From NCBI GenBank assembly GCA_022843125.1, contig JALHOG010000004.1, positions 67,001 through 131,000 on the forward strand: a DNA stretch of 64,000 nt. Direction: 5' to 3'. Position numbers and translations under genes: made by a program. The notes under the pieces were generated by a model. The model saw only the letters and a program-made list of their open reading frames with translations, was not told the DNA's origin and made no database searches. Of the stretch, positions 1-64,000 are shown in pieces. Origin of the DNA: Ilumatobacteraceae bacterium. Its GTDB lineage: Bacteria; Actinomycetota; Acidimicrobiia; Acidimicrobiales; Ilumatobacteraceae. The first letter of the stretch is position 1, and each line of letters starts with the position of its first letter.

Positions 1-197
1 ACCGCCGACCTCGGGTCGTCCGACTGGAGCGCCTGTGTGAGCGAGTGGCGGTACGCCGCGTCCGGCTCGGGGAGCACGGTGCTCGGCAATCCGCTCGACA
101 TCTGGATCGGTAGATCGGCCATCGGGCCACGCTACGGGCTCGACGGCGCGACGCGCCCGTTCGGTCGTGGAGCAGCGGGCGCCGCGCGAGCGCTGGC
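1..197. other. Left edge, no supported gene start
   Basis: Frame 1 is open from the first base into the small membrane protein that follows, so an upstream gene end or a longer N-terminus cannot be excluded. The translation of this stretch has no recognisable domain. The -10-like TAGGGT just before the ATG at 211 argues that the real gene starts there. Confidence 0.4.
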
Positions 198-203
198 TAG
201 GGT
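198..203 (+). promoter_or_regulatory. -10 hexamer TAGGGT, leaderless start
   Basis: TAGGGT ends 8 bases before the ATG at 211. That places the expected transcription start on or next to the start codon, as seen at many other genes in this window. Confidence 0.5.
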
Positions 204-210
204 TGGCCGC

Positions 211-495
211 ATGTTCGCGCTCACCCTCGGAGAGGCCAAGACCATCGCTCTCGTGGTGGTGGTCGCGCTCGTCGGGCTCGCGATCGCATCGGCGTGGCTG
301 ATGAAGACCATCATGCAGAAGCTGGCCCTCGTGGCGATCTTCGGGCTGCTCGGCGTCCTCGTGTGGTCGCAGCGCGCATCACTCGACGAGTGCGCCGACA
401 AGGTCGAGGCGGCGGTGCGCGCCGGTGGTGCCACGGTCGACACCTCGTGCTCGTTCTTCGGGCGTGACGTGCAGATCCGCACGTCACGCACGTGA
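211..495 (+). CDS. Small two-helix membrane protein
   Basis: A 94-residue protein of unknown function. Residues about 11-31 and 37-52 are hydrophobic and look like two membrane helices. The C-terminal 40 residues are polar and carry two cysteines (C61, C80) that could pair outside the cell. The start was chosen because a TAGGGT -10 hexamer lies 8 bases upstream of this ATG; the same frame is open further upstream but encodes nothing recognisable. Its stop overlaps the GTG start of the following MFS transporter (GTGA), so the two are probably translated together. I do not recognise a family, and a role with the transporter is only suggested by the overlap. Confidence 0.6.
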   Translation: MFALTLGEAKTIALVVVVALVGLAIASAWLMKTIMQKLALVAIFGLLGVLVWSQRASLDECADKVEAAVRAGGATVDTSCSFFGRDVQIRTSRT

Positions 496-1676
496 GCGCG
501 CCGGGCGTCAGCGTCACCGAGCCGAGCACACGGTCGCAGCTCGCCGCGCTCACCGGCGCCAAGGTGGTCACCAACACCGCGCTGCGGTGGGTCGGGCCGT
601 TCCTGCCGACGCTCGAGCGGGCGTTCGACACCACCACGGGCACCCTGACGGGGATCATGGGCGTTGCCGAACTCGGCGGGCTCTCCACGCTCGCCACCGG
701 ATCGCAGCTCGATCGCGGTCGTGAACGAACGGTGTTCATGGCCGGCATCGCGCTCGTCGGCGTGTCGTCGATCATCGCCCTCGGTGGCACCACGTGGACG
801 TTCGCGATCGCATTCGCGCTGCTCGTGATCGGCATCGCGAACCACACCATCGCCGGTCACGCGTGGATCGGCCACCGCGTGCCGTTCGCCGGTCGCAGTC
901 GTGCGATCGGGATCTACGAGACGTCCTGGGCGCTGGCGTTGCTGATCGGCGCGCCGATCCTCGCAGTGCTGATCGAGCGGTTCGGCTGGCGTGGGCCGTA
1001 CGTGGCGCTCGCAGTCGCCAGCGTCGTCGCGATGGTGGTCGTCCGGGTCAGGGTGGCCCCCGGCGTCGTGGTGCCGCTCGTCGCTCGTGACGTGCGTCCA
1101 CCACGGGAGCCGCTCCCCCGCAGCGCATGGCCGCCGATGCTGGCCTCTGCCGCGATCGCAATGGCCGGGCTCGGGATCTTCGTGATCTCAGGGGCCTGGC
1201 TCGACGACGAGTACGGCGTCTCGACCGGCGGGCTCGGGCTGATCGCGGCCGGGTTCGGCGCGGTCGAGTTGGCGTCGTCGGTCTCGGTCGCCGCGTTCGC
1301 CGACCGCATCGGCGCCCGACGGTCGGTGCTGGCCGGTCTGGTCGCGCTGGTGGCGGGCGGCGTGGTGATGGCCGTCGCCGACTCGACGCTGATCGCGGTG
1401 GTCGGGTTGGCGCTGTATCTCACCGGCTTCGAGTTCGCGTTCGTCGCGTCGTTGACGCTCGTCACCGAGGCCGCGCCGGCCGCACGCGGACGTGCGATCG
1501 GGATCAGCAACGCGCTCGGTACCGTCGCCCGAGCAACCTCGGTGATCCTGTCGGGCCAGCTGTTCGAGGCGTTCGGCGTGCGCGGCTCGCTCGCCATGGC
1601 GACGTTCGCGACCGTGGCCGCGTTCGGTCTGACCCTCGCCACCACCGTCCGGCGCGACGGCGTCGTCGCGATCTGA
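492..1676 (+). CDS. MFS transporter
   Basis: A 394-residue major facilitator superfamily permease. About twelve hydrophobic segments are visible in two halves separated by a polar, proline/arginine-rich loop near residue 205. An A-loop-like GSQLDRGRERTVF stretch follows helix 2, with a matching FADRIGARRSV in the second half; both fit the MFS signature of acidic-Gly-Arg-Arg loops. The length is normal for the family. The GTG start overlaps the preceding stop. The substrate cannot be told from sequence; the closest general resemblance is to drug or sugar efflux members (AraJ/YdhP-like), which is an inference. Confidence 0.85.
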   Translation: MSAPGVSVTEPSTRSQLAALTGAKVVTNTALRWVGPFLPTLERAFDTTTGTLTGIMGVAELGGLSTLATGSQLDRGRERTVFMAGIALVGVSSIIALGGTTWTFAIAFALLVIGIANHTIAGHAWIGHRVPFAGRSRAIGIYETSWALALLIGAPILAVLIERFGWRGPYVALAVASVVAMVVVRVRVAPGVVVPLVARDVRPPREPLPRSAWPPMLASAAIAMAGLGIFVISGAWLDDEYGVSTGGLGLIAAGFGAVELASSVSVAAFADRIGARRSVLAGLVALVAGGVVMAVADSTLIAVVGLALYLTGFEFAFVASLTLVTEAAPAARGRAIGISNALGTVARATSVILSGQLFEAFGVRGSLAMATFATVAAFGLTLATTVRRDGVVAI

Positions 1677-1698
1677 CGCTCGTCATTGCTCCGCTGCC

Positions 1699-2484
1699 TC
1701 AGGCCAGCACGCCGGACACGAACGCCGCCACCACCTCGCCCATCGCATCCGGGTGTGTGTTCGGGCCGAAGTGCCGGGCATCGGCCAGCACGATCGGCTC
1801 GACGCCGAACCACTCGCCGAGGGCTTCGGCCGAGCGGCGATGGTGGGGCAAGCCGCCCTCACCGCACATCGGCAGCACGGCGGCGGCAACGGCCTCCGGT
1901 TCCCACGGGGCGTGCTCGCGGAGGTCGCTCAGCTCGCCGATCAGCGCCGGCCCTTCGGCACGCCGAGCGCGGCGGGTCGATGCCGGCAGCCGCTCCCAGC
2001 GGGCGTCGCCGACGAGGCGCCGCATGAACCGCTCGGCGGCCTCCTCGGGGTCGTGCTGCCATGCCCTCGCGTCGGCACCCGCGGTCGACTGCGGCCACCA
2101 GGGCAGCCACGACAGTGGCGCCTCGTACACGACGACACCGGCGATCAGCGACGGGTGACGCGCTGCGGTCGCCAGCGCGACGTTGCCGCCGTAGCTGTGC
2201 CCGACGACGACGCACGGGACATCGCCACCGCCGATCGCCCCGATCACCTCGACGAGATCGGCGACCTGGGCGTCCATGTGGAAGGGCCCACCGAGGTCGA
2301 GCGACCGCCCGTAGCCGCGCCGGTCGTACCGGGTCACGCTGAACCGGTCGTCGAGGCGGCGGCTCAGCTTGAGCAGACCCGCCGACCGGTCGAGCGATCC
2401 ATGCACGAGCACGACATGGGGGTTCGAACGATCACCGGCCGATGCGGACCACACGGCGCCCGCTCGACCTGCTGATGCGATCAC
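1699..2484 (-). CDS. Alpha/beta hydrolase
   Basis: A 261-residue alpha/beta-hydrolase fold enzyme. VLVHGS near residue 26 is the oxyanion-hole strand, and GHSYGG places the nucleophile at S97. A C-terminal DARHFGPNTHP probably carries the catalytic histidine. The substrate is unknown. The start is a GTG overlapping the stop of the upstream pyruvate kinase gene by four bases (GTGA), so it is the second gene of a pyk operon. No signal peptide is seen, so it should be cytoplasmic. The family includes esterases, lipases and epoxide or haloalkane hydrolases, and sequence alone does not separate them here. Confidence 0.85.
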   Translation of the reverse strand: MIASAGRAGAVWSASAGDRSNPHVVLVHGSLDRSAGLLKLSRRLDDRFSVTRYDRRGYGRSLDLGGPFHMDAQVADLVEVIGAIGGGDVPCVVVGHSYGGNVALATAARHPSLIAGVVVYEAPLSWLPWWPQSTAGADARAWQHDPEEAAERFMRRLVGDARWERLPASTRRARRAEGPALIGELSDLREHAPWEPEAVAAAVLPMCGEGGLPHHRRSAEALGEWFGVEPIVLADARHFGPNTHPDAMGEVVAAFVSGVLA

Positions 2485-3914
2485 TGGACGCGAACGATCC
2501 GCATCACGTCGGCGGCGGTCGACTTGTCACGCCCTGGCGAGCCGGCGAGCACGACGACGAGATCGTTCTCCTCGACGTACCCGGATTGCACCGCTCGCTC
2601 GACCGCGTACCAGACCATCTCGTCGGTCGACGAGTACGTGTCGACGGTCACCGGCTCGACACCCCACGACAGCGTGAGCGCGTGCACCGTCCGCGGGTTC
2701 GGCGACAGGGCGATCAGCTCGGACTCCGGACGGAAGCGGGCCATCGCCTTGGCGGTGCGGCCCGACGAGGTGCAGCACAGGATCGCCGCCGACCCGATGT
2801 CGTGCGCCGCCTGGGAAGCGGCGTGGGTGATCGCCGCGGTGATCTGGTCACTCATCGAGTCCCATCGCTCGCGCTGCACGCGCCCGAGCCGCTGCGACCA
2901 CTGGCGGTAGCTCGCCTCGGTCTCGGCTCGCTCGGCGATCCGCCCCATCGTCTCGACGACCAGCGCCGGGTCGTGACCGATCGCGGTCTCACCCGACAGC
3001 ATCAGCGCGTCGGTTCCGTCGAAGATCGCATTGGCGACATCGGTGACCTCGGCGCGGGTGGGCGACGGTGCCGTCACCATCGACTCGAGCATCTGCGTCG
3101 CCGTGATCACCGGGATGCCGAACTCGACGCACCGGCGGATGATCGCCTTCTGGAGGTGCGGCACGTCCTCCAGCGGGCAGTCGATGCCGAGGTCGCCGCG
3201 GGCGACCATGATCGCGTCGGACGCATCCATGATGTCGGGCAGGGTGGCGAGAGCCGAGGCGGTCTCGATCTTGGCGACGAGCTCGGCCCGGTCGCCGACC
3301 ACGGCGCGGACCTTGCGCACGTCATCGCCCGCACGCACGAACGACACCGCGATGAACTCGACGCCGGCCGACGCCATCGCCTCGGCGAGCACGAGGTCGT
3401 CGTCGGTGGGCGTGGTGAGCCGGAGGCGTTCCGACGGGAGGTGGACGCCGGGCCGGCCCTGAGTGCGCGCACCGGTCTCGATCACCACCTGAGCGCTGTC
3501 GGCGGTCATGTGGACGACCCGCATGCTGATCGCGCCGTCGCCGAGAATCAGCCGATCACCCACCTGCAGGTCGTCGATGAGTGTCGGGTAGTCGACGTGC
3601 ATGGTGCCGGCATCGCTCGGGAGATCGCCGGCCCGAACAGCGAGGTAGGCGCCTGCGACCAGCTCGACGCCGCCCTCGGGGAAGCGGCCGGCGCGCACCT
3701 TGGGGCCGGGGAGGTCGGCCAGCACGCCGATCGGTCGCCCGATGCGCTCGGCGACGGCGCGGACGCTGGCGAGGCGCGCGAGGTGTTCGTCGAGGGGTCC
3801 GTGGCTGAGGTTGAGGCGCACCACGTTCACGCCGGCGCGCAGCAACTTCTCGAGCGCAACTGGCTGATCACTCGCCGGTCCGAGGGTGGCCACGATCTTC
3901 GTTCGTCGGGTCAT
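2481..3914 (-). CDS. pyk: Pyruvate kinase
   Basis: Pyruvate kinase (477 residues, normal length) converts phosphoenolpyruvate and ADP to pyruvate and ATP in glycolysis. The signatures are clear: TKIVATLGPAS at the N-terminus, RLNLSHG (33-39), the catalytic lysine in AKIE (K215), the metal and phosphate loop MVARGDLGID (236-245) and ATQMLESM (272-279), with SGETAIG after it. The C-terminal allosteric domain is present. The ATG lies 8 bases from a TAGATA hexamer that reads TATCTA on the other strand, in front of the divergent histidine phosphatase gene. The downstream alpha/beta hydrolase overlaps it by four bases. Confidence 0.97.
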   Translation of the reverse strand: MTRRTKIVATLGPASDQPVALEKLLRAGVNVVRLNLSHGPLDEHLARLASVRAVAERIGRPIGVLADLPGPKVRAGRFPEGGVELVAGAYLAVRAGDLPSDAGTMHVDYPTLIDDLQVGDRLILGDGAISMRVVHMTADSAQVVIETGARTQGRPGVHLPSERLRLTTPTDDDLVLAEAMASAGVEFIAVSFVRAGDDVRKVRAVVGDRAELVAKIETASALATLPDIMDASDAIMVARGDLGIDCPLEDVPHLQKAIIRRCVEFGIPVITATQMLESMVTAPSPTRAEVTDVANAIFDGTDALMLSGETAIGHDPALVVETMGRIAERAETEASYRQWSQRLGRVQRERWDSMSDQITAAITHAASQAAHDIGSAAILCCTSSGRTAKAMARFRPESELIALSPNPRTVHALTLSWGVEPVTVDTYSSTDEMVWYAVERAVQSGYVEENDLVVVLAGSPGRDKSTAADVMRIVRVQ

Positions 3915-3921
3915 ACCTGCT

Positions 3922-3927
3922 TATCTA
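3922..3927. promoter_or_regulatory. TATCTA, possible shared -10 of divergent genes
   Basis: TATCTA is 7 bases from the GTG at 3934 on the plus strand. Read as TAGATA, it is 8 bases from the pyk ATG on the minus strand. The last base is not the consensus T in either direction, so this is a weaker example than those at 22326 and 35459. Confidence 0.35.
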
Positions 3928-3933
3928 CTCGAC

Positions 3934-4557
3934 GTGGAGCTGCTCCTGGTGCGACACGCCCTCCCCCGACGGATCGAGCTCGCCGCGGGACCGGCCGATC
4001 CGACCCTGTCCGACGTGGGCCTCGAGCAGGCGGAACGGCTCGCCGAGTACCTCGCGAGCGAGGAGATCACGGCGATCTACTCGAGCCCGCTGCGACGCGC
4101 CACCGAGACGGTCGCGCCGCTCGCCGGACGTCTCGGCCTCACGGTGGGCATCGTCGACGGTGTCGCCGAGTGGGACCGTGACGCCTCGGCCTACGTTCCC
4201 GTCGAGGAGCTGCGGGCCGCCCGCGACGACCGCTTCACCGACATCACCCAGCATGCGTGGTCCGACCTCGCCCTGATCGTGCCCTTCCGGGACCGGGTCG
4301 TCGCCGCGATCGATGCGCTCGTGGGCGCCCACCCCGGTGAGCGGATCGTGATCGGTTGCCACGCCGGCGTCGTCAACGTATACCTCGGCGAGGTCCTGGG
4401 GCTCCCGATCGACCGCCGCGGGTTCCACTACCCGAACTACACGTCGATCCACCGGGTCGCGGCGTCCCGGTCGGGCGTGCGCACCATCGTGACCGTGAAC
4501 GAGACGCCACACTTGCGACAGACCGGGCTGCCGATGGGCCTGGTGCAGAAGGGATGA
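3934..4557 (+). CDS. Histidine phosphatase family protein
   Basis: A 207-residue member of the histidine phosphatase (phosphoglycerate mutase-like) superfamily. LLLVRHALP supplies the phospho-accepting histidine in an RHA motif (RHG in most members), SSPLRRATET is the second arginine motif, and GCHAGVV carries the second catalytic histidine. The substrate is unknown; this family contains phosphatases and mutases for sugars, nucleotides and cofactors. The GTG start was preferred over the longer open frame because the upstream residues belong to the pyk promoter region and a -10-like hexamer lies 7 bases before it. The M18 aminopeptidase gene follows after 7 bases. Confidence 0.8.
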   Translation: MELLLVRHALPRRIELAAGPADPTLSDVGLEQAERLAEYLASEEITAIYSSPLRRATETVAPLAGRLGLTVGIVDGVAEWDRDASAYVPVEELRAARDDRFTDITQHAWSDLALIVPFRDRVVAAIDALVGAHPGERIVIGCHAGVVNVYLGEVLGLPIDRRGFHYPNYTSIHRVAASRSGVRTIVTVNETPHLRQTGLPMGLVQKG

Positions 4558-4564
4558 CACGCCC

Positions 4565-5863
4565 ATGATCACCAGTGACGGCGCGACCAGTGACGGCGCC
4601 ACCAGCGACGACCCGACCAGCGATCTGCGGGCGTTCCTCGACGCGTCGCCGTCACCGTTCCACGCCGCCGCCACCGCTGCCGCACGGTTGCGCGCGACAG
4701 GTTTCGTCGAGGTCGAGCGCGCCGCCGACTGGCCGACGCTGCCCGCCGACGGGTTCGTGCTCGATGGTGGCAGCCTCGTCGCCTGGCGGCATGCTGGCGC
4801 GGCGCCGGCGGCGCCGTTCAGGATCGCCGGAGCCCATACCGACTCGCCCTGCCTGCGGGTCAAGCCCCGACCCGACGACGGTGCCGTCGGGTGGCAACAG
4901 CTCAACGTCGAGGTGTACGGCGGCATCCTCAACAACTCGTGGCTCGACCGCGACCTCGGCATCGCCGGCCGGCTCACCCTCGCAGACGGCACCTCGGTCC
5001 TCGTCGACGTCGCCGAACCGGTCGCACGGGTCCCTCAGCTCGCCGTCCACCTCGACCGCGGGGTCAACGACGGCGGGTTGAAGCTCGACCCACAGCAGCA
5101 CCTCCGGCCCGTGTGGGGTGTGGGCAGCCCGGTGCGCGGCGGGTTCGCCCGCTGGATCGCCGAGCGGGGCCGATGCGACGTCCCGTCGTTCTGGGAGCTG
5201 TGTCTCTACGACGTCCAGCCGGCGGCCGTGCTCGGCGCCGACCGATCGCTGCTGGCCAGCGGGCGGCTCGACAACCAGCTGTCGTGCTGGGCTGCGATCG
5301 AAGCGCTCACACGAGCCGTAGCACCTGCGGACGCGATCGCGATGGTCGTGCTCAACGACCACGAGGAGGTCGGCTCGGCGTCGACCACCGGGGCCGCTGG
5401 ACCGCTCCTGGAGCAGGTGATCGAGCGCCACGTGCTCGCACGCGGCGGAGCCCGCGACGACGCCCTGCGTGCGCTCGCATCGTCGGCGTGCGTGTCGGCC
5501 GACAACGCCCACGCGGTCCACCCCAACTACACCGAGCGTCACGACCCCGATCACCGCCCGATGGTCAATGCGGGGCCGGCCATCAAGATCAACAGCAACC
5601 AGCGCTACGCCACCTCGTCGGAGACCGCCGCCATGTTCCAACGGGCCTGCGAGGCAGCGGGAGTGCCGCACCAGGTGTTCGTGTCACGCAACAACATGCC
5701 GTGCGGATCGACGATCGGCCCGCTGACCGCCACCCGGCTCGGCATCGCCACGGTCGACGTGGGCGTGCCACAGCTCTCGATGCACTCCGCCCGCGAGCTC
5801 TGCGGCGTCGCCGACCCGCCCGCCCTCGCCGCTGCGCTGGCAGCGTTCTTCGCCGGCGTGTGA
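4565..5863 (+). CDS. M18 family aminopeptidase
   Basis: A 432-residue zinc aminopeptidase of the M18 (aminopeptidase I/DNPEP) family, removing N-terminal residues from peptides in the cytoplasm. Metal and catalytic motifs are intact: GAHTDSPCLR (H91 and following Asp), DNQLSCW, NDHEEVGS, and SADNAHAVHPNY near the C-terminus. The first 20 residues are a near-repeat of TSDGA encoded by a 15-base tandem repeat and precede the conserved domain, which begins around residue 20. The gene follows the histidine phosphatase by 7 bases, so the two are probably cotranscribed. Its TGA is the left edge of a 70-bp palindrome. Confidence 0.93.
   Translation: MITSDGATSDGATSDDPTSDLRAFLDASPSPFHAAATAAARLRATGFVEVERAADWPTLPADGFVLDGGSLVAWRHAGAAPAAPFRIAGAHTDSPCLRVKPRPDDGAVGWQQLNVEVYGGILNNSWLDRDLGIAGRLTLADGTSVLVDVAEPVARVPQLAVHLDRGVNDGGLKLDPQQHLRPVWGVGSPVRGGFARWIAERGRCDVPSFWELCLYDVQPAAVLGADRSLLASGRLDNQLSCWAAIEALTRAVAPADAIAMVVLNDHEEVGSASTTGAAGPLLEQVIERHVLARGGARDDALRALASSACVSADNAHAVHPNYTERHDPDHRPMVNAGPAIKINSNQRYATSSETAAMFQRACEAAGVPHQVFVSRNNMPCGSTIGPLTATRLGIATVDVGVPQLSMHSARELCGVADPPALAAALAAFFAGV
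4571..4624 (+). repeat. 15-bp tandem repeat at the M18 gene start
   Basis: Three 15-base units (ACCAGTGACGGCGCG and variants) plus a 9-base partial unit follow the second codon. They encode TSDGA TSDGA TSDDP TSD. The variation between copies is mostly transitions, which suggests replication slippage rather than selection for the exact sequence. Confidence 0.8.
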
Positions 5864-5930
5864 CGGAATGGGTCAGACCAACTCCGTCACGGCTCGAGCC
5901 GTGACGGAGTTGGTCTGACCCATTCCGTCA
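5861..5930. terminator. 70-bp perfect palindrome between convergent genes
   Basis: Bases 5861-5895 and 5896-5930 are perfect reverse complements with no spacer. The outer TGA on each strand is the stop codon of the M18 peptidase (plus) and of PlsC (minus). There is no U-tract, but a 35-bp RNA hairpin would form on both transcripts, so a bidirectional terminator is the simplest reading. Each arm is itself a quasi-palindrome (TGACGGA ... TCCGTCA around GGTCAGACC), so two smaller hairpins are an alternative fold. Confidence 0.85.
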
Positions 5931-6673
5931 CCTGTCGTACTGCCAGGGGACGTGCCGCATGGCTTCGTCGAAGACCCGCTGGAGCTCGGTGTGGAGGAGC
6001 TCGGTGTAGTCCTTGTAGATGGTGCGCGGGAGACGTCCGCCCTCGGGAGCAACCGGCGGCGGGATCGGCTTCCCGATCTCGACGTGCACCTTGCGGGGGT
6101 ACACGAACTTCGACCCCTTCGGCATCACGCGCTCGGAGCCGCCGATACCGACCGGGACGATCGGGACGCCGGCTTTGATCGCGATGTAGACGGCGCCGTC
6201 GAAGAGCGGCTGGACGATCGGCCCCGACTTGCGCTCACCCTCCGGGAACAGCACGAGCGGATCGCCCATCTGGAGCACCTCGATCGCACGTCGGAGCGCC
6301 TCGCGGTCGGCGGTCCCGCGCGACACCGGAAATGAACCGAGCGCCGAGAAGACCCAACCGAACTGGCGGTTCTTCCACATCGTGTCCTTGCCCATGAACC
6401 GCATCCGCCTCCAACGCACGGCCCCGGCGAACGGTGTGTCGAGGTAGCAGCGGTGGACGGGGGCGAGGACGAACGCCCCCTGCTTCGGCAGGTTCTCGCG
6501 CCCGTTGATCGTCTGCCGCGTGTAGAGGCGGACGACGCTGATCACGACCAGCCACGCGATTCGGTAGAAGATGCGGCTGGGCAACCCGTTCCCGGCGAGG
6601 AAGGTCTCGGGCTTGCGGTCCATCCGCCCCGTCGTGAACGTCGGCTTCTCCGCGTTGTCGGCGCTCTCGTCGC

Positions 6674-6677
<4 letters not shown>
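5928..6677 (-). CDS. plsC: 1-acylglycerol-3-phosphate acyltransferase (PlsC family)
   Basis: A 249-residue acyltransferase that transfers an acyl chain to lysophosphatidic acid (or a related glycerol phosphate) in membrane phospholipid synthesis. The HX4D catalytic motif is HRCYLD (H75, D80), the FPEGER substrate-binding motif is at 144-149, and a hydrophobic segment at 40-52 probably associates with the membrane. It is the last gene of a guaB1-cmk-plsC operon; its ATG overlaps the cmk stop (ATGA). The cmk-plsC pairing is found in many bacteria. The stop codon is part of the 70-bp palindrome. Confidence 0.9.
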
Positions 6678-9569
<2,892 letters not shown>

Positions 9570-9576
9570 CCGCCCG

Positions 9577-10539
9577 ATGATCACGCGCGACCTCGACCTC
9601 GCGCTCGACCGTCTGCGACACGGCGGGCTCGTGGCGATCCCGACCGAGACGGTCTACGGGCTCGCGGCCGACGCCGAGCAGCCCGACGCCGTCCATCGCA
9701 TCTTCGCAGCGAAGGGCCGACCGGCCGATCACCCGCTGATCGTGCACCTCGCAGGGATCGAGGCAGCGGACGGATGGATCGATCCGTCCGCCGACGACCG
9801 AGTGCTCGGATGGGTCGCAGCGCTCGCAGCGGCGTGTTGGCCTGGCCCGCTGACGATGCTCGTGCCGCGTGGGCCGCGCGTGCTCGACGCCGTCACCGGC
9901 GGACGCCCCACGGTCGGGATCCGGGTACCCGCGCACCCGCTGACGCTCCAACTCCTCGAGCGGCTCGCCGGCGGGTTGGCCGCTCCGTCCGCGAACCGGT
10001 TCGGACGCGTCAGCCCGACGACCGCGGCCCACGTCCTCAGCGATCTCGCCGGCCATCTCGACCCGGAGCGAGATGCGATCCTCGACGGCGGCGCATGCCC
10101 GATCGGCGTCGAGAGCACCATCGTCGACCTCACCGTGACCCCGCCTCAGGTCTTGCGCTCCGGCGGGATCGACGCTGCCGACATCGCGCGCATCCTCAGC
10201 ATCGAGGTCACGGGCGCATCGGGTCCGAGCCGCGCGAGCGGCATGCTGATCGCGCACTACGCGCCGGCGTGCGAGGTGGTGGTCGTCGACGACGCAGCGG
10301 CGGCGGCGATCGAGGTGGCGAGCAGGCAGGGGCAGCGTGTGCGCGTGCTCGACCGCACCGACGATCTCGTCACCGCCGCGAGGGAGCTGTACGCCGACCT
10401 GCGACGTGCCGACGACGATGGGCTCGACGCGCTGGTTGCGGTGCTCCCGCCGGCGGAGGGTCTCGGCCACGCGCTGCGTGACCGGCTCGTCAAGGCGTCG
10501 GTGGGGAGCCGCCGAGATCGGCCCAATCCAGCTGGTTGA
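9577..10539 (+). CDS. Sua5-type threonylcarbamoyl-AMP synthase
   Basis: A 320-residue L-threonylcarbamoyladenylate synthase of the Sua5 (two-domain) type. It makes threonylcarbamoyl-AMP from threonine, bicarbonate and ATP for the t6A modification of ANN-decoding tRNAs. The YrdC domain shows PTETVYGLAADA, KGRPADHPL and SANRFGRVSPTTA. A C-terminal Sua5 domain follows from about residue 215 (SGMLIAHYAPACEVV). The ATG chosen is just upstream of the domain; the longer open frame runs back into the hydrolase gene in another reading. The last 50 bases overlap the convergent J-domain gene. Confidence 0.92.
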   Translation: MITRDLDLALDRLRHGGLVAIPTETVYGLAADAEQPDAVHRIFAAKGRPADHPLIVHLAGIEAADGWIDPSADDRVLGWVAALAAACWPGPLTMLVPRGPRVLDAVTGGRPTVGIRVPAHPLTLQLLERLAGGLAAPSANRFGRVSPTTAAHVLSDLAGHLDPERDAILDGGACPIGVESTIVDLTVTPPQVLRSGGIDAADIARILSIEVTGASGPSRASGMLIAHYAPACEVVVVDDAAAAAIEVASRQGQRVRVLDRTDDLVTAARELYADLRRADDDGLDALVAVLPPAEGLGHALRDRLVKASVGSRRDRPNPAG

Positions 10540-11071
10540 GCCCGCCGATCCAGGCGTCTCGCACCGCGTCGAGGTCGGGCGGCGGTGCCCCGGGTTCGCC
10601 GGCCACGACGAGGCTCACGGTGCTCGCGCCGGCGTCGGGCACCAGTTCGAGGCGGCACCATCCCTGGTACGGCGGTGCCATCGCCACCTCGAGCGCGTAC
10701 GGCGGGTCGTCGTCGATCAGGTCGCCCATCCACCCAGCGACGATCAGCAGACCTTCGAACGCCTCGACCGGCAAGGCCTCGATCGTGAACGAAGGATGAT
10801 CACGGCGAGCGAACCGCGGGCCGGGTGCCGGTTGCGGTCGCGGGGCCCGGCCCCTGGGCGGAGCGTCGCGCAGGGTCGGAGCGATGAGGCGGCGCAGCGC
10901 TTGGTCGGCGGCGGCGTTGATCCGCTGCATCGCCTCGAGGGAACCACCCACGTCGGGATGCGCCGATTTCGCAAGCGCGCGGCGTGCCGCTTCGATGTCC
11001 TCAACTGACGCTGAGGGTGGCAGTCTGAGCACTGTAAGTGGGTCTGGATTGCCGTCTCGCCGTCGAGCCAC
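10490..11071 (-). CDS. J-domain protein
   Basis: A 193-residue protein with a short N-terminal J-domain (residues about 12-62). It contains the HPD tripeptide (38-40) that stimulates DnaK-type Hsp70 ATPase. The remaining 130 residues have no glycine/phenylalanine region or zinc-finger domain, so this is a class III J-protein; the client-binding part is not recognised. The GTG start is 8 bases downstream of a TACGGT hexamer. Its 3' end overlaps the end of the Sua5 gene by 50 bases in the opposite direction, an unusually long convergent overlap for this window. Confidence 0.75.
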   Translation of the reverse strand: MARRRDGNPDPLTVLRLPPSASVEDIEAARRALAKSAHPDVGGSLEAMQRINAAADQALRRLIAPTLRDAPPRGRAPRPQPAPGPRFARRDHPSFTIEALPVEAFEGLLIVAGWMGDLIDDDPPYALEVAMAPPYQGWCRLELVPDAGASTVSLVVAGEPGAPPPDLDAVRDAWIGGLNQLDWADLGGSPPTP

Positions 11072-11078
11072 GGCTCCG

Positions 11079-11084
11079 ACCGTA
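11079..11084 (-). promoter_or_regulatory. -10 hexamer TACGGT, leaderless start
   Basis: On the minus strand TACGGT ends 8 bases before the GTG of the J-domain gene. Confidence 0.5.
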
Positions 11085-11116
11085 ACGCGACGTTCACGCC
11101 TCGAATGGCTGGGTGG

Positions 11117-11196
11117 TTGTCCGCTCCCGAATCTTCGTCCTACGCTTGCTCCACCTAAGACGCCGGGGCAATCCCGCCTCGCCGAAACAGGGGGAG
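11117..11196 (+). promoter_or_regulatory. Promoter and strong RBS of the binding-protein gene
   Basis: TTGTCC (11117-11122) and TACGCT (11141-11146) are separated by 18 bases and resemble a housekeeping -35/-10 pair. They are followed by an untranslated leader of about 55 bases. GGGGAGA at 11190-11196 is a Shine-Dalgarno sequence about 10 bases before the ATG. This leadered arrangement contrasts with the leaderless neighbours and fits a highly expressed binding protein. Confidence 0.6.
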
Positions 11197-11206
11197 AACC
11201 ACCACA

Positions 11207-12643
11207 ATGCAGACATCACGTGTGCGCCGCGTAGGCGCTCTGCTGGTCGGCCTCGCTCTCGTGACCGCCGCATGCGGCGACGACGAAGAGGCAACGACCG
11301 CGACCACCGAAGCAGCGGAAGCCACCGACGCTCCAGCAACCACCGACGCTGCCCCGGAAGCGACCGACGCTCCCGCAACCACCGCCGCCCCCGAGACCAC
11401 TGCCGCTCCCGCGACCACGGCCCCCGCGGCCGGTGGCGGCGAACTCGCCGGCATGAAGGGCACCACACCCAAGGGCGCCGATGTGTCCGCGTGGATCCCG
11501 GCCGTCGACGAGTTCTGGCAGGCCGAAGGCAACGACGCCCTGGAAGACTTCAACTACGCCGCCGAGTCCTACGACGCGGTCGTCGTGATCGCGCTCGCCG
11601 TCCACAAGGCCGGCACCGACGGGTCGGCCCACGCCGGCGAGATCGTCGGGATCACCGGCGAGGGTGAGGCGTGCACGAGCTTCGTCGAGTGCCGCGACAT
11701 CATCGATGCCGGTGGCGACCCGGACTACCAGGGCGTCTCGGGCCCGCACGACTTCAACGGCAACGGTGAGCCGCTCAAGGGCTCGTACGCCGTGCTCACC
11801 TTCGGTGACGACAATCGCCTCACCGACGAAGAGGTCCTGGTCGAGGCCGAGGCTCCGGCTTCGGCGATCGTCGACCTCATCCTGCCGCAGGTCGAGCGTG
11901 AAGGCGATGGCGTCCTGACGATCGGCTCCATCCTGCCCGAGACCGGCAGCCTCGCGTTCCTCGCCGCCCCGATGTTCGCCGGTGTCGAGTTCGCGATCGC
12001 CGAGATCAACGAGGCCGGTGGCGTGCTCGGTAACCCGATCGCATACACCCAGGGCGATTCGGGCGACACGTCGACCGACACCGCAACGGTCACGGCGACC
12101 CGCCTCCTCGGCGAGGGCGTCGACGCGATGGTCGGCCCGGCATCGTCGGGTGTGGCGCTCACCATCATCGACCAGGTGACCGCCGCAGGCGTCACGCTGT
12201 TCAGCCCCGCCAACACCAGCCCGGCGCTGTCGGGCTACGACGACAAGGGCTTCTACTTCCGCAACGCTCCGGCCGACGGCCTGCAGGGTGCGATCGTGGC
12301 CAACCTGGTCGCGGAGGACGGCAACGCTTCGGCGTACATCCTCAACCTCGACGATGCGTACGGTAACGGCATCGCCGAAGTCGTCGCCTCGGTGCTCGAG
12401 GAGTCGGGTGTGACGGTTCTCGGTCAGAAGGCGTACGACCCGACCGCAGCGTCATTCGACGCCGAGGTCGCCGAGATCGTCGCCGCCGACCCGGACGCCG
12501 TCATCCTCATCTCGTTCGACGAGGGCTCGCGCATCCTGCGCACCGCCGTCGAGCAGGGTGTTGGCCCGACTGCCAAGAACTACTACGGCACCGACGGCAA
12601 CATGGGCAATGCGCTCGGCGAGAACTTCGACGCCGGCGAGTGA
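11207..12643 (+). CDS. ABC transporter substrate-binding lipoprotein, circularly permuted
   Basis: A 478-residue binding protein of the branched-chain amino acid (Peripla_BP_6/LivJ-like) family. A signal peptide ends in the lipobox TAAC (C23), followed by a Thr/Ala/Pro-rich linker to about residue 78. The family's normal order is then reversed. Residues 79-217 (ELAGMKGTTP, AAESYDAVV, the C156/C162 pair, DYQGVSGPHDF) match the C-terminal segment of the family. Residues 233-478 (VLTIGSILPETGSL, the VGPASSG loop, FSPANTSPALS, YGTDGNMGNALGENF) match the N-terminal and central part, and the protein stops exactly where the C-terminal segment should begin. All structural blocks are present once, so a folded protein is plausible. 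It faces livF and ends at a strong terminator. Confidence 0.88.
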   Translation: MQTSRVRRVGALLVGLALVTAACGDDEEATTATTEAAEATDAPATTDAAPEATDAPATTAAPETTAAPATTAPAAGGGELAGMKGTTPKGADVSAWIPAVDEFWQAEGNDALEDFNYAAESYDAVVVIALAVHKAGTDGSAHAGEIVGITGEGEACTSFVECRDIIDAGGDPDYQGVSGPHDFNGNGEPLKGSYAVLTFGDDNRLTDEEVLVEAEAPASAIVDLILPQVEREGDGVLTIGSILPETGSLAFLAAPMFAGVEFAIAEINEAGGVLGNPIAYTQGDSGDTSTDTATVTATRLLGEGVDAMVGPASSGVALTIIDQVTAAGVTLFSPANTSPALSGYDDKGFYFRNAPADGLQGAIVANLVAEDGNASAYILNLDDAYGNGIAEVVASVLEESGVTVLGQKAYDPTAASFDAEVAEIVAADPDAVILISFDEGSRILRTAVEQGVGPTAKNYYGTDGNMGNALGENFDAGE

Positions 12644-12673
12644 CCCAATGGGGTCGTGACCCCGAGTACTGAC

Positions 12674-12704
12674 AGCGGCCCCCGGGACAAACCCGGGGGC
12701 CGCT
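12674..12704 (+). terminator. GC-rich hairpin terminator
   Basis: GCGGCCCCCGGG (12675-12686) and CCCGGGGGCCGC (12692-12703) pair perfectly around the loop ACAAA, with a further A-T pair at the base. There is no long T-run. It lies 31 bases after the stop of the binding-protein gene. Confidence 0.85.
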
Positions 12705-12720
12705 TCGCGGGCGGGCTCAT

Positions 12721-12779
12721 CGACGACATGCGGCTGGACGACACGCGGCTCGACACATGCGGCTCGGCGACACGCGGCC
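12721..12779. repeat. Degenerate 15-bp tandem repeat
   Basis: Four units of 14-15 bases (CGACGACATGCGGCT, GGACGACACGCGGCT, CGACACATGCGGCT, CGGCGACACGCGGCC) lie downstream of the terminator. No function is apparent. Confidence 0.6.
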
Positions 12780-12837
12780 GGTCCCAGCACGCGCCGGGTC
12801 GATCGCATCGGCGTTCTGCCGGCGAACGGAGGGCGCG

Positions 12838-13661
<824 letters not shown>

Positions 13662-13662
<1 letters not shown>

Positions 13663-14546
13663 CACTCGTCCTCCAACAGCGAGCGGCCCTGGTGGGCGCC
13701 CAGGTAGGCGTCGATCACGTCCTGGTTCGACGAGATGTCGTCCGGGGTTCCCTCGGCGATCACACGACCCTCGGCCATGACGATCACCCAGTCGGAGATG
13801 TCGTGGACCATGTCCATGTCGTGCTCGACGAACAGCACGGTCATCCCCTCGTCGCGCAGGCCGCGGACGTGCGCATTGAGACTCTGCTTCAGTGCCGGGT
13901 TCACGCCTGCCATCGGCTCGTCGAGCATGACCAACGTCGGGTTGGTCATCAGCGCTCGTGCCATCTCCAGCAGCTTGCGCTGGCCCCCGGACAGCGCGCC
14001 CGCGTACTCGTCGCGCATGTGGTCGAGCTTGAACCGCTTCAGCAGCTCGTCGGCGCGAGCCTCGATCTCGGCCTCCTGCTGCTTCCAGATCGCGGGGAAG
14101 AGCCCGTTCCACCACTTCTCGCCCTTCTGGCCGGTGGCTCCGAGCTTCATGTTCTCGATGACGGGCAGCTTGGTGAGGCTCTTCGTCAGCTGAAAGGTGC
14201 GCACCATGCCGCGAGTGGCCATGCGGTGGGGCGCCACACCATCCATCGACTGCCCGTCGAAGGACCACGCACCCGCGTTCGGCTCGTCGAAGCCGGTCAC
14301 GAGATTGAAGAACGTGGTCTTGCCCGCTCCGTTCGGCCCGATGAGCGCCGTGATCGACCCACGTTGCACCTCGACATGATCGACGTCGACGGCGGTGATG
14401 CCGCCGAAGTTGCGCCGGATCCCGGACGCCTTCAGGATCGGGTCGGGCTTGGGCGCGCCGGGCACGGGCGAAACACCGGCGAGCGCAGCGCGCGCCTGGC
14501 GAGCCGCCTCGGTGAGTTCGGCAGGGGCGGCGTCAGCGTCCTTCAA
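13662..14546 (-). CDS. livG: ABC transporter ATP-binding protein LivG
   Basis: A 294-residue ATPase partner of LivF. Walker A is GPNGAGKTT, the signature is LSGGQRK, Walker B is LVMLDEPMAGVNP, and the His-loop is FVEHDMDMV. A polar, alanine-rich N-terminal extension of about 40 residues precedes the domain. The start is a TTG inside the end of livM (14-base overlap). An AAGGAG sequence 9 bases before it on the minus strand supports that choice, although internal starts after the extension are possible. Confidence 0.9.
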
Positions 14547-15543
14547 AAGCCATCTCCTTGCGATTGCCGAACAGACCCTGCGGGCGGAAGACCATCAGCG
14601 CGACGAGCAGGCCGCCCATCACCATGAACACGATCGCACCGATGTCGGTCGACTCGATCAATGTCGTGCCGAAGAGACGGAACGGCTGATCGATCAACTG
14701 CCGGAGCAGGCTGTCGAGGAAGGCGAAGATGAACCAGAACAGCATCGGCCCGACGATCGACCCCGTGACCTTGGCGACTCCGCCCAGCACGAGGCCGGTG
14801 AGGATGAAGAACGTCAGGTCACGGCTGTAGTTGTCGGGCTGCACGTTCGCGTTGCCGAGAGCGAGCATGATGCCGGCAAAGCTCCCGATCACGCCGCCGA
14901 GCACCAGCGCCTGCATCTTGTAGGAGAACACGTTCTTGCCGAGGCTGCGCACGGCGTCCTCGTCTTCACGGATCGCCTTGAGCACGCGACCCCATGGGCT
15001 CTTCATCAACAGCCACACGATCACCCCGAAGATCGCGACCAGCGTCCACCCGACGATCAGGTTCCAGAGGTTGCGGCCGCTGAAGGTGAAGATCCAGAAG
15101 CCGTACTGTGAGGCCGGACGCAGGCCGAGGTCGACGCCGACCTGCTGGAACGAACTCGCGAATCCGGTGAGGCCGTCGGTGCCACCGAAGGCGTCCTTTG
15201 CGGCCACCGACCGCACCACCAACCGCACGATCTCCGCGGCCGCGATCGTCACGATCGCTAGGTAGTCGGCGCGCAGACGCAGGGTCGGAACACCCATCAG
15301 GAGGCCGAGGAAGACCGAGTAGCCGACCGCTACGCCGATGCCCCACCACATCGAGATGCCGAAGATCGGCACGGTCTGGCCGATCCCGTAGGCCCCGGCG
15401 GCCATGAAGCCTGCTTGGCCGAAGTTAAGCAGGCCGGTATAGCCGAACTGCACGTTCAGTCCGATCGCGGCGATCGCGTAGTAGCACGCGTTCAGACCGA
15501 TGAACTGGAGGATCGCTGTTTCGAGCACTGCACCGATGTCCAT
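14533..15543 (-). CDS. livM: ABC transporter permease LivM
   Basis: A 336-residue inner-membrane permease of the HAAT family with about nine to ten hydrophobic helices. The typical early sequence LNVQFGYTGLLNFGQAGF and the cytoplasmic coupling loop AIREDEDAVRSLGKNVFSYK are both visible. An AGGAGG ribosome binding site sits 6 bases before the ATG. It is separated from livH by 9 bases and overlaps livG, so the four transporter genes form one operon. Confidence 0.93.
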   Translation of the reverse strand: MDIGAVLETAILQFIGLNACYYAIAAIGLNVQFGYTGLLNFGQAGFMAAGAYGIGQTVPIFGISMWWGIGVAVGYSVFLGLLMGVPTLRLRADYLAIVTIAAAEIVRLVVRSVAAKDAFGGTDGLTGFASSFQQVGVDLGLRPASQYGFWIFTFSGRNLWNLIVGWTLVAIFGVIVWLLMKSPWGRVLKAIREDEDAVRSLGKNVFSYKMQALVLGGVIGSFAGIMLALGNANVQPDNYSRDLTFFILTGLVLGGVAKVTGSIVGPMLFWFIFAFLDSLLRQLIDQPFRLFGTTLIESTDIGAIVFMVMGGLLVALMVFRPQGLFGNRKEMAFEGR

Positions 15544-15552
15544 CGCCGCCTC

Positions 15553-16890
15553 CTAACCGACTCGCTGGGCTCGGCCGAGGATGCCCTGCGGGCGGACGAG
15601 CAGGATCAGGATGAGGATCAGCAGGGCTGGTGCGGTCTTGAGTTCGGTCGGCACCCCGACCAGAGTCGATGTCTCGACGAGGATGCCGACGACGAAGCCG
15701 CCGACCAGAGCGCCATACGCGCTGCCGAGCCCGCCGAGGGTGATCCCGGCGAACATGAGGAACAGCAGCGCCGTCCCCATGTCCCAGGAGACCTGCTCGT
15801 CGAGACCACGGAACACCCCGCCCAGAGCAGCGAGTGCGCCGCCGGTGATCCAGATCAACCGGATGACCTTGGCGCTGTCGATCCCGGTCGACGAGGCCAG
15901 GTCGACGTTGTCGCTGACGGCCCGGGTGGCCTTGCCGAGCCGTGTGTATTGCAGGGTGAGCGCCACCGCCACGAGCACGATCGCCGCGAGGATCGTCACG
16001 GTCAGGTCACGCATGGTGATGGTGATCGGCCCGATCTGCTGGCCGACCTGGTTCGTGTAGTTCAGGAACGGCTTGTCGCGGCCGCCGAAGTACCACAGGA
16101 AGAGGTTCTTCAACATGATGGACAGGCCGAGCGTGATCACCATCTGCGAGATGAGGCCCATGCCGCGTCGACGGAACTGCTGGAAACCGACCTGGTTCAA
16201 GAAGTAGCCGAAGGCTCCGCCGGCGATGACAGCGAGAGGCGCCGCCAGCAGGATGTGGAGCCCAGCGCTGTTGAACCCGTACGCCACCATCGCACCGAAG
16301 GTCACCATCTCGCCGTGGGCGAAGTTCGTGAGGCCCGTCGTCCCGAAGATCAGCGACAGACCGACCGAGCACATCGCGATGATCAGGCCGAGCCGCACGC
16401 CGTCGGCGAAGCGCTGCGCGACCTTCTCGATCTGGCTGACCTCGGCGCTCTGGCTCTGGCCGGTGAAGAAGTTGACGATCTTCCTCGACGTCGTGAACGA
16501 GTCGCCGCTGACCGTCGCCGGGCTGGGTGTATCGGGCGACAGGGCCAGGCCGTCGGGGAGCGTGTCCTCGTCGATCTGGACGACGTAGTCGGCCCGGCCG
16601 GGCACTGGGATGAGCGCGAAACCTTCGTCGTTGGTCACCCCGGTCGCAACCTCGGCGCCGTTCGCATCGAGCACCACGACCGACACGCCAGGGACCGGTT
16701 GGTTGTCGGCCCGGCCGTTCTCGTCACGCTGCTGATCCTTCACCTGGACCTGGAGCGACACCTCGTCCTGCGCCTGAGCGACCGAGGACCCGGAGAAGGC
16801 GGCGAGGGCCACGAAGAGCAGAGCGGCGGCTCGGAGGAACCAGCGTGGCGCACGTGCGTGGAATGGGGTCCCCCCGACCTGCGTCGTCAT
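15553..16890 (-). CDS. livH: ABC transporter permease LivH with extracytoplasmic beta-sandwich domain
   Basis: A 445-residue LivH permease, about 140 residues longer than usual. Residues 1-40 look like a signal peptide or first membrane helix ending in VAQAQ. Residues about 45-125 (GVSVVVLDANGAEVATGVTNDEGF) resemble a carboxypeptidase-regulatory or transthyretin-like beta-sandwich. The permease begins near residue 155 with the family sequence FGTTGLTNFAHGE and runs to RPQGILGR. The extra domain should lie outside the membrane, where the binding protein docks. A TAGAGT hexamer 10 bases before the ATG includes the TAG stop of ctaA, suggesting a separate promoter for livHMGF. Confidence 0.9.
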   Translation of the reverse strand: MTTQVGGTPFHARAPRWFLRAAALLFVALAAFSGSSVAQAQDEVSLQVQVKDQQRDENGRADNQPVPGVSVVVLDANGAEVATGVTNDEGFALIPVPGRADYVVQIDEDTLPDGLALSPDTPSPATVSGDSFTTSRKIVNFFTGQSQSAEVSQIEKVAQRFADGVRLGLIIAMCSVGLSLIFGTTGLTNFAHGEMVTFGAMVAYGFNSAGLHILLAAPLAVIAGGAFGYFLNQVGFQQFRRRGMGLISQMVITLGLSIMLKNLFLWYFGGRDKPFLNYTNQVGQQIGPITITMRDLTVTILAAIVLVAVALTLQYTRLGKATRAVSDNVDLASSTGIDSAKVIRLIWITGGALAALGGVFRGLDEQVSWDMGTALLFLMFAGITLGGLGSAYGALVGGFVVGILVETSTLVGVPTELKTAPALLILILILLVRPQGILGRAQRVG

Positions 16891-16899
16891 TGGGGGCGC

Positions 16900-16905
16900 A
16901 CTCTA
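16900..16905 (-). promoter_or_regulatory. -10 hexamer TAGAGT before livH, overlaps ctaA stop
   Basis: TAGAGT on the minus strand ends 10 bases before the livH ATG. Its first three bases are the ctaA stop codon. Confidence 0.45.
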
Positions 16906-17817
16906 GGTGCGAACCAACTCCGCACTCAAGACTTCGTCAACGGGCACCATCGCCCGGCGTGTGTCGAGCAGGAGCAGGGTCGACGCCCACATCACACCGA
17001 TCGAACCGACGATGTGGAACCCCACCATCAGCGCCGGCACGCCGTTGAAGTACTGCGCGTAGCCGAGCAGCGCCTGTGCCACCCCGATCGCCATCCACCG
17101 AGAAAGTGCCTGCTGGATGGCCACTTTCGTGCGTCGATTCCGCATCGTGCCCACGGCGAGGACGACGGCGACCGCGATCGTCGACACGACGGACACCCCG
17201 TGGATCTGGGCCGCGGTGCTGATCTTGATGTCGAGCCGAACGGCGGTCTCGTCGCCCGCGTGTGGGCCCGATCCCGTGACGATCGTCCCGGTGAATATCG
17301 CGAGACAGGACAGCGCGAAGTGGACCCAGACGAGCTTTTCGGTGGCGCCGTCGACCATCCGGCGGCGGGGCACGCCGTCGGGCTCACCCGCGCGCCGCAC
17401 GAGCATCGTGCCGATGACCACCGTGAACATCGAGATCAGGAAGTGGCTCTGCACCCACATCGGGTGCAGGTCGACGAGCACCGAGATCCCGCCGACGATC
17501 GCGTTCAACAACACACCGAACACGAGCAACCACGCCAGCGTCGGGAGGTCGCTGCGGAACGGCACCCGCCGGTACGCGCCGAGCACGGCGAGGATCACCG
17601 CTGCGCCGACCACGCCCGTGAAGAGACGGTTGAGCTGCTCGATCGCGGCGTGCATCGACGACACGTCGATCAGCTTCTCGCTGCTGCACCGCGGCCAGTC
17701 GTCGCAGCCGAGGCCGCTGCCCGTGAGGCGCACTGCAGCGCCGCTGACGATGATGACGGACAGTGCGATCAGGGCCCAGATCGCGAACGTCCGGTAGCGA
17801 GCCGGTGTGAAGCGCAT
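16903..17817 (-). CDS. ctaA: Heme A synthase (CtaA/COX15)
   Basis: A 304-residue polytopic protein of the COX15/CtaA family, which oxidises heme O to heme A for cytochrome c oxidase. The N-terminal signature VRLTGSGLGCDDWPRC follows the first helix. About eight hydrophobic helices are present, with conserved histidines in SMHAAIEQLNR, LHPMWVQSHF, ALSCLAIF/QIHGVS and VGFHIVGS contexts. In the first motif asparagine replaces the histidine of the EYxHR found in many homologues. It sits 12 bases upstream of livH and probably shares readthrough with it. Confidence 0.92.
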   Translation of the reverse strand: MRFTPARYRTFAIWALIALSVIIVSGAAVRLTGSGLGCDDWPRCSSEKLIDVSSMHAAIEQLNRLFTGVVGAAVILAVLGAYRRVPFRSDLPTLAWLLVFGVLLNAIVGGISVLVDLHPMWVQSHFLISMFTVVIGTMLVRRAGEPDGVPRRRMVDGATEKLVWVHFALSCLAIFTGTIVTGSGPHAGDETAVRLDIKISTAAQIHGVSVVSTIAVAVVLAVGTMRNRRTKVAIQQALSRWMAIGVAQALLGYAQYFNGVPALMVGFHIVGSIGVMWASTLLLLDTRRAMVPVDEVLSAELVRT

Positions 17818-17827
17818 GGCGAGGTCG

Positions 17828-17833
17828 AGCCTA
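17828..17833 (-). promoter_or_regulatory. -10 hexamer TAGGCT before ctaA
   Basis: TAGGCT on the minus strand ends 11 bases before the ctaA ATG, implying a leader of only a few bases. Confidence 0.4.
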
Positions 17834-17898
17834 CGACACGGCCCGGCGGGTGTCCCAGCGAGCCCGGGTGAGCGAGCGCGCGATCTCGATGACGTCGG

Positions 17899-19002
17899 TC
17901 ACGGTCGGACCTCGTAGAAGGCGTTCAACGCGTGGTCGACGGGCAGGGTGTCGAAACGCGTGAATCCGGCCGCCATCGCCATGGAGCGGGCGGTCGAGGC
18001 GGGCAGGCCCAGTGTTCCGAGTCCGGCGCCACCGGGCTCGGACAGCGCTGACGACATGCACGACAGAACGCTCACGCCGTAGAGCAGCGACGCCAGCGGG
18101 TTGAGCGCCATGTTCTCCTCGAGCGTCTCGCCGGCCTTGATGTCGACGAGCAGCCAGTGGCCGTCGGGGCGGAGCGCAGCGCGGATCGCCTCGATGGCCG
18201 GCTGGGGATGCGCCATGTCGTGGATGCAGTCGAACGTGGTGACGAGGTCGAGCGACCCGTCGGCGGGTAGCTGCTCGGTACGCGGGTCGACGAAGCGCGC
18301 ATTGCGCAACCCCGACTCGGCCAGGCGTGCGTTGGCCCGGTCGAGGGCGTACTGGGAGATGTCGTACCCGACGAAGTTGCTCGCCGGGAACGCCTCGGCC
18401 ATGAGGATCACCGCGCCGCCGGCACCGCACCCGACGTCCGCGACCGACGCACCGGTCTGCAATCGCTCGACCACGCCGTCCATCGCCGGGAGCACCTTGC
18501 GGAGCAGGTTGGCCCGGTTCCACGGCTCGAAGCTGCGTTCGATGCCCTCGGCGCCCTCCGGGCCGTGGCTGTCGTAGTCGTGGCCGACGCCGTGCTCGAA
18601 GCAGTCGGGCATCGCGGCGAGCGCCTGCATCGTCTGGGGCAGCCGGTGGAACATGCCCATGCCGAATGCCGGGTGCTGCGGCGACGCGAGCACGGCGCGT
18701 CCCTCGCCCGACAGCGAGAAGCGGTCGACGCCGGCGCTCGTGTCGAGCTCGATCAGCTTCGCGGCGGCCTGGTTGCACGCCCACTCGCGCACCCAGCGCT
18801 CGTGCAGGCCAACCGCCGCCGCCAGGTCGACGCTGCTCATCGGCCCGTCGGCATCGGCGAGCGCTCGGTACAGACCCAGCCGGTCACCGAGGTGGATCAT
18901 GCCGGCGGTCACGGCTCCCTCCAGCTTGGAGAACACCTGGAAGGTGAACATCCGCAGCCGGTCGTGATCGTTCACGGTGTCGTTCACGGTGTCGCGCTTC
19001 AC
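17899..19002 (-). CDS. SAM-dependent methyltransferase with N-terminal winged helix
   Basis: A 367-residue class I methyltransferase. Residues about 15-110 form a helical, winged-helix-like dimerisation domain (GLYRALADADGPMSSVDLA), as in Rv2258c-type enzymes. The Rossmann domain starts at VADVGCGAGG (187-196, SAM-binding motif I), followed by VGYDIS and TTFDCIHDMAHP. The substrate is not predictable. The GTG start overlaps the aldehyde dehydrogenase stop by four bases (GTGA) and removes an upstream shadow reading. The first codons contain two copies of a 12-base repeat encoding DTVN. It is probably cotranscribed with the aldehyde dehydrogenase. Confidence 0.85.
   Translation of the reverse strand: MKRDTVNDTVNDHDRLRMFTFQVFSKLEGAVTAGMIHLGDRLGLYRALADADGPMSSVDLAAAVGLHERWVREWACNQAAAKLIELDTSAGVDRFSLSGEGRAVLASPQHPAFGMGMFHRLPQTMQALAAMPDCFEHGVGHDYDSHGPEGAEGIERSFEPWNRANLLRKVLPAMDGVVERLQTGASVADVGCGAGGAVILMAEAFPASNFVGYDISQYALDRANARLAESGLRNARFVDPRTEQLPADGSLDLVTTFDCIHDMAHPQPAIEAIRAALRPDGHWLLVDIKAGETLEENMALNPLASLLYGVSVLSCMSSALSEPGGAGLGTLGLPASTARSMAMAAGFTRFDTLPVDHALNAFYEVRP
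18970..18993 (-). repeat. 12-bp tandem duplication at the methyltransferase start
   Basis: Two identical copies of GTTCACGGTGTC (plus strand) encode DTVN-DTVN. Each copy brings an in-frame GTG, so the gene has several possible GTG starts. Confidence 0.75.
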
Positions 19003-20447
19003 CCGAGGTTGATGTAGATCTGCTTGGTCTCGAGGTAGGCGTCGAGCGCGTACGGCCCCAGCTCGCGCCCGATGCCGCTCTGCTTGTAACCGCCCCACAT
19101 CGTCTCGCTGGGCGCCGGCTGGCTGTCGTTGATCCAGACCACGCCGGCCCGGACCGCCCTCGCCGTGCGCAGCGCGAGCCCGATGTCACGGGTCCAGATC
19201 GCCGCTGCGAGGCCGTACTCGGTGTCGTTCGACATCGTCACGACCTCGTCGAGGTCGGAGAACGGGATCACGGCGGCGACCGGTCCGAAGATCTCCTCGC
19301 GGGCGATCCGGACACCGTTGGTCGCCTCGAAGATCGTGGGCGGGACGAAGTAGCCGCCGGCGAGCGCCGGGTCGTCGGGGCGCTGCCCCGCATAGGCGAG
19401 GGTGGCGCCGTCGGCGGGACCACTGTCGATGTACGCCTGGACGCGGTCGCGCTGCTGCGCCGACACGAGCGGCCCCATCGTGGTCTCGGGATCGAGGCCC
19501 GAACCGAGCTTCATCCCGGCGGCGAAGTCGGTCATCCCTTGGAGCACGTCGTCGTACACCGAGCGGTGCACGAACACGCGGCTCCCGGCGGAACACACCT
19601 CGCCCTGGTTGCCGAAGATGCCGAGCGACGTGCCGGGGATCGCACGGTCGAGCGCTGCGTCCGCGAAGACGATGTTCGGGCTCTTGCCGCCCAGCTCGAG
19701 CGTCACCCGCTTCAGCTGGTCGGCGCAGGTGCGTTGGATCATCTGGCCGACCGCCTTCGACCCGGTGAACGAGATCTTGTCGACACCGGGGTGGGTCAGC
19801 AGCGGCGCTCCGGCCTCGGCCCCGATGCCGGTCACCACGTTGAACACGCCGGCCGGGATGCCGGCCTGCTCGGCGATCGCCGCCATCCGCAACGCGGTGA
19901 GCGGCGTCTGCTCGGCGGGCTTGAGCACCACGGTGCATCCCGTCGCGAGCGCAGGTGCGACCTTCTGGGCGGCCATCAGCATCGGGTAGTTCCACGGCAC
20001 GATCAGACCGCACACGCCGACGGGTTCTTTCACGATGAGGCTCATCGCGTCGGGGCCCACCGGCGGGATGTCGCCGCTGATCTTGGTGGCCCAGCCCGCG
20101 TAGTACTCGAACATGAACGCGACCTCGGCGATGTCGCCCATGGCATCGCCGATCGGCTTGCCGCAGTCGCGCACCTCGAGCTCGGCGAGCTCGCGCTGCT
20201 GCGCTCGGACCAGCTCAGCCATCCGGAACAGGATCGCGGCACGGTCGCGCTCGGCGACCGCGCTCCCCCACGTGCCGTCGTCGAAGGTCCGACGCGCCGC
20301 TGCGACCGCGAGCTCCACGTCGTCGCTCCCGGCACGAGGGATCGACGCGAGCACCGCCCCGGTCGCCGGATCGGTGGTGTCGAACCGGTCACCGGATCGG
20401 GCGTCGACCCATGCCCCGTCGATGTACATCTGCAGCTGATCGGCCAT
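18999..20447 (-). CDS. NAD(P)-dependent aldehyde dehydrogenase
   Basis: A 482-residue aldehyde dehydrogenase superfamily enzyme oxidising an aldehyde to the carboxylate. The motifs are VPWNYPML (150-157), the general base in LELGGKSPN (E251), and the catalytic cysteine in NQGEVCSAGSR (C285). It most resembles betaine or aminobutyraldehyde-type members by overall pattern, but the substrate is not certain. The start ATG lies 7 bases downstream of TACCGT on the minus strand; the frame is open for another 700 bases upstream without homology. A methyltransferase gene overlaps its end. Confidence 0.93.
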   Translation of the reverse strand: MADQLQMYIDGAWVDARSGDRFDTTDPATGAVLASIPRAGSDDVELAVAAARRTFDDGTWGSAVAERDRAAILFRMAELVRAQQRELAELEVRDCGKPIGDAMGDIAEVAFMFEYYAGWATKISGDIPPVGPDAMSLIVKEPVGVCGLIVPWNYPMLMAAQKVAPALATGCTVVLKPAEQTPLTALRMAAIAEQAGIPAGVFNVVTGIGAEAGAPLLTHPGVDKISFTGSKAVGQMIQRTCADQLKRVTLELGGKSPNIVFADAALDRAIPGTSLGIFGNQGEVCSAGSRVFVHRSVYDDVLQGMTDFAAGMKLGSGLDPETTMGPLVSAQQRDRVQAYIDSGPADGATLAYAGQRPDDPALAGGYFVPPTIFEATNGVRIAREEIFGPVAAVIPFSDLDEVVTMSNDTEYGLAAAIWTRDIGLALRTARAVRAGVVWINDSQPAPSETMWGGYKQSGIGRELGPYALDAYLETKQIYINLG

Positions 20448-20453
20448 GCCGAA

Positions 20454-20459
20454 ACGGTA
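20454..20459 (-). promoter_or_regulatory. -10 hexamer TACCGT, leaderless start
   Basis: On the minus strand TACCGT ends 7 bases before the aldehyde dehydrogenase ATG. Confidence 0.55.
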
Positions 20460-20598
20460 GACGACGGCCGCCCATGGCCCGGTGGCGAACGCCGGGCGTC
20501 TCCGTGCGTGCACGGATTCGCGTCTCAGGGAGCAACCACCCGGCTCTGTGCGTCGTAGTGGCCGATGACCGACCGGGTGGTCGGCACACACCGACAAT

Positions 20599-20605
20599 GA
20601 GGAGG
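20599..20605 (+). promoter_or_regulatory. Strong RBS of the secreted lipase gene
   Basis: GAGGAGG lies about 6 bases before the ATG. This makes the lipase one of the minority of genes here with a clear Shine-Dalgarno site. Confidence 0.7.
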
Positions 20606-20610
20606 ACGTC

Positions 20611-21576
20611 ATGAACCCCGTCACACACCGCACCCGCCCGAACCGCCCGAACCGCCCCGAGCGCCAGATCCGCCCGACCCGCCCGGCGTCCGGCACCGCC
20701 GCCACGACCGCACAGCGCCGGGTACGGCGCGTCACCCGAGCGCTGGCGACGGCGCTCGCGCTCGGCTCGTTCGCATCGACGGTTGCGCTCGGCACGGCCG
20801 GCTCTCCCGCATCGGCGGCCTCGCTCCAGAGCAATCCCGTCCTGCTCGTCCACGGCTTCAACGCGACCTTCAACACGAACTGCAACGACTCGACGATGCA
20901 GGCGTGGCGCAACGGCCTGATCTCACGTGGGTGGGCCGATGTCCGAACCGTCGGCTGGTACGCGAACGACTCCAACTGCTCGCTCAACGTCCAGAGTCGC
21001 TGGAACAACACGTCGGACACATCGTTCGACGAGATCGCCCGCGAGTTCGCATGGACCGTACGCAACCACTTCACCACGAACGGCCGGCCGGTCGCGATCG
21101 CGGCCCACTCGATGGGAGGGCTCATCGTCAATCGGGCGATCCAGGGGGTCATGAACGACGAGCCCGGCTACCCCGACGAGATGCACATCACCGACGTGGT
21201 GGCCTCCGGCACCCCGTTCGCGGGTTCGGCATGGGCCGCGGCGTGCGCCGACACCATCGGGTTGCAGCAGTGCGTCGAGGCCAAGCCCGGGTCGACTTTC
21301 CTGAACGCGCTCGCCGACAACCCGCAGGGCCGTGTGCAGGGCGGAACCCTCGGTCGCACCCAATGGTCACTCGCCGGGAGCGACTGCGATGCGATCGTCT
21401 CGGGCAGCTCGGCGCTGACCATGGGCCAGGCCGTCGCAACCCGCCCGACGGTGCAGAAGATCCGCTACACCACCCCGGAGTGGTTCGGGTGCGCGAACCC
21501 GGCGTCGATCAGCCACAACGAGCTGATCACACAATCGGCGCAGCTCCGCTGGATCAGCGACCAGCTCCGCTTCTGA
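20611..21576 (+). CDS. Secreted alpha/beta-hydrolase lipase
   Basis: A 321-residue secreted lipase or esterase. The N-terminal 40 residues are rich in Arg/Pro (NRPNRPERQ repeat), followed by a hydrophobic core and an ASA-type signal peptidase site near residue 70. The mature domain has VLLVHGFNATF (oxyanion), AAHSMGG (nucleophile serine), ASGTPFAGS and a C-terminal ISHNEL (histidine). Several cysteines suggest disulfides, consistent with export. The pattern matches the LipA/triacylglycerol lipase (EstA/LipB-like) family of actinobacteria. The n-region is unusually long; a shorter start is possible, but the RBS favours the first ATG. Confidence 0.85.
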   Translation: MNPVTHRTRPNRPNRPERQIRPTRPASGTAATTAQRRVRRVTRALATALALGSFASTVALGTAGSPASAASLQSNPVLLVHGFNATFNTNCNDSTMQAWRNGLISRGWADVRTVGWYANDSNCSLNVQSRWNNTSDTSFDEIAREFAWTVRNHFTTNGRPVAIAAHSMGGLIVNRAIQGVMNDEPGYPDEMHITDVVASGTPFAGSAWAAACADTIGLQQCVEAKPGSTFLNALADNPQGRVQGGTLGRTQWSLAGSDCDAIVSGSSALTMGQAVATRPTVQKIRYTTPEWFGCANPASISHNELITQSAQLRWISDQLRF

Positions 21577-21596
21577 ATCCCGGGCCCGCCAGCGTC

Positions 21597-21630
21597 GACC
21601 GGATCGTGTCGCGAGCGATGCGATCCGGTC
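21597..21630. terminator. Bidirectional hairpin terminator
   Basis: GACCGGATCG (21597-21606) and CGATCCGGTC (21621-21630) pair over a 14-base loop between the convergent lipase and phosphatase genes. The right arm enters the stop codon of the minus-strand gene. Confidence 0.7.
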
Positions 21631-22318
21631 AGCGCGTGCGCTCGCCGGGAGGGATGTGTTCCTGGTTCGACAGCGCAGTGAGGCTGAACGTGAAACCGTC
21701 GTGCACCGGCAGGGCCTCGAGCCGGCTCACCGACGCATGCCCGAGGACGAAGCGATCCCACTCCCACGGCGTGGGTTGCAGCCCGAGCAGATGGCAGATG
21801 AACACCGAGTTGGTGCCGGCGTGGGCGACGAGCACGATCCGGGCGCCTGGCTCGGCGATCCGCCAGATGGGCAGATCGTGCTGGATCCGCTCGATCCCGC
21901 GCTCACGGAGGAACAGGTCGGCACCGCGCCGAATGCGGTCGACGAAGTCCCGGATCGGTTCCCCGTCATCGAGGCCCCGCCAGCGCTCGTCGACCGGGCG
22001 AGCCGCCATCTCCCGGTATGCCTGTTCGGCCTTCTCGGCCGGCGTGCCGTGCCACCCCGGATCGCGGATCTCCTCGAGCCATGGATCGACCCGCTCCTCG
22101 CGACCGAGCAACTCGTAGAGGGGAGCGGCGGTCTGGCGTGCTCGGACGAGTGGTGAGACGAGCACCTCGTCGAGCGACTCGTCGGTCTGGCCACCCGAGA
22201 GCCGCTCCGCCATCCACGCCGCCTGCTGGTGACCGCGAGCGGTCAACGGAGGGTCGACCACGTTCAGACCATCCCTGACCCACTCCGGTTGACCGTGACG
22301 CACCAGCACGAACTCCAT
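21629..22318 (-). CDS. Histidine phosphatase (phosphoglycerate mutase-like)
   Basis: A 229-residue histidine phosphatase superfamily protein. FVLVRHGQPEW near the N-terminus carries the phospho-accepting histidine, SPLVRARQTA the second arginine, and LVAHAGTNS the second catalytic histidine. The substrate is undefined. The ATG is 8 bases from a TACCGT hexamer that overlaps the -10 element of the divergent DUF2510 gene. The long upstream open frame has no recognisable domain and runs antisense to that gene. Confidence 0.85.
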   Translation of the reverse strand: MEFVLVRHGQPEWVRDGLNVVDPPLTARGHQQAAWMAERLSGGQTDESLDEVLVSPLVRARQTAAPLYELLGREERVDPWLEEIRDPGWHGTPAEKAEQAYREMAARPVDERWRGLDDGEPIRDFVDRIRRGADLFLRERGIERIQHDLPIWRIAEPGARIVLVAHAGTNSVFICHLLGLQPTPWEWDRFVLGHASVSRLEALPVHDGFTFSLTALSNQEHIPPGERTR

Positions 22319-22325
22319 CGAGGCG

Positions 22326-22335
22326 ACGGTACTCT
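22326..22335. promoter_or_regulatory. Overlapping divergent -10 elements ACGGTACTCT
   Basis: TACCGT (minus, ends 8 bases before the phosphatase ATG) and TACTCT (plus, ends 9 bases before the GTG at 22344) share the central TA at 22330-22331. Confidence 0.6.
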
Positions 22336-22343
22336 GCCGATCT

Positions 22344-23093
22344 GTGAGCACACCGTCCTCGATGCCGTCGGGCTGGTTCCCGGACCCACATGGGAGGCAC
22401 GACCACCGTTGGTTCAACGGGACAGCGTGGACCGCCGACGTCTCCGACAACGGCCAGCGGTTCATCGATCCGCTCGGCGCCGGCCCCTCCGGACCGTTCG
22501 GACCGTCCGGCCAGAGCACATCCGACGGCCAAGGCAACGGCTCGGCGGTGGCAGCGATCACGCTCGGTCTGTTCGCGCTGACGCTGGCGTGGGCTCCGCT
22601 GCTCGTCGTGCTCGGGGTGATCCTCGCGGTGCTGGCGCTGATCTTCGGCATCCGGGGCCTTCGGCGATCGCGCACGGTCGGCACCGGGCGCGGACTCGCC
22701 ATCGCCGGCATCGCCACGGGTGGGGCGGCGCTCGCTCTCGCAGTCGTCGGCATCATCTTCACCGTCGCGATGCTCCGTGAGGTGGGCGACTTCATCGAAC
22801 CGGCCGAGCACGAGACCTCGGTCACCTCGTGCACCATCAGCGACGGGCGGATCGTCGTCGAGGCGACCATCACCAACCTCGACTCGGTGGTCGGCGACTT
22901 CACGGTCTATGCCGTGTTCGTCGAGCCCGACGACGTCGCCGACGCCCACACCGAAGTCGACGCGATCGACCCCGGCGAGACCCGGGAGATCCGGCTCGAG
23001 CGCAACGTCGCAGCGGTGGGCGAATGTGAGGCACGGCTGGTCGTGCACGGCCCACTCCCCTACGGTCTGGACATGGAGCGCGTCAATGACTGA
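22344..23093 (+). CDS. DUF2510 membrane protein with extracytoplasmic domain
   Basis: A 249-residue protein. The N-terminal DUF2510 module is recognisable as GWFPDPHGRHDHRWFNGTAWT. Two adjacent hydrophobic helices (about 70-92 and 108-135) resemble DUF4190. The last 100 residues are a beta-rich domain with two cysteines (SCTISDGRIVVEATITN, similar to FxLYD-type domains), probably outside the cell. The function of DUF2510 is unknown. The GTG start follows TACTCT by 9 bases. The next gene starts inside its last codons, so the two membrane proteins are likely coupled. Confidence 0.8.
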   Translation: MSTPSSMPSGWFPDPHGRHDHRWFNGTAWTADVSDNGQRFIDPLGAGPSGPFGPSGQSTSDGQGNGSAVAAITLGLFALTLAWAPLLVVLGVILAVLALIFGIRGLRRSRTVGTGRGLAIAGIATGGAALALAVVGIIFTVAMLREVGDFIEPAEHETSVTSCTISDGRIVVEATITNLDSVVGDFTVYAVFVEPDDVADAHTEVDAIDPGETREIRLERNVAAVGECEARLVVHGPLPYGLDMERVND

Positions 23094-23673
23094 TCAGTTG
23101 GCTTCCCACCCTGCTCCCTCGATGCCACCCGACCCTTCCAGCGCGCAACGCGGTCCCGGTCGGGTCGTGTTCCGCACCCTCGCGCTGATCGGTGCAGTGG
23201 CGTTCGCCGCCTTCTGGACATGGGCGCTCTTCTTCGCGTCCAAGGAGCCGATCAACAGGATCGGCGACGTCGCCTGGCAGCAGCGTGCCCAATCCGTGTG
23301 CGAGGCGGCCGATCGCGAGCGGCTCGAACTCGCCGACTTCCGGATCATGCAGGACGCAACACCGGAGCTGGTTCGTGAGCGGGCCGGCATCGTCGATCGA
23401 GCGACCGACATCATGGTGCGGATGCTCGACGACGTGGTCGCCGTGACGCCGTCCGACGCCAAGGGCCAGGACCTCGTGCCGCAGTGGGAGGCCGACTATC
23501 GCGCCTACCTCGACAGCCGCCGCGTGTTCGCCGACACCCTCCGCGACACCGGTGTGAACTCGGCGTTCTACGAGCCCGACGCCGACGGCATCCCGATCAG
23601 CGAGAAGATCGAGACCTTCGCCGGCGACAACGCCATGCCGGCATGCGCGCCCCCGCGTGACCTGACTCGCTGA
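23086..23673 (+). CDS. Single-pass membrane protein, unknown function
   Basis: A 195-residue protein with a short cytoplasmic proline-rich N-terminus, one membrane helix at about 30-50, and a helical extracytoplasmic domain of about 145 residues. Two cysteines (in SVCEAADRE and MPACAPPR) could form a disulfide joining the two ends of that domain. The family is not recognised. Its ATG overlaps the preceding gene by 8 bases, so it is probably made together with the DUF2510 protein. Confidence 0.75.
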   Translation: MTDQLASHPAPSMPPDPSSAQRGPGRVVFRTLALIGAVAFAAFWTWALFFASKEPINRIGDVAWQQRAQSVCEAADRERLELADFRIMQDATPELVRERAGIVDRATDIMVRMLDDVVAVTPSDAKGQDLVPQWEADYRAYLDSRRVFADTLRDTGVNSAFYEPDADGIPISEKIETFAGDNAMPACAPPRDLTR

Positions 23674-23678
23674 CGCGA

Positions 23679-24359
23679 CTACCGATCTCGACGGCCGTCG
23701 GCGGCGTCCGGCTCGGGCCGGAGCCGCTTGACCACACGAGCGGGCGCACCGACCGCCACCGAGTAGTCGGGGATCTCACCGGTGACCACGCTGTTGGCGC
23801 CGATGACCACGTGCTTGCCGATGCGTGCACCGGGCAACACGACCGTGCCGTGGCCGATCCACGATCCGGCCCCGATCACCACCGGCCGTTCCGGTTGGGT
23901 CTGCTGGGAGATCGGCCGGTCGAGATCGGCGTACCCGTGGTTCTGGTCGGTGATGTAGACATGGTGCCCGGTCCACACGTCGTCACCGATCTCGATCGAG
24001 AGGTGACCGACGATCCCACTGCCACGGCCGATCAAGCACCGGTCGCCGATCCGGACGACCGGATCGGACACGCACACCTGGTCGGGCACCATGCCTGCCG
24101 ACAGTGCGATGTGCGGGCCGATCATCGTGCCCGCGCCGATGTGGATGTAGCGCTCGTTCATGATCGTGGTCGGCGGGAAGCAGATCACGCTTCCCTCACC
24201 GAACGCCCCGAACCGACGACCCCGCGGCGTATCGGGCCCGATCGCCGCCCACGCCGTGAGCGTCGCCCACACCCGGTGCACCAACTCGCCCACCGCGCGC
24301 TTGACGGCGACGTTCGCTCGGATGCGCCACGTGCGCGGCAGCGGGGCCTGGGGGAACAC
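23679..24359 (-). CDS. Left-handed beta-helix acyltransferase
   Basis: A 226-residue transferase of the hexapeptide-repeat (LbH, MaA/WbbJ-like) family, probably an O-acetyltransferase acting on a sugar or cell-envelope precursor. Hexapeptide coils are seen in IGAGTMIGPHIAL, RIGDRCLIGRGSGIVG and GAGSWIGHGTVVLPGARIGKHVVIGANSVV. The catalytic histidine is likely in TDQNHGYADL. A GTG start is chosen because TAGCCT lies 8 bases upstream on the minus strand; a longer ATG version would overlap the divergent P1 peptidase gene. Confidence 0.85.
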   Translation of the reverse strand: MFPQAPLPRTWRIRANVAVKRAVGELVHRVWATLTAWAAIGPDTPRGRRFGAFGEGSVICFPPTTIMNERYIHIGAGTMIGPHIALSAGMVPDQVCVSDPVVRIGDRCLIGRGSGIVGHLSIEIGDDVWTGHHVYITDQNHGYADLDRPISQQTQPERPVVIGAGSWIGHGTVVLPGARIGKHVVIGANSVVTGEIPDYSVAVGAPARVVKRLRPEPDAADGRRDR

Positions 24360-24366
24360 CGGCGGC

Positions 24367-24372
24367 AGGCTA
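24367..24372 (-). promoter_or_regulatory. -10 hexamer TAGCCT, leaderless start
   Basis: On the minus strand TAGCCT ends 8 bases before the acyltransferase GTG. This decides the start against the longer ATG reading. Confidence 0.5.
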
Positions 24373-24404
24373 CCGACGGCACGCGCCGTCGGCGTCGACT
24401 CGGA

Positions 24405-24410
24405 TACGGT
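24405..24410 (+). promoter_or_regulatory. -10 hexamer TACGGT, leaderless start
   Basis: TACGGT ends 8 bases before the ATG at 24418. Confidence 0.55.
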
Positions 24411-24417
24411 GGCGCCG

Positions 24418-25485
24418 ATGACCGGCAGCCACGACGTGTTCGGCGTCGGATCGCTCACCGACGTGTCCGGGCTGCGTGTCGGGCATCATCGCCGCGCCGG
24501 ACGCGGCTGGCTGACGGGCACGACCGTCGTCCTCGCTCCGGGCGGCGCCGTGGCTGCCGTCGACGTCCGTGGTGGAGGGCCGGGCACTCGCGAAACGGAT
24601 GCGCTCGACCCGCGCAACCTCGTCGATCGGATCCACGGTGTGTGCCTCACGGGCGGCAGCGCGTACGGGCTCGCAGCTGCCGACGGCGTCATGGCACATC
24701 TCGAGTCGCGTGGCCTGGGCGTGCCCGTCGGACCGGGACGCCATGACGTGGTGCCCGTGGTGCCGACGGCCGTCATCTTCGATCTCGGCCGCGGCGGATC
24801 GTTCACGAACCGACCGGATCCGTCGTTCGGTCGACGAGCTGCGCGAGGTGCGAGACCCGAGGGCGCGCTCCGCGGAACCGTCGGCGCCGGGACCGGTGCT
24901 CGCGCTGGTGGGCTGCAGGGTGGCGTCGGCATGGCCTCGGCCCGTGTCGACATCGGCGGACGGATGGTGCGAGTGGCAGCGCTCGCCGTGGTGAACGCGT
25001 CGGGCACCCTGATCGATCCGTCGACAGGCGCTCCGTGGACGCCGGTGCGCCGCCTGCGGCAACCCGTGCGCACCGAACGAGCAGCGCTTGCCGCGGCCAC
25101 TGCACCGGCTGACGCCGTCCTCAACACCACGATCGGCGTGATCGCGACCGACGCCACGATCGACCGGGCCGAGGCCGGTCGCCTCGCCCAGTCCGCGCAC
25201 GACGGGTTGGCCCGTGCGATCCGCCCGGCGCACTCCCTGCTCGACGGCGACGTGATCTTCGGGCTGGCGACCGGCCACGAGCCACTTCCGACCGATCGCC
25301 ACGGCCTCGTGCGGGCTGCGGAGTCGCGAGTGCACGCGCTCAACGCCATCTACTCGCTCGCCGCCGACGTGTTCGCGGCAGCGTGCACCGACGCGATCCT
25401 CACGGCGACCGGCACATCCGCACACGTCGCCTATCGCGACCTGTGCCCGAGCGCGTTCCGCTCGATCCCCGTCCCGACTCCCTAG
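24418..25485 (+). CDS. P1 family peptidase (DmpA/BapA-like aminopeptidase)
   Basis: A 355-residue member of the P1 (DmpA, L-aminopeptidase/D-esterase) family of self-cleaving Ntn-type hydrolases. Family motifs include LTGGSAYGLAAADGV, GTVGAGTGARAGGL, and the autoprocessing region LNTTIGVIATDA, where a threonine would become the N-terminal nucleophile. Characterised members release N-terminal residues, including beta-alanine, from peptides. The gene ends 11 bases before panC, which uses beta-alanine; a link is suggestive only. Its TAG stop is part of the panC -10 hexamer. Confidence 0.88.
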   Translation: MTGSHDVFGVGSLTDVSGLRVGHHRRAGRGWLTGTTVVLAPGGAVAAVDVRGGGPGTRETDALDPRNLVDRIHGVCLTGGSAYGLAAADGVMAHLESRGLGVPVGPGRHDVVPVVPTAVIFDLGRGGSFTNRPDPSFGRRAARGARPEGALRGTVGAGTGARAGGLQGGVGMASARVDIGGRMVRVAALAVVNASGTLIDPSTGAPWTPVRRLRQPVRTERAALAAATAPADAVLNTTIGVIATDATIDRAEAGRLAQSAHDGLARAIRPAHSLLDGDVIFGLATGHEPLPTDRHGLVRAAESRVHALNAIYSLAADVFAAACTDAILTATGTSAHVAYRDLCPSAFRSIPVPTP

Positions 25486-25488
25486 GCT
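25483..25488 (+). promoter_or_regulatory. -10 hexamer TAGGCT before panC, overlaps upstream stop
   Basis: TAGGCT ends 9 bases before the panC GTG. Its first three bases are the stop codon of the P1 peptidase. Confidence 0.5.
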
Positions 25489-25496
25489 GCCGCGCC

Positions 25497-26348
25497 GTGC
25501 ACGTGATCGACCAGCCCGAGACCATGCGCGAGTGGTCCCGGTCTCAGCGCCTTGTGGGCCGTCGCATCGGCGTCGTACCGACGATGGGCGCGCTCCACGC
25601 CGGCCACTTCGCGCTCGTCGACGAGGCGAGGCTCCGAGCTGACGTGGTGATCGTCACGATCTTCGTGAACCCGCTCCAGTTCAACCAGAGTTCGGACTTC
25701 GACCGGTACCCGCGCCCGATCGACGACGACCTCACCGCCTGCGCCGATGCGGGCGTCGACGTCGTCTACGCACCCACGGCGGCGGCGATGTACCGCCCGG
25801 GGTTCCAGACGCACGTCGAGCCCGGCGCGCTCGCCGAGCGGCTCGAGGGTCCCATGCGGCCGGGGCACTTCCGCGGGGTGGCCACGGTCGTGACGAAGCT
25901 GTTGACCGCGACCGAACCCGACGTCGCCGTGTTCGGCCGGAAGGACTACCAGCAACTCGCGATCGTGCGGCGTCTGGTGCGCGACCTCGACATCGGCGCC
26001 GAGATCGTCGGTGTCGACACCGCCCGCGAGCCGGACGGCCTCGCGCGGTCGAGTCGCAATGTCCGGCTGACCTCCGCCGACCGCGACGCGGCGGCCGTGA
26101 TCCCGCAGGCGCTCACGACGGCGGTCGAGGCCTACGCAGCAGGTGAGCGTGACGTCGTACATCTCCGGTCGCTGGTCGCTTCGAAGCTCGCCGCCGAGCC
26201 GCGTTCCCGCGTCGAGTACGTGGAGTTGGTCGACGCGGACGACCTCACCGCAGTCGACCCTGGCGTCCCGCTCGACGGGCCCTCGGTCCTGCTCGTCGCT
26301 GTCTGGTTCGGTGACGTGCGCCTCATCGACAACGTCGCGCTCGGCTGA
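25497..26348 (+). CDS. panC: Pantothenate synthetase
   Basis: A 283-residue pantoate-beta-alanine ligase, forming pantothenate for coenzyme A. Signature motifs are PTMGALHAGHFALV (the HxGH-type nucleotide-binding loop), VNPLQFNQSSDFDRYPR, FGRKDYQQLAIVRRLV and the LARSSRNVRLT loop (SSRN). The length is normal. The open frame extends upstream inside the P1 gene, but the GTG preceded by TAGGCT is the natural start. No panB or panD is in view. Confidence 0.96.
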   Translation: MHVIDQPETMREWSRSQRLVGRRIGVVPTMGALHAGHFALVDEARLRADVVIVTIFVNPLQFNQSSDFDRYPRPIDDDLTACADAGVDVVYAPTAAAMYRPGFQTHVEPGALAERLEGPMRPGHFRGVATVVTKLLTATEPDVAVFGRKDYQQLAIVRRLVRDLDIGAEIVGVDTAREPDGLARSSRNVRLTSADRDAAAVIPQALTTAVEAYAAGERDVVHLRSLVASKLAAEPRSRVEYVELVDADDLTAVDPGVPLDGPSVLLVAVWFGDVRLIDNVALG

Positions 26349-26361
26349 GCAGGACCACGCC

Positions 26362-27240
26362 TCAGACGAGCCGCGCGGCCAGGCCGATCGCTGCGCCGAA
26401 CCCGTTGTCGATGTCGTCGAGGACGCCCGTGAGCACGATCAGCATCACGACCCCGTTGAAGATCGCGTGAGCGATCACGGCCGCCCCGATGCGGCGCAGC
26501 AGGTAGGCGGTGACACCGAGCGCGACGCCGACACCCGACAGCACCACCGCAAGTCCGATGTTCCCGACGCCACGCACCGGGTCGACGTGAGCGATCCCGA
26601 ACAGCACCCCCTGCAGCGCGATGGCGATGACGGGACCGAACCGTGAGAGGAACCCCCGCAGGACGACACCGCGGAACACGACCTCTTCCACGATCGGCGC
26701 CGCCACGACCGCCGTGATGACCGTGGCGACGACGTACGCCCGGTCGACATCGAGCTCGCTGACCCCCTCGACGTTGCTGCTGAGCGGGACGTCGAGGAGC
26801 AGGACGAGCGTCGCGACGGCGATCTGGGTGCCGATCGCGCCGAGCCAGGCGAGCGGCCCCCAGCCGAGGTCGCTCCAGCGGAACGCCCACCCGATGTTCA
26901 ACGATCGCCCCTCACCCCAGCGACGCCGCACGTACCAGCACCACACCATCGATGGCCCGTAGCCGATCGATGCCAGCAGCCCCACGTAGACCAGGACCGG
27001 CCAGTCGAGGTCGATCAAGACATCGATCAGCGCCTTGCCGACGAGGAGCGACGTCGTGAGGATCACGAGTGCTCCGACTGCGGCTCGCATCGGCAGCTCG
27101 GGGTGCGGGATCCGTTCGGCGAACGTGGGGGTCGGCGGCGCCCAGGTACGCCCGTCGAAGTAGCGCTGGCCCGAGCCAGTGGGGTCGGGATACCAGCCGG
27201 CCGGGGCCGTGGTGGGCGGGGGCAGCGTGCTCATCGGCAT
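26362..27240 (-). CDS. CPBP intramembrane metalloprotease with DUF2510 module
   Basis: A 292-residue membrane protein. An N-terminal DUF2510 module (GWYPDPTGSGQRYFDGRTW) precedes about seven to eight hydrophobic helices with the CPBP (Abi, Rce1-like) motifs EEVVFRGV, FGIAHV and HAIFNG, which form the glutamate/histidine active site. Characterised relatives cleave prenylated proteins or mature small peptides; the target here is unknown. The start is ambiguous (ATG at the given end or two codons later). A TACGCT hexamer 31 bases upstream overlaps the -10 of the divergent FAD oxidoreductase. Confidence 0.87.
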   Translation of the reverse strand: MPMSTLPPPTTAPAGWYPDPTGSGQRYFDGRTWAPPTPTFAERIPHPELPMRAAVGALVILTTSLLVGKALIDVLIDLDWPVLVYVGLLASIGYGPSMVWCWYVRRRWGEGRSLNIGWAFRWSDLGWGPLAWLGAIGTQIAVATLVLLLDVPLSSNVEGVSELDVDRAYVVATVITAVVAAPIVEEVVFRGVVLRGFLSRFGPVIAIALQGVLFGIAHVDPVRGVGNIGLAVVLSGVGVALGVTAYLLRRIGAAVIAHAIFNGVVMLIVLTGVLDDIDNGFGAAIGLAARLV

Positions 27241-27269
27241 GATGGGCGTCCGCACGTGCGAACGGCGCC

Positions 27270-27276
27270 TAGCGTA
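27270..27276. promoter_or_regulatory. Overlapping divergent -10 elements TAGCGTA
   Basis: TAGCGT on the plus strand ends 7 bases before the ATG at 27282. TACGCT on the minus strand (27276-27271) faces the CPBP gene with a leader of roughly 24 bases. Five of the bases are shared. Confidence 0.5.
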
Positions 27277-27281
27277 GAGGC

Positions 27282-28691
27282 ATGGTGTCCACGAACGTAC
27301 GATCGACGTCCGGGCGACCGCTGTGGGCCGACACGCTCCCGGAGCACGAGCGCAGCAGCGGTACACCGCTCGCCGGCGATGCCACCGCCGACGTCGCGAT
27401 CGTCGGGGCGGGCATGACGGGGCTCTGGACCGCTCACCACCTCCTCCAGCGCGAGCCGACGCTCCGCGTGGTCGTCGTCGACCGCGAGTCGATCGGTTTC
27501 GGAGCGAGTGGCCGCAACGGCGGCTGGTGTTCGGCGCTGCTCCCGATGAGCCTGCCGACGCTCGCCGCACGGTACGGCGAGGCGGCCACCCGGCGCATGC
27601 AGGATGCGATGCACAGCACCGTCGGCGAGGTCGCTGCGTTCGCCGCGGCACACGGCGTCGACGACGCGGTCCACCTCGGCGGGACCGTGACGCTCGCTCG
27701 CAACCCGGTCCAGGTCGAGCGGCTGCGCGAGCGGCTCACGACGTATGCACGGTTCGGGTTCGGCGACGAGCACCACCGCTGGCTCGACCCTGACGAGGCG
27801 CGCGTGCACTGCAACGCGACCCGCGTCCTCGGCGGCGTGTTCACCCCCCATTGCGCGTCGGTGCAACCGGCCCGCCTCACGCATGCGATCGCTCGCGCGG
27901 TCACCGACGCGGGCGGCAGGATTCATGAGCACACCGCCGTGCGCACGATCGCGCCCGGCCGGCTCGACACCGATCGGGGCGTCATCCGCGCCGACGTGAT
28001 CGTGCGCGGAACGGAGGGCTATACCGTGCAGTTCGACGGCGAGGCGCGATCGGTGTTGCCCATCTACTCGCTGATGGTCGCAACCGAACCGCTCGACGAC
28101 TCGATGTGGGCGCAGATCGGTCTGCACGACCGGCCGACGTTCCACGACGACCGCCACATGATCATCTACGGGCAGCGCACCACCGACGGTCGCATCGCGT
28201 TCGGTGGTCGCGGAGCGCCCTACCACTTCGGTTCGTCGGTGAAGCCCGAGTACGACACCGACGAGCGCGTCCGCGACCTGCTCACCACCGGGTTGCGCGA
28301 CCTGTTCCCGGTGCTCGACGACGTCGCGATCACCCACCATTGGGGAGGTGTGCTCGCAGCACCACGCGACTGGACGTGTTCGGTGCAGTTCGACCGGAGA
28401 TCGGGTCTCGCCGCAGCCGGCGGGTACGCCGGCGACGGCGTGGCGACCACGCACCTCGCAGGGCGAACCCTGGCGGCGCTCATCACCGACAGCGACGACG
28501 ACGGTGACCGCGAGGTCGCCCGATTGCCGTGGGTGGGGCATCGTTCGCGGCGGTGGGAACCCGAGCCGCTGCGCTGGGTCGGTGTCAACGGCGCTCGCAT
28601 CGCGGCCGGCCGCGCCGATGCAGCCGAGGAGCGACACGGTGAGCGGAGCCGGCTGTGGGGCGGCATCGTCGACCTCGTGCTCGGCCACTGA
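27282..28691 (+). CDS. FAD-dependent oxidoreductase (DAO family)
   Basis: A 469-residue flavoenzyme of the D-amino-acid oxidase/glycine oxidase superfamily. ADVAIVGAGMTGLWTAHHL is the FAD dinucleotide-binding motif near residue 37. GFGASGRNGGW is characteristic of gamma-glutamylputrescine oxidase (PuuB)-like members. A C-terminal GYAGDGVATTHLAGR closes the FAD site. It probably oxidises an amine or amino acid with oxygen as acceptor; the substrate is not defined. The ATG follows TAGCGT by 7 bases. Confidence 0.88.
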   Translation: MVSTNVRSTSGRPLWADTLPEHERSSGTPLAGDATADVAIVGAGMTGLWTAHHLLQREPTLRVVVVDRESIGFGASGRNGGWCSALLPMSLPTLAARYGEAATRRMQDAMHSTVGEVAAFAAAHGVDDAVHLGGTVTLARNPVQVERLRERLTTYARFGFGDEHHRWLDPDEARVHCNATRVLGGVFTPHCASVQPARLTHAIARAVTDAGGRIHEHTAVRTIAPGRLDTDRGVIRADVIVRGTEGYTVQFDGEARSVLPIYSLMVATEPLDDSMWAQIGLHDRPTFHDDRHMIIYGQRTTDGRIAFGGRGAPYHFGSSVKPEYDTDERVRDLLTTGLRDLFPVLDDVAITHHWGGVLAAPRDWTCSVQFDRRSGLAAAGGYAGDGVATTHLAGRTLAALITDSDDDGDREVARLPWVGHRSRRWEPEPLRWVGVNGARIAAGRADAAEERHGERSRLWGGIVDLVLGH

Positions 28692-28710
28692 TCGCGTCGT
28701 TCAGCCTGGT

Positions 28711-30246
28711 TCAGCCTGCGATGCGCTCGGGGGGCAGCCGATCGGGCAGCAGCGCTGCGTCCAGCCAGGCAGCTTCCCAAGCGTCGAGATCGACGCCGCT
28801 GATCCGCTCCATGCTCGCCACGAACTCGTCGGTTGTCCCGACACTGTCGACACGTTCCTGGACCCACGCGCGCACGCCTGCCATGAACGCTTCGTCACCC
28901 ACCGTCCGCCGGAGCGCCTCGAGCGCTGCGGCGCCGCCGCGGTAGGACACATCGGAGAACAGTTCGTCGGGACGCCGCACAGGCCCACCGCCGGCGTCGA
29001 GGGCGGTCAGTGCATCCTCCGCCGCCGCGTCGAGCGACTGCAGGCCGACGTGGTCGAGCCACATCCATTCGGCGTAGGTGGCGAACCCCTCGTTGAGCCA
29101 GATGTCGTCCCACTGGGCGGGCGACACCGCGTTGCCGAACCACTGGTGTGCGAGCTCGTGTGCGAGCAGGAGGTGCTGGACGTATCCGAGCGAGCCATCG
29201 AAGTCGAGGGCGCTGAACAGCGACAGACCCTGCGTCTCCATCGCGAGACCCGGCACCGAATCGGCGAGCGCGAGCCCGTACCGGTCGAACGGGTAGGGGC
29301 CGAACCGCTCCGCGAAGAACGCGAGCTGTTCGTCGGTCACGGCCAGGTACGGGTCGAGCGTGTCGGTGCGGTCGTCGAGCACGACGTGCACGAGATCGAC
29401 GCCGGTCGACGACGTCCCGCCATCGCGGATCTCGTACGGCCCGATCAGCGTCGTCACGAGGTACGAGGCCATGGGTTCGGACTGCCCCCACGTCCAGGTG
29501 ACGCCATCGGCTGCCGGTGCACTCCCGAGGAATACCCCGTTGGCGACCGCGGTGAGCCCTTCCGGCACGGTCACGTCGAAGGTCCAGGCCGCCTTGTCGG
29601 TGGGGTGGTCGTTGACCGGCATCCACGTGCTGACTCCGTCGGGCTCGTTGACCGCCCAGACGCCGAGGTGACGGAACCCGGGGAAGACGCCGGCATCGAC
29701 GAACTCGTCGCCGCCGGCGATGTCGGAGTTGAACGCGATCTCGACCTCGAAGGGTTCGCCGGCCGCTCGCGGCCCATCGAGCGGGATCAGCAGCTCGTCA
29801 CCCTCGTGCTCGAACGCCGCCGACGTTCCGTCGAGCTGCACCGAGGTCACCGCAGGTCCGTCGCAGTCGAACGCGATCCGGTCGGTGGCCGCGGCGAGGA
29901 TGCCGGTGATGGTGACCGTTCCGCTGAATCGGTCGGGATCCGGCTCGTACCGCAGCGCGACGCCGTACCGATCGACGTCGATGTCGGCCGAGCCGAGCTC
30001 CGGGTGGCGCCGATCGCCCACCGAGGTCGACCGCGACAGCGGCCCGAGATCTGTCGCAGGGCTGGTTGCGGGCGGCGACGGTGTCCCGGTCGATGACGGA
30101 GCGGGGGCGGCCGATCCGGACCGACGGGCAGCGACCACGGAGGGCGCAGCGTCGTGGCTGCAAGCCGCCGCGACCAGAAGACAGCACGCCGCAGCGAGAG
30201 TCCACCGGGTCGGTCGGGCCGGCTGCTCGATCCTCCCGATACCCAC
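28711..30246 (-). CDS. M1 family metallopeptidase lipoprotein
   Basis: A 511-residue zinc aminopeptidase (gluzincin, M1). The zinc site HELAHQWFGN with the downstream ligand in WLNEGFATYAEW is intact, and the substrate-anchoring region is present as LAMETQGLS in place of GAMEN. The N-terminus has a signal peptide with lipobox VAAAC and a Ser/Pro/Thr-rich linker, so it is a cell-surface lipoprotein. It lacks the large C-terminal helical domain of full-length aminopeptidase N and is comparable to the short actinobacterial forms. The GTG start follows TAGCGT by 7 bases. Confidence 0.92.
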   Translation of the reverse strand: MGIGRIEQPARPTRWTLAAACCLLVAAACSHDAAPSVVAARRSGSAAPAPSSTGTPSPPATSPATDLGPLSRSTSVGDRRHPELGSADIDVDRYGVALRYEPDPDRFSGTVTITGILAAATDRIAFDCDGPAVTSVQLDGTSAAFEHEGDELLIPLDGPRAAGEPFEVEIAFNSDIAGGDEFVDAGVFPGFRHLGVWAVNEPDGVSTWMPVNDHPTDKAAWTFDVTVPEGLTAVANGVFLGSAPAADGVTWTWGQSEPMASYLVTTLIGPYEIRDGGTSSTGVDLVHVVLDDRTDTLDPYLAVTDEQLAFFAERFGPYPFDRYGLALADSVPGLAMETQGLSLFSALDFDGSLGYVQHLLLAHELAHQWFGNAVSPAQWDDIWLNEGFATYAEWMWLDHVGLQSLDAAAEDALTALDAGGGPVRRPDELFSDVSYRGGAAALEALRRTVGDEAFMAGVRAWVQERVDSVGTTDEFVASMERISGVDLDAWEAAWLDAALLPDRLPPERIAG

Positions 30247-30252
30247 GTTCGC

Positions 30253-30258
30253 ACGCTA
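30253..30258 (-). promoter_or_regulatory. -10 hexamer TAGCGT, leaderless start
   Basis: On the minus strand TAGCGT ends 7 bases before the M1 peptidase GTG. Confidence 0.55.
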
Positions 30259-30314
30259 GCGATAACGCCATACCACGGTGGGCGGCAACTCCGTGTGAAG
30301 AACACCAAGATTCA

Positions 30315-30351
30315 CTCAAGAACGTCAAGACCCCCCGACAGGGGCCGATGA
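30315..30351 (+). promoter_or_regulatory. Motility-sigma-like promoter of the CAP protein
   Basis: CTCAAG (30315-30320) and GTCAAG (30324-30329) precede GCCGATGA (30344-30351), with 14 bases between the second element and the -10. This resembles FliA/WhiG-type promoters (TCAA-like -35, GCCGATAA -10). The GTG at 30358 is 7 bases after the -10. Confidence 0.45.
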
Positions 30352-30357
30352 CCAATT

Positions 30358-32424
30358 GTGCAGCCAGGGACGGATCGACGCGGAACTTCAGGAATGAGGG
30401 CCCGACTCAGTCGGCGCAGCCGGCGGTCGATCCCCCACCTGATCGCCCTGTCGGCAGTTGCCAGCACGATGCTCATGACGGGCGGGTCGCAGCCGGCCGG
30501 AGCCGTCGGCGACGACGACTGGCTCGGCATCGTCAACACCTATCGCGCCATGTCGGGCCTCGATCCGGTCACGGCGAACAGCACGTGGTCGGCCGAGGCG
30601 CAGGCGCACTCGTGCTACATGCTCCTCAACGGCATCACGCACGACGAGATCCCCGGCCGCCCCGGTTACACGAGCGGCGGCGACGTGGCCGGCAACAAGG
30701 GCAACGTCGCGGTGAGCAGCGCGATGAGCGCGACGCCGCGCAATCACATCGACCTCTGGATGACCGGCCCGTTCCACGCGATCGGCATCCTCCGCCACAA
30801 CCTGCGGAGCTCCGGTTTCGGGCTGTGCGCGAGCGCCGACACGCCGACGCCGTGGCGCTCTGGCGGCACCCTCGACGTGTTGCGCGGTCTCGACAGCACC
30901 CCGCGGCCGAGCCAGCCGATCCTGTTCCCCGGCAACGGCGCCACCGTGCCGCTCCACTCCTTCATCACCGAGACCCCGAACCCGGTCACCATGTGCAACT
31001 GGACCGGTTCTGCGGGGCTTCCGCTCATCGCGATGATGCCGAGCAACGTGTCGTCGGCCTCTGCAACGCTGTCCGGTCCGACGGGGCCGGTCGAGACGTG
31101 CGTGCTCCACGGCGGCAACGCGAACGACAGCACCGCCCGGGCGATCATGCAGGGCGACAACGCCGTCGTCGTCGTCCCACGCGTACCGCTCGCCAACGGG
31201 ACCTACACCGCGACGGTCGACTCCAACGGCGGCAGCGTTTCATGGAGCTTCACCGTCGATCGCTCGGCCCCGCTGAGCGCCGCCCCGGCCGAGCCGCCGC
31301 CCCCGGCCACCAAGACCGCACCGGTCGCAGCGCCGGCCCGGTTCGAGCCGGTCGCACCCTTCCGTTTCGTCGACACCCGGATCGGGCTCGGCAGTGGCCG
31401 CCTGCAGGGCGGCCGCGTCACGCGGCTGACCGTGTCGACCGACCCGAGTGTCGTCGCCGTGAGTGCCAACTTCGTCTCGACCGAAGCAGCCGGCGCCGGT
31501 TACCTGAGCACGTACAACTGCTCGACCGGGCTCCCCGAGGTCAGCACGCTGGGCTATCTCCCCGGCAGCGCGGTGGCGAACCAGGCGTTCGTCCCGCTGG
31601 CCGGCGGCGAGCTGTGCTTGTTCTCGCTCACCGACAGCGACGTCGTCATCGACATCAACGGCTACTACCGCACCGACACGGGTGCCGGGTTCGTTCCCGT
31701 GACGCCCGTGCGCCTGTACGACACCCGCTCGCCGGGCAACGCTCCCCTCGGTGGTGAGCAGGAACTCGTGCTGACGGTTGCCGGTGGGACGCCGGGTGCG
31801 CCGGTCGGCTCGCAGGCGGTTGCGATCAACCTGACCGCCATCGTCGGCGCCGGCCCGGGCTTCGTGCGGGCCTACCCGTGCGGCGCTCCGTCCGCAGCGC
31901 AGATCTCGTCGATCAACTTCGGTCCGGGCGAGGTACGGGCCAACACCGTCGTCACACCGGTCGCGGCCGACGGCACCATCTGTCTGCAGTCGAACACGAC
32001 GGTCGACGTCGCGATCGATCTGGCCGGCTACTACAGCGATGACAGCGACCAGCAGTTCCAGCCGCTCAAGCCGGTCCGGATGCTCGACACCCGGTATCGC
32101 ACCTCCGACCTCAATGCCTTCACCGACGGTCGTCCGATCGGTGCCGGTGAGACGATCACTCTTCGCGTCGCAGGCCAGCAGGGCGTGCCCGCCGGGGCGA
32201 AGGCGGCGTCGCTCAACATCACGAGCGTGCAGTCCGGCTCGCCGTCCTTCGTCACGGCGTTCCCATGTGGGTCCCGTCCGCTGGCCTCGAACGTGAACGT
32301 CGCTCCCGAACAGGTCGCGACCGCGAACGGTGCGATGGTGAAGCTGAGTCCGCAGGGTGAGCTGTGCCTCTACGCGGAGCGCCCGGTCCACCTGATCGTC
32401 GACATCAACGGCATCTGGCTCTGA
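30358..32424 (+). CDS. Secreted CAP-domain protein with three DTR/DxNG repeats
   Basis: A 688-residue exported protein. An arginine-rich n-region and hydrophobic core end near AGAVGDDDW. Residues about 50-170 resemble a CAP/SCP domain (IVNTYRAMSGLDPVT, WSAEAQAHSCYM, HDEIPG). A linker rich in Pro/Ala precedes three repeats of about 110 residues, each opening with PxRxxDTR (RFVDTRIG, RLYDTRSP, RMLDTRYR) and closing with DINGYY, DLAGYY or DINGIW. These repeats are common in secreted actinobacterial proteins and look beta-rich; their function is unknown. Either the GTG given (7 bases after a sigma-28-like -10) or an ATG at 30394 could be the start. Confidence 0.8.
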   Translation: MQPGTDRRGTSGMRARLSRRSRRSIPHLIALSAVASTMLMTGGSQPAGAVGDDDWLGIVNTYRAMSGLDPVTANSTWSAEAQAHSCYMLLNGITHDEIPGRPGYTSGGDVAGNKGNVAVSSAMSATPRNHIDLWMTGPFHAIGILRHNLRSSGFGLCASADTPTPWRSGGTLDVLRGLDSTPRPSQPILFPGNGATVPLHSFITETPNPVTMCNWTGSAGLPLIAMMPSNVSSASATLSGPTGPVETCVLHGGNANDSTARAIMQGDNAVVVVPRVPLANGTYTATVDSNGGSVSWSFTVDRSAPLSAAPAEPPPPATKTAPVAAPARFEPVAPFRFVDTRIGLGSGRLQGGRVTRLTVSTDPSVVAVSANFVSTEAAGAGYLSTYNCSTGLPEVSTLGYLPGSAVANQAFVPLAGGELCLFSLTDSDVVIDINGYYRTDTGAGFVPVTPVRLYDTRSPGNAPLGGEQELVLTVAGGTPGAPVGSQAVAINLTAIVGAGPGFVRAYPCGAPSAAQISSINFGPGEVRANTVVTPVAADGTICLQSNTTVDVAIDLAGYYSDDSDQQFQPLKPVRMLDTRYRTSDLNAFTDGRPIGAGETITLRVAGQQGVPAGAKAASLNITSVQSGSPSFVTAFPCGSRPLASNVNVAPEQVATANGAMVKLSPQGELCLYAERPVHLIVDINGIWL

Positions 32425-32434
32425 CGGCCCCGCT

Positions 32435-32463
32435 CGGCCGACCGCGGTCGTGCGCGTCGGCCG
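32435..32463 (+). terminator. Possible terminator hairpin after the CAP gene
   Basis: CGGCCGA (32435-32441) and TCGGCCG (32457-32463) pair over a loop that itself begins with a palindrome, GACCGCGGTC. There is no T-run. Confidence 0.4.
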
Positions 32464-32512
32464 GCCACGAGTTGCACCGTTCCACGGCGGGTCGCAGCGG
32501 TCGTCGCAGCGA

Positions 32513-32842
32513 TCAGACGTCGAACGGATAGGAGCGTTGGCTCGATCTCGTCCGGATCACGTCGTGGTCGGCGATGTACTCTTCGGCCACCTGTGCAGGG
32601 GCTGCATACGTTGGCGGCAGCTCGTCACCGTCGATCGCATCGAGCAGGTAGAAGATCGTGGTGTCGACCGTGTCCGCGATCACCCGATCCAGGAGTTGAT
32701 CGACATCGCCCGCATCGATCAGTGCCTGCCAGCGTCTCGCGTCGGGCGTACGTCCGACACGCGTGACGTCAGCATCGATGATGGCTCGGTCGCGCACCAG
32801 CTCGATGAGTGCCGCAACGAACCGTTCCTCGTCGTTCGTCAT
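32513..32842 (-). CDS. Small acidic helical protein, unknown
   Basis: A 109-residue soluble, mostly helical, acidic protein with no family recognised. Residues 1-20 (TNDEERFVAALIELVRDRA) form an amphipathic helix. The start ATG is preceded by a GGAG motif about 10 bases upstream on the minus strand. The overlapping plus-strand reading has a poor amino-acid composition and is taken as a shadow. It neighbours two other short unknown genes on the same strand. Confidence 0.5.
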   Translation of the reverse strand: MTNDEERFVAALIELVRDRAIIDADVTRVGRTPDARRWQALIDAGDVDQLLDRVIADTVDTTIFYLLDAIDGDELPPTYAAPAQVAEEYIADHDVIRTRSSQRSYPFDV

Positions 32843-32908
32843 CGTCTGGATGCTCCGTGATCCCGTGCAGTGTGCGGACGCCACGACAGTACGCCGGTTG
32901 GTGACCCG

Positions 32909-33226
32909 TCATCTCCAACCCGGCCGCCAGTAGCCCGAGCGTGGAATCGCCAGATCCGGTCCGACGTGGAGCGACACCTCCGGAGGCCTGACCGGCCCGA
33001 ACGGGATCCACCGCACCGCACACCGAACGAGCACCAACGCGCCCTCGTTGGGCCCCACCTGGACGTCGTGCAGCCATTCGACCCCGTTGCGGTACCGCTT
33101 CCCGGCCCCTTGCGCGTAGTACGTGACGTCGACGCGCACGCGGCGAGTTCCGATGCGACACCGGACCGGGGACCGACGGAAGCCATGGCGGTGACCAACC
33201 TTCCGTTCGTTGACGCGGACGATCAT
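32909..33226 (-). CDS. Small basic beta-rich protein, unknown
   Basis: A 105-residue protein with many Arg/Val and Trp/Tyr residues and predicted beta strands (RVRVDVTYYAQGAG, NEGALVLVRCAV). No family is recognised. The ATG is preceded by a run ending in GGGGAGGAGG, one of the best ribosome binding sites in the window, which is the main support for its being real. Its C-terminal half loosely resembles the end of the protein encoded at 33446-33928 (a PGEH/PNEG turn followed by strands), so the two may be distant relatives. Confidence 0.5.
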   Translation of the reverse strand: MIVRVNERKVGHRHGFRRSPVRCRIGTRRVRVDVTYYAQGAGKRYRNGVEWLHDVQVGPNEGALVLVRCAVRWIPFGPVRPPEVSLHVGPDLAIPRSGYWRPGWR

Positions 33227-33445
33227 GCCTCCTCCCCCCCGCGTGTCCGGCCACCACCCGACCACGACGAGTTCACCGGGCTGGACCGCTCGCGAATGAC
33301 CCTTACCCCGCACGGCTCCTCCCGGTCGATCCCGATGGCGCACACGCCGACACGCCGGATGACGCCCAAACCGGCGACCGGGCGCATGTGGGAGTGGCCG
33401 GTCTCGGGAAGCGCTGTGCTGACACCGCAGTCATCATCCCGATGA
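33227..33445. other. Intergenic stretch without a supported gene
   Basis: Open frames exist on both strands but have arginine-rich, low-complexity translations without start signals. Nothing else was recognised here. Confidence 0.4.
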
Positions 33446-33928
33446 TCACCGATGCCGTGGTGGGCTCAGAACGGGACGGTGTCGTCGTCGAGGCCGCCGG
33501 GTGCTCACTCGTGCCGATCTGGGGAAACCTCCAAGCGAATCCTGGGTGAACAGCACCGAGACCACAGAACTGGGAGGCACGTCGAACTCCACTCGTCGCG
33601 AGACGTCACGGGACAACGCGACCTCGAGGATGTGCTCGCCAGGTTCGACCCGAATCGCCTGAGGGCGCCACTCCGACACCTCCCTGAAACGCGTCCACTC
33701 CCGCGAATCGAGGCAGATCCACACCGTGGGCCACGTGTTCCCCGTCACCCGGTCGACCATCCATCCCCAGCGCCGCGGGACGTACCGAACACCCACGACC
33801 AGGTTCTCCTCGTGGCCACGAGCGAGCTCCTTGGATGCTCTGGACGTCGCCTGTCCGAACCAGTCGTTGAACACGAACCGCCCAGAGTCGATCGTTTGCC
33901 ATCGAGTCGACCGTTCACGCAATGGCAT
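33446..33928 (-). CDS. Unknown protein with beta-sandwich-like C-terminus
   Basis: A 160-residue protein without a known family. It contains tryptophan-rich stretches (YVPRRWGWMVDRVTG, TVWICLDSREWTRF). A strand-rich segment VEPGEHILEVALSRDVSRR resembles the PEGA-type turn of surface or carbohydrate-binding beta domains. The tail is arginine-rich. The ATG chosen follows the stop of the ProA-like gene by 5 bases, so it is probably the distal gene of that transcript. Much of the longer open frame is antisense-type shadow within the ProA-like gene. Confidence 0.5.
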   Translation of the reverse strand: MPLRERSTRWQTIDSGRFVFNDWFGQATSRASKELARGHEENLVVGVRYVPRRWGWMVDRVTGNTWPTVWICLDSREWTRFREVSEWRPQAIRVEPGEHILEVALSRDVSRRVEFDVPPSSVVSVLFTQDSLGGFPRSARVSTRRPRRRHRPVLSPPRHR

Positions 33929-33933
33929 GGCCG

Positions 33934-35451
33934 TCAACGGTGCAGGTCGGCGTCGGCGACGGTGGTGCGGTAGCGCACGGTGTGGACCCCGTCGCCGGAC
34001 AGGATGCCCCCTCGCCCAAGGAGACGTCCGGCTTCCCAGTTCGACAGGCCGAGCTCTGGGGTACCGAGTGCGTACTGGCCGTCGACCCAGCGTGTGAAGC
34101 CGTCGCCGACGAATGGAGCATCGACCGTCGCGTAGAACCGATCGTGCAGGTCGGGTGACTCGCTCACGAGCGACGCCACGAAGCGCGGGCTGTACCGGTT
34201 GCAGGCGGCCACGGCATCGTCGACGTCGGCCACCACGTGGAGCGTGAGCTCGGGCGACCCCTCCCACTCCCATTCGTGGCCCAGCGCATCGACGTCGATC
34301 TCGCTCACGAACGGCTCGTCGTGCGTGCCGTCGGCGCGGTGGACCGACGCACGACGATCGTGCGCGGAGTGCGGCACGTGCGCCATCGCTGCGGCAGTGG
34401 CGTGCACGCGAGCGTCGGCGCCGCGAGCTGCAGCCGCGCCGGTCGCAGCGTCGAGGAGGACCGGCACCAGCTCGGCGGCGCGCTCGGCAACGATGCAGCA
34501 CACGTTGAGCGTGTTGCAGACCTTGCGGTCGAGTGAGTGCCGAACCACCCTCGCGAACCGGTCGCGGTCGGCGTCGGCGGCTGCGACGAGCCATGCCCCA
34601 CCGGTGCCGTGCAGGCTCACCGGCACTCCGGCCTGCCGCGCGACGGCACCGAGCTGGGCGACCGCCGGGCCCGAACCACGGGCGACGGCCAGGGAGAGGC
34701 GCCGATCGGAGAACAGCGCCCACCCGGCGGCATGGGCAGCCGAGTCGACGAGGCTGACGGCGCCTTCGGGCAGCCCTGATTCGGCGAGCGCCGGCTGCAG
34801 CGCGTGCTCGACGATCGCAGACGCGGTGCCGAGCGCATCGGAGCCGATCCGGAACACGACCGTGTTGCCAGTGCGCACCACACCCGCCGCGTCCGCGAAC
34901 ACGTTGGGGCGCCCTTCGAACACGAACCCGACGACTCCGAGTGGCGCCCGCCTCGCCTCGACGGTCCAACCGTCGTGGTCGACGGTGTCCAACCGCTCGT
35001 CGCGACGGAGGGCACTGGCCGCCCACCCGCGCAGACCGTCGATCATGCCGTGCAGCATCGACGGCGTGAGCTCGAGCCTGGTGGTGGAACGGCCGCGCTC
35101 GCGGGCACGCTCGACATCAAGGCCGTTGGCAGCGACCACCGGTGCGACGGTGCCGGGGTCGGCCAGCCGGTCGGCGAAGGCGTCGAAGAAGTGGGTGATC
35201 TGGTCGTCGGAGCAGCCGGCGAGACCGGCGAACGCGTCAGCCGCCGCACCGACGGCGTTGGATGCGACGCGGAGCTCGTCGGCGGGAACGTGCAGGAGGG
35301 TGCCGCTCGCCGGGTCGGCCAGCAGCCGATCGCCGGGCCGGAACGCCGCGGCGAGCTCATCCCCCACCGTCACGTACCGATCGCCGTCGAGGATGATCAC
35401 CTGACCGGCGGAGAGCGATGCGAGAGGCGCCGGTCGGCTCGCGGAGGTCAT
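33934..35451 (-). CDS. ProA-like aldehyde dehydrogenase (gamma-glutamyl phosphate reductase family)
   Basis: A 505-residue enzyme related to glutamate-5-semialdehyde dehydrogenase. APLGVVGFVFEGRPNVFADAAG is the typical ProA sequence, SLDRKVCNTLNVCCIV holds the catalytic cysteine, and the central fold aligns with ProA through DAPFVGDGFTRWVDGQ. It is about 90 residues longer than ProA because of an N-terminal domain (LSAGQVIILDGDRYVTVGDE) that I do not recognise. The canonical ProA C-terminal sequence is replaced by LSNWEAGRLLGRGG. No proB is adjacent. It may therefore act on another acyl phosphate. The ATG is 8 bases from TACGCT in a palindromic divergent promoter. Confidence 0.75.
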   Translation of the reverse strand: MTSASRPAPLASLSAGQVIILDGDRYVTVGDELAAAFRPGDRLLADPASGTLLHVPADELRVASNAVGAAADAFAGLAGCSDDQITHFFDAFADRLADPGTVAPVVAANGLDVERARERGRSTTRLELTPSMLHGMIDGLRGWAASALRRDERLDTVDHDGWTVEARRAPLGVVGFVFEGRPNVFADAAGVVRTGNTVVFRIGSDALGTASAIVEHALQPALAESGLPEGAVSLVDSAAHAAGWALFSDRRLSLAVARGSGPAVAQLGAVARQAGVPVSLHGTGGAWLVAAADADRDRFARVVRHSLDRKVCNTLNVCCIVAERAAELVPVLLDAATGAAAARGADARVHATAAAMAHVPHSAHDRRASVHRADGTHDEPFVSEIDVDALGHEWEWEGSPELTLHVVADVDDAVAACNRYSPRFVASLVSESPDLHDRFYATVDAPFVGDGFTRWVDGQYALGTPELGLSNWEAGRLLGRGGILSGDGVHTVRYRTTVADADLHR

Positions 35452-35458
35452 GGCGGTG

Positions 35459-35468
35459 AGCGTACGCT
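35459..35468. promoter_or_regulatory. Palindromic bidirectional -10, AGCGTACGCT
   Basis: The 10-bp perfect palindrome reads TACGCT on both strands around a shared central TA. It ends 7 bases before the ATG at 35475 (plus) and 8 bases before the ATG of the ProA-like gene (minus). Confidence 0.65.
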
Positions 35469-35474
35469 CGCCCC

Positions 35475-36191
35475 ATGGCGCTCCCCAACGACGGCACGAC
35501 CACCCCTGCCACCAGCAGCGACCGTCTCTACTTCCGTCAGCTGCTCTCGGGGCGCGACTTCGCGACCGACGACCAGCTCGCCGTGCAGATGGTGAACTTC
35601 GTCTACGCGATCGGCGACCGGGCGACCGGTGAGTGCGTGCTCGTCGACCCGGCCTACGACCCGGTGGGGCTCATCGAGGCGGTCGCGGCCGACGGCATGA
35701 CGGTGACGGGCGTGCTCGCGACGCATTACCACGCCGACCACATCGGCGGGTCGATCATGGGGTACGACATCGCCGGGCTGCCCGGCCTCCTCGCCCACCG
35801 CTCGGTCCCCGTGCACGTGCAGCGCGACGAGGTGCCGTGGGTCGTCCGGTCGTGCGGCGTGTCGGAGGACGACCTCGTCGCCCACGACTCGGGCGACATC
35901 GTCCGCGTCGGCGACATCGAGATCCAGCTCGTGCACACGCCCGGGCACACGCCGGGCAGCCAGTGCTTCCTCGTCGACGCCAAGCTCGTGTCGGGCGACA
36001 CCCTGTTCCTCGACGGATGCGGGCGGACCGACCTCCCCGGCAGCGACCACGCACTCATGGTCGAGAGCCTGCGACGGCTGTCGCGCATCGACGACGACGT
36101 CGTGCTGTACCCGGGCCACCGGTACTCGCTCGCGTCGTGCGCCAGCATGGGCGCCGTGAAGCAGTCGAACTTCGTGTTCGACTCGCTCTGA
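35475..36191 (+). CDS. MBL-fold metallohydrolase
   Basis: A 238-residue metallo-beta-lactamase fold hydrolase. The metal motif THYHADHIGG and the downstream HTPGHTPGSQ, SGDTLF and PGHRYS ligands are all present. The arrangement resembles glyoxalase II and persulfide dioxygenase-like enzymes; hydroxyacylglutathione-type or mycothiol-conjugate thioesterase activity is plausible but not shown. The divergent ProA-like gene shares its promoter. Confidence 0.87.
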   Translation: MALPNDGTTTPATSSDRLYFRQLLSGRDFATDDQLAVQMVNFVYAIGDRATGECVLVDPAYDPVGLIEAVAADGMTVTGVLATHYHADHIGGSIMGYDIAGLPGLLAHRSVPVHVQRDEVPWVVRSCGVSEDDLVAHDSGDIVRVGDIEIQLVHTPGHTPGSQCFLVDAKLVSGDTLFLDGCGRTDLPGSDHALMVESLRRLSRIDDDVVLYPGHRYSLASCASMGAVKQSNFVFDSL

Positions 36192-36222
36192 CGGAGACGG
36201 CTTCAGCGTTCGGACCTGCGGG

Positions 36223-37497
36223 TCACCCGGCACGAGTGGTCGGCCGGGCGTGCCGGTTCGGCGAGGAGTGCGTTCGCCAGATGGTGCCGTCGGGCCGGGT
36301 CCAGGTGATGGTGCGGTCGGGGGTCATCGACATCCCCCACCCGCCTTCGTGGACGAGGTGGTGGTGCTGTTCGCAGAGCGGCACCAGATTGTCGAGCAGC
36401 GTCGGCCCTCGTCTGGAGAACCAGACGATGTGGTGCGCCTTGCACTGGGTGACGGGGATCTGGCACTCGGGATGGGCGCACGTCGAGTAGATCGCTTCGA
36501 GCGCTCGGCGTTGGGCACGGTTGGGCGTGCGCATCTCGGCCATCCGGCGCACCGAGCCGTCGGGCTCGATGAGCACGGCACGCATGACCGCCTCGCACAG
36601 GAACCGACGCATCGTGGACACCGGGATCGGCGTCCCGTCGTCGAGCTCGCACAGGGTGTGATCGTGAGCGTCGTCGTGCTGCGCGGCGTCGGTCGCCGGC
36701 TTCGTTGCGTCGTGGGGCGTGTCGTCGAGCATGTCGGCGCCGACGTGGATGACGGCCTCGGGGACGCCCATACCGGCGCCCTCGCCCTTGAGGACCGCGA
36801 CCCACGCGAGGACCTTGAGCTGTTCGAACGGGATCTTGGCGTTGAGCGGGTCCTGCTTCAGCTGCTTGATCTTCGCCTCGACGACCGCCTTGACCTGGCG
36901 GTAGCGGAGCGGATCGAGCTGGAGCAGCGCGCACTTCATGCCGGTGACCTCGTCGGTCCACTCCTTGACCGTCGACGCGGCCTGCTGCTTCGCGAGCTCG
37001 TCGGCATCGGAGCCGGGCCGGTGCCGGGCCTTGAGGTCGCGGATGATCGCCTTGGTCCGGCGTTCGAAGTTCCATGCCGACGTGCTCGCCGCATCGTCGG
37101 CCAGTTCCTGCTGACGGTCGACGACCTCGGCACGTTCGTCGTCGGTCAGGTCCTTGGTGAGCTTCGCGAGCACGTCGACGTGCTCGGCCGACACGTCGCC
37201 GGACGCCAACGCCGAGTCGAACGCCGGCATGGTCGTGCACGCACGGTCGCGCTCGACGGCGGCCTTGGCGTCACGCGCCGAGCCGGATGCGTTGAGGATG
37301 GTCGCGAACCCGTCGGCATCACGGTCCTGTGCCTGCAGCTCGTCGGCGCGGCGCGAGCAGCGCATCTCGTAGTGAGCGGTGAACGAACGCACGGAAGCGA
37401 CGAGTGAAGCGGCGCGAGCGAGCTCGTCGCGATCAGCCGCCTCCGGCGAGATCGCCAACAGCTCGGCCACGAGCCCGCTCACCTCCTCGTTCGTCAT
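36223..37497 (-). CDS. DUF222 / HNH endonuclease (13E12 family)
   Basis: A 424-residue protein of the actinobacterial 13E12 repeat family. An N-terminal helical DUF222 domain (about 1-300) contains the family helix around ALASGDVSAEHVDVLAKL. The C-terminal HNH nuclease domain spans CAHPECQIPVTQCKAHHIVWF through LDNLVPLCEQHHHLVHEGGW, with the two CxxC-like zinc ligands and the catalytic His-Asn-His. Mycobacterial relatives are under LexA control, and a LexA-like box lies at 37531-37544. The ATG follows TAGAGT by 8 bases. Confidence 0.9.
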   Translation of the reverse strand: MTNEEVSGLVAELLAISPEAADRDELARAASLVASVRSFTAHYEMRCSRRADELQAQDRDADGFATILNASGSARDAKAAVERDRACTTMPAFDSALASGDVSAEHVDVLAKLTKDLTDDERAEVVDRQQELADDAASTSAWNFERRTKAIIRDLKARHRPGSDADELAKQQAASTVKEWTDEVTGMKCALLQLDPLRYRQVKAVVEAKIKQLKQDPLNAKIPFEQLKVLAWVAVLKGEGAGMGVPEAVIHVGADMLDDTPHDATKPATDAAQHDDAHDHTLCELDDGTPIPVSTMRRFLCEAVMRAVLIEPDGSVRRMAEMRTPNRAQRRALEAIYSTCAHPECQIPVTQCKAHHIVWFSRRGPTLLDNLVPLCEQHHHLVHEGGWGMSMTPDRTITWTRPDGTIWRTHSSPNRHARPTTRAG

Positions 37498-37504
37498 GCC
37501 CAAC

Positions 37505-37510
37505 ACTCTA
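37505..37510 (-). promoter_or_regulatory. -10 hexamer TAGAGT, leaderless start
   Basis: On the minus strand TAGAGT ends 8 bases before the DUF222-HNH ATG. Confidence 0.5.
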
Positions 37511-37530
37511 TGAGGAGCGCACGTCAAGGA

Positions 37531-37544
37531 CGAACATACGTTTG
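37531..37544 (-). promoter_or_regulatory. LexA/SOS-box-like site
   Basis: CGAACATACGTTTG matches the actinobacterial SOS box (CGAAC, four bases, GTTCG) with one mismatch in the right half. It sits where the -35 region of the DUF222-HNH promoter is expected, so LexA binding there would block transcription. Confidence 0.5.
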
Positions 37545-37789
37545 CAAGTTCTTGGTCAGAAATGAACTCCGGTTCCCTCCCAGGTTGACGTCCGCCTCAC
37601 ACCGCCCGAGCTGCAACGCCGACCGCCGATCCGACGTTGCAGACCGAGCGCAGTGCGAGCATCCGGCCCGACGCACAACCTCGACAAGGGCGCCGAACTG
37701 CCGATCGACCCTCGACACTTCAGACGGGATCGAGCAGGATGCTGCGCCGTGAAGCAGCGCGGGGTGATTGACGGGCCGGTACGTCCGGC
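37545..37789. other. Intergenic region, no gene seen
   Basis: About 245 bases, somewhat less GC-rich near its left end. Short open frames on both strands have no start signals or recognisable products. Confidence 0.5.
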
Positions 37790-38032
37790 GTGACCGAGCA
37801 GACGCAGAGCCTGCTTGCGATCGGCGGCGGAGTCGTGCTCATCGTCCTTGGGGTGCTTCTTCCGACGAGCAAGCTGTGGGAGGCCTTCGCTCGACTGACG
37901 ACGAGCGTGCGCGGGTCTCGTGACGACGAGTCGGCCGGCGAGGTCTTCCGGTTCGTCGCGCGTGCGCTCGGCGTGATCGGTGCCCTGTGGTTGGTCGTCG
38001 GAGTGGTGATGCTGGTGCGTGGGTGGGTGTAG
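37790..38032 (+). CDS. Small two-helix membrane protein
   Basis: An 80-residue protein with hydrophobic segments at about 7-25 and 58-78 flanking a basic, polar loop (SVRGSRDDESAGE). This is a hairpin topology with both ends on the same side. It has no family assignment. The start is a GTG. It precedes two unrelated small cytosolic proteins on the same strand with gaps of 60-80 bases. Confidence 0.55.
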   Translation: MTEQTQSLLAIGGGVVLIVLGVLLPTSKLWEAFARLTTSVRGSRDDESAGEVFRFVARALGVIGALWLVVGVVMLVRGWV

Positions 38033-38114
38033 CGCCGGTCTGCCGCTCGTACCCCGTCGTTCTGTGTCTACTCGCAGGCTTGCGGAGGGAGCGACGAGCG
38101 AGCAATCTGCTCGG

Positions 38115-38705
38115 GTGCCGGACGACTCCGTTGCTGACGTGGCGGACGCCAACGACGGTGCCGCCAACGAGTTGTGGGAATCCGCGAAGCGTCTCGGATC
38201 GGGCCCACAGCTGCGGGGTTCGCAGGTTGACGAGTTGCTGGTGCGGGCGTCGGATCGCACGGACGACCTGAGTGCCGAGACGGCCGTCTACGCATTGGGT
38301 GGCTCGACGGTGTCGAAGCGACGGCTCCATGACGTGGTCGTCCGATTGCTCGACATCGTGGACGACGCGACACGTCCGCCACGTATTCGAGGCCACGCAG
38401 CCGAGGGCGTGGGGAACCTGCTGGCGTACACGAAACAGGCCACGCTGAGACGCCACGCCACGTTGCGACTTGTGGAGCACCTCACCGACGATGCTCCCGA
38501 GGTTCGGTTCTGGACAGCGTTCAGTCTCGGCAAACTCCGAGCCAGATCTGCCCGATCCGCGTTGGCAGCCCTCGTCGGCGACGACGAAGTGCTGCCCGGT
38601 TGGTGGACCGTTGGCGACGAGGCGGCAGACGCACTCGACACCATCGCCGGTCGCGAACCACCATCCCGCACAAGACAGGGCGAGCCCGGCCGGACCCACC
38701 CCTGA
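38115..38705 (+). CDS. HEAT-repeat-like protein
   Basis: A 196-residue all-helical protein whose middle and end (RIRGHAAEGVGNLLAY, DDAPEVRFWTAFSLGKL, RSALAALVGDDEVLPGW) look like two to three HEAT-like repeats. Such proteins act as binding scaffolds, and similar short ones occur as immunity proteins; no partner is evident here. The GTG start was chosen from a CAATCT hexamer 7 bases upstream; the frame is open earlier but the residues there are low complexity. The next gene has a comparable GTG start. Confidence 0.55.
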   Translation: MPDDSVADVADANDGAANELWESAKRLGSGPQLRGSQVDELLVRASDRTDDLSAETAVYALGGSTVSKRRLHDVVVRLLDIVDDATRPPRIRGHAAEGVGNLLAYTKQATLRRHATLRLVEHLTDDAPEVRFWTAFSLGKLRARSARSALAALVGDDEVLPGWWTVGDEAADALDTIAGREPPSRTRQGEPGRTHP

Positions 38706-38765
38706 CACGGCGTCTCAGTACCGGGCTCCCGCTCGCGACAGCGCTCCGATCTGCAGCTCTACTCG

Positions 38766-39254
38766 GTGGACAACGACCCCCGCGTCGGGCAATCTGCCCG
38801 GGTGCGCTTGACCGACTTCTCGCTCGTGGAGTCTGCCCGCACCATCTCGGGCCACGGTCAACATGAGCGCCAGTTTCTCGACTTCGCGTTCGACTCGACG
38901 CCGCTGTACCCAGCAGTGCGTGCGAAGGGTGTCGACAACATCACGCCGATCTGGCTGGATGGTGACGAATGGAGTCGTGAGGCCATTCGTCGATTGCTGG
39001 GTGACGCGGAACCAGATGCACCAGATGGACGCGTGTCGGTCTACGTGTGTGCCGAGTGCGCCGACCTCGGCTGCGGTGCGATCACCGTCGTCGTCGAACG
39101 TGGAGTCGGCATCGTGTCCTGGCGCGACTGGGGCTACCAGAACAGCTACGAGCAGGGCTTCGTCGCCATCGCTGGCCTTCCGGACGTGACCTTTGACGCG
39201 GCGCAGTACGACTCGACACTTCGTGATGCGCTCGACCGCTTCTCCAACGGGTAG
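38766..39254 (+). CDS. Cysteine-motif protein, unknown (widespread in actinobacteria)
   Basis: A 162-residue soluble protein with a compact YVCAECADLGCGAIT motif (C-x2-C-x4-C) followed by SWRDWGYQNSYE. This pattern is familiar from many actinobacterial proteins of undefined function. The cysteines could bind a metal or form a disulfide. The GTG start precedes a well-conserved-looking N-terminus. It ends in a strong hairpin. Together with the HEAT-like protein upstream it may be a toxin-immunity type remnant, but nothing in the sequence proves that. Confidence 0.6.
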   Translation: MDNDPRVGQSARVRLTDFSLVESARTISGHGQHERQFLDFAFDSTPLYPAVRAKGVDNITPIWLDGDEWSREAIRRLLGDAEPDAPDGRVSVYVCAECADLGCGAITVVVERGVGIVSWRDWGYQNSYEQGFVAIAGLPDVTFDAAQYDSTLRDALDRFSNG

Positions 39255-39274
39255 CGCAGCGCTGCGGCTACCCG
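39248..39274. terminator. Hairpin terminator with bulge
   Basis: CGGGTAGCGCAGC (39248-39260) pairs with GCTGCGGCTACCCG (39261-39274) apart from one bulged G. The stem includes the TAG stop of the Cys-motif gene. Confidence 0.6.
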
Positions 39275-39320
39275 CTCGTCGTTCTCGATCGGCCAGCTGG
39301 CTTGCACGAGGATCTGTACC

Positions 39321-39350
39321 CGACCTCGACCTCGACCTCGACCTCGACCT
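39321..39350. repeat. Hexanucleotide repeat (CGACCT)5
   Basis: Five perfect copies of CGACCT lie between two convergent genes. It is not CRISPR-like, as there are no spacers. Such a tract is prone to slippage. Confidence 0.85.
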
Positions 39351-39415
39351 CGGGCGCCGATTCGCTGCTCGACGGCCTTGCCGCCGGCGGTCGAACTCGT
39401 CCGGGCGTCCGGTCG

Positions 39416-41296
39416 TCACCAGGTGTCGATGTTCGGGCGGCGTCCGTCGCCCGTGACGGGCGGAGTCGAGGCCAGCAGCGTGGCGATCCAGCGGCGGGTG
39501 TCGGCCGGGTCGATCACGTCGTCGATCTCGAACCACTCGGCGATGCTGAGCGCCTTGCCGTGCTCGTACAGGCGGCCGACGAGCTGTTGGAACAGCGTCT
39601 CGCGCGCCGCGTCGTCGGGCTCGGCGTCGAGCTCGCGGCGGAAGCCGAGGCGCACGGCGCCCTCCAACCCCATCCCGCCGAACTCGCCGGTCGGCCACGC
39701 CAGGCACGCGAGCGGCGCCTTGGTGCTGCCGCCCATCATCGCCTGGGCACCGAGCCCGTACGACTTGCGCAGCACCACCGCGATCATCGGCACCGTGAGG
39801 TTCGCCCCCGTGACGAACAGGCGACTGCAGTGGCGCACCAGCGCGGTCGCCTCGACCTCCGGTCCGACCATCATCCCGGGCGTGTCGACGAGCGACACGA
39901 TCGGCAGGCCGTGGGCGTCGCACAGTTGCATGAACCGCGCCGCCTTGTCGGCGCCGTCGCTGTCGATCGCCCCGGCGAGGTGGGACGGATCGTTCGCCAC
40001 CACGCCGACGGGCCGGCCCTCGATTCGCGCCAGCGCCGTGATCGTCCCGCGGCCGAAGTCGCGGCGGAGCTCGAGCACGCTGCCCTCGTCGAACAGCAGC
40101 CCGAGCGCGTCCCGCACCTCGTAGGTGCGGAGTCGATCGAGCGGCACGACGTCGCGCAGCGCCTCCTGATCGGCAGCGGTCCACTCGCCGACGGCACCCT
40201 GGAAGTACGAGAGGTAGGTCTTGGCGAGCGCCACCGCGTGCTGCTCGTCGTCGGCCACGATGTCGACGACGCCGTTGTGCCGCTGGACGTCGATCGGCCC
40301 GATCGCAGTGGGTTCGACGACACCGAGCCCACCGCCCTCGATCATCGCCGGGCCGCCCATCCCGATGTTCGAGTCGCGGGTGGCGATCACGACGTCGCAG
40401 CATCCGAGGATCGCCGCGTTACCGGCGAAGCAGTAGCCCGCAGCAATGCCGACCAGCGGCACGGTGCCCGACAGCTGGGCGAACCACAGGAACGCCATGC
40501 AGTCGAGCCCGGTGACCACACCGGTGTCGGTGTCACCGGGGCGACCGCCTCCACCCTCCGTGAAGAACACGACCGGCAGCCGCATCCGCTCGGCGAGGTC
40601 GAACAGGCGGTCCTTCTTGCGGTGGTTCCGATGCCCCTGCGTCCCGGCCAGCACGGTGTAGTCGTACGACACGACGATCGCCCTGGCGTCACGGCCGTCG
40701 AACAGGTCGCCGTTGACGGTGCCGATCCCGCCGATCATCCCGTCGGCCGGGGTGCGCCGGACGAGGTCGTCGTGATCGCGACGACGGTGCTGCGCCGCCA
40801 CCGCCACCGGGCCGTACTCCACGAACGAGCCCGGGTCGACCAGGTCGGCGACGTTCTCCCGGGCGGTCCGCCTCCCGACGCGACGACGGCGCTCGACGGC
40901 GTCCGGCCTGGAGGCGTCGAGACCGAGCTCGTGTCGCGCGATCACCTCGGCGAGATCCGGCCGCTCCACCCCGTGCGGCGCGGCGGCCACCCCGACGGGA
41001 GGTGCGTCCGGGTCATCCGGGCCGTCGGCCGACGACGCGGCGGCGACCGTGAACAGCCGCTGGCCGGGCTGCACCGTGTCGCCGACCGCGGTGTGGATCC
41101 CGGCGACGAACCCGTCGACCGGTGCCCGCACCTCGTGGTGGAGCTTCATCGACTCCACGAGTGCGAGCACCGATCCGGACCGGACGCGCGCCCCGACGAG
41201 CACCTCGACGACGACGACCGTCCCCTGGAGGTGCGCGGCGACGTGATGCTCGACCTGCTGCTCGACGCGGTTGGGCTCGGCTTCGTGAGCGACCAT
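39416..41296 (-). CDS. Biotinyl domain-carboxyltransferase fusion (acyl-CoA carboxylase)
   Basis: A 626-residue protein. Residues about 15-85 form a biotinyl carrier domain with the biotin attachment site ALVESMKLHHEV. The rest is a complete carboxyltransferase with N- and C-lobes (TEGGGGRPGD, AGYCFAGNAAILGCCDVVIAT, DTPGMMVGPEVEATALVRH, MMGGSTKAPLACLAWPTGEFGGMG). It should transfer CO2 from carboxybiotin to an acyl-CoA or related acceptor. The biotin carboxylase subunit is not nearby and must be supplied elsewhere. The biotinyl domain is normally fused to the carboxylase (alpha) subunit in actinobacteria, so the fusion to the transferase is unusual. Confidence 0.9.
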   Translation of the reverse strand: MVAHEAEPNRVEQQVEHHVAAHLQGTVVVVEVLVGARVRSGSVLALVESMKLHHEVRAPVDGFVAGIHTAVGDTVQPGQRLFTVAAASSADGPDDPDAPPVGVAAAPHGVERPDLAEVIARHELGLDASRPDAVERRRRVGRRTARENVADLVDPGSFVEYGPVAVAAQHRRRDHDDLVRRTPADGMIGGIGTVNGDLFDGRDARAIVVSYDYTVLAGTQGHRNHRKKDRLFDLAERMRLPVVFFTEGGGGRPGDTDTGVVTGLDCMAFLWFAQLSGTVPLVGIAAGYCFAGNAAILGCCDVVIATRDSNIGMGGPAMIEGGGLGVVEPTAIGPIDVQRHNGVVDIVADDEQHAVALAKTYLSYFQGAVGEWTAADQEALRDVVPLDRLRTYEVRDALGLLFDEGSVLELRRDFGRGTITALARIEGRPVGVVANDPSHLAGAIDSDGADKAARFMQLCDAHGLPIVSLVDTPGMMVGPEVEATALVRHCSRLFVTGANLTVPMIAVVLRKSYGLGAQAMMGGSTKAPLACLAWPTGEFGGMGLEGAVRLGFRRELDAEPDDAARETLFQQLVGRLYEHGKALSIAEWFEIDDVIDPADTRRWIATLLASTPPVTGDGRRPNIDTW

Positions 41297-41349
41297 CCGC
41301 CGATCCTTGCAGCACGCCGCAGCGCTCCCGGGCTCGGGCGGCGATCCGG

Positions 41350-42672
41350 TCAGTCGGGGCCGGGACGGCGCTGGAACGCGGTGATCGATTGGTCACCCAT
41401 CACGAGCTCGGCGACGACGGCAGCGAGCAGCGCCGGAACGACGAAGTTGGGTTTGCCGGTGGTCTCGGCGACGAACATCACCGCAGCGAGCGGCACCCGG
41501 TACCCGGCACCGAGGAAGGCGGCGACGCCGAGCAGTGTGTAGAGCGTGAACCGCTCCGGGTTCACGATCTCGCCGATGCCGCGTCCCACCAGGCCGCCGC
41601 CTACGACGAGCGGGATGAAGACCCCGCCGACGCCGCCGCCGGCCATCGTCGCGGCCGATGCGACGCACCGGATGACGAAGATCGCGAGCAGCAGCCAGAC
41701 CGACAGATCCGGCTCGACGTACAGCCAGTCGCGGAGCACCTCGTACCCTGCGCCGAGGCTCAACGGCTGGCCGGCGAGCTCGTCGCTGAGGAAGTACAGA
41801 ACGACGAGCGTCGTTGCGCTCGCGACGAGCCGAACGGGCAGCGCCCGCAGCGAGAATCCTTTGGCGATCCGCATCAACTTCGCGAACGCACGAGCGCCGA
41901 GCGCGCAGGTGGCTCCGACGAGGCAGGCGCCGAGCAGGTCGACGAACTCGAAGTTCGGCACGTCGAACACGCTCACGCTCAGCAGCGGGACCGTGTCGCT
42001 CAACGAGACGAAGGTGAGGTAGCCGGAGGCGCTGGCGACCAACGCCGGCAGCAGCATGCGGCGCGCGAGGTCGTCGCGGTACGGCACCTCCAAAGCGAAG
42101 ATCGCGCCTGTGGCCGGCGCTTTGAAGATCGCTGCGACGCCGGCCGCGGCACCCGCCACGAGGAGCGTCCGATGGTCGGCGCCACGGAAGGGCTGGGGAA
42201 GCCGGCGCTGGATCATCGCGCCGATCGTGGAGCCGCCGTACAGCGACGGGCCCTCCATGCCGAGCGCGCCGCCTGAGCCGAGCGTCACGACGGACGCGCT
42301 GATCCTGGCGACCAGGTGACGTGGCCGGAGCCGATACGCCGGGTCGTGATAGGCGCGCAGGTACTCGTCGGAGGTTGCCGACGAGGCTCCCCCGCCGGCG
42401 TATCGCAGCAGCAGCGCCGACGCGACCAACCCGAGCGCAGGAGCGGTCGCAGCCGTCCACGGATCCTGCTCACGGACGAGGTCGTAGAGGTGCTCGACGA
42501 GGTACTCGAACCCGCGGACGGCCAGCCCGGTGGCCACGCCGGTGATCGCAGCCAGCAAGACCACCTCGCGTGACCGGCGGAGCAGCACCCGGAACTCGTC
42601 ACGCCGCACCTCGAACGAGTCGGGGCGCATCCTGCGGACGAGACGCCTGGCCCACGCAGCCGTCACGGGCAC
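41350..42672 (-). CDS. ClC family chloride channel/transporter
   Basis: A 440-residue membrane protein of the ClC family. The selectivity motifs are GSGGALGMEGPS (GSGxP and GxEGP variants carrying the gating glutamate) and GGGVGGVFIPLVVGG. About 16-18 hydrophobic segments are visible, including AGAAAGVAAIFKAPATGAIFALE. It moves chloride, by channel or H+/Cl- exchange. The start is uncertain: a GTG at the given end, another two codons later, or an ATG at 42630. The N-terminus before VLLRRSREVVLL is not conserved. Confidence 0.88.
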   Translation of the reverse strand: MPVTAAWARRLVRRMRPDSFEVRRDEFRVLLRRSREVVLLAAITGVATGLAVRGFEYLVEHLYDLVREQDPWTAATAPALGLVASALLLRYAGGGASSATSDEYLRAYHDPAYRLRPRHLVARISASVVTLGSGGALGMEGPSLYGGSTIGAMIQRRLPQPFRGADHRTLLVAGAAAGVAAIFKAPATGAIFALEVPYRDDLARRMLLPALVASASGYLTFVSLSDTVPLLSVSVFDVPNFEFVDLLGACLVGATCALGARAFAKLMRIAKGFSLRALPVRLVASATTLVVLYFLSDELAGQPLSLGAGYEVLRDWLYVEPDLSVWLLLAIFVIRCVASAATMAGGGVGGVFIPLVVGGGLVGRGIGEIVNPERFTLYTLLGVAAFLGAGYRVPLAAVMFVAETTGKPNFVVPALLAAVVAELVMGDQSITAFQRRPGPD

Positions 42673-42830
42673 GGGCCGATCCGAGTGAGCGCGCCGACCC
42701 CTGCCACGGCGGGGATTCGGTCGAGATCGAACACGCCTCCGCAGCTTCGCACCTCGGCGACGGCGCCGACGACATCGGTTCACGCTGATCCGTCCTGAGC
42801 GCGTGCCAGCCTCGCGGTGACGACCCATGG

Positions 42831-42836
42831 CAAGAT
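42831..42836 (+). promoter_or_regulatory. -10-like CAAGAT, leaderless start
   Basis: CAAGAT ends 7 bases before the ATG at 42843. It has C in place of the first T of TANNNT. The same CANNNT form with 7-8 base spacing recurs at 45364, 45291 (minus), 46011, 52392 and 53720 (minus). Confidence 0.35.
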
Positions 42837-42842
42837 GGGCGG

Positions 42843-44336
42843 ATGTTCGGGGCGTTGGCGTGGTCGTTCGACGCGCTCCCGTTGGTACAGCGTCCGTCCT
42901 CGGGATCTCTGGCCGTAGCGATGATCGCCGCAGTCACCGGTTGGGTCGCTCACCGCTGGGCCGAACGCGCCACGGCGATCGACCCGATCGACCCGGACGG
43001 CGACACGAAGCCGGCGCCGGTCAACGGCGTCCACGACACGCCGGCGGTCGTCGCACTGCTCACCAACGACTTCCGGGTGCCGCGCTCCGCTGTCACGGCG
43101 ACCGCCCTCGATCTCGCCGCTCGCGGGTGGATCCGCATCTCCGTCGTCGACGACGAACTGGCGGTCGTCACTCGCGGGCAGGGCTCCGCGGGCGACGCCC
43201 TGCGCAGCTACGAGCAGCAGGTGCTCAATCACCTTTCGTCGCGCGCGTTCAACGGCGTCATCTCCGCCTCGACCCTCGCGGTCTCGCAGCATCGACTCGA
43301 CCGGCGCTGGCGGCTCCGGTTCGAGGGCGCAGTCGTCGATCATGCACGGTCGGTCGGGTGGTGCCGACGCCGCTACGACGCGGTTCGAGTCGCGCCCGCC
43401 GCAGGCGCCGCGGCGATCGGCCTGATCGCCTGGGTCATCTCGGTCACCGGCGGTTCCGACGCCTCGTTCGAGGACTCGTGGAGACCGCGTGCGCTCGCGC
43501 TCGCCGCGCTCGTCACACTGGTCGCGCTGGTGTGGGTGACAGTCGAACGTGCCGTCGGCACCGATCAGCTACCCAGCGGCGACGGCCGGGAGCGGGCAGC
43601 GCACTGGCTCGGATATCGCGCCCGCCTGCGGGCGCGCATCCCCGCCGATGCGACCGTGCTCTCCCCACCGGCGCAGCAGACTGCGCTCGCCGTCGCGTGT
43701 GTGATGGGTGTGGCCGAGCACGTGCACGAGCAACTCCCGGTGGCGCCCGAGGAATCCCGGCTCGCATGGTCCGAGGCGGCCGCGCGACCCCGGGTGGTCC
43801 GGGTCCGTTACCCGGTCCGCCCGGGCTATGGGCAGCACCCGGCCCGCGTGGCGGTCATCGGGCTCGTCGTCCTGTTCGTTGCGTGGTGGGTGCGCGGCTT
43901 CCTCGGTCGCCTCGCCGACGGACGGGAACTGAGCTCCCTGCTCGATCGTGTGCCGGGCCAGATCGACCTCATCGAGCGCATCGCGTCGGTGCTGACCGTG
44001 TTCTGCTGGATCCCGATCGCCTGGGGGGTGTGGTCGATCGCAGCTGGGGCCATCGACCTGGTAGCGACGCGCGAGCGGGTCGGGCTCGTGGTGCGCGCCC
44101 GCCGTCCCGTCGATGTGCTCCCCGTGGCGCAGATGATCAGGCCGCTGTCGGATCGCGAGCGGTTCTCGACCTACCTCGCCGTCGACGACGGCCGCCGACG
44201 CACGGTCGTGGCGTGGCTCGCGACCGAGCGAACCGCCGCGCCTCAAGGTGCGCAGGCGCGTGTGCGCGCCACCCCGATCCTCGGGTTCGTGCGCTCGTCC
44301 GAGCCTGTCGGCACCGCGGCGAGCCGTCGCGGCTGA
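42843..44336 (+). CDS. DUF2207-like membrane protein
   Basis: A 497-residue protein with hydrophobic segments near residues 20-35, 180-200, 215-232, 340-358 and 385-410. The sequence DTPAVVALLTNDFRVPRSA and ATALDLAARGWIRI resembles the C-terminal region of DUF2207 membrane proteins, where a winged-helix-like element follows the helices. The long N-terminal extracytoplasmic DUF2207 domain is missing here. The function is unknown. The ATG follows a CAAGAT hexamer by 7 bases and is divergent from the ClC gene. Confidence 0.65.
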   Translation: MFGALAWSFDALPLVQRPSSGSLAVAMIAAVTGWVAHRWAERATAIDPIDPDGDTKPAPVNGVHDTPAVVALLTNDFRVPRSAVTATALDLAARGWIRISVVDDELAVVTRGQGSAGDALRSYEQQVLNHLSSRAFNGVISASTLAVSQHRLDRRWRLRFEGAVVDHARSVGWCRRRYDAVRVAPAAGAAAIGLIAWVISVTGGSDASFEDSWRPRALALAALVTLVALVWVTVERAVGTDQLPSGDGRERAAHWLGYRARLRARIPADATVLSPPAQQTALAVACVMGVAEHVHEQLPVAPEESRLAWSEAAARPRVVRVRYPVRPGYGQHPARVAVIGLVVLFVAWWVRGFLGRLADGRELSSLLDRVPGQIDLIERIASVLTVFCWIPIAWGVWSIAAGAIDLVATRERVGLVVRARRPVDVLPVAQMIRPLSDRERFSTYLAVDDGRRRTVVAWLATERTAAPQGAQARVRATPILGFVRSSEPVGTAASRRG

Positions 44337-44348
44337 GTGCGCCGCCGC

Positions 44349-45284
44349 TCAGCGACGGGCGGCGCCCCGGACCCCGACGTCGAGGGCGTAGAGCGAGGTC
44401 GTCGCGGTCATGAACAACGTCGTTCGGTTCGGCCCGCCGAACTCGAGGTTGGCGCACGTCTCCGGCAGGCGCACCGTGCCGATCAGCGTCCCGTCGGGGT
44501 CGTAGCAGTGCACGCCGAGATGGCCGCTCGCCCAGATGCGACCTTCGGCATCGAGCCGGAAGCCGTCGAAGGCCCCCACCGGACACGTCGCGAACACCTC
44601 GCCACCGCCGACGACGCGACCGGCCTCGATGTCGACGCCATAGCGACGGATGTGGCGCGGGCCGTCCTCGACGTGGCTGACGCCGGTGTCGGCGACGTAC
44701 AGCGAGCGCTCGTCGACCGCGAACGCGATCCCGTTCGGCCGCACCATGTCGGTGATCTGGGCGGTCACGTCGCCCGTCGCCGGATCGATGCGGTACACGT
44801 TGCTCGCCCCGATCTCGCTCTCGGCCGGGTACCCCTCGTCGAAGCTGTCGATGCCGTAGGTCGGATCGGTGAACCAGATCGAGCCGTCACTCGCGACCAC
44901 GACGTCGTTCGGGCTGTTGAAGCGTTTGCCGTCGAACGTGTCTGCCAACACGTGCCGCGTGCCGTCGGTCTCGAAGCGCACCACCGAGCGAGTGCCGTGC
45001 TCGCATGCGATCACCCGACCCTCACGATCGAGGGTGTGGCCGTTGTTGAAGTTGGCCGGCTGAGCCTCGAGCGTGACGTCGCCGGTGGCGAGCGAGTAGC
45101 ACAGGAGCCGGTTGCGGCGGACATCGCTCCAGAGCACCACCTCGCGGCCGGGGACGTAGACGGGACCCTCGGCCCACAACCCGCCCGTGTGCAGGTGCCG
45201 CAGCTCGGCACCGGCGACGACGATCAGCAGGAAGCGGGTGTCGTGGATCTGGTACTCGGCAGGGATCGGTCGACGCGTCGGCAC
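44349..45284 (-). CDS. SMP-30/gluconolactonase family protein
   Basis: A 311-residue six-bladed beta-propeller hydrolase of the SMP-30/gluconolactonase/LRE family. Typical metal-site and propeller sequences are LWAEGPVYVPGREVVLWSDV (metal Glu), RFNSPNDVVVASDGSIWFTDP (metal Asn), MVRPNGIAFAVDERSLYVADT and AFDGFRLDAEGRIWAS (metal Asp). It probably hydrolyses a sugar lactone or related ester. The GTG start was chosen on the basis of family length and a CATGAT hexamer 7 bases upstream. Confidence 0.88.
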   Translation of the reverse strand: MPTRRPIPAEYQIHDTRFLLIVVAGAELRHLHTGGLWAEGPVYVPGREVVLWSDVRRNRLLCYSLATGDVTLEAQPANFNNGHTLDREGRVIACEHGTRSVVRFETDGTRHVLADTFDGKRFNSPNDVVVASDGSIWFTDPTYGIDSFDEGYPAESEIGASNVYRIDPATGDVTAQITDMVRPNGIAFAVDERSLYVADTGVSHVEDGPRHIRRYGVDIEAGRVVGGGEVFATCPVGAFDGFRLDAEGRIWASGHLGVHCYDPDGTLIGTVRLPETCANLEFGGPNRTTLFMTATTSLYALDVGVRGAARR

Positions 45285-45375
45285 GTCGCGATCATGCCAG
45301 GCAATCCTTCCCGGCGCGCGTGTCGCATCGTGCGTTGCTTGAATCGCGCGACCGGCGCTGAGCCAGACTGTCGCC

Positions 45376-46002
45376 ATGACAGCGGACCCGATCCAGGACC
45401 AGCGCCAGACGGTCGTCACCCTCGACCTCGAGGGGGTCCTCGTCCCCGAGATCTGGATCGCCGTCGCCGAACGAACCGGCATCGAGGCACTGCGCCGCAC
45501 CACCCGTGACGAGCCCGACTACGACGTCCTGATGCAGGGCCGGCTCGAGATCCTCGATGCCAACGGGCTCACCATGTCGCTCGTGGAGGAGGTCATCGCC
45601 GGGCTCGAGCCGCTGCAGGGGGCCCGTGCGTTCCTCGACGAGCTCCGTTCGCTCACCCAGGTGATCATCCTGTCCGACACCTTCGAGCAGTTCGCCCGGC
45701 CACTGATGCGTCACCTCGGCATGCCCACCATCCTGTGCCACCGGCTCGACGTGGCCGACGACCGCATCGTCGGGTATCGGCTCCGCCAGCCTGATCAGAA
45801 ACGGTGCGCGGTCGAGGCGCTCCACGGCCTCCAGTACCGCGTGATCGCCGCGGGGGACTCCTACAACGACACGTCGATGCTCGGCGCCGCCGACCACGGG
45901 TTCCTGTTCCACGCCCCGGCCAACGTGATCGAGGAGTTCCCCCAGTTCCCGGCCGTCGACGAGTACGACGACCTGATGCGGCTGATCGTGGACGTGCTCT
46001 GA
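45376..46002 (+). CDS. thrH: ThrH: phosphoserine phosphatase / homoserine phosphotransferase
   Basis: A 208-residue HAD-family enzyme closely resembling Pseudomonas ThrH (about 205 residues). The nucleophile motif is LDLEGVLVPEIW (Glu in place of the usual DxD second acid, characteristic of ThrH), motif II is IILSDTFEQ, and motif III is AAGDSYNDTSML. ThrH has phosphoserine phosphatase activity and can transfer the phosphate to homoserine. The ATG is 7 bases after CAGACT. It precedes an unrelated lipase gene. Confidence 0.9.
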   Translation: MTADPIQDQRQTVVTLDLEGVLVPEIWIAVAERTGIEALRRTTRDEPDYDVLMQGRLEILDANGLTMSLVEEVIAGLEPLQGARAFLDELRSLTQVIILSDTFEQFARPLMRHLGMPTILCHRLDVADDRIVGYRLRQPDQKRCAVEALHGLQYRVIAAGDSYNDTSMLGAADHGFLFHAPANVIEEFPQFPAVDEYDDLMRLIVDVL

Positions 46003-46022
46003 CCCGCTGGCAGACTGATCCG

Positions 46023-46862
46023 ATGCGTCAGAGCGAGGGCACCTTCACCGCGTCCGACGGCCTCACGATCTTCCACCAGGCTTGGCAGCCCAACGGCGAC
46101 CCGACGGCGGTCGTGCTGCTCTTCCACGGCCTCGGCGAGCACAGCGGCAGGTACGGTCACGTCGCGGCGGCGCTCGTCGAACGCGGCTGCGCCGTGCATG
46201 CGCTCGATCACCGGGGGCACGGTCGCTCCGAGGGCAAGCGCGTGTTCGTGAAGGACTACGCCGAGTTCCAGCGCGACCTGGTGCACTTCCGCACGCTCGT
46301 CGAGGAGCAGCACCCCGGGCTCCCGCTGTTCGTGCTGGGACACTCGATGGGCGGCAACCTGGCGATGGGCCACGTGCTCGATCACCAGGCCGGCGTTCGC
46401 GGGCTCGCGCTGAGCGGTGCTGCGCTCGCCGTCACCCCCGACGTGTCCCCCGCGCTGCAGAAGGTGGCCGGCGTCCTCGCGAAGGTCGCGCCGGGTCTGC
46501 GCCCTCAGGGTCTCGACGCGAACGGGGTCAGCCGCGACCCCGCCGTCGTGCAGGCCTACCTGTCGGACCCGCTGGTCTATTCGGGCAAGGTGTCGGCCGG
46601 CCTCGCCGGCGCGCTCTTCGGCGCGATCGACCGCTTTCCCGCACGCTTCGCCGAGCTGCGGCTGCCGCTGCTGATCATGCACGGCACCGCCGATCGTCTG
46701 GTGCCGGTGTCGGGTTCGCGAGCGCTCGAGGCGGGAGCGACGAACGCGACCGTGACCTCCCACTACTACGAGGGTCTCTTCCACGAGATCTTCAACGAGC
46801 CCGAGCGCCAGCAGGTCATCGACGATCTGCTGGCATGGCTCGACGGCGTTCTCGGGCAGTAG
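46023..46862 (+). CDS. Monoacylglycerol lipase-like alpha/beta hydrolase
   Basis: A 279-residue serine hydrolase of the monoglyceride lipase (Hydrolase_4) family. LFHGLGEHSGRYGHVA is the oxyanion and lid region, LDHRGHGRSEGKR is typical of the family, LGHSMGGNLAM holds the nucleophile, MHGTADRLVPV the acid, and EGLFHEIFNEP the histidine. It should release fatty acids from monoacylglycerols; substrate breadth is unknown. The ATG follows CAGACT by 7 bases. Confidence 0.9.
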   Translation: MRQSEGTFTASDGLTIFHQAWQPNGDPTAVVLLFHGLGEHSGRYGHVAAALVERGCAVHALDHRGHGRSEGKRVFVKDYAEFQRDLVHFRTLVEEQHPGLPLFVLGHSMGGNLAMGHVLDHQAGVRGLALSGAALAVTPDVSPALQKVAGVLAKVAPGLRPQGLDANGVSRDPAVVQAYLSDPLVYSGKVSAGLAGALFGAIDRFPARFAELRLPLLIMHGTADRLVPVSGSRALEAGATNATVTSHYYEGLFHEIFNEPERQQVIDDLLAWLDGVLGQ

Positions 46863-46868
46863 GCACGC

Positions 46869-47774
46869 GTGACCACCACCGCGCCGCGCAGCGCCGCCGC
46901 TTCCCCACCCGACCTGCGTCTCGGGCTCGCCGCGATGGGCACGGCGATCGTGGCGTGGGGCATGACCGGCGTCCTCATCAAGACGATCGACATGGGGGCG
47001 ATCGCGATCGCGTTCTGGCGTTTCGTCGTGTATGCGACGTTGTTCACCGCCTACCTCCGTTCACGCGGGGTCCGGGTCGATCGCAGCGTGATGCGCCGCA
47101 CCCTGCCCGGCGGCCTCTGCCTCTCCGGCGACGTCATGCTGTTCTTCACCGCCGTCAAGTACACGAACATCGTGAACGCGACCACGATCGGCGCCCTCCA
47201 GCCGTTGATCCTCGCCGTGGTCGCCGTGCGGCTGTTCGGGGAGACGGTGCGCCGCCGCGAGATCATCATCGCCCTCGTCGCGATCGCCGGAGTGGTGGTG
47301 GTCGTCGTCGAGTCGGCAGGGACGCCCGGGTGGAGCCCCGGCGGTGATCTGGCGGCCGTCGGCGCGCTGCTCTGCTGGAGCGCGTACTGGGTGTTCGCCA
47401 AGCGCTCGCACGGCACGATCACGCCGATGGAGTACACCGCCGGCACCGGGTGGTGGACGGCGATCTTTGCCCTTCCGGTCGGCCTGCTGGTCGGCAGCGA
47501 CATGTCGGTGCCGGCGTTCGATCAGTGGCTGCCGCTGCTCGGTCTCGTGCTGGTCGGCGGCGTGCTCGGCCACGGAATGATGAACTGGGCGATCGTCCGC
47601 GTCCCGCTGTGGCTCGGCTCGACGCTGACGCTGCTGATCCCGGTGATCTCGTCGATCGCAGCGTGGATCTTCCTCGACGAGTCGATGACGGCAATCCAGG
47701 TGGCGGGCATGATCGTCGTCGTCGCTGCGCTCACGGCCATCGTCACCAGCCAACAGCGTCCCGAGCCCGTCTGA
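46869..47774 (+). CDS. EamA/DMT family transporter
   Basis: A 301-residue permease of the drug/metabolite transporter superfamily with ten hydrophobic helices in two EamA repeats ([20 protein letters not shown] early in the first, [14 protein letters not shown] at the start of the second). The length and topology are typical. The substrate is unknown. The GTG start follows the lipase stop by 6 bases, so both genes are probably on one transcript. Confidence 0.88.
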
Positions 47775-47776
47775 CG

Positions 47777-47795
47777 AACGCGTGCCCCACGCGTT
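47777..47795 (+). terminator. Small hairpin before icd
   Basis: AACGCGT and ACGCGTT pair around the loop GCCCC just after the EamA stop. It could be a terminator or an operator, since the icd -10 lies 30 bases further on. Confidence 0.4.
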
Positions 47796-47825
47796 GCGCT
47801 TACGGGGCGGGGAGGGCCCGACCGG

Positions 47826-47831
47826 TACGCT
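47826..47831 (+). promoter_or_regulatory. -10 hexamer TACGCT, leaderless start of icd
   Basis: TACGCT ends 9 bases before the icd GTG. It separates the true start from the long in-frame extension upstream. Confidence 0.55.
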
Positions 47832-47839
47832 CGGCCGAC

Positions 47840-50071
47840 GTGAGCAACTCGACGATCATCTACACCTACACCGACGAAGCCCCGGCGCTGGCGACCTACT
47901 CGCTGCTGCCGATCGTGCAGGCGTTCGCCGGTGCCGCCGGCGTCGAGGTCGAGTTGCGTGACATCTCACTCGCCGGTCGCATCCTGGCGCGGTTCCCCGA
48001 CGTGCTCAGCGACGAGCAGCGCCAGGCCGACGACCTCGCCGAGCTGGGAGCGCTGTCCCTGAAGCCCGAAGCCAACATCATCAAGCTGCCGAACATCTCC
48101 GCGTCGATGCCGCAGCTCAAGGCAGCGATCGCCGAGCTCCAATCGCAGGGGTACGCGCTCCCCGACTACCCGGACAGTCCGGCGACCGACGCCGAACGCG
48201 ACATCAAGGCCCGCTACGACTCGACGAAGGGTTCCGCTGTGAACCCGGTGCTCCGCGAGGGCAACAGCGACCGGCGGGCGCCGCGAGCCGTCAAGGAGTA
48301 CGCGAAGAGTCACCCGCATTCCATGGGGGCGTGGTCACCCGACTCGAAGACCCACGTCTCGACGATGAGCGCAGGCGACTTCTTCTCGAACGAGCAGTCG
48401 ATGACGATGGCGAACGACGACGAGTTGCGGATCGAGCTCGTCTCCGCCGACGGCACGACGGTGCTGAAGCCGTCGGTGAAGGTGCTCGCCGGTGAGGTCG
48501 TCGACGGAACGTTCATGTCGAAGCGGGCGCTCGTTGCCTTCCTCGCCGAGCAGATCGCCGACGCGAAGGCCAAAGGCGTCCTGTTCTCGCTGCACCTCAA
48601 GGCCACGATGATGAAGGTCTCCGACCCGATCCTGTTCGGTCATGCCGTCACGGTCTTCTTCGCCGACGTGTGGGCGAAGCACGGCGGCGTGCTCGATGCC
48701 GCAGGCGCCGACCCGAACAACGGCTGGGGTGGTGTGCTCGACGTGATTGCCGATCTGCCCGACGACGAGCGCAGTGCGATCGAGGCCACGATCGCCGAGG
48801 TGTGGGCGAACGCCCCCGACATCGCGATGGTCGACTCCGACAAGGGCATCACGAACCTGCACGTGCCGAGCGACGTCATCGTCGATGCCTCGATGCCCGC
48901 GATGATCCGCCAGTCCGGCCAGATGTGGGACAAGGACGGCAACACTCAGGACTGCAAGGCCGTCATCCCCGACGCCAGCTACGCCGGGATCTACCAAGCC
49001 GTCATCGACGACTGCAAGGCCAACGGGGCGTACGACCCGAGCACGATGGGGTCGGTCCCCAACGTCGGCCTCATGGCGCAGGCCGCCGAGGAGTACGGCA
49101 GCCACGACAAGACGTTCGAGATCCCCGCCGACGGCACGGTGCGCGTGGTGAACCAGGCCGGCGAGACGCTGATGGAGTTCCACGTCGAGCAGGGCGACAT
49201 CTGGCGCATGTGCAACGTGCGCGACCTCCCCATCCAGGATTGGGTGAAGCTCGCCGTCACACGCGCTCGCGCAACGGGCGCAGAGGCCGTGTTCTGGCTC
49301 GACGACCGGCGCCCGCATGACGCCCAGCTGATGCAGAAGGTCGAGCACTACCTCCAGGACGCTTCGATCGTGGGCGACGCCAGCGGCCTCGACATCCTGA
49401 TCATGGCCCCGGCCCAGGCATGCCACTACTCGCTCCAGCGCATCCGCCGCGGCCTCGACACGATCTCGGTCACCGGCAACGTGCTGCGCGACTACAACAC
49501 CGACCTCTTCCCGATCCTCGAGCTCGGCACCAGCGCCAAGATGCTGTCGGTCGTCCCGCTGATGAACGGTGGCGGTCTGTTCGAGACCGGCGCCGGCGGT
49601 TCTGCACCCAAGCACGTGCAGCAGTTCTTGAAGGAGAACTACCTCCGCTGGGACTCGCTCGGTGAGTTCCTCGCGATCGCGGTCTCGTTCGAGCATCTCG
49701 CGAACGTCACCGGCAACTCGAAGGCGCAGATCCTCGCCGACACGCTCGACGCCGCGACCGGCCGCCTACTCGACGAGGACAAGTCGCCCGCCCGCAAGCT
49801 CGGCCAGATCGACAACCGCGGCAGCCACGTGTTCCTCGCGACCGCGTGGGCGCAGGGGCTCGCCGAGCAGACCGACGACCCCGACCTCGCCGGCCGCTTC
49901 GCCCCGATCGCCGCTGCGCTCACCGGCAAGTACGCCGAGATCGAGCAGGAGCTGCTCGACGACCAGGGCCACCCCAACGATGTCGGCGGCTACTACCGCC
50001 CCGACCCGTCCAAGGCCGAAGCCGCCATGCGCCCCAGCCAGACCTTCAACGAGATCCTCGCCACCCTCTGA
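47840..50071 (+). CDS. icd: NADP-dependent isocitrate dehydrogenase, monomeric type
   Basis: A 743-residue monomeric-type isocitrate dehydrogenase, converting isocitrate to 2-oxoglutarate with NADP in the TCA cycle. The N-terminus [21 protein letters not shown] and the substrate loop [17 protein letters not shown] are diagnostic. The [20 protein letters not shown] and [13 protein letters not shown] sequences complete the two-domain fold. The length is standard (about 740). A GTG start preceded by TACGCT is chosen over the in-frame extension. Confidence 0.97.
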
Positions 50072-50072
50072 T

Positions 50073-50095
50073 CCCGTTCACACAACGTGAACGGG
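50073..50095. terminator. Bidirectional hairpin terminator
   Basis: CCCGTTCAC and GTGAACGGG pair perfectly around ACAAC between the convergent icd and hydroxyacid dehydrogenase genes. The hairpin lies partly within the last codons of the minus-strand gene. Confidence 0.75.
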
Positions 50096-51049
50096 AGTGA
50101 GGGGTGCCGCGCCTTCGAGGATCGCGGCGACGTTGTCGGCGGCGAGCTTCGCCATCGCGCCTCTCGTCTCCTCGGTGGCGCTGCCGAGGTGTGGGATCAG
50201 CACCACGTCGTCGCGCGGGATCAGGCCGGGGTGGACCTGTGGCTCGTGCTCGAACACGTCGAGACCGGCTCCCGCGAGGCGGCCCGCTTCGAGCGCGTCG
50301 ACCAGTGCGGCCTCGTCGACGATCGGTCCGCGGGCGGTGTTGATCAGGTAGGCGCTGGGCTTCATCAGACCGAACGCCCTGGCGTCGACGAGGTGATGGG
50401 TGTCGTCGGTGTACGGGCAGTTGATCGACACGACGTCGCTCGCCGCGAACAACTCGTCGAGCCCCATCCAGGTCGCGCCGAGACGCTGCTCGACGTCAGG
50501 GGCGACGGGGCGCCGGTTGTGGTACGCGATGTCCATCCCGAACGCCTTCGCCCGCTGTGCGAGCGCCTCGCCGATCGCACCCATGCCGACGATGCCGAGC
50601 GTGCGGCCCTGGATGCCCGAGCCGAGCATCATGAACATGCTCCACTTCCACGGCTCGCCCGATCGGATCAGCCGCTCCCCCTCGGCCAGCCGCCGGGTGA
50701 CCATGAGGATCAAGCCCATCGCGATGTCGGCAGTCGCGTCGGTGAGCACGCCTGGCGTGTTGGTGACGGTGACGCCGCGTGCCGTGCATGCCGGGACGTC
50801 GATGTTGTTGTACCCGACCGCGACGTTGGCGACGTGGCGCAGGTTCGGTGCGGCATCGAGGAAGGCCGCGTCCACCCGGTTCGTGAGCAGCGTCACCGCG
50901 GTCGTGGCGGTGGCGAGCTGCGCATCTCGCTCCGCATCGGGAATGGGCTCGTCGCTGTCCCAGGCCCACACCTCGGCCGACGTCTCCGCCAGCCGGTCCA
51001 TCCCTGGCTGCGGGATGCGTCCGAGCACGACCACGCGTGGCGCGCTCAT
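50078..51049 (-). CDS. D-isomer-specific 2-hydroxyacid dehydrogenase
   Basis: A 323-residue NAD(P)-dependent dehydrogenase of the D-2-hydroxyacid family, with the pattern of glyoxylate/hydroxypyruvate reductases. VAVGYNNIDVPACTARGV marks the substrate domain, GIVGMGAIGEALA is the nucleotide-binding loop, INTARGPIVDEAAL has the catalytic arginine region, DVFEHEP the glutamate, and IPHLGSAT the catalytic histidine. The ATG overlaps the aminotransferase stop (ATGA), so the two act in one operon, possibly on the same keto or amino acid. Confidence 0.9.
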   Translation of the reverse strand: MSAPRVVVLGRIPQPGMDRLAETSAEVWAWDSDEPIPDAERDAQLATATTAVTLLTNRVDAAFLDAAPNLRHVANVAVGYNNIDVPACTARGVTVTNTPGVLTDATADIAMGLILMVTRRLAEGERLIRSGEPWKWSMFMMLGSGIQGRTLGIVGMGAIGEALAQRAKAFGMDIAYHNRRPVAPDVEQRLGATWMGLDELFAASDVVSINCPYTDDTHHLVDARAFGLMKPSAYLINTARGPIVDEAALVDALEAGRLAGAGLDVFEHEPQVHPGLIPRDDVVLIPHLGSATEETRGAMAKLAADNVAAILEGAAPLTPVHVV

Positions 51050-52239
51050 GCTGCCGCCACCCAATCGGCGAGCCGGCCGATGCCCTCGGCGATGTCATCG
51101 ACTGAGATGCCCGAGTACGCCAGGCGGATGTAGCGCTGCGTCTCGTCGGGGTGCGCCGAGCCGAAGTGGTGCCGGGTGCAGAACGACACGCCGGTGTGGT
51201 GCAGCGCCGCAGCGGCGAACTCCGCGACCGTGGCGAAGCCCGTGCGGGCGACCGCCTCGGTGACATTCGGGAACAGGTAGAAGGTGGCCTCCGGCGTGGC
51301 ACACGTGAGGCCCGGCACCGCGGCGAGCGCGGCCACCGCTGCGTCGCGCCGGCGCTGCAGCTCGGCGAGGATCGGCGCCCCGCCCGACGGGTCGCGCAGC
51401 GCCTCGACGCCGGCGGCCTGGACGAAGTGGGTGGTGCAGCTCTCGTCGTTGGTGTTGAGCTTGGCGATCTGCTCGGCGACGGGCACGGGCGCAACCGCTG
51501 CGCCGAGCCGCCAGCCGGTCATCGCGAACTTCTTGGAGAACGTGTAGAGGATCACGGTGCGCTCGGCCATGCCGGGCAGCGACGCGATCGACGTGGACGT
51601 ACCCGAGTAGCGCATCTCGAAGTAGGCCTCGTCGCTGAGCACCCACAGATCGTGCTCCACGGCGATCCGGGCGATCTCGGCGCGCTCATCGGCCGTGCTC
51701 TCGCAGCCGAGCGGGTTCTGGAGATCGTTGTAGACGAGGAGGCGGGCGTGGGGTGCGAGGTCGCGGAGCTGGTCGAGGTCGATCCCGAAACCGGTCGGGG
51801 TCTCGTGGTACCGGTACGGCATCGCCCGCCCACCGAAGTAGTCGATCTGGCTCTCGTAGATCGGATAGCCGGGGTTGGGGTACAGCACCCCGTCGCCCGG
51901 GTTCATGAGCGACTGGACGAACTTGGTGATGACGGGCTTGCCGCCGGGCTGCACCACGACGTTCGCACCCGTGAAGTCGAGCCCCCGACCACGCCCGATG
52001 TTCTCGGCCAGGGCGTCACGCAGCGGGGCGATGCCGGCCGCTGGGCAATATCCGGTCTTGCCGTCGGCGATCGCCCGGTTCATCGCCTCGACGATGTTCG
52101 CCGGCGTCGGCAGGTCGATGTCGCCGAGGTGGAACGGATAGACGCGATGCCCGGATGCGGCCCACTCGGCTGCCGCCGACGACACCGCGAAGGCGGTCTC
52201 GGTACCCAGGCGCCCGAGCCGTTCGGCCAACTGCTGCAT
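51046..52239 (-). CDS. PLP-dependent class I/II aminotransferase
   Basis: A 397-residue fold-type I aminotransferase. VYPFHLGDIDLPTP at the N-terminus, NPGYPIYESQIDYFGG, YNDLQNPLGCESTADE (substrate and cofactor loop), LSDEAYFEMRY (Asp binding the PLP nitrogen), and TFSKKFAMTGWRLG with the Schiff-base lysine are all intact. The amino donor is not defined; aspartate/aromatic transaminases are the nearest group. A GGAGGGGGAGGG sequence precedes the ATG. It is followed by the overlapping 2-hydroxyacid dehydrogenase. Confidence 0.93.
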   Translation of the reverse strand: MQQLAERLGRLGTETAFAVSSAAAEWAASGHRVYPFHLGDIDLPTPANIVEAMNRAIADGKTGYCPAAGIAPLRDALAENIGRGRGLDFTGANVVVQPGGKPVITKFVQSLMNPGDGVLYPNPGYPIYESQIDYFGGRAMPYRYHETPTGFGIDLDQLRDLAPHARLLVYNDLQNPLGCESTADERAEIARIAVEHDLWVLSDEAYFEMRYSGTSTSIASLPGMAERTVILYTFSKKFAMTGWRLGAAVAPVPVAEQIAKLNTNDESCTTHFVQAAGVEALRDPSGGAPILAELQRRRDAAVAALAAVPGLTCATPEATFYLFPNVTEAVARTGFATVAEFAAAALHHTGVSFCTRHHFGSAHPDETQRYIRLAYSGISVDDIAEGIGRLADWVAAA

Positions 52240-52391
52240 GGTCCCTCCCCCTCCGACGGCGACGCGCCGGGAGCCGATGTTGCGGCCGACAGTAACAGGT
52301 CCGCGTTCGCCGGTTCCACGATCCGGAATCGTTCCACATCATGGAACACCAGGAGCGTCGCTCGGACAACGGGCCAGCGTGCGGCAGGTGC

Positions 52392-52397
52392 CACACT
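52392..52397 (+). promoter_or_regulatory. -10-like CACACT before the Gfo/Idh gene
   Basis: CACACT ends 8 bases before the ATG at 52405. It supports that start even though the frame is later broken. Confidence 0.3.
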
Positions 52398-52404
52398 CGG
52401 CAGC

Positions 52405-53393
52405 ATGAGTCAGGATCTGCTCCGCATCGGTGTCATCGGGGTGGGCGGGATGGGCCCACCTTCCACGCCCGGACGCTCGCCGCGCTCGCCGGGGTCGAGG
52501 TGGCCGTGGTCGCCGACCCGTACCAGCCGAACGTCGACCGGCTCGTCACCGAGCTCGGCTGCGCCAGGTCGTCCGACCCGATGGCGGTGGCGAGCGACAG
52601 CTCGCTCGACGCCGTCGTCGTCGCCTCACCCGACGAGACACACCCCGACCTCGCGATCGCCGCGCTCGACGCCGGCCTGTGGGTACTCCTGGAGAAGCCG
52701 ATCGCGACCACGCTCGCCGACGCCCGCCGTGTGGTCGACGCCGAGGTGGCGCTCGGCGTCCGTCGCATCCAGGTCGGCTTCATGCGCGAATACGACCCAG
52801 CCCACGTACAGCTCCGCGAGGCACTGGCGGAGATGGGACGGCTCGACGCCTGGCGGTCGGTGCATCGCAACGTCAACGACTCGCCGCGCCCGGTCGAGCG
52901 GATCGTCTGCCAGTCGCTCGTGCACGACTTCCACTCGGTGCACTTCCTCACGGGCTCGCGCATCGTCGAGGTGCACGGTTCGGGTGGCCGTCCGATCGGC
53001 GATGCGTTCCGCCACATCGTGGCGGTGTGCCGCACCGAGTCAGGGCTGCAGGCGATCGTCGAGTTCGACGACTGCGGGTTCGCGTACGAGGTGTTGGTCG
53101 ACGTGCTCGGCGAGCACGGCGACGCGGCGACCGGCGCCCCGCTACGGGCGGTTCGTCGCCGCAACGGCGCCGTCGAGACGATCATCGGACCCGACTGGTT
53201 CGCCTACTTCGCCGAGGCGTACCGCATCCAGGATGCGGCATGGGTCGCCTCGATCCGGGCCGGGCAGGCCGTCGGCCCGAGCACGTGGGACGGCTTCCTG
53301 TCACAGGCCGTCGTCGACGCCGTGATGGAGAGCTTCGCCACCGGCCGGACGGTCAGCGTCCAGACGTTCGACACGCCCACCATCTACGCCTGA
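52405..53393 (+). pseudogene. Gfo/Idh/MocA oxidoreductase, frameshifted
   Basis: A sugar or inositol dehydrogenase-like enzyme of about 330 residues split by a frameshift. The start MSQDLLRIGVIGVGGMG is in one frame; the rest (TFHARTLAALAGVEVAVVADP through FDTPTIYA) is in another. The break falls in ATGGGCCCACCTTCC at about 52450-52463, where one added base would restore the consensus GGMGxxFHARTL. The downstream part keeps the EKPIATT catalytic motif, HDFHSVHF and normal codon use, so the lesion is recent or a sequencing error. Family members oxidise myo-inositol, glucose or related polyols with NAD(P). Confidence 0.8.
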
Positions 53394-53397
53394 AGCG

Positions 53398-53712
53398 TCA
53401 GCGGGCGACCCGGACGAACTGGAGGGTGCGGACGTCGTCCGCAGCGATCGCGTCGCGCAGCGCCCACCACGCCTCGTCCGCCGTCGCCCCCTCGGCCGTG
53501 GCGACCGACAGCTCACCGTCGTACCGCTCCGCGACTGCGGTCCAGACCGCCTCGACCCGCAGAAGTCGCCCGTCGAGGCTGCGGACGTGGTTCTCGCGGT
53601 AGTCGAGGGTGGTGCGCCAGCCCGCCCGTTCGAGGTCGCGCCGTTCCGCCGGCTGCAGGACCGCGCCGTGCTGGCGGGCCCGCTTGGCGGGACGAAGGAC
53701 ACCTCCACTCAC
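53398..53712 (-). CDS. Small conserved-looking protein, unknown
   Basis: A 104-residue protein rich in Arg at the N-terminus (RPAKRARQHGAVLQPAERRDLE) and acidic at the C-terminus. The sequence WRTTLDYRENHVRSLDGRLLRVEAVWTAVAERYDG looks structured. No family is recognised. The GTG start follows a CACACT hexamer by 8 bases; a longer frame exists but has low-complexity residues. It is convergent with the broken oxidoreductase, 4 bases away. Confidence 0.5.
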   Translation of the reverse strand: MSGGVLRPAKRARQHGAVLQPAERRDLERAGWRTTLDYRENHVRSLDGRLLRVEAVWTAVAERYDGELSVATAEGATADEAWWALRDAIAADDVRTLQFVRVAR

Positions 53713-53836
53713 GTGCTCCAGTGTGACGGAGCCGCCCTGTGGATCGTCAGCCCCGACAACATGTGAATTGGTGTGTGGACAGGCTGTGGAGGAGTTGTGG
53801 ACGACGACGCACCGACATGCGGCGAACGACGTCAGA

Positions 53837-54262
53837 TCAGAGGCCGACGAGCTCGTAGTCGACACCGAGCACGTCGTAGGTCCGCCGTGCACGCAAATCG
53901 CGTGTCAGCAGCCGGTGACCCGCACTGCGGGCGGCTTCGCCGACGAGGGCGTCGTACACCGCGCCGCCGCGGATACCCATCGCGCCGCACCGCACCAGCA
54001 GCTCCTGCGCTGCAGCGGCGTCGATCCAGGACCGCTCGGGGAACAACCTGTCGATCACGTCGACCGCTGTCGGCGCGTCGACGGCCAACTGGCCCGGCAT
54101 GCGCGTGAGCACCGAGTACGTCTCGAACGCGGCATGTCCGGCGAGGGCCGGCCGGCGAGCGACGACAGCGTCCCGACAGACCCGATGCGCAACGTGGCCG
54201 CCGTCGAGCGCTGCGATGGCGACGCTCGTGTCGACAGCCCAGGTGTCAGCGCTGGTCGGCAT
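53837..54262 (-). CDS. vapC: PIN-domain toxin VapC
   Basis: A 141-residue PIN-domain ribonuclease, the toxin of a type II toxin-antitoxin pair. The acidic metal-binding residues are in WAVDTSVAI (Asp), HAAFETYSVL (Glu), GGAVYDALVG (Asp) and LLTRDLRA (Asp). VapC toxins usually cleave tRNA or rRNA. The ATG overlaps the antitoxin gene by 17 bases, which is typical for translational coupling. A GGAVYDAL-type third motif is seen in most actinobacterial VapC proteins. Confidence 0.92.
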   Translation of the reverse strand: MPTSADTWAVDTSVAIAALDGGHVAHRVCRDAVVARRPALAGHAAFETYSVLTRMPGQLAVDAPTAVDVIDRLFPERSWIDAAAAQELLVRCGAMGIRGGAVYDALVGEAARSAGHRLLTRDLRARRTYDVLGVDYELVGL

Positions 54263-54491
54263 CGCGCCAACGTTGCACGTCGACATCGGTGACGATCATG
54301 CCCTCGATCGGTTCGAGCACCGGTAACCCGTCGACCTCGCCGACGCGCCGACGAGGCCCCACCCGCGGCGTCAGACGGATCGAGTCACCCTCGACATCGA
54401 CCTCGAGCTCGGCGTCGGCGGCGAGCATCAACCGCTCGCGCACGTCTTTCGGGATCACCACCCGTCCCGCTCGATCGATCGTCACCAGCAT
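54246..54491 (-). CDS. vapB: AbrB-type antitoxin VapB
   Basis: An 81-residue antitoxin with an N-terminal AbrB/SpoVT DNA-binding swapped-hairpin domain (MLVTIDRAGRVVIPKDVRERL). The C-terminal tail (VGEVDGLPVLEPIEGM) should wrap the VapC active site. It should repress its own promoter. The ATG follows TAGCGT by 8 bases; TGGTAGCGTGGTAACCA across that -10 is an imperfect inverted repeat suitable as its operator. Confidence 0.9.
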   Translation of the reverse strand: MLVTIDRAGRVVIPKDVRERLMLAADAELEVDVEGDSIRLTPRVGPRRRVGEVDGLPVLEPIEGMIVTDVDVQRWRDADQR

Positions 54492-54508
54492 GGTTACCAC
54501 GCTACCAC
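54492..54508 (-). promoter_or_regulatory. vapBC promoter and candidate operator
   Basis: The -10 TAGCGT (54504-54499 on the minus strand) lies inside the imperfect inverted repeat TGGTAGCGTGGTAACCA. VapB binding there would occlude the promoter. Confidence 0.4.
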
Positions 54509-54576
54509 TCAGATCATGACAGCTTGACAGGGCTCGCCAGCAGCAACGGATCGATGCGGCCGCGGGCGCTGCGCGG

Positions 54577-55020
54577 TCAGTCGACGGGTTCGGCCACCAG
54601 GACCGGAATGATGCGCTCGGTCTTCGACTGGTACTCGTCGTAGGTGGGGAACACGCCGACCGCGCGCGCCCACCACTCGTCGCGCTCGACTCCGGCCAAC
54701 TCGCGCACCACGTAGTCATGGGGCTCTGGACCGTCCTGGATCATCACGTGCGGATCGGCGACGAGGTTGCCGTACCACGCCGGGTGCTCTGGCCGCCCGC
54801 CGTATGACGCCACGAGCGCATACGAGCCGTCGTGCTCGACGCGCATCAGCGCGATCTTGCGGACCTTGCCCGACGACCGGCCGTGCATCGTGACGACGAT
54901 CACCGGGATCCCTGTGTCGCGAAGCGTGTTGGCGCGCTCCCCACCGGACGCCTCGTACTCGGCCACCTGGTCGCGCACCCACTGCAGGCTGCTCGGCTCG
55001 TACTCACCCTCGATCGGCAT
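54577..55020 (-). CDS. Deazaflavin (F420)-dependent nitroreductase-like protein (Ddn family)
   Basis: A 147-residue split-beta-barrel protein of the Ddn/F420H2-dependent quinone reductase family (PF04075-like). VTMHGRSSGKVRKIALMRVEHDG and YALVASYGGRPEHPAWYGNLVADP are the characteristic F420-binding and family sequences. Relatives reduce quinones or nitroimidazoles with F420H2. The ATG follows TACGCT by 7 bases on the minus strand. Confidence 0.9.
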   Translation of the reverse strand: MPIEGEYEPSSLQWVRDQVAEYEASGGERANTLRDTGIPVIVVTMHGRSSGKVRKIALMRVEHDGSYALVASYGGRPEHPAWYGNLVADPHVMIQDGPEPHDYVVRELAGVERDEWWARAVGVFPTYDEYQSKTERIIPVLVAEPVD

Positions 55021-55026
55021 CCGGCA

Positions 55027-55032
55027 AGCGTA
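55027..55032 (-). promoter_or_regulatory. -10 hexamer TACGCT, leaderless start
   Basis: On the minus strand TACGCT ends 7 bases before the Ddn-like ATG. Confidence 0.55.
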
Positions 55033-55039
55033 CGACAAC

Positions 55040-55045
55040 TAGGTT
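55040..55045 (+). promoter_or_regulatory. -10 hexamer TAGGTT, leaderless start
   Basis: TAGGTT ends 7 bases before the ATG at 55052, the start of the ABM-GalD-LigI-like cluster. Confidence 0.55.
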
Positions 55046-55051
55046 GATGAC

Positions 55052-55354
55052 ATGCTCATCGTGGCGGGCGAGATCCGCATGCAACCAGGCACCCGTGACC
55101 AGTTCCTCGAAGCGGTGCGACCGGTGGTCGCCGCGACCCTGCTCGAGGAGGGTTGTCGCGTGTACGCGTTCACCCCCGACCCGGACGACGCCGACCTCGT
55201 CCGGCTGTACGAGCTGTGGGACGACGAGGCGGCGATCGCCGCGCACCTGGCGTCGGAGCACCTCGCTGCGTGGCGCACCACGAGCGCCTCGCTCCCGATC
55301 CGATCCAGGGACATCATGAAGTACACGATCGCCGAGGCGGTACCGCTCGGATGA
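55052..55354 (+). CDS. Antibiotic biosynthesis monooxygenase-domain protein
   Basis: A 100-residue dimeric alpha/beta-barrel (ABM, YgiN-like) protein. IVAGEIRMQPGTRDQFLEAV is the first strand and helix, GCRVYAFTPDPDD and LYELWDDEAAIAAHLASEHL follow the family pattern. Characterised members are quinol monooxygenases or heme-degrading enzymes; many are cofactor-free. It overlaps the tautomerase gene start (ATGA) and probably serves the same aromatic degradation route. Confidence 0.85.
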   Translation: MLIVAGEIRMQPGTRDQFLEAVRPVVAATLLEEGCRVYAFTPDPDDADLVRLYELWDDEAAIAAHLASEHLAAWRTTSASLPIRSRDIMKYTIAEAVPLG

Positions 55355-56430
55355 GCGACGCCGGGGTGCGCTGCACGGTCATGCGCGGCGGCACGTCGAA
55401 GGGGCTCTACTTCCTCGCGGACGACCTGCCGGACGACAGCGCTGCGCGCGACGATCTGCTGCTGCGGATCATGGGCTCCCCCGATGCCCGCCAGATCGAC
55501 GGGCTCGGTGGCGCCCACCCGCTCACGAGCAAGGTGGCGGTGGTGTCGCCGTCGGAGCGCGACGACGCCGACGTCGACTACCTCTTCCTCCAGGTCTTCG
55601 TCGATCAGGCGATCGTCACCGACCAGCAGAATTGCGGCAACATCCTGGCCGGCATCGGTCCGTTCGCGGTCGAGCGGGGCCTGGTGCGAGTCGACGACGT
55701 TGCCGACACCGCATCGGTCCGGATCTTCATGGTCAACACCGAGAGCCTCGCCACCGCGACGTTCCCGGTGCGCTCGGGACGGCCCGACTACGCCGGCGAC
55801 ACGGCGATCGACGGCGTACCCGGCACGGCAGCGGCGATCGTGCTCGACTTCGCCGACATCGCCGGCGGCTCCTGCGGCGCACTGCTCCCCACCGGCAATC
55901 CGGTCGACGTGATCGACGGCGTCGAGGTCACGCTGATCGACAACGGCATGCCGGTCGTGGTGATGCGGGCCGCCGACCTCGGCGTCACGGGCACCGAGTC
56001 CCCCGAGGAGCTCGAGGCGAACTCGATGCTGCGGGAGCGACTCGAGCGCATCCGGCTCGCCGCCGGGCCGATGATGCACCTCGGCGACGTCGCCGACGCG
56101 AGCGTCCCCAAGCTCACCCTCGTCTCACCGCCGACCGGCAGCGGCAACCTCTCCACCCGGACGTTCATCCCGCACCGCTGCCACGAGGCGATCGGCGTGC
56201 TCGGAGCCGTGTCGGTCGCCACCGCAGCGCTGCTGCTCGACTCACCGGCGGCGAGCGTCACCCGCTTCGGTCCCGATCGTTCGTTGATCACGTGCGAACA
56301 CCCCACCGGTGTCTTCACGGCGGCGATCGACGCCACGGTGCAGCCGGACGGGACGGTCGACGTCCGCCGCGCCGGCATCATCCGGACGGCGCGCATGCTG
56401 ATGGACGGCGTCGCGTTCGCCCGCAGCTGA
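55351..56430 (+). CDS. PrpF-family 4-oxalomesaconate tautomerase-like protein (GalD)
   Basis: A 359-residue member of the PrpF/diaminopimelate-epimerase fold family, the same size as Pseudomonas putida GalD (361). VMRGGTSKGLYFL, MGSPDARQIDGLGGAHPLTSK (catalytic Lys), QQNCGNILAGIGPFA (active-site Cys) and GTAAAIVLDF mark the family. GalD interconverts keto and enol 4-oxalomesaconate in gallate and protocatechuate catabolism; PrpF acts on aconitate, and either is possible. The neighbouring LigI-like lactonase makes 4-oxalomesaconate chemistry the better guess. Confidence 0.82.
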   Translation: MSDAGVRCTVMRGGTSKGLYFLADDLPDDSAARDDLLLRIMGSPDARQIDGLGGAHPLTSKVAVVSPSERDDADVDYLFLQVFVDQAIVTDQQNCGNILAGIGPFAVERGLVRVDDVADTASVRIFMVNTESLATATFPVRSGRPDYAGDTAIDGVPGTAAAIVLDFADIAGGSCGALLPTGNPVDVIDGVEVTLIDNGMPVVVMRAADLGVTGTESPEELEANSMLRERLERIRLAAGPMMHLGDVADASVPKLTLVSPPTGSGNLSTRTFIPHRCHEAIGVLGAVSVATAALLLDSPAASVTRFGPDRSLITCEHPTGVFTAAIDATVQPDGTVDVRRAGIIRTARMLMDGVAFARS

Positions 56431-56442
56431 CCTCGTGGAGTA

Positions 56443-56455
56443 GAAACCAGGTTTC
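56443..56455. promoter_or_regulatory. Inverted repeat GAAACC-A-GGTTTC before the lactonase
   Basis: A perfect 6-bp inverted repeat with a one-base centre lies immediately upstream of the ATG at 56457. It could be an operator for a pathway regulator; no regulator gene is in view. Confidence 0.35.
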
Positions 56456-56456
56456 C

Positions 56457-57332
56457 ATGCTCGATCGCACGATCCCGCCACCGCACCCGGCACCGCACCC
56501 GCCGAGGGCGTTCACCCCTCCGCCCGGCGCGTGCGACGCGCACTGTCACATCTTCGGTCCCGCGTCGAGGTTCCCGTACTCGGCCGACCGCGCCTACACC
56601 CCGCCCGACTCCGGTATCCGCGAGTTCGAACGCCTCCAGTTCCGCCTGGGTCTGTCGCGGGCGGTGTTCGTCCAGGCCAGCTGCCACGGCGTCGACAACA
56701 CGGCGATGGTCGACGCACTGCTCCGCGGCAAGGGCCGCTACGCAGGCGTCGCGATGATCGACGAGTCGTTCTCGTACGCCGACATCGCGCGCTTGCACGA
56801 CGCCGGCGTCCGCGGCACTCGCTTCAACTTCGTCGCGCACCTCGGCGGCGCGCCCGAGCTCGACGAGTTCTGGCGGATCGTCGACCGGGTGCAGCCGTTC
56901 GGCTGGCACATCGTGCTCCACTTCGACGCCAAGGACCTCCCCCACTACGCCGAGCTGCTCGACCGGATGCCGTGCCCCTATGTGATCGACCACATGGCGC
57001 GCGTGCCCGTGACGAAGGGAGTCGAGCAGGAACCGTTCCAGCAGCTCCTCGAGCTGATGCGTGACGACCGCTGCTGGGTGAAGATCTCCGGCGCGGAGCG
57101 GCTGTCCGCCGATGGCCCACCCCCGTATGACGACGTCGTCCCGTTCGCCCGCGCCCTGATCGAAGCGGCGCCCGAACGCGTGCTGTGGGGCACCGACTGG
57201 CCGCACCCGAACGTCCGCCACATGCCCGACGACGGCGACCTGCTCGATCTGCTCGCGCTGTTCGCGCCCGACCCCAGCATCCGCTCCCGGATCCTGGTCG
57301 ACAACCCGGAGACGCTGTACGACTTCGGCTGA
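56457..57332 (+). CDS. Amidohydrolase, 2-pyrone-4,6-dicarboxylate lactonase-like (LigI)
   Basis: A 291-residue TIM-barrel hydrolase of the COG3618 group. PGACDAHCHIFGPASRFPY has the HxH of the first strand, YVIDHMARVP the next histidine, and VLWGTDWPHPNVR the terminal Asp. The WGTDWPHPN sequence is characteristic of LigI, which hydrolyses 2-pyrone-4,6-dicarboxylate to 4-oxalomesaconate. With the GalD-like tautomerase upstream, this is consistent with protocatechuate/gallate meta-cleavage. No ring-cleaving dioxygenase lies nearby. Confidence 0.85.
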   Translation: MLDRTIPPPHPAPHPPRAFTPPPGACDAHCHIFGPASRFPYSADRAYTPPDSGIREFERLQFRLGLSRAVFVQASCHGVDNTAMVDALLRGKGRYAGVAMIDESFSYADIARLHDAGVRGTRFNFVAHLGGAPELDEFWRIVDRVQPFGWHIVLHFDAKDLPHYAELLDRMPCPYVIDHMARVPVTKGVEQEPFQQLLELMRDDRCWVKISGAERLSADGPPPYDDVVPFARALIEAAPERVLWGTDWPHPNVRHMPDDGDLLDLLALFAPDPSIRSRILVDNPETLYDFG

Positions 57333-57345
57333 GCGGCCGCGCCGG

Positions 57346-59592
57346 TCAGTTCCCGCCGGCAGCGTGGCCGGCCTGCGCGAGCGCTGCGACGAGCTCCTCG
57401 CTCGGCACCGGTCGTGAAAACAGGTAACCCTGGGCGAAGCGGCAGTTCGCGTCGCGGAGGAGCGACAGCTGCTCGTTCTCCTCGATGCCCTCCCCCACCG
57501 TCTCCAGACCGAGCGACGTCGCGAGCGCGATCAGCCCGTTGAGAACTCCGACGTCGTTCGCCATCGTGTTGTTGATGAACGACTGGTCGAGCTTCACGAC
57601 GTCGACCGGGAACGACTGGAGCTGGCGCAGCGAGGTGTATCCGGCGCCGAAGTCGTCGAGCGCGATGCGCACACCGAGCGCCCGGATCTCGGTCAGCCTG
57701 GTCGCCGCCAACTCGTAGTCGTCGATCATCGCCGACTCGGTCAGCTCGAGGAGGAGGCGCTGCGGTGCGAGACCCGACACGGTGAGCGCATCCGTCACGT
57801 CGAGAATCAACTCGGGCGTGCGGAGCTGCACCGCGCTGACGTTCACCGCGACGTGCGGGCCGTCCGCGCTCGGGTCGAGACGCTGGGCCTGGAGGCACGC
57901 CTCACGCAGGATCCAGCGCCCGATCGGCACGATGAGGCCGGTCTCCTCAGCCAACCCGATGAAGCGATTCGGCTCGATGCGGCCCTTGACAGGGTGCTGC
58001 CACCGCACGAGCGCCTCGATCCCGCTCACTCGCCCGGACTCGACCTCGACGATCGGCTGGTAGTGGAGGAACAGCTCCGACCGGTCGAGCGCGTTGCTGA
58101 GGTCGCTGCGCAGCTCGAAACGATCGACCACCTGCTGGCGCATACCGGGTCGGTACACCTCCCAGCGCCCCTTGCCGGCGTTCTTGGCGATGTACATCGC
58201 CACGTCCGCGTCGCGGAGCAGCGATTCGACCGACTCACCCGGCGCGCCGTACGCGATGCCGATCGACGCCGTCGGCTGCGCCACGAGGTTCGCACCGAGG
58301 TGGACGGGTTTGGCGATCTCGGCGAGGAGCCGGTCGGCGACCTCGAGCGCAGCGTCGGCGGGTTCATCGTGCACCAGCACTGCGAACTCGTCGCCGCCGA
58401 GGCGTGCGACCGAATCCACACGGCGGACGACCGCCCGCAGACGGTCACCGATCTCCTGCAGCATCCGGTCGCCGGCGGCGTGACCGAGGCTGTCGTTGAC
58501 GGTCTTGAAGTCGTCGAGGTCGATGCACAGCACCGCTGTACGCGCCGGCGTGGTCGCCGACGCCAGGATCGCCTGGCGGACGCGCTCGCTGTAGAGGGCA
58601 CGGTTGCCGAGGCCCGTGAGCGGGTCGTGCGTTGCATCGTGCTCGAGTTGGCTGCGGCTGGTCTGGAGCTGATTGGCGACGATCGCGAGACGCATGACGA
58701 CGAGCAGGAACAGCACGACCGTGCCGATCACGAGCACGCTCACCGCAGAGTCGACTGCGACGCGAGCCCCCAGCGCCACGGGGGCGAGGATCGAGATCGT
58801 GGCGAGGAACGCAATACGAGCGAGCGTGAGGCTCGACTCGCTCTCCGGCCTCGTGAACGACGGAACCGCCTGCGGGTGCAACACCGCGGCGGCCACCAAG
58901 ATGTAGCTCGCGAACCACAGCGCGTCGACCGGGTGACCTGCGGTGTAACCGTCGGTCGTGGCGAGATGTGCGTGCCAGAGGTCGCCGGCGAGCATGGTGC
59001 ACATGCCGACCACGAGCAGGATGCCCGGGATGGTCCAGCGCATGCGCATCGCCACCTGGGCACCGAGGGCGATGAGCAGCAGATCACCCGCCGGGTAGGC
59101 GGTACTCACGAGCCGAGCTGCCAACGTGGCATCGCCCTCGAGTGCGGTCGGTCCGATCACGAACACCCAGAGCAGGATCGTGGCGGCGACGGCGACGATC
59201 ACACCGTCGACGAACACACCGACGTCACCGAGACGCCGGCCCCGCGGCACCAGCTTGAACACTCCTGAGGCGAGCAACACGTAGCCGCTCAGGTAGGCGG
59301 CGTCCCCGAGGTTCGGGTAGGCATCGCTGCGCACGATGTGCTCGAGCACCAGCCACACCACGTCGCCGACGAGGAATGCGATCTGGCCGCCGATGATCAA
59401 TGCCCACGCGACTCGGTCGTGGTTGAGCTTCCAGACGTGGACGGCGGCAATCGCCAACACGATCGCGATGACGACGTCCCAGTAGATGCCCGCCGCGAGG
59501 GTGTCACCCCCGAGCACGAGATACGGGATGAACGCCAGCGCCCCGACGACGATCATGACGATCGGACGGGAACGCGCGGCGTCGAACATCAC
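57346..59592 (-). CDS. Membrane GGDEF-EAL cyclic-di-GMP protein
   Basis: A 748-residue protein with about nine N-terminal hydrophobic helices (residues 1-300) and a GGDEF domain (active loop RLGGDEFAVL, intact GGDEF). An EAL domain follows (VSGIEALVRWQHP, with LDDFGAGYTSL, KLDQSF and the loop glutamates). Both catalytic motifs are present, so it may make or break c-di-GMP depending on the signal sensed by the membrane domain. The start GTG is 7 bases from a sigma-28-like -10; an ATG one codon on is an alternative. Confidence 0.9.
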   Translation of the reverse strand: MMFDAARSRPIVMIVVGALAFIPYLVLGGDTLAAGIYWDVVIAIVLAIAAVHVWKLNHDRVAWALIIGGQIAFLVGDVVWLVLEHIVRSDAYPNLGDAAYLSGYVLLASGVFKLVPRGRRLGDVGVFVDGVIVAVAATILLWVFVIGPTALEGDATLAARLVSTAYPAGDLLLIALGAQVAMRMRWTIPGILLVVGMCTMLAGDLWHAHLATTDGYTAGHPVDALWFASYILVAAAVLHPQAVPSFTRPESESSLTLARIAFLATISILAPVALGARVAVDSAVSVLVIGTVVLFLLVVMRLAIVANQLQTSRSQLEHDATHDPLTGLGNRALYSERVRQAILASATTPARTAVLCIDLDDFKTVNDSLGHAAGDRMLQEIGDRLRAVVRRVDSVARLGGDEFAVLVHDEPADAALEVADRLLAEIAKPVHLGANLVAQPTASIGIAYGAPGESVESLLRDADVAMYIAKNAGKGRWEVYRPGMRQQVVDRFELRSDLSNALDRSELFLHYQPIVEVESGRVSGIEALVRWQHPVKGRIEPNRFIGLAEETGLIVPIGRWILREACLQAQRLDPSADGPHVAVNVSAVQLRTPELILDVTDALTVSGLAPQRLLLELTESAMIDDYELAATRLTEIRALGVRIALDDFGAGYTSLRQLQSFPVDVVKLDQSFINNTMANDVGVLNGLIALATSLGLETVGEGIEENEQLSLLRDANCRFAQGYLFSRPVPSEELVAALAQAGHAAGGN

Positions 59593-59598
59593 GGGTCT

Positions 59599-59627
59599 GC
59601 ATCGGCAGCGCTTGACCGTTGCTTGAG
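59599..59627 (-). promoter_or_regulatory. Motility-sigma-like promoter of the GGDEF-EAL gene
   Basis: On the minus strand CTCAAG (59627-59622), 15 bases, then GCCGATGC (59606-59599), which ends 7 bases before the GTG. The arrangement matches that upstream of the CAP protein at 30315-30351. Confidence 0.5.
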
Positions 59628-59687
59628 AGATTCCACACGGAATTGAAGTGGCCGGACAGACGCGTGACCCGCTCCAACCCCGGTCGA

Positions 59688-60521
59688 TCAGGTGAGCGCT
59701 GCGGCGAGCGATTCGATTCGGCGAGGATCGACCGCGCCCTGCATCGACCACACCACCACATCGACGCCGGCGTCGAAGAACCCCGCCGCCCTGTCGGCGA
59801 GCGTGGCGGGGTCGGCGTCGTCAGGGAACGCGAGGTGCACCGAACGAGTGATCTCGGCGTGATCCCGCCCGATCGCTGCGCAGTGGTCGCGCAGGACTCT
59901 GTCGAGCTCGATCCAATCGGCGGGCTGGCTCGGGAACGTCATGTCCCACTGGTCGGCGAAACGGGCGGCCGTGCGCAGCGTGCGGGTGCGGCCCTTCCCG
60001 CCGATGACCAGTGGCAACTTCGCCTGGACCGGCTTCGGCTCGCACCATGCATCGGTGACCGTGAAGTACTCGCCCTCGAAGCTGGTGACGCGTTGGTCGA
60101 GCAGCGAGCGGATGATCGCGATCCCCTCGTCGAACCGGTCGAAGCGCTGCTTCAACGAGCCGAGCTCGATGCCGTAGGCCGACGACTCCATCTCGTTCCA
60201 GCCCGCACCCATCCCGAGCTCGACACGACCGCCGGAGATGATGTCGAGTGTCGCCGCCATGTTCGCCGTGACGGCTGGGTGGCGGTGATGCATCCCGTTC
60301 ACCATCGCGCCGAGACGCAGGCGGGTGGTGGCTTGCGCGAGCGCTGCGAGCATCGTCCAGCCCTCGAGATTCGGGCCGTCGTAGGGCGGGGCCAACGGGT
60401 AGAAGTGATCCCAGTTCCACGCCGACTCGAACACGTCGATCTCATCCGCGGCGCGCCACACAGCGAGGAACTCGGCCCAGGTGGCGTGGTGCGGCGGGGT
60501 CTTGATCGCGTGACGGCCCAT
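59688..60521 (-). CDS. LLM-class F420-dependent oxidoreductase
   Basis: A 277-residue TIM-barrel flavin/F420 enzyme of the luciferase-like monooxygenase family. LGAMVNGMHHRHPAVTANMAATLDIISGGR is the classic LLM strand-helix region, MGAGWNEMES and the C-terminal IGGKGRTRTLRTAARFADQWD bind the cofactor phosphate. The substrate is unknown. The ATG follows TACGGT by 9 bases on the minus strand. Together with the Ddn-like protein it indicates an F420-producing host. Confidence 0.9.
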   Translation of the reverse strand: MGRHAIKTPPHHATWAEFLAVWRAADEIDVFESAWNWDHFYPLAPPYDGPNLEGWTMLAALAQATTRLRLGAMVNGMHHRHPAVTANMAATLDIISGGRVELGMGAGWNEMESSAYGIELGSLKQRFDRFDEGIAIIRSLLDQRVTSFEGEYFTVTDAWCEPKPVQAKLPLVIGGKGRTRTLRTAARFADQWDMTFPSQPADWIELDRVLRDHCAAIGRDHAEITRSVHLAFPDDADPATLADRAAGFFDAGVDVVVWSMQGAVDPRRIESLAAALT

Positions 60522-60529
60522 ACCCGCCG

Positions 60530-60535
60530 ACCGTA
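60530..60535 (-). promoter_or_regulatory. -10 hexamer TACGGT, leaderless start
   Basis: On the minus strand TACGGT ends 9 bases before the LLM gene ATG. Confidence 0.5.
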
Positions 60536-60555
60536 CCGCGCGCTGGAGGCATCGC

Positions 60556-60561
60556 TAGGTT
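60556..60561 (+). promoter_or_regulatory. -10 hexamer TAGGTT, leaderless start
   Basis: TAGGTT ends 9 bases before the ATG at 60570, or 6 bases before the adjacent in-frame GTG. Confidence 0.5.
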
Positions 60562-60569
60562 CGACCGTG

Positions 60570-61562
60570 ATGCGCGTGTTCCTCACCCACAACCCCGAGG
60601 ACCTCGGCGCCTACTACGCACGGGCGCTCGCCGATCTGCAGTTGGTCGCGGCGGTCGTCATCAACCCGTTCGAGCGTGATCTCACCACCGACGAGTTGAT
60701 CGCGGCGGCAGCGGGATGCGAGGTGATCGTCGCTCACCGCAGCACCCCGGGCGAAACGGCGCTGTTCGAGTCGCTCCCGCAGCTCGTCGCCTTCCTGCGC
60801 ACCGCCGTCGACATCTCGACGATCGACGTCGATGCGGCGTCAGCAGCAGGCGTCGTCGTCGGTCGCGCCGACAAGAGCTTCGTGGCGTCGACCGCCGAGC
60901 TCGCACTCGCGCTCACGCTCGACGTGCTCCGCAATGTGAGCGAGTCCACCGTCGACTACCGGTCGGGCAGCGAACCACCGCAGCGCCCAGGGTCGCAACT
61001 ACGGGGGCGCACGGCAGGCGTGATCGGGTACGGCGCGATCGGCCGCTACCTCGCCGATGCACTCCGATGCCTCGGGGTGACCGTCGTCGTCCACGACCCG
61101 CACGTCGATGCGACCGCCGACGGGTTCGAGCAGACGTCGTTCGCCGACCTCCTCGCACGTTCCGACATCGTGCTCCCGCTCGCCGCCTCGACGCCCGACA
61201 CGTTCCATCTCATCGACGCCGACGCGCTCACCGTCATGCGGGCGGGCGCAGTGCTCGTCAACGTGTCGCGCGGTGAATTGCTCGACGAAGCTGCGGTCGC
61301 TGCGGCGCTCGACTCGGGACATCTCGCGGGTCTGGCGATGGACGTCGGTCAATCGCCCGATCAACGCCCCTCGCCCGACCTCGCAGCACGCCCGAGGGTG
61401 GTCGCCACACCGCACCTGGGCGGTCTCACCCCGGAGAACGCCGACGCCCAGGCCCGGAGCTCGGTGGAGCAGGTGCGCGCGATGCTCGCCGGCGTGATGC
61501 CACCTCGGGCCGTCAACGCCGAACGGGCCGACCGCCTGCGGGCGTGGTGGGCGGCCCGATGA
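60570..61562 (+). CDS. D-isomer-specific 2-hydroxyacid dehydrogenase family protein
   Basis: A 330-residue NAD(P)-dependent dehydrogenase. FLRTAVDISTIDVDAASAAGV marks the substrate domain, GVIGYGAIGRYLADAL the Rossmann loop, VLVNVSRGELLDEAAVAAAL the catalytic arginine, and VVATPHLGGLT the histidine. The usual catalytic Glu region reads MDVGQSPDQRP, which is divergent, so activity may be altered. It starts a three-gene operon in which each stop overlaps the next ATG. Confidence 0.85.
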   Translation: MRVFLTHNPEDLGAYYARALADLQLVAAVVINPFERDLTTDELIAAAAGCEVIVAHRSTPGETALFESLPQLVAFLRTAVDISTIDVDAASAAGVVVGRADKSFVASTAELALALTLDVLRNVSESTVDYRSGSEPPQRPGSQLRGRTAGVIGYGAIGRYLADALRCLGVTVVVHDPHVDATADGFEQTSFADLLARSDIVLPLAASTPDTFHLIDADALTVMRAGAVLVNVSRGELLDEAAVAAALDSGHLAGLAMDVGQSPDQRPSPDLAARPRVVATPHLGGLTPENADAQARSSVEQVRAMLAGVMPPRAVNAERADRLRAWWAAR

Positions 61563-62413
61563 GCGAACCGATCGACGGAGCGTTCCCGCCCGGGTCGTGT
61601 GACACCCACATGCACGTCTACGACGCCCGATACCCCACGGCGCCAACGGCACTGCTGCAACCCCCCGACGCGCTGCTCGCCGACTACCGCACGCTCCAGG
61701 TGTCGCTCGGTCTCGAACGCGTCGTCATGGTGCAGCCCACGACGTACGGACTCGACAACCGCTGTCAGCTCGACGCAGTAGCCGAGCACGGTGATGCCGC
61801 TCGCGCCGTCGTCGTGGTCGACGCCGACACGACGCCCGGCGAACTGCAACGGTTGGACCGGCTCGGCGCCTGCGGCGCGCGGTTCCACATGCTCCCCGGC
61901 GGCGCGGTGGGCTGGGACGACCTGCCGACCGTGGCGTCCCGCATCGCCGATCTCGGCTGGCACCTCCAGCTCCAACTCGACGGGCGCGAGCTCCCACATC
62001 GCCTCGCCACGCTGCGGGCGGTACCGACCCCGCTCGTCGTCGATCACGTCGGCCGATTCATGCCGCCCGTCACCCCCGACCACGACGCTTTCGTCGCGCT
62101 CATGGCGCTGCTCGACGCCGGCCGCACATGGGTCAAGCTCTCGGCGCCCTACGAGTCGACCAGCGACGGCGCCCCGACGTTCCCGACGGTCACGACGCTG
62201 GCGAAGGCACTCGTCGCCGCGTATCCGGAACGAATGCTGTGGGCGAGCAACTGGCCGCACCCCGGCCAACCCGATCCGCTCACCGACGCCGACCTGCGCG
62301 CGTTGATGCTCGACTGGCTGCCCGACGCGACGCTGCGCGAGCGAGTGCTCGTCACCAACCCCGGGGCGCTCTACCGCTTCCCCCCGCCCATCGACCACAG
62401 GAGTCCACGATGA
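61559..62413 (+). CDS. COG3618 amidohydrolase / lactonase
   Basis: A 284-residue TIM-barrel hydrolase related to the LigI-like enzyme at 56457 and to sugar-acid lactonases (fuconolactonase, rhamnonolactonase). CDTHMHVYDARYP has the first HxH, LVVDHVGRFMPP the next histidine, and MLWASNWPHPGQP the terminal motif, where Asn replaces the usual catalytic Asp of GTDWPHP. That change could weaken or alter metal-independent lactone hydrolysis. ATGA overlaps join it to the genes on both sides. Confidence 0.85.
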   Translation: MSEPIDGAFPPGSCDTHMHVYDARYPTAPTALLQPPDALLADYRTLQVSLGLERVVMVQPTTYGLDNRCQLDAVAEHGDAARAVVVVDADTTPGELQRLDRLGACGARFHMLPGGAVGWDDLPTVASRIADLGWHLQLQLDGRELPHRLATLRAVPTPLVVDHVGRFMPPVTPDHDAFVALMALLDAGRTWVKLSAPYESTSDGAPTFPTVTTLAKALVAAYPERMLWASNWPHPGQPDPLTDADLRALMLDWLPDATLRERVLVTNPGALYRFPPPIDHRSPR

Positions 62414-63216
62414 ACAACCCGATCAACGACCCGATGAACGACCCGATGACCCGATACGCCATCTATCCGTCGCTCGCCGACCGCACCGTCTTCATCACGG
62501 GTGGCGCCGACGGGATCGGAAGCGCCATGGTCCAACACTTCGCGCGCCAGGGAAGCAAGGTCGCGTTCGTCGACAAGAACGTGTCCTATGCCGAGCGGAC
62601 CATCGCTGCGTGCGTCGATGCCGGGGCCGCCCACACGCCGCTGTTCTACGACGTCGATCTCGTCGACATCGACGCGCTCCGTCATGCGTGCGGGGCCGCG
62701 GTTCGCGACCTCGGTGGGGTCACCGTGCTCGTGAACAACGCTGCCAACGACGACCGCCACGACTGGCGCGAGATGACACCCGAGTACTTCGACGACCGGA
62801 TCAACGTCAACATCCGTCACTACTTCTTCGCGATCCAGTCGCTCGCCCCCCAGATGATCGACGCCGGGCTCGGGTCGATCGTCAACATCGGGTCGAGCAG
62901 CTACATGATGCAGGAGGACATGTTCCCCGGCTACGCGATCGCGAAGTCGGCGGTCGAGGGGATCACGCGGACGATGGCGCGCACCTTCGGCCCGCACAAC
63001 GTGCGCGTCAACACCGTGATGCCCGGCTGGGTCCCCACCGAACGGCAGCTCGCGAAGTGGTGGTCGCCCGAGGGCGAGGCTCAGACGTTGAGCGACCAAG
63101 CGCTCAAGAAGCGGATCACACCCGACGAGTTCGTGCAGATGGTGCTGTTCCTCGCCGCCGACGACGGCGGCGGTTGCACCGCACAGAGCTTCCTCGTTGA
63201 CGGAGGACGCTTCTAG
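62410..63216 (+). CDS. SDR family oxidoreductase
   Basis: A 268-residue short-chain dehydrogenase/reductase. The NAD(P) motif is TGGADGIG (TGxxxGIG), NNAAN follows, the catalytic serine is in NIGSSSYM and the YxxxK is YAIAK. VNTVMPGWVPTERQ is the typical SDR region after the active site, and the C-terminus DGGRF is canonical. With the lactonase and dehydrogenase of the same operon it may oxidise a sugar to its lactone. The first 12 codons are a 12-base tandem repeat encoding NxPI/M units. Confidence 0.9.
   Translation: MNNPINDPMNDPMTRYAIYPSLADRTVFITGGADGIGSAMVQHFARQGSKVAFVDKNVSYAERTIAACVDAGAAHTPLFYDVDLVDIDALRHACGAAVRDLGGVTVLVNNAANDDRHDWREMTPEYFDDRINVNIRHYFFAIQSLAPQMIDAGLGSIVNIGSSSYMMQEDMFPGYAIAKSAVEGITRTMARTFGPHNVRVNTVMPGWVPTERQLAKWWSPEGEAQTLSDQALKKRITPDEFVQMVLFLAADDGGGCTAQSFLVDGGRF
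62413..62448 (+). repeat. 12-bp tandem repeat at the SDR gene start
   Basis: AACAACCCGATC, then two identical AACGACCCGATG units, follow the ATG. Two of the copies carry an in-frame ATG, giving alternative starts at 62434 and 62446. Confidence 0.75.
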
Positions 63217-63240
63217 TACGCACAGTCACCAGGGACTGTG

Positions 63241-63281
63241 GTCCTGTCACTTCCCGCCTCAAGCCCGGGGCGTGACAGGAC
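63241..63281. promoter_or_regulatory. 10-bp inverted repeat downstream of the SDR gene
   Basis: GTCCTGTCAC (63241-63250) and GTGACAGGAC (63272-63281) flank a 21-base loop. The position suits either a terminator for the SDR operon or an operator for the PAS gene that starts 40 bases later. Confidence 0.45.
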
Positions 63282-63320
63282 GACGGATACATACCGTTGC
63301 GGTGGGAGGGAGGTGTGCCC

Positions 63321-64000
63321 ATGCCGTCCGGGACCGACCACAACCGACAGCACACTCCGGGGCACCCACGCTCGCAGGCAGAACAGCACGACCTGAGAGG
63401 CGTCGTCGACGCGCTGCCGAGCAGCCTCGTCCGCTACGACCGAAGCGGGCACATCACGTACGTGAACCCCGAGTTCGAGCGACGCACCGGCCACTGCGCG
63501 GCGGACGTCCTCGGCTGCCGGCCATTCGAATGGGCCAGCGAACAGGACCTCGTCCCCGATGTCGAGGAGTATCGACGCCTGCTCGACGAGGTGCTCGCAA
63601 CTGGTGAGCACCGGCACCTCGATCGGATCCGGTCGATGCCCGACGGCAACGTCGAGGTCTTCCAGATCCACTTCCGCGCCGAGCGCGACGACTGCGGCGA
63701 CATCGTCGGCGCCTTCGCGTTGGCACGCAACATCACCGCGATCGCCCGCCTACGCGAGGAACTCGACGCACGTGAACACGAGTTCCGATCGCTCACCGAG
63801 AGCATCCCCGACGTCCTGATCCGCTACGACGCCGCCGGCACGGTGACCTACGCGAACCGGCAGTACGACCTCCAGATCGGCGGGCCCGGCATCACCGGGC
63901 TGTCGCTCGACGAGAGCACCCCGCCGACAGGCGGAGGGTTCGGCTACCGAGCGTGCGTCCGCGGCGTGCTCGCCACAGGGCTCCCGGGAAGCGTCCAGAT
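63321..64000 (+). CDS. PAS-domain sensor protein, truncated by the window edge
   Basis: At least 226 residues, running off the right end. Two PAS domains are visible: the first at about 27-130 (LPSSLVRYDRSGHITYVNPEFERRTG, with the PAC segment GDIVGAFALARNITAIARLREEL) and the second from about 155 (SIPDVLIRYDAAGTVTYANRQYD). The output domain (kinase, GGDEF or other) lies outside the window. A GGGAGGGAGG ribosome binding site precedes the ATG. Confidence 0.85.
   Translation, partial: MPSGTDHNRQHTPGHPRSQAEQHDLRGVVDALPSSLVRYDRSGHITYVNPEFERRTGHCAADVLGCRPFEWASEQDLVPDVEEYRRLLDEVLATGEHRHLDRIRSMPDGNVEVFQIHFRAERDDCGDIVGAFALARNITAIARLREELDAREHEFRSLTESIPDVLIRYDAAGTVTYANRQYDLQIGGPGITGLSLDESTPPTGGGFGYRACVRGVLATGLPGSVQ

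Follow-up and report, generated by a model that had tools for sequence, protein, structure and literature searches.

Natural circular permutation is often visible only across a deep, single split. For Type I substrate-binding proteins, one natural precedent was found in the open-access literature, TpMglB-2 (Tp0684) of Treponema pallidum, a permuted protein for which the designation 'Type Ic / Cluster Bc' was proposed (PMC4990184). TpMglB-2 belongs to the glucose-binding MglB family, the first three strands of its N-lobe have moved to the end of the chain, sequence identity is poor in the moved part, and the permutation is also reported for relatives from Gram-positive bacteria (PMC4990184). 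Engineered permuted halves of a Thermotoga ribose-binding protein indicate that Type I lobes tolerate permutation (PMC9815098), and the accessible text of another paper (PMC9732360) deals with permuted GFP only. No description of permuted LivJ-type proteins was found in the open-access literature, a scope that leaves subscription papers largely outside, nor was a natural permutation found in the open-access literature on the NeIle sensor and OpuAC.

Here we describe a LivJ/Peripla_BP_6 lipoprotein in which the normally C-terminal block (C-block) stands before the normally N-terminal and central block (N-block). Its gene lies at 11207–12643 of a 64-kb stretch of DNA, referred to as the window. 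Like LivJ/LivK-type proteins of the HAAT family (PF13458), the encoded protein shows homology over both blocks, has LivFGMH-type partners, and yields a high-confidence model in which the longer block aligns with structures of the LivJ type. Unlike them, it has a rotated chain in which ~240 normally leading residues come last, an extra linker at the junction, and new termini that presumably lie in the C-lobe. With TpMglB-2 it shares the natural permutation of a lipid-anchored Type I protein (Type I by homology in the present case). In contrast to that protein, it moves the whole N-block of ~240 residues, with a break in the loop before KGTTP, belongs to the HAAT rather than the MglB-like sugar family, and has good identity in both blocks, close linear relatives, and repeated origin. 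It also differs from the Thermotoga halves, which are designed single lobes (PMC9815098), in being natural. Natural permutation of a Type I protein is thus already known from TpMglB-2; the break position, the family, the wide distribution, and the repeated origin are new here.

Chain order of the gene at 11207–12643

The permuted gene (11207–12643, + strand) encodes 478 residues and carries the break that we call site A, as judged from Pfam order, homologues, and an AF2 model; a putative ribosome-binding site, GGGGGAG, can be read at 11190–11196 (+). A lipoprotein signal peptide (11207–11275, +) ends in the lipobox VTAAC, which the first-pass annotation had called intact and which is readable in the sequence. 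Its cysteine, Cys23, is nearly invariant, being present in at least 90% of the 12 permuted proteins compared. A low-complexity Thr/Ala/Pro linker (residues 24–78; 11276–11440, +), whose length varies between relatives, leads into the C-block (residues 79–218; 11441–11860, +), which is delimited by the ANF_receptor match and by the C-block of linear relatives. The junction linker between the old C-terminus and the old N-terminus (residues ~216–236; 11852–11914, +) is recognised by its clade-specific sequence and in the AF2 model, where residues 139–160 of the model hold no helix of 4 and no strand of 3 residues. The N-block (residues 237–478; 11915–12640, +) completes the chain.

The order of the blocks is evident from Pfam. 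Peripla_BP_6 (PF13458) matched with an E value of 1.2e-35, scoring 124.3 bits where 31.7 is the cut-off, its profile positions 2–218 corresponding to residues 237–455. When residues 1–237 were scanned alone, ANF_receptor positions 268–350 of 353 corresponded to residues 110–199 (E 8.9e-8); Peripla_BP_5 was the remaining family matched. The C-part therefore comes first and the N-part second, not in the canonical order of Peripla_BP_6, and this rotation identifies the protein as a permuted descendant and not a standard member of that family. In a sequence search of the PDB, the best matches fell in the second half of the protein, and sugar-binding protein names were absent among the matches listed (60 of 76). 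The cut itself is a clean one. Where a linear relative has ..GNALGEQFDDEGALEGMRGTTP.., the window protein stops at ..GNALGENFDAGE and begins again at ..GGELAGMKGTTP. At E <= 0.01, the 64-kb window yielded no further copy of either block. These results bear out the first-pass annotation in its statements that the block order is swapped, that the protein ends exactly where the moved block would join, and that no extra block copy lies nearby. Since homologues with the same order occur in many genomes, chance is excluded as its cause.

Other details of that annotation fared less evenly. The C-block cysteine pair that it pointed out, C156/C162, is real and is invariant in the 12 permuted proteins compared, but linear relatives have cysteines at the same place too, so the pair is no mark of permutation. 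A promoter of the gene's own, as had been claimed, is only partly supported, with 0 sigma-70-like matches in 10900–12900.

Two break sites and the predicted fold

The break occurs at one of two places among the relatives. At site A, that of the window, the chain ends in ..DGNMGNALGENFDAG and the new start is LAGMKGTTP. At site B, ~22 residues earlier than site A, the chain ends in ..NAQGIGPQR and the new start is VNVYGTDGNMGNALGEDF..LAGMRGTTP. Site A is carried by Acidimicrobiia, including the window, and by Nitriliruptoria (Salsipaludibacter); site B is carried by Geodermatophilaceae, by Nocardioides donggukensis (one sequence), and by the family labelled f113, which is probably Pseudonocardiaceae. 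In the site-A model, site B would fall in the loop between helix 363–372 and strand 381–384 and site A in the loop between helix 391–399 and strand 7–11, while the site-B model has its first strand at 4–8 and its last helix at 386–395. As modelled, sites A and B are two consecutive alpha-to-beta loops. The letters around the breaks agree with the trees described below: junction linker sequences differ by clade, in the same groups, and the site-B locus L147 shares DGNTAD-YS at the break with the linear locus L171. The likeness at the break of the site-A loci L133 and L136 to linear L077 and L079 is weaker than that between L147 and L171.

AF2 gave a pLDDT of 93.7 and a pTM of 0.88 for site A (44 aligned proteins, namely 43 site-A relatives and the window protein) and a pLDDT of 90.6 and a pTM of 0.91 for site B (17 site-B proteins). 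The best PDB matches in Foldseek were LivJ-type leucine or amino-acid-binding proteins. Their alignments covered 245 (site A, 401-residue model) and 224 (site B) columns of ~400 residues at TM ~0.5, partial values of the kind that sequential alignment is expected to give for a chain in rotated order. In PDB searches with a site-B protein and a linear protein, no listed chain spanned both site-B blocks in its best stretch. The fold is predicted to be the ordinary two-lobed Type I clamshell, whose lobes we take to be those known from the LIV-binding protein. On that assignment, the permutation would shift the tether to the edge of the C-lobe and add a further hinge crossing. This reading draws on the lobes of the LIV-binding protein and on a similar description of TpMglB-2 (PMC4990184).

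Distribution and transporter context

The first search for relatives covered 61 genomes, 55 of which matched at E <= 0.001, and yielded 30 loci, 12 permuted and 18 linear. Of 221 genomes in the family to which the window belongs, 83 matched at E <= 1e-80, and the C-block ran into the N-block at every listed place but one, as read from the match table. A stand-alone N-block in this search (G126:C136) was considered as an intermediate and rejected, since the contig (4739 bases) ends there and the gene is cut. In a sample of the order, 48 of 397 genomes matched at E <= 1e-60, 19 of the 48 in permuted form; in a sample of the phylum, 55 of 396 matched at E <= 1e-40, 8 of the 55 permuted (both counted from rows). 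From 547 loci, 80 named ones were kept, and among the matches listed 77 of these 80 have a permuted ORF and three (L154, L157, and L160) only a linear one, a ratio in which linear relatives are under-represented because the query was permuted. Permuted named isolates include Modestobacter caceresii, Geodermatophilus sabuli DSM 46844, and Salsipaludibacter albus AS10. Four MAGs titled Bifidobacterium breve or Ferrithrix (L083, L092, L093, and L135) carry genes of the Ilumatobacteraceae-type clade, and their titles may be wrong.

The wider set of 243 loci held 113 site-A, 52 site-B, and 79 linear ORFs, with 4 truncated permuted ORFs and 1 unclassified ORF left out; because some genomes are present twice, the distinct ORFs number 80, 48, and 74, respectively. 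An Arthrobacter match (L184) has only a 257-residue N-block ORF and stayed unclassified. In f113, 99 of 121 genomes matched at E <= 1e-40; a permuted span was counted from rows in 85 of the 121 and a linear form only in 14, the break being read in the ORF itself for 10 proteins (L201–L204 and L229–L234) and otherwise taken from the table span. A second family, f141, is Geodermatophilaceae, given that the Modestobacter caceresii protein has a 100% identical counterpart in its genome G1163. In the order common to f113 and f141, 67 of 200 genomes matched at E <= 1e-50, of which 47 had the permuted and 20 the linear form (counted from rows). The family of genome G928 had matches in 9 of 35 genomes at E <= 1e-60, two of them with the site-A form. 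Among 251 plasmid records, none had 80% of the query matched at any single place, and the two best were inspected. Identity between permuted and linear N-blocks reaches ~60–70%. The closer linear relatives (L013–L024 and L072–L080) are ~46–59% identical in the N-block and ~38–51% in the C-block, with lower values for the second copies in L077/L078.

These counts bear on several points raised by the first-pass annotation. The natural circular permutation that it proposed, with the break at a loop, is supported, and the same order in related genomes, which it suggested looking for, is found in the family and among the named loci. It had treated the gene as a lone oddity; the permuted chain is instead a fixed form common to many Actinomycetota, and a second break site exists in other families. 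The order is standard for a subfamily, but a description of that subfamily, which the annotation would have counted against its reading, was not found in the open-access literature.

A partner LivFGMH ABC transporter is present at 12838–16890 of the window, its genes named by homology and gene order. It comprises a LivF-type ATPase (12838–13560, - strand, start approximate, with the frame open over 12838–14268), a LivG-type ATPase (13662–14546, -), a LivM-type permease (14533–15543, -), and a LivH-type permease with an N-terminal extension (15553–16890, -), the last three named from homology among loci and gene order. Folding places a hairpin, a possible terminator without a T tract, at 12674–12704 between the convergent binding-protein and LivF genes, and the stretch 12640–12720 folds with a z of -5.5. 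This GC hairpin separates the two convergent transcription units and is a candidate bidirectional terminator. Of the terminator announced by the earlier annotation, what stands is this very strong hairpin (~12674–12704), whereas T-tailed terminators number 0.

The same arrangement is widespread. Among the matches listed, the permuted gene lies tail to tail with LivF, its nearest Liv gene, in 62 of the 77 permuted named loci, and Liv genes were not seen in 13 of the 77. The Nitriliruptoria loci L133 and L136 have the binding-protein gene divergent from LivH. The three linear named loci among the matches listed comprise two convergent with LivF and one without a visible Liv gene. In 19 further loci, 13 of 16 linear genes are convergent with Liv genes, those of L260 and L261 are on the same strand, and one has no Liv gene. 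At the site-B loci L254, L255, and L262 (f113), Liv genes were not recognised within ~7 kb on either side; the neighbourhood of L254 encodes 3-hydroxyacyl-CoA dehydrogenase, polysaccharide deacetylase, and methyltransferase domains.

To the left of the window's permuted gene lie what we take, from sequence likeness, to be IMPDH-like, hydrolase, Sua5-like, and DnaJ-domain genes. When window 7330–16890 was compared with the same-genus genome G009 (L249) and with G026 (L246), the window's flanking genes were found in both around a linear binding protein. Identity between G009 and the window is 82% for the IMPDH-like neighbour, 51% for LivH, and 48% for LivM. With like flanks, a linear binding protein in G009, and divergent LivFGMH genes, the two species differ in the entire cassette, a difference that may reflect exchange or differential loss of old paralogues.

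Origins of the permuted form

Trees were built after permuted chains had been re-ordered by script and aligned with linear ones. Rows were thinned at 80% identity, later at 72% for a 65-row tree, and long-branch rows were removed (8 in the earlier tree, 9 for the 65-row tree, and 2 more in the larger AU set). Three trees agree on a main site-A clade, a separate Nitriliruptoria site-A lineage, a site-B clade, and the outlier L147. In the 65-row tree, the main A clade has support of 100/99; the site-A loci L133 and L136 (Salsipaludibacter albus; Nitriliruptoria) stand beside linear L019/L077/L079 (95/90); main B together with one linear row, L173, has 100/100; and site-B L147 falls among linear rows (98/82). 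Linear L173 lies beside or inside main B. The main B clade without L173 appears in the best tree of the 79-row set (97/85) and is not rejected in the larger set (p 0.26).

A tree of LivHMGF, which uses no binding-protein sequence, was made from 35 loci, two of them site B, that were left when 78 loci holding three or more of these genes were thinned at 80% identity. It groups L147 (B) with linear L252/L253 and L142 (B) with linear L251, each at 100/100, and places L136 (A) inside a mostly linear set of 18 rows (97/94) in which its nearest neighbours are weakly supported. Fourteen main-A loci lie on one side of a branch (93/88), and two site-A loci, L122 and L134, stand among linear ones. This placement, and the support of only 93/88 for the main-A branch, suggest that cassettes may have been exchanged.

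One ancient permutation, spread by horizontal transfer with a shift of the breakpoint and some reversions to linear order, would account for several of these observations. Neither data set rejects a clade of main A and main B (p 0.068 in each), which leaves room for a single event there with a later break shift; two site-A loci stand among linear ones in the transporter tree; and at one locus within a genus the binding protein and LivFGMH differ together, an indication that exchange or differential loss happens. We nevertheless consider this history unlikely. In AU tests with 79 rows, a single clade of all permuted rows was rejected (dlnL 126, p 1.1e-7), as were single clades of all site-A rows (p 0.0019) and all site-B rows (p 0.0004), values that are somewhat optimistic because the groups to be tested were defined once a first quick tree had been inspected. 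Moreover, L147 has break letters in common with linear L171, and the transporter genes group L147, L142, and L136 with linear loci. More than one origin of the permuted form in Actinomycetota is strongly supported; we count three origins or more, with four as our best estimate.

The genome, a 183-contig draft, might suggest a misassembly or a chimera of two paralogous genes, but the order recurs across the family (83 of 221 genomes), the named loci (77 of 80, among the matches listed), and single-contig f113 genomes such as G791, and no second block copy lies in the window; we rejected this extremely improbable explanation. An origin by joining blocks of two distinct binding-protein genes is raised by the Treponema authors for the moved part of TpMglB-2 (PMC4990184). 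It is very unlikely here, given that the N-block and the C-block are of a single subfamily and diverge in step (rho 0.67 between their identities over 2080 pairs), and that the linear relatives ranking near the top for one block of L133 and L136 do so for the other block as well. The three f113 loci without recognised Liv genes over ~7 kb on each side could instead point to a present role as a sensor or regulatory binding protein rather than in import. Such a role is quite unlikely for a gene that faces LivF both in the window and in 62 of the 77 permuted named loci among the matches listed, as most linear relatives do.

We favour, with a probability of roughly 0.85, a permuted binding protein that partners LivFGMH, has kept its fold, and has been permuted repeatedly at sites A and B, likeliest by tandem duplication and outer loss. 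The protein would serve the convergent LivFGMH-type ABC importer (HAAT family) as its lipid-anchored substrate-binding subunit. In its chain the ordinary termini are joined via the ~20-residue linker, and the new termini lie in the loop between helix NALGENFD and strand KGTTP, presumably in the C-lobe. An amino acid or related ligand would be caught between the lobes and passed to LivH/LivM as in linear relatives, with LivF/LivG powering import. The lipid tether would enter at the C-lobe edge, not at the first N-lobe strand. Whether at least four separate permutations occurred, always at one of two consecutive C-lobe alpha-to-beta loops that would form a hot spot, possibly under selection for moving the tether away from the N-lobe to the edge of the C-lobe, we judge to be an evenly balanced question.

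Permutation by duplication and partial deletion, the route that we infer, would begin with tandem gene duplication and fusion, after which the first N-block and the last C-block would be lost and the signal peptide retained. Among the ORFs at the 243 loci that match the N-block and reach 100 residues or more, no fused duplicate in one ORF was flagged. Several tandem arrangements were observed: a linear pair in L244; three linear genes in L183 (4294–9592), in a Nonomuraea record filed as an 11.85 Mb plasmid that is likely a chromosome; a permuted pair in L128 (1–4000), the first member of which is truncated where the contig begins; and a pair of permuted matches in G236:C22 (10685–13252). By a reading of its sequence, L026 (283–2622) seems to have another binding-protein-like domain preceding a linear member in one ORF. 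The existence of tandem binding-protein genes means that tandem duplication occurs, which does not by itself prove the route.

For annotation, the finding means that profile-based methods report permuted proteins as partial matches, and for biosensor engineering it marks loops where nature opens the Type I clamshell. Within the family, permuted and linear forms coexist among close relatives, once in the same genus and at the same chromosomal locus. Close permuted and linear pairs with repeated origins make the route of the permutation, its cost, and its reason, be it tether position, hinge mechanics, or docking to LivHM, directly testable.
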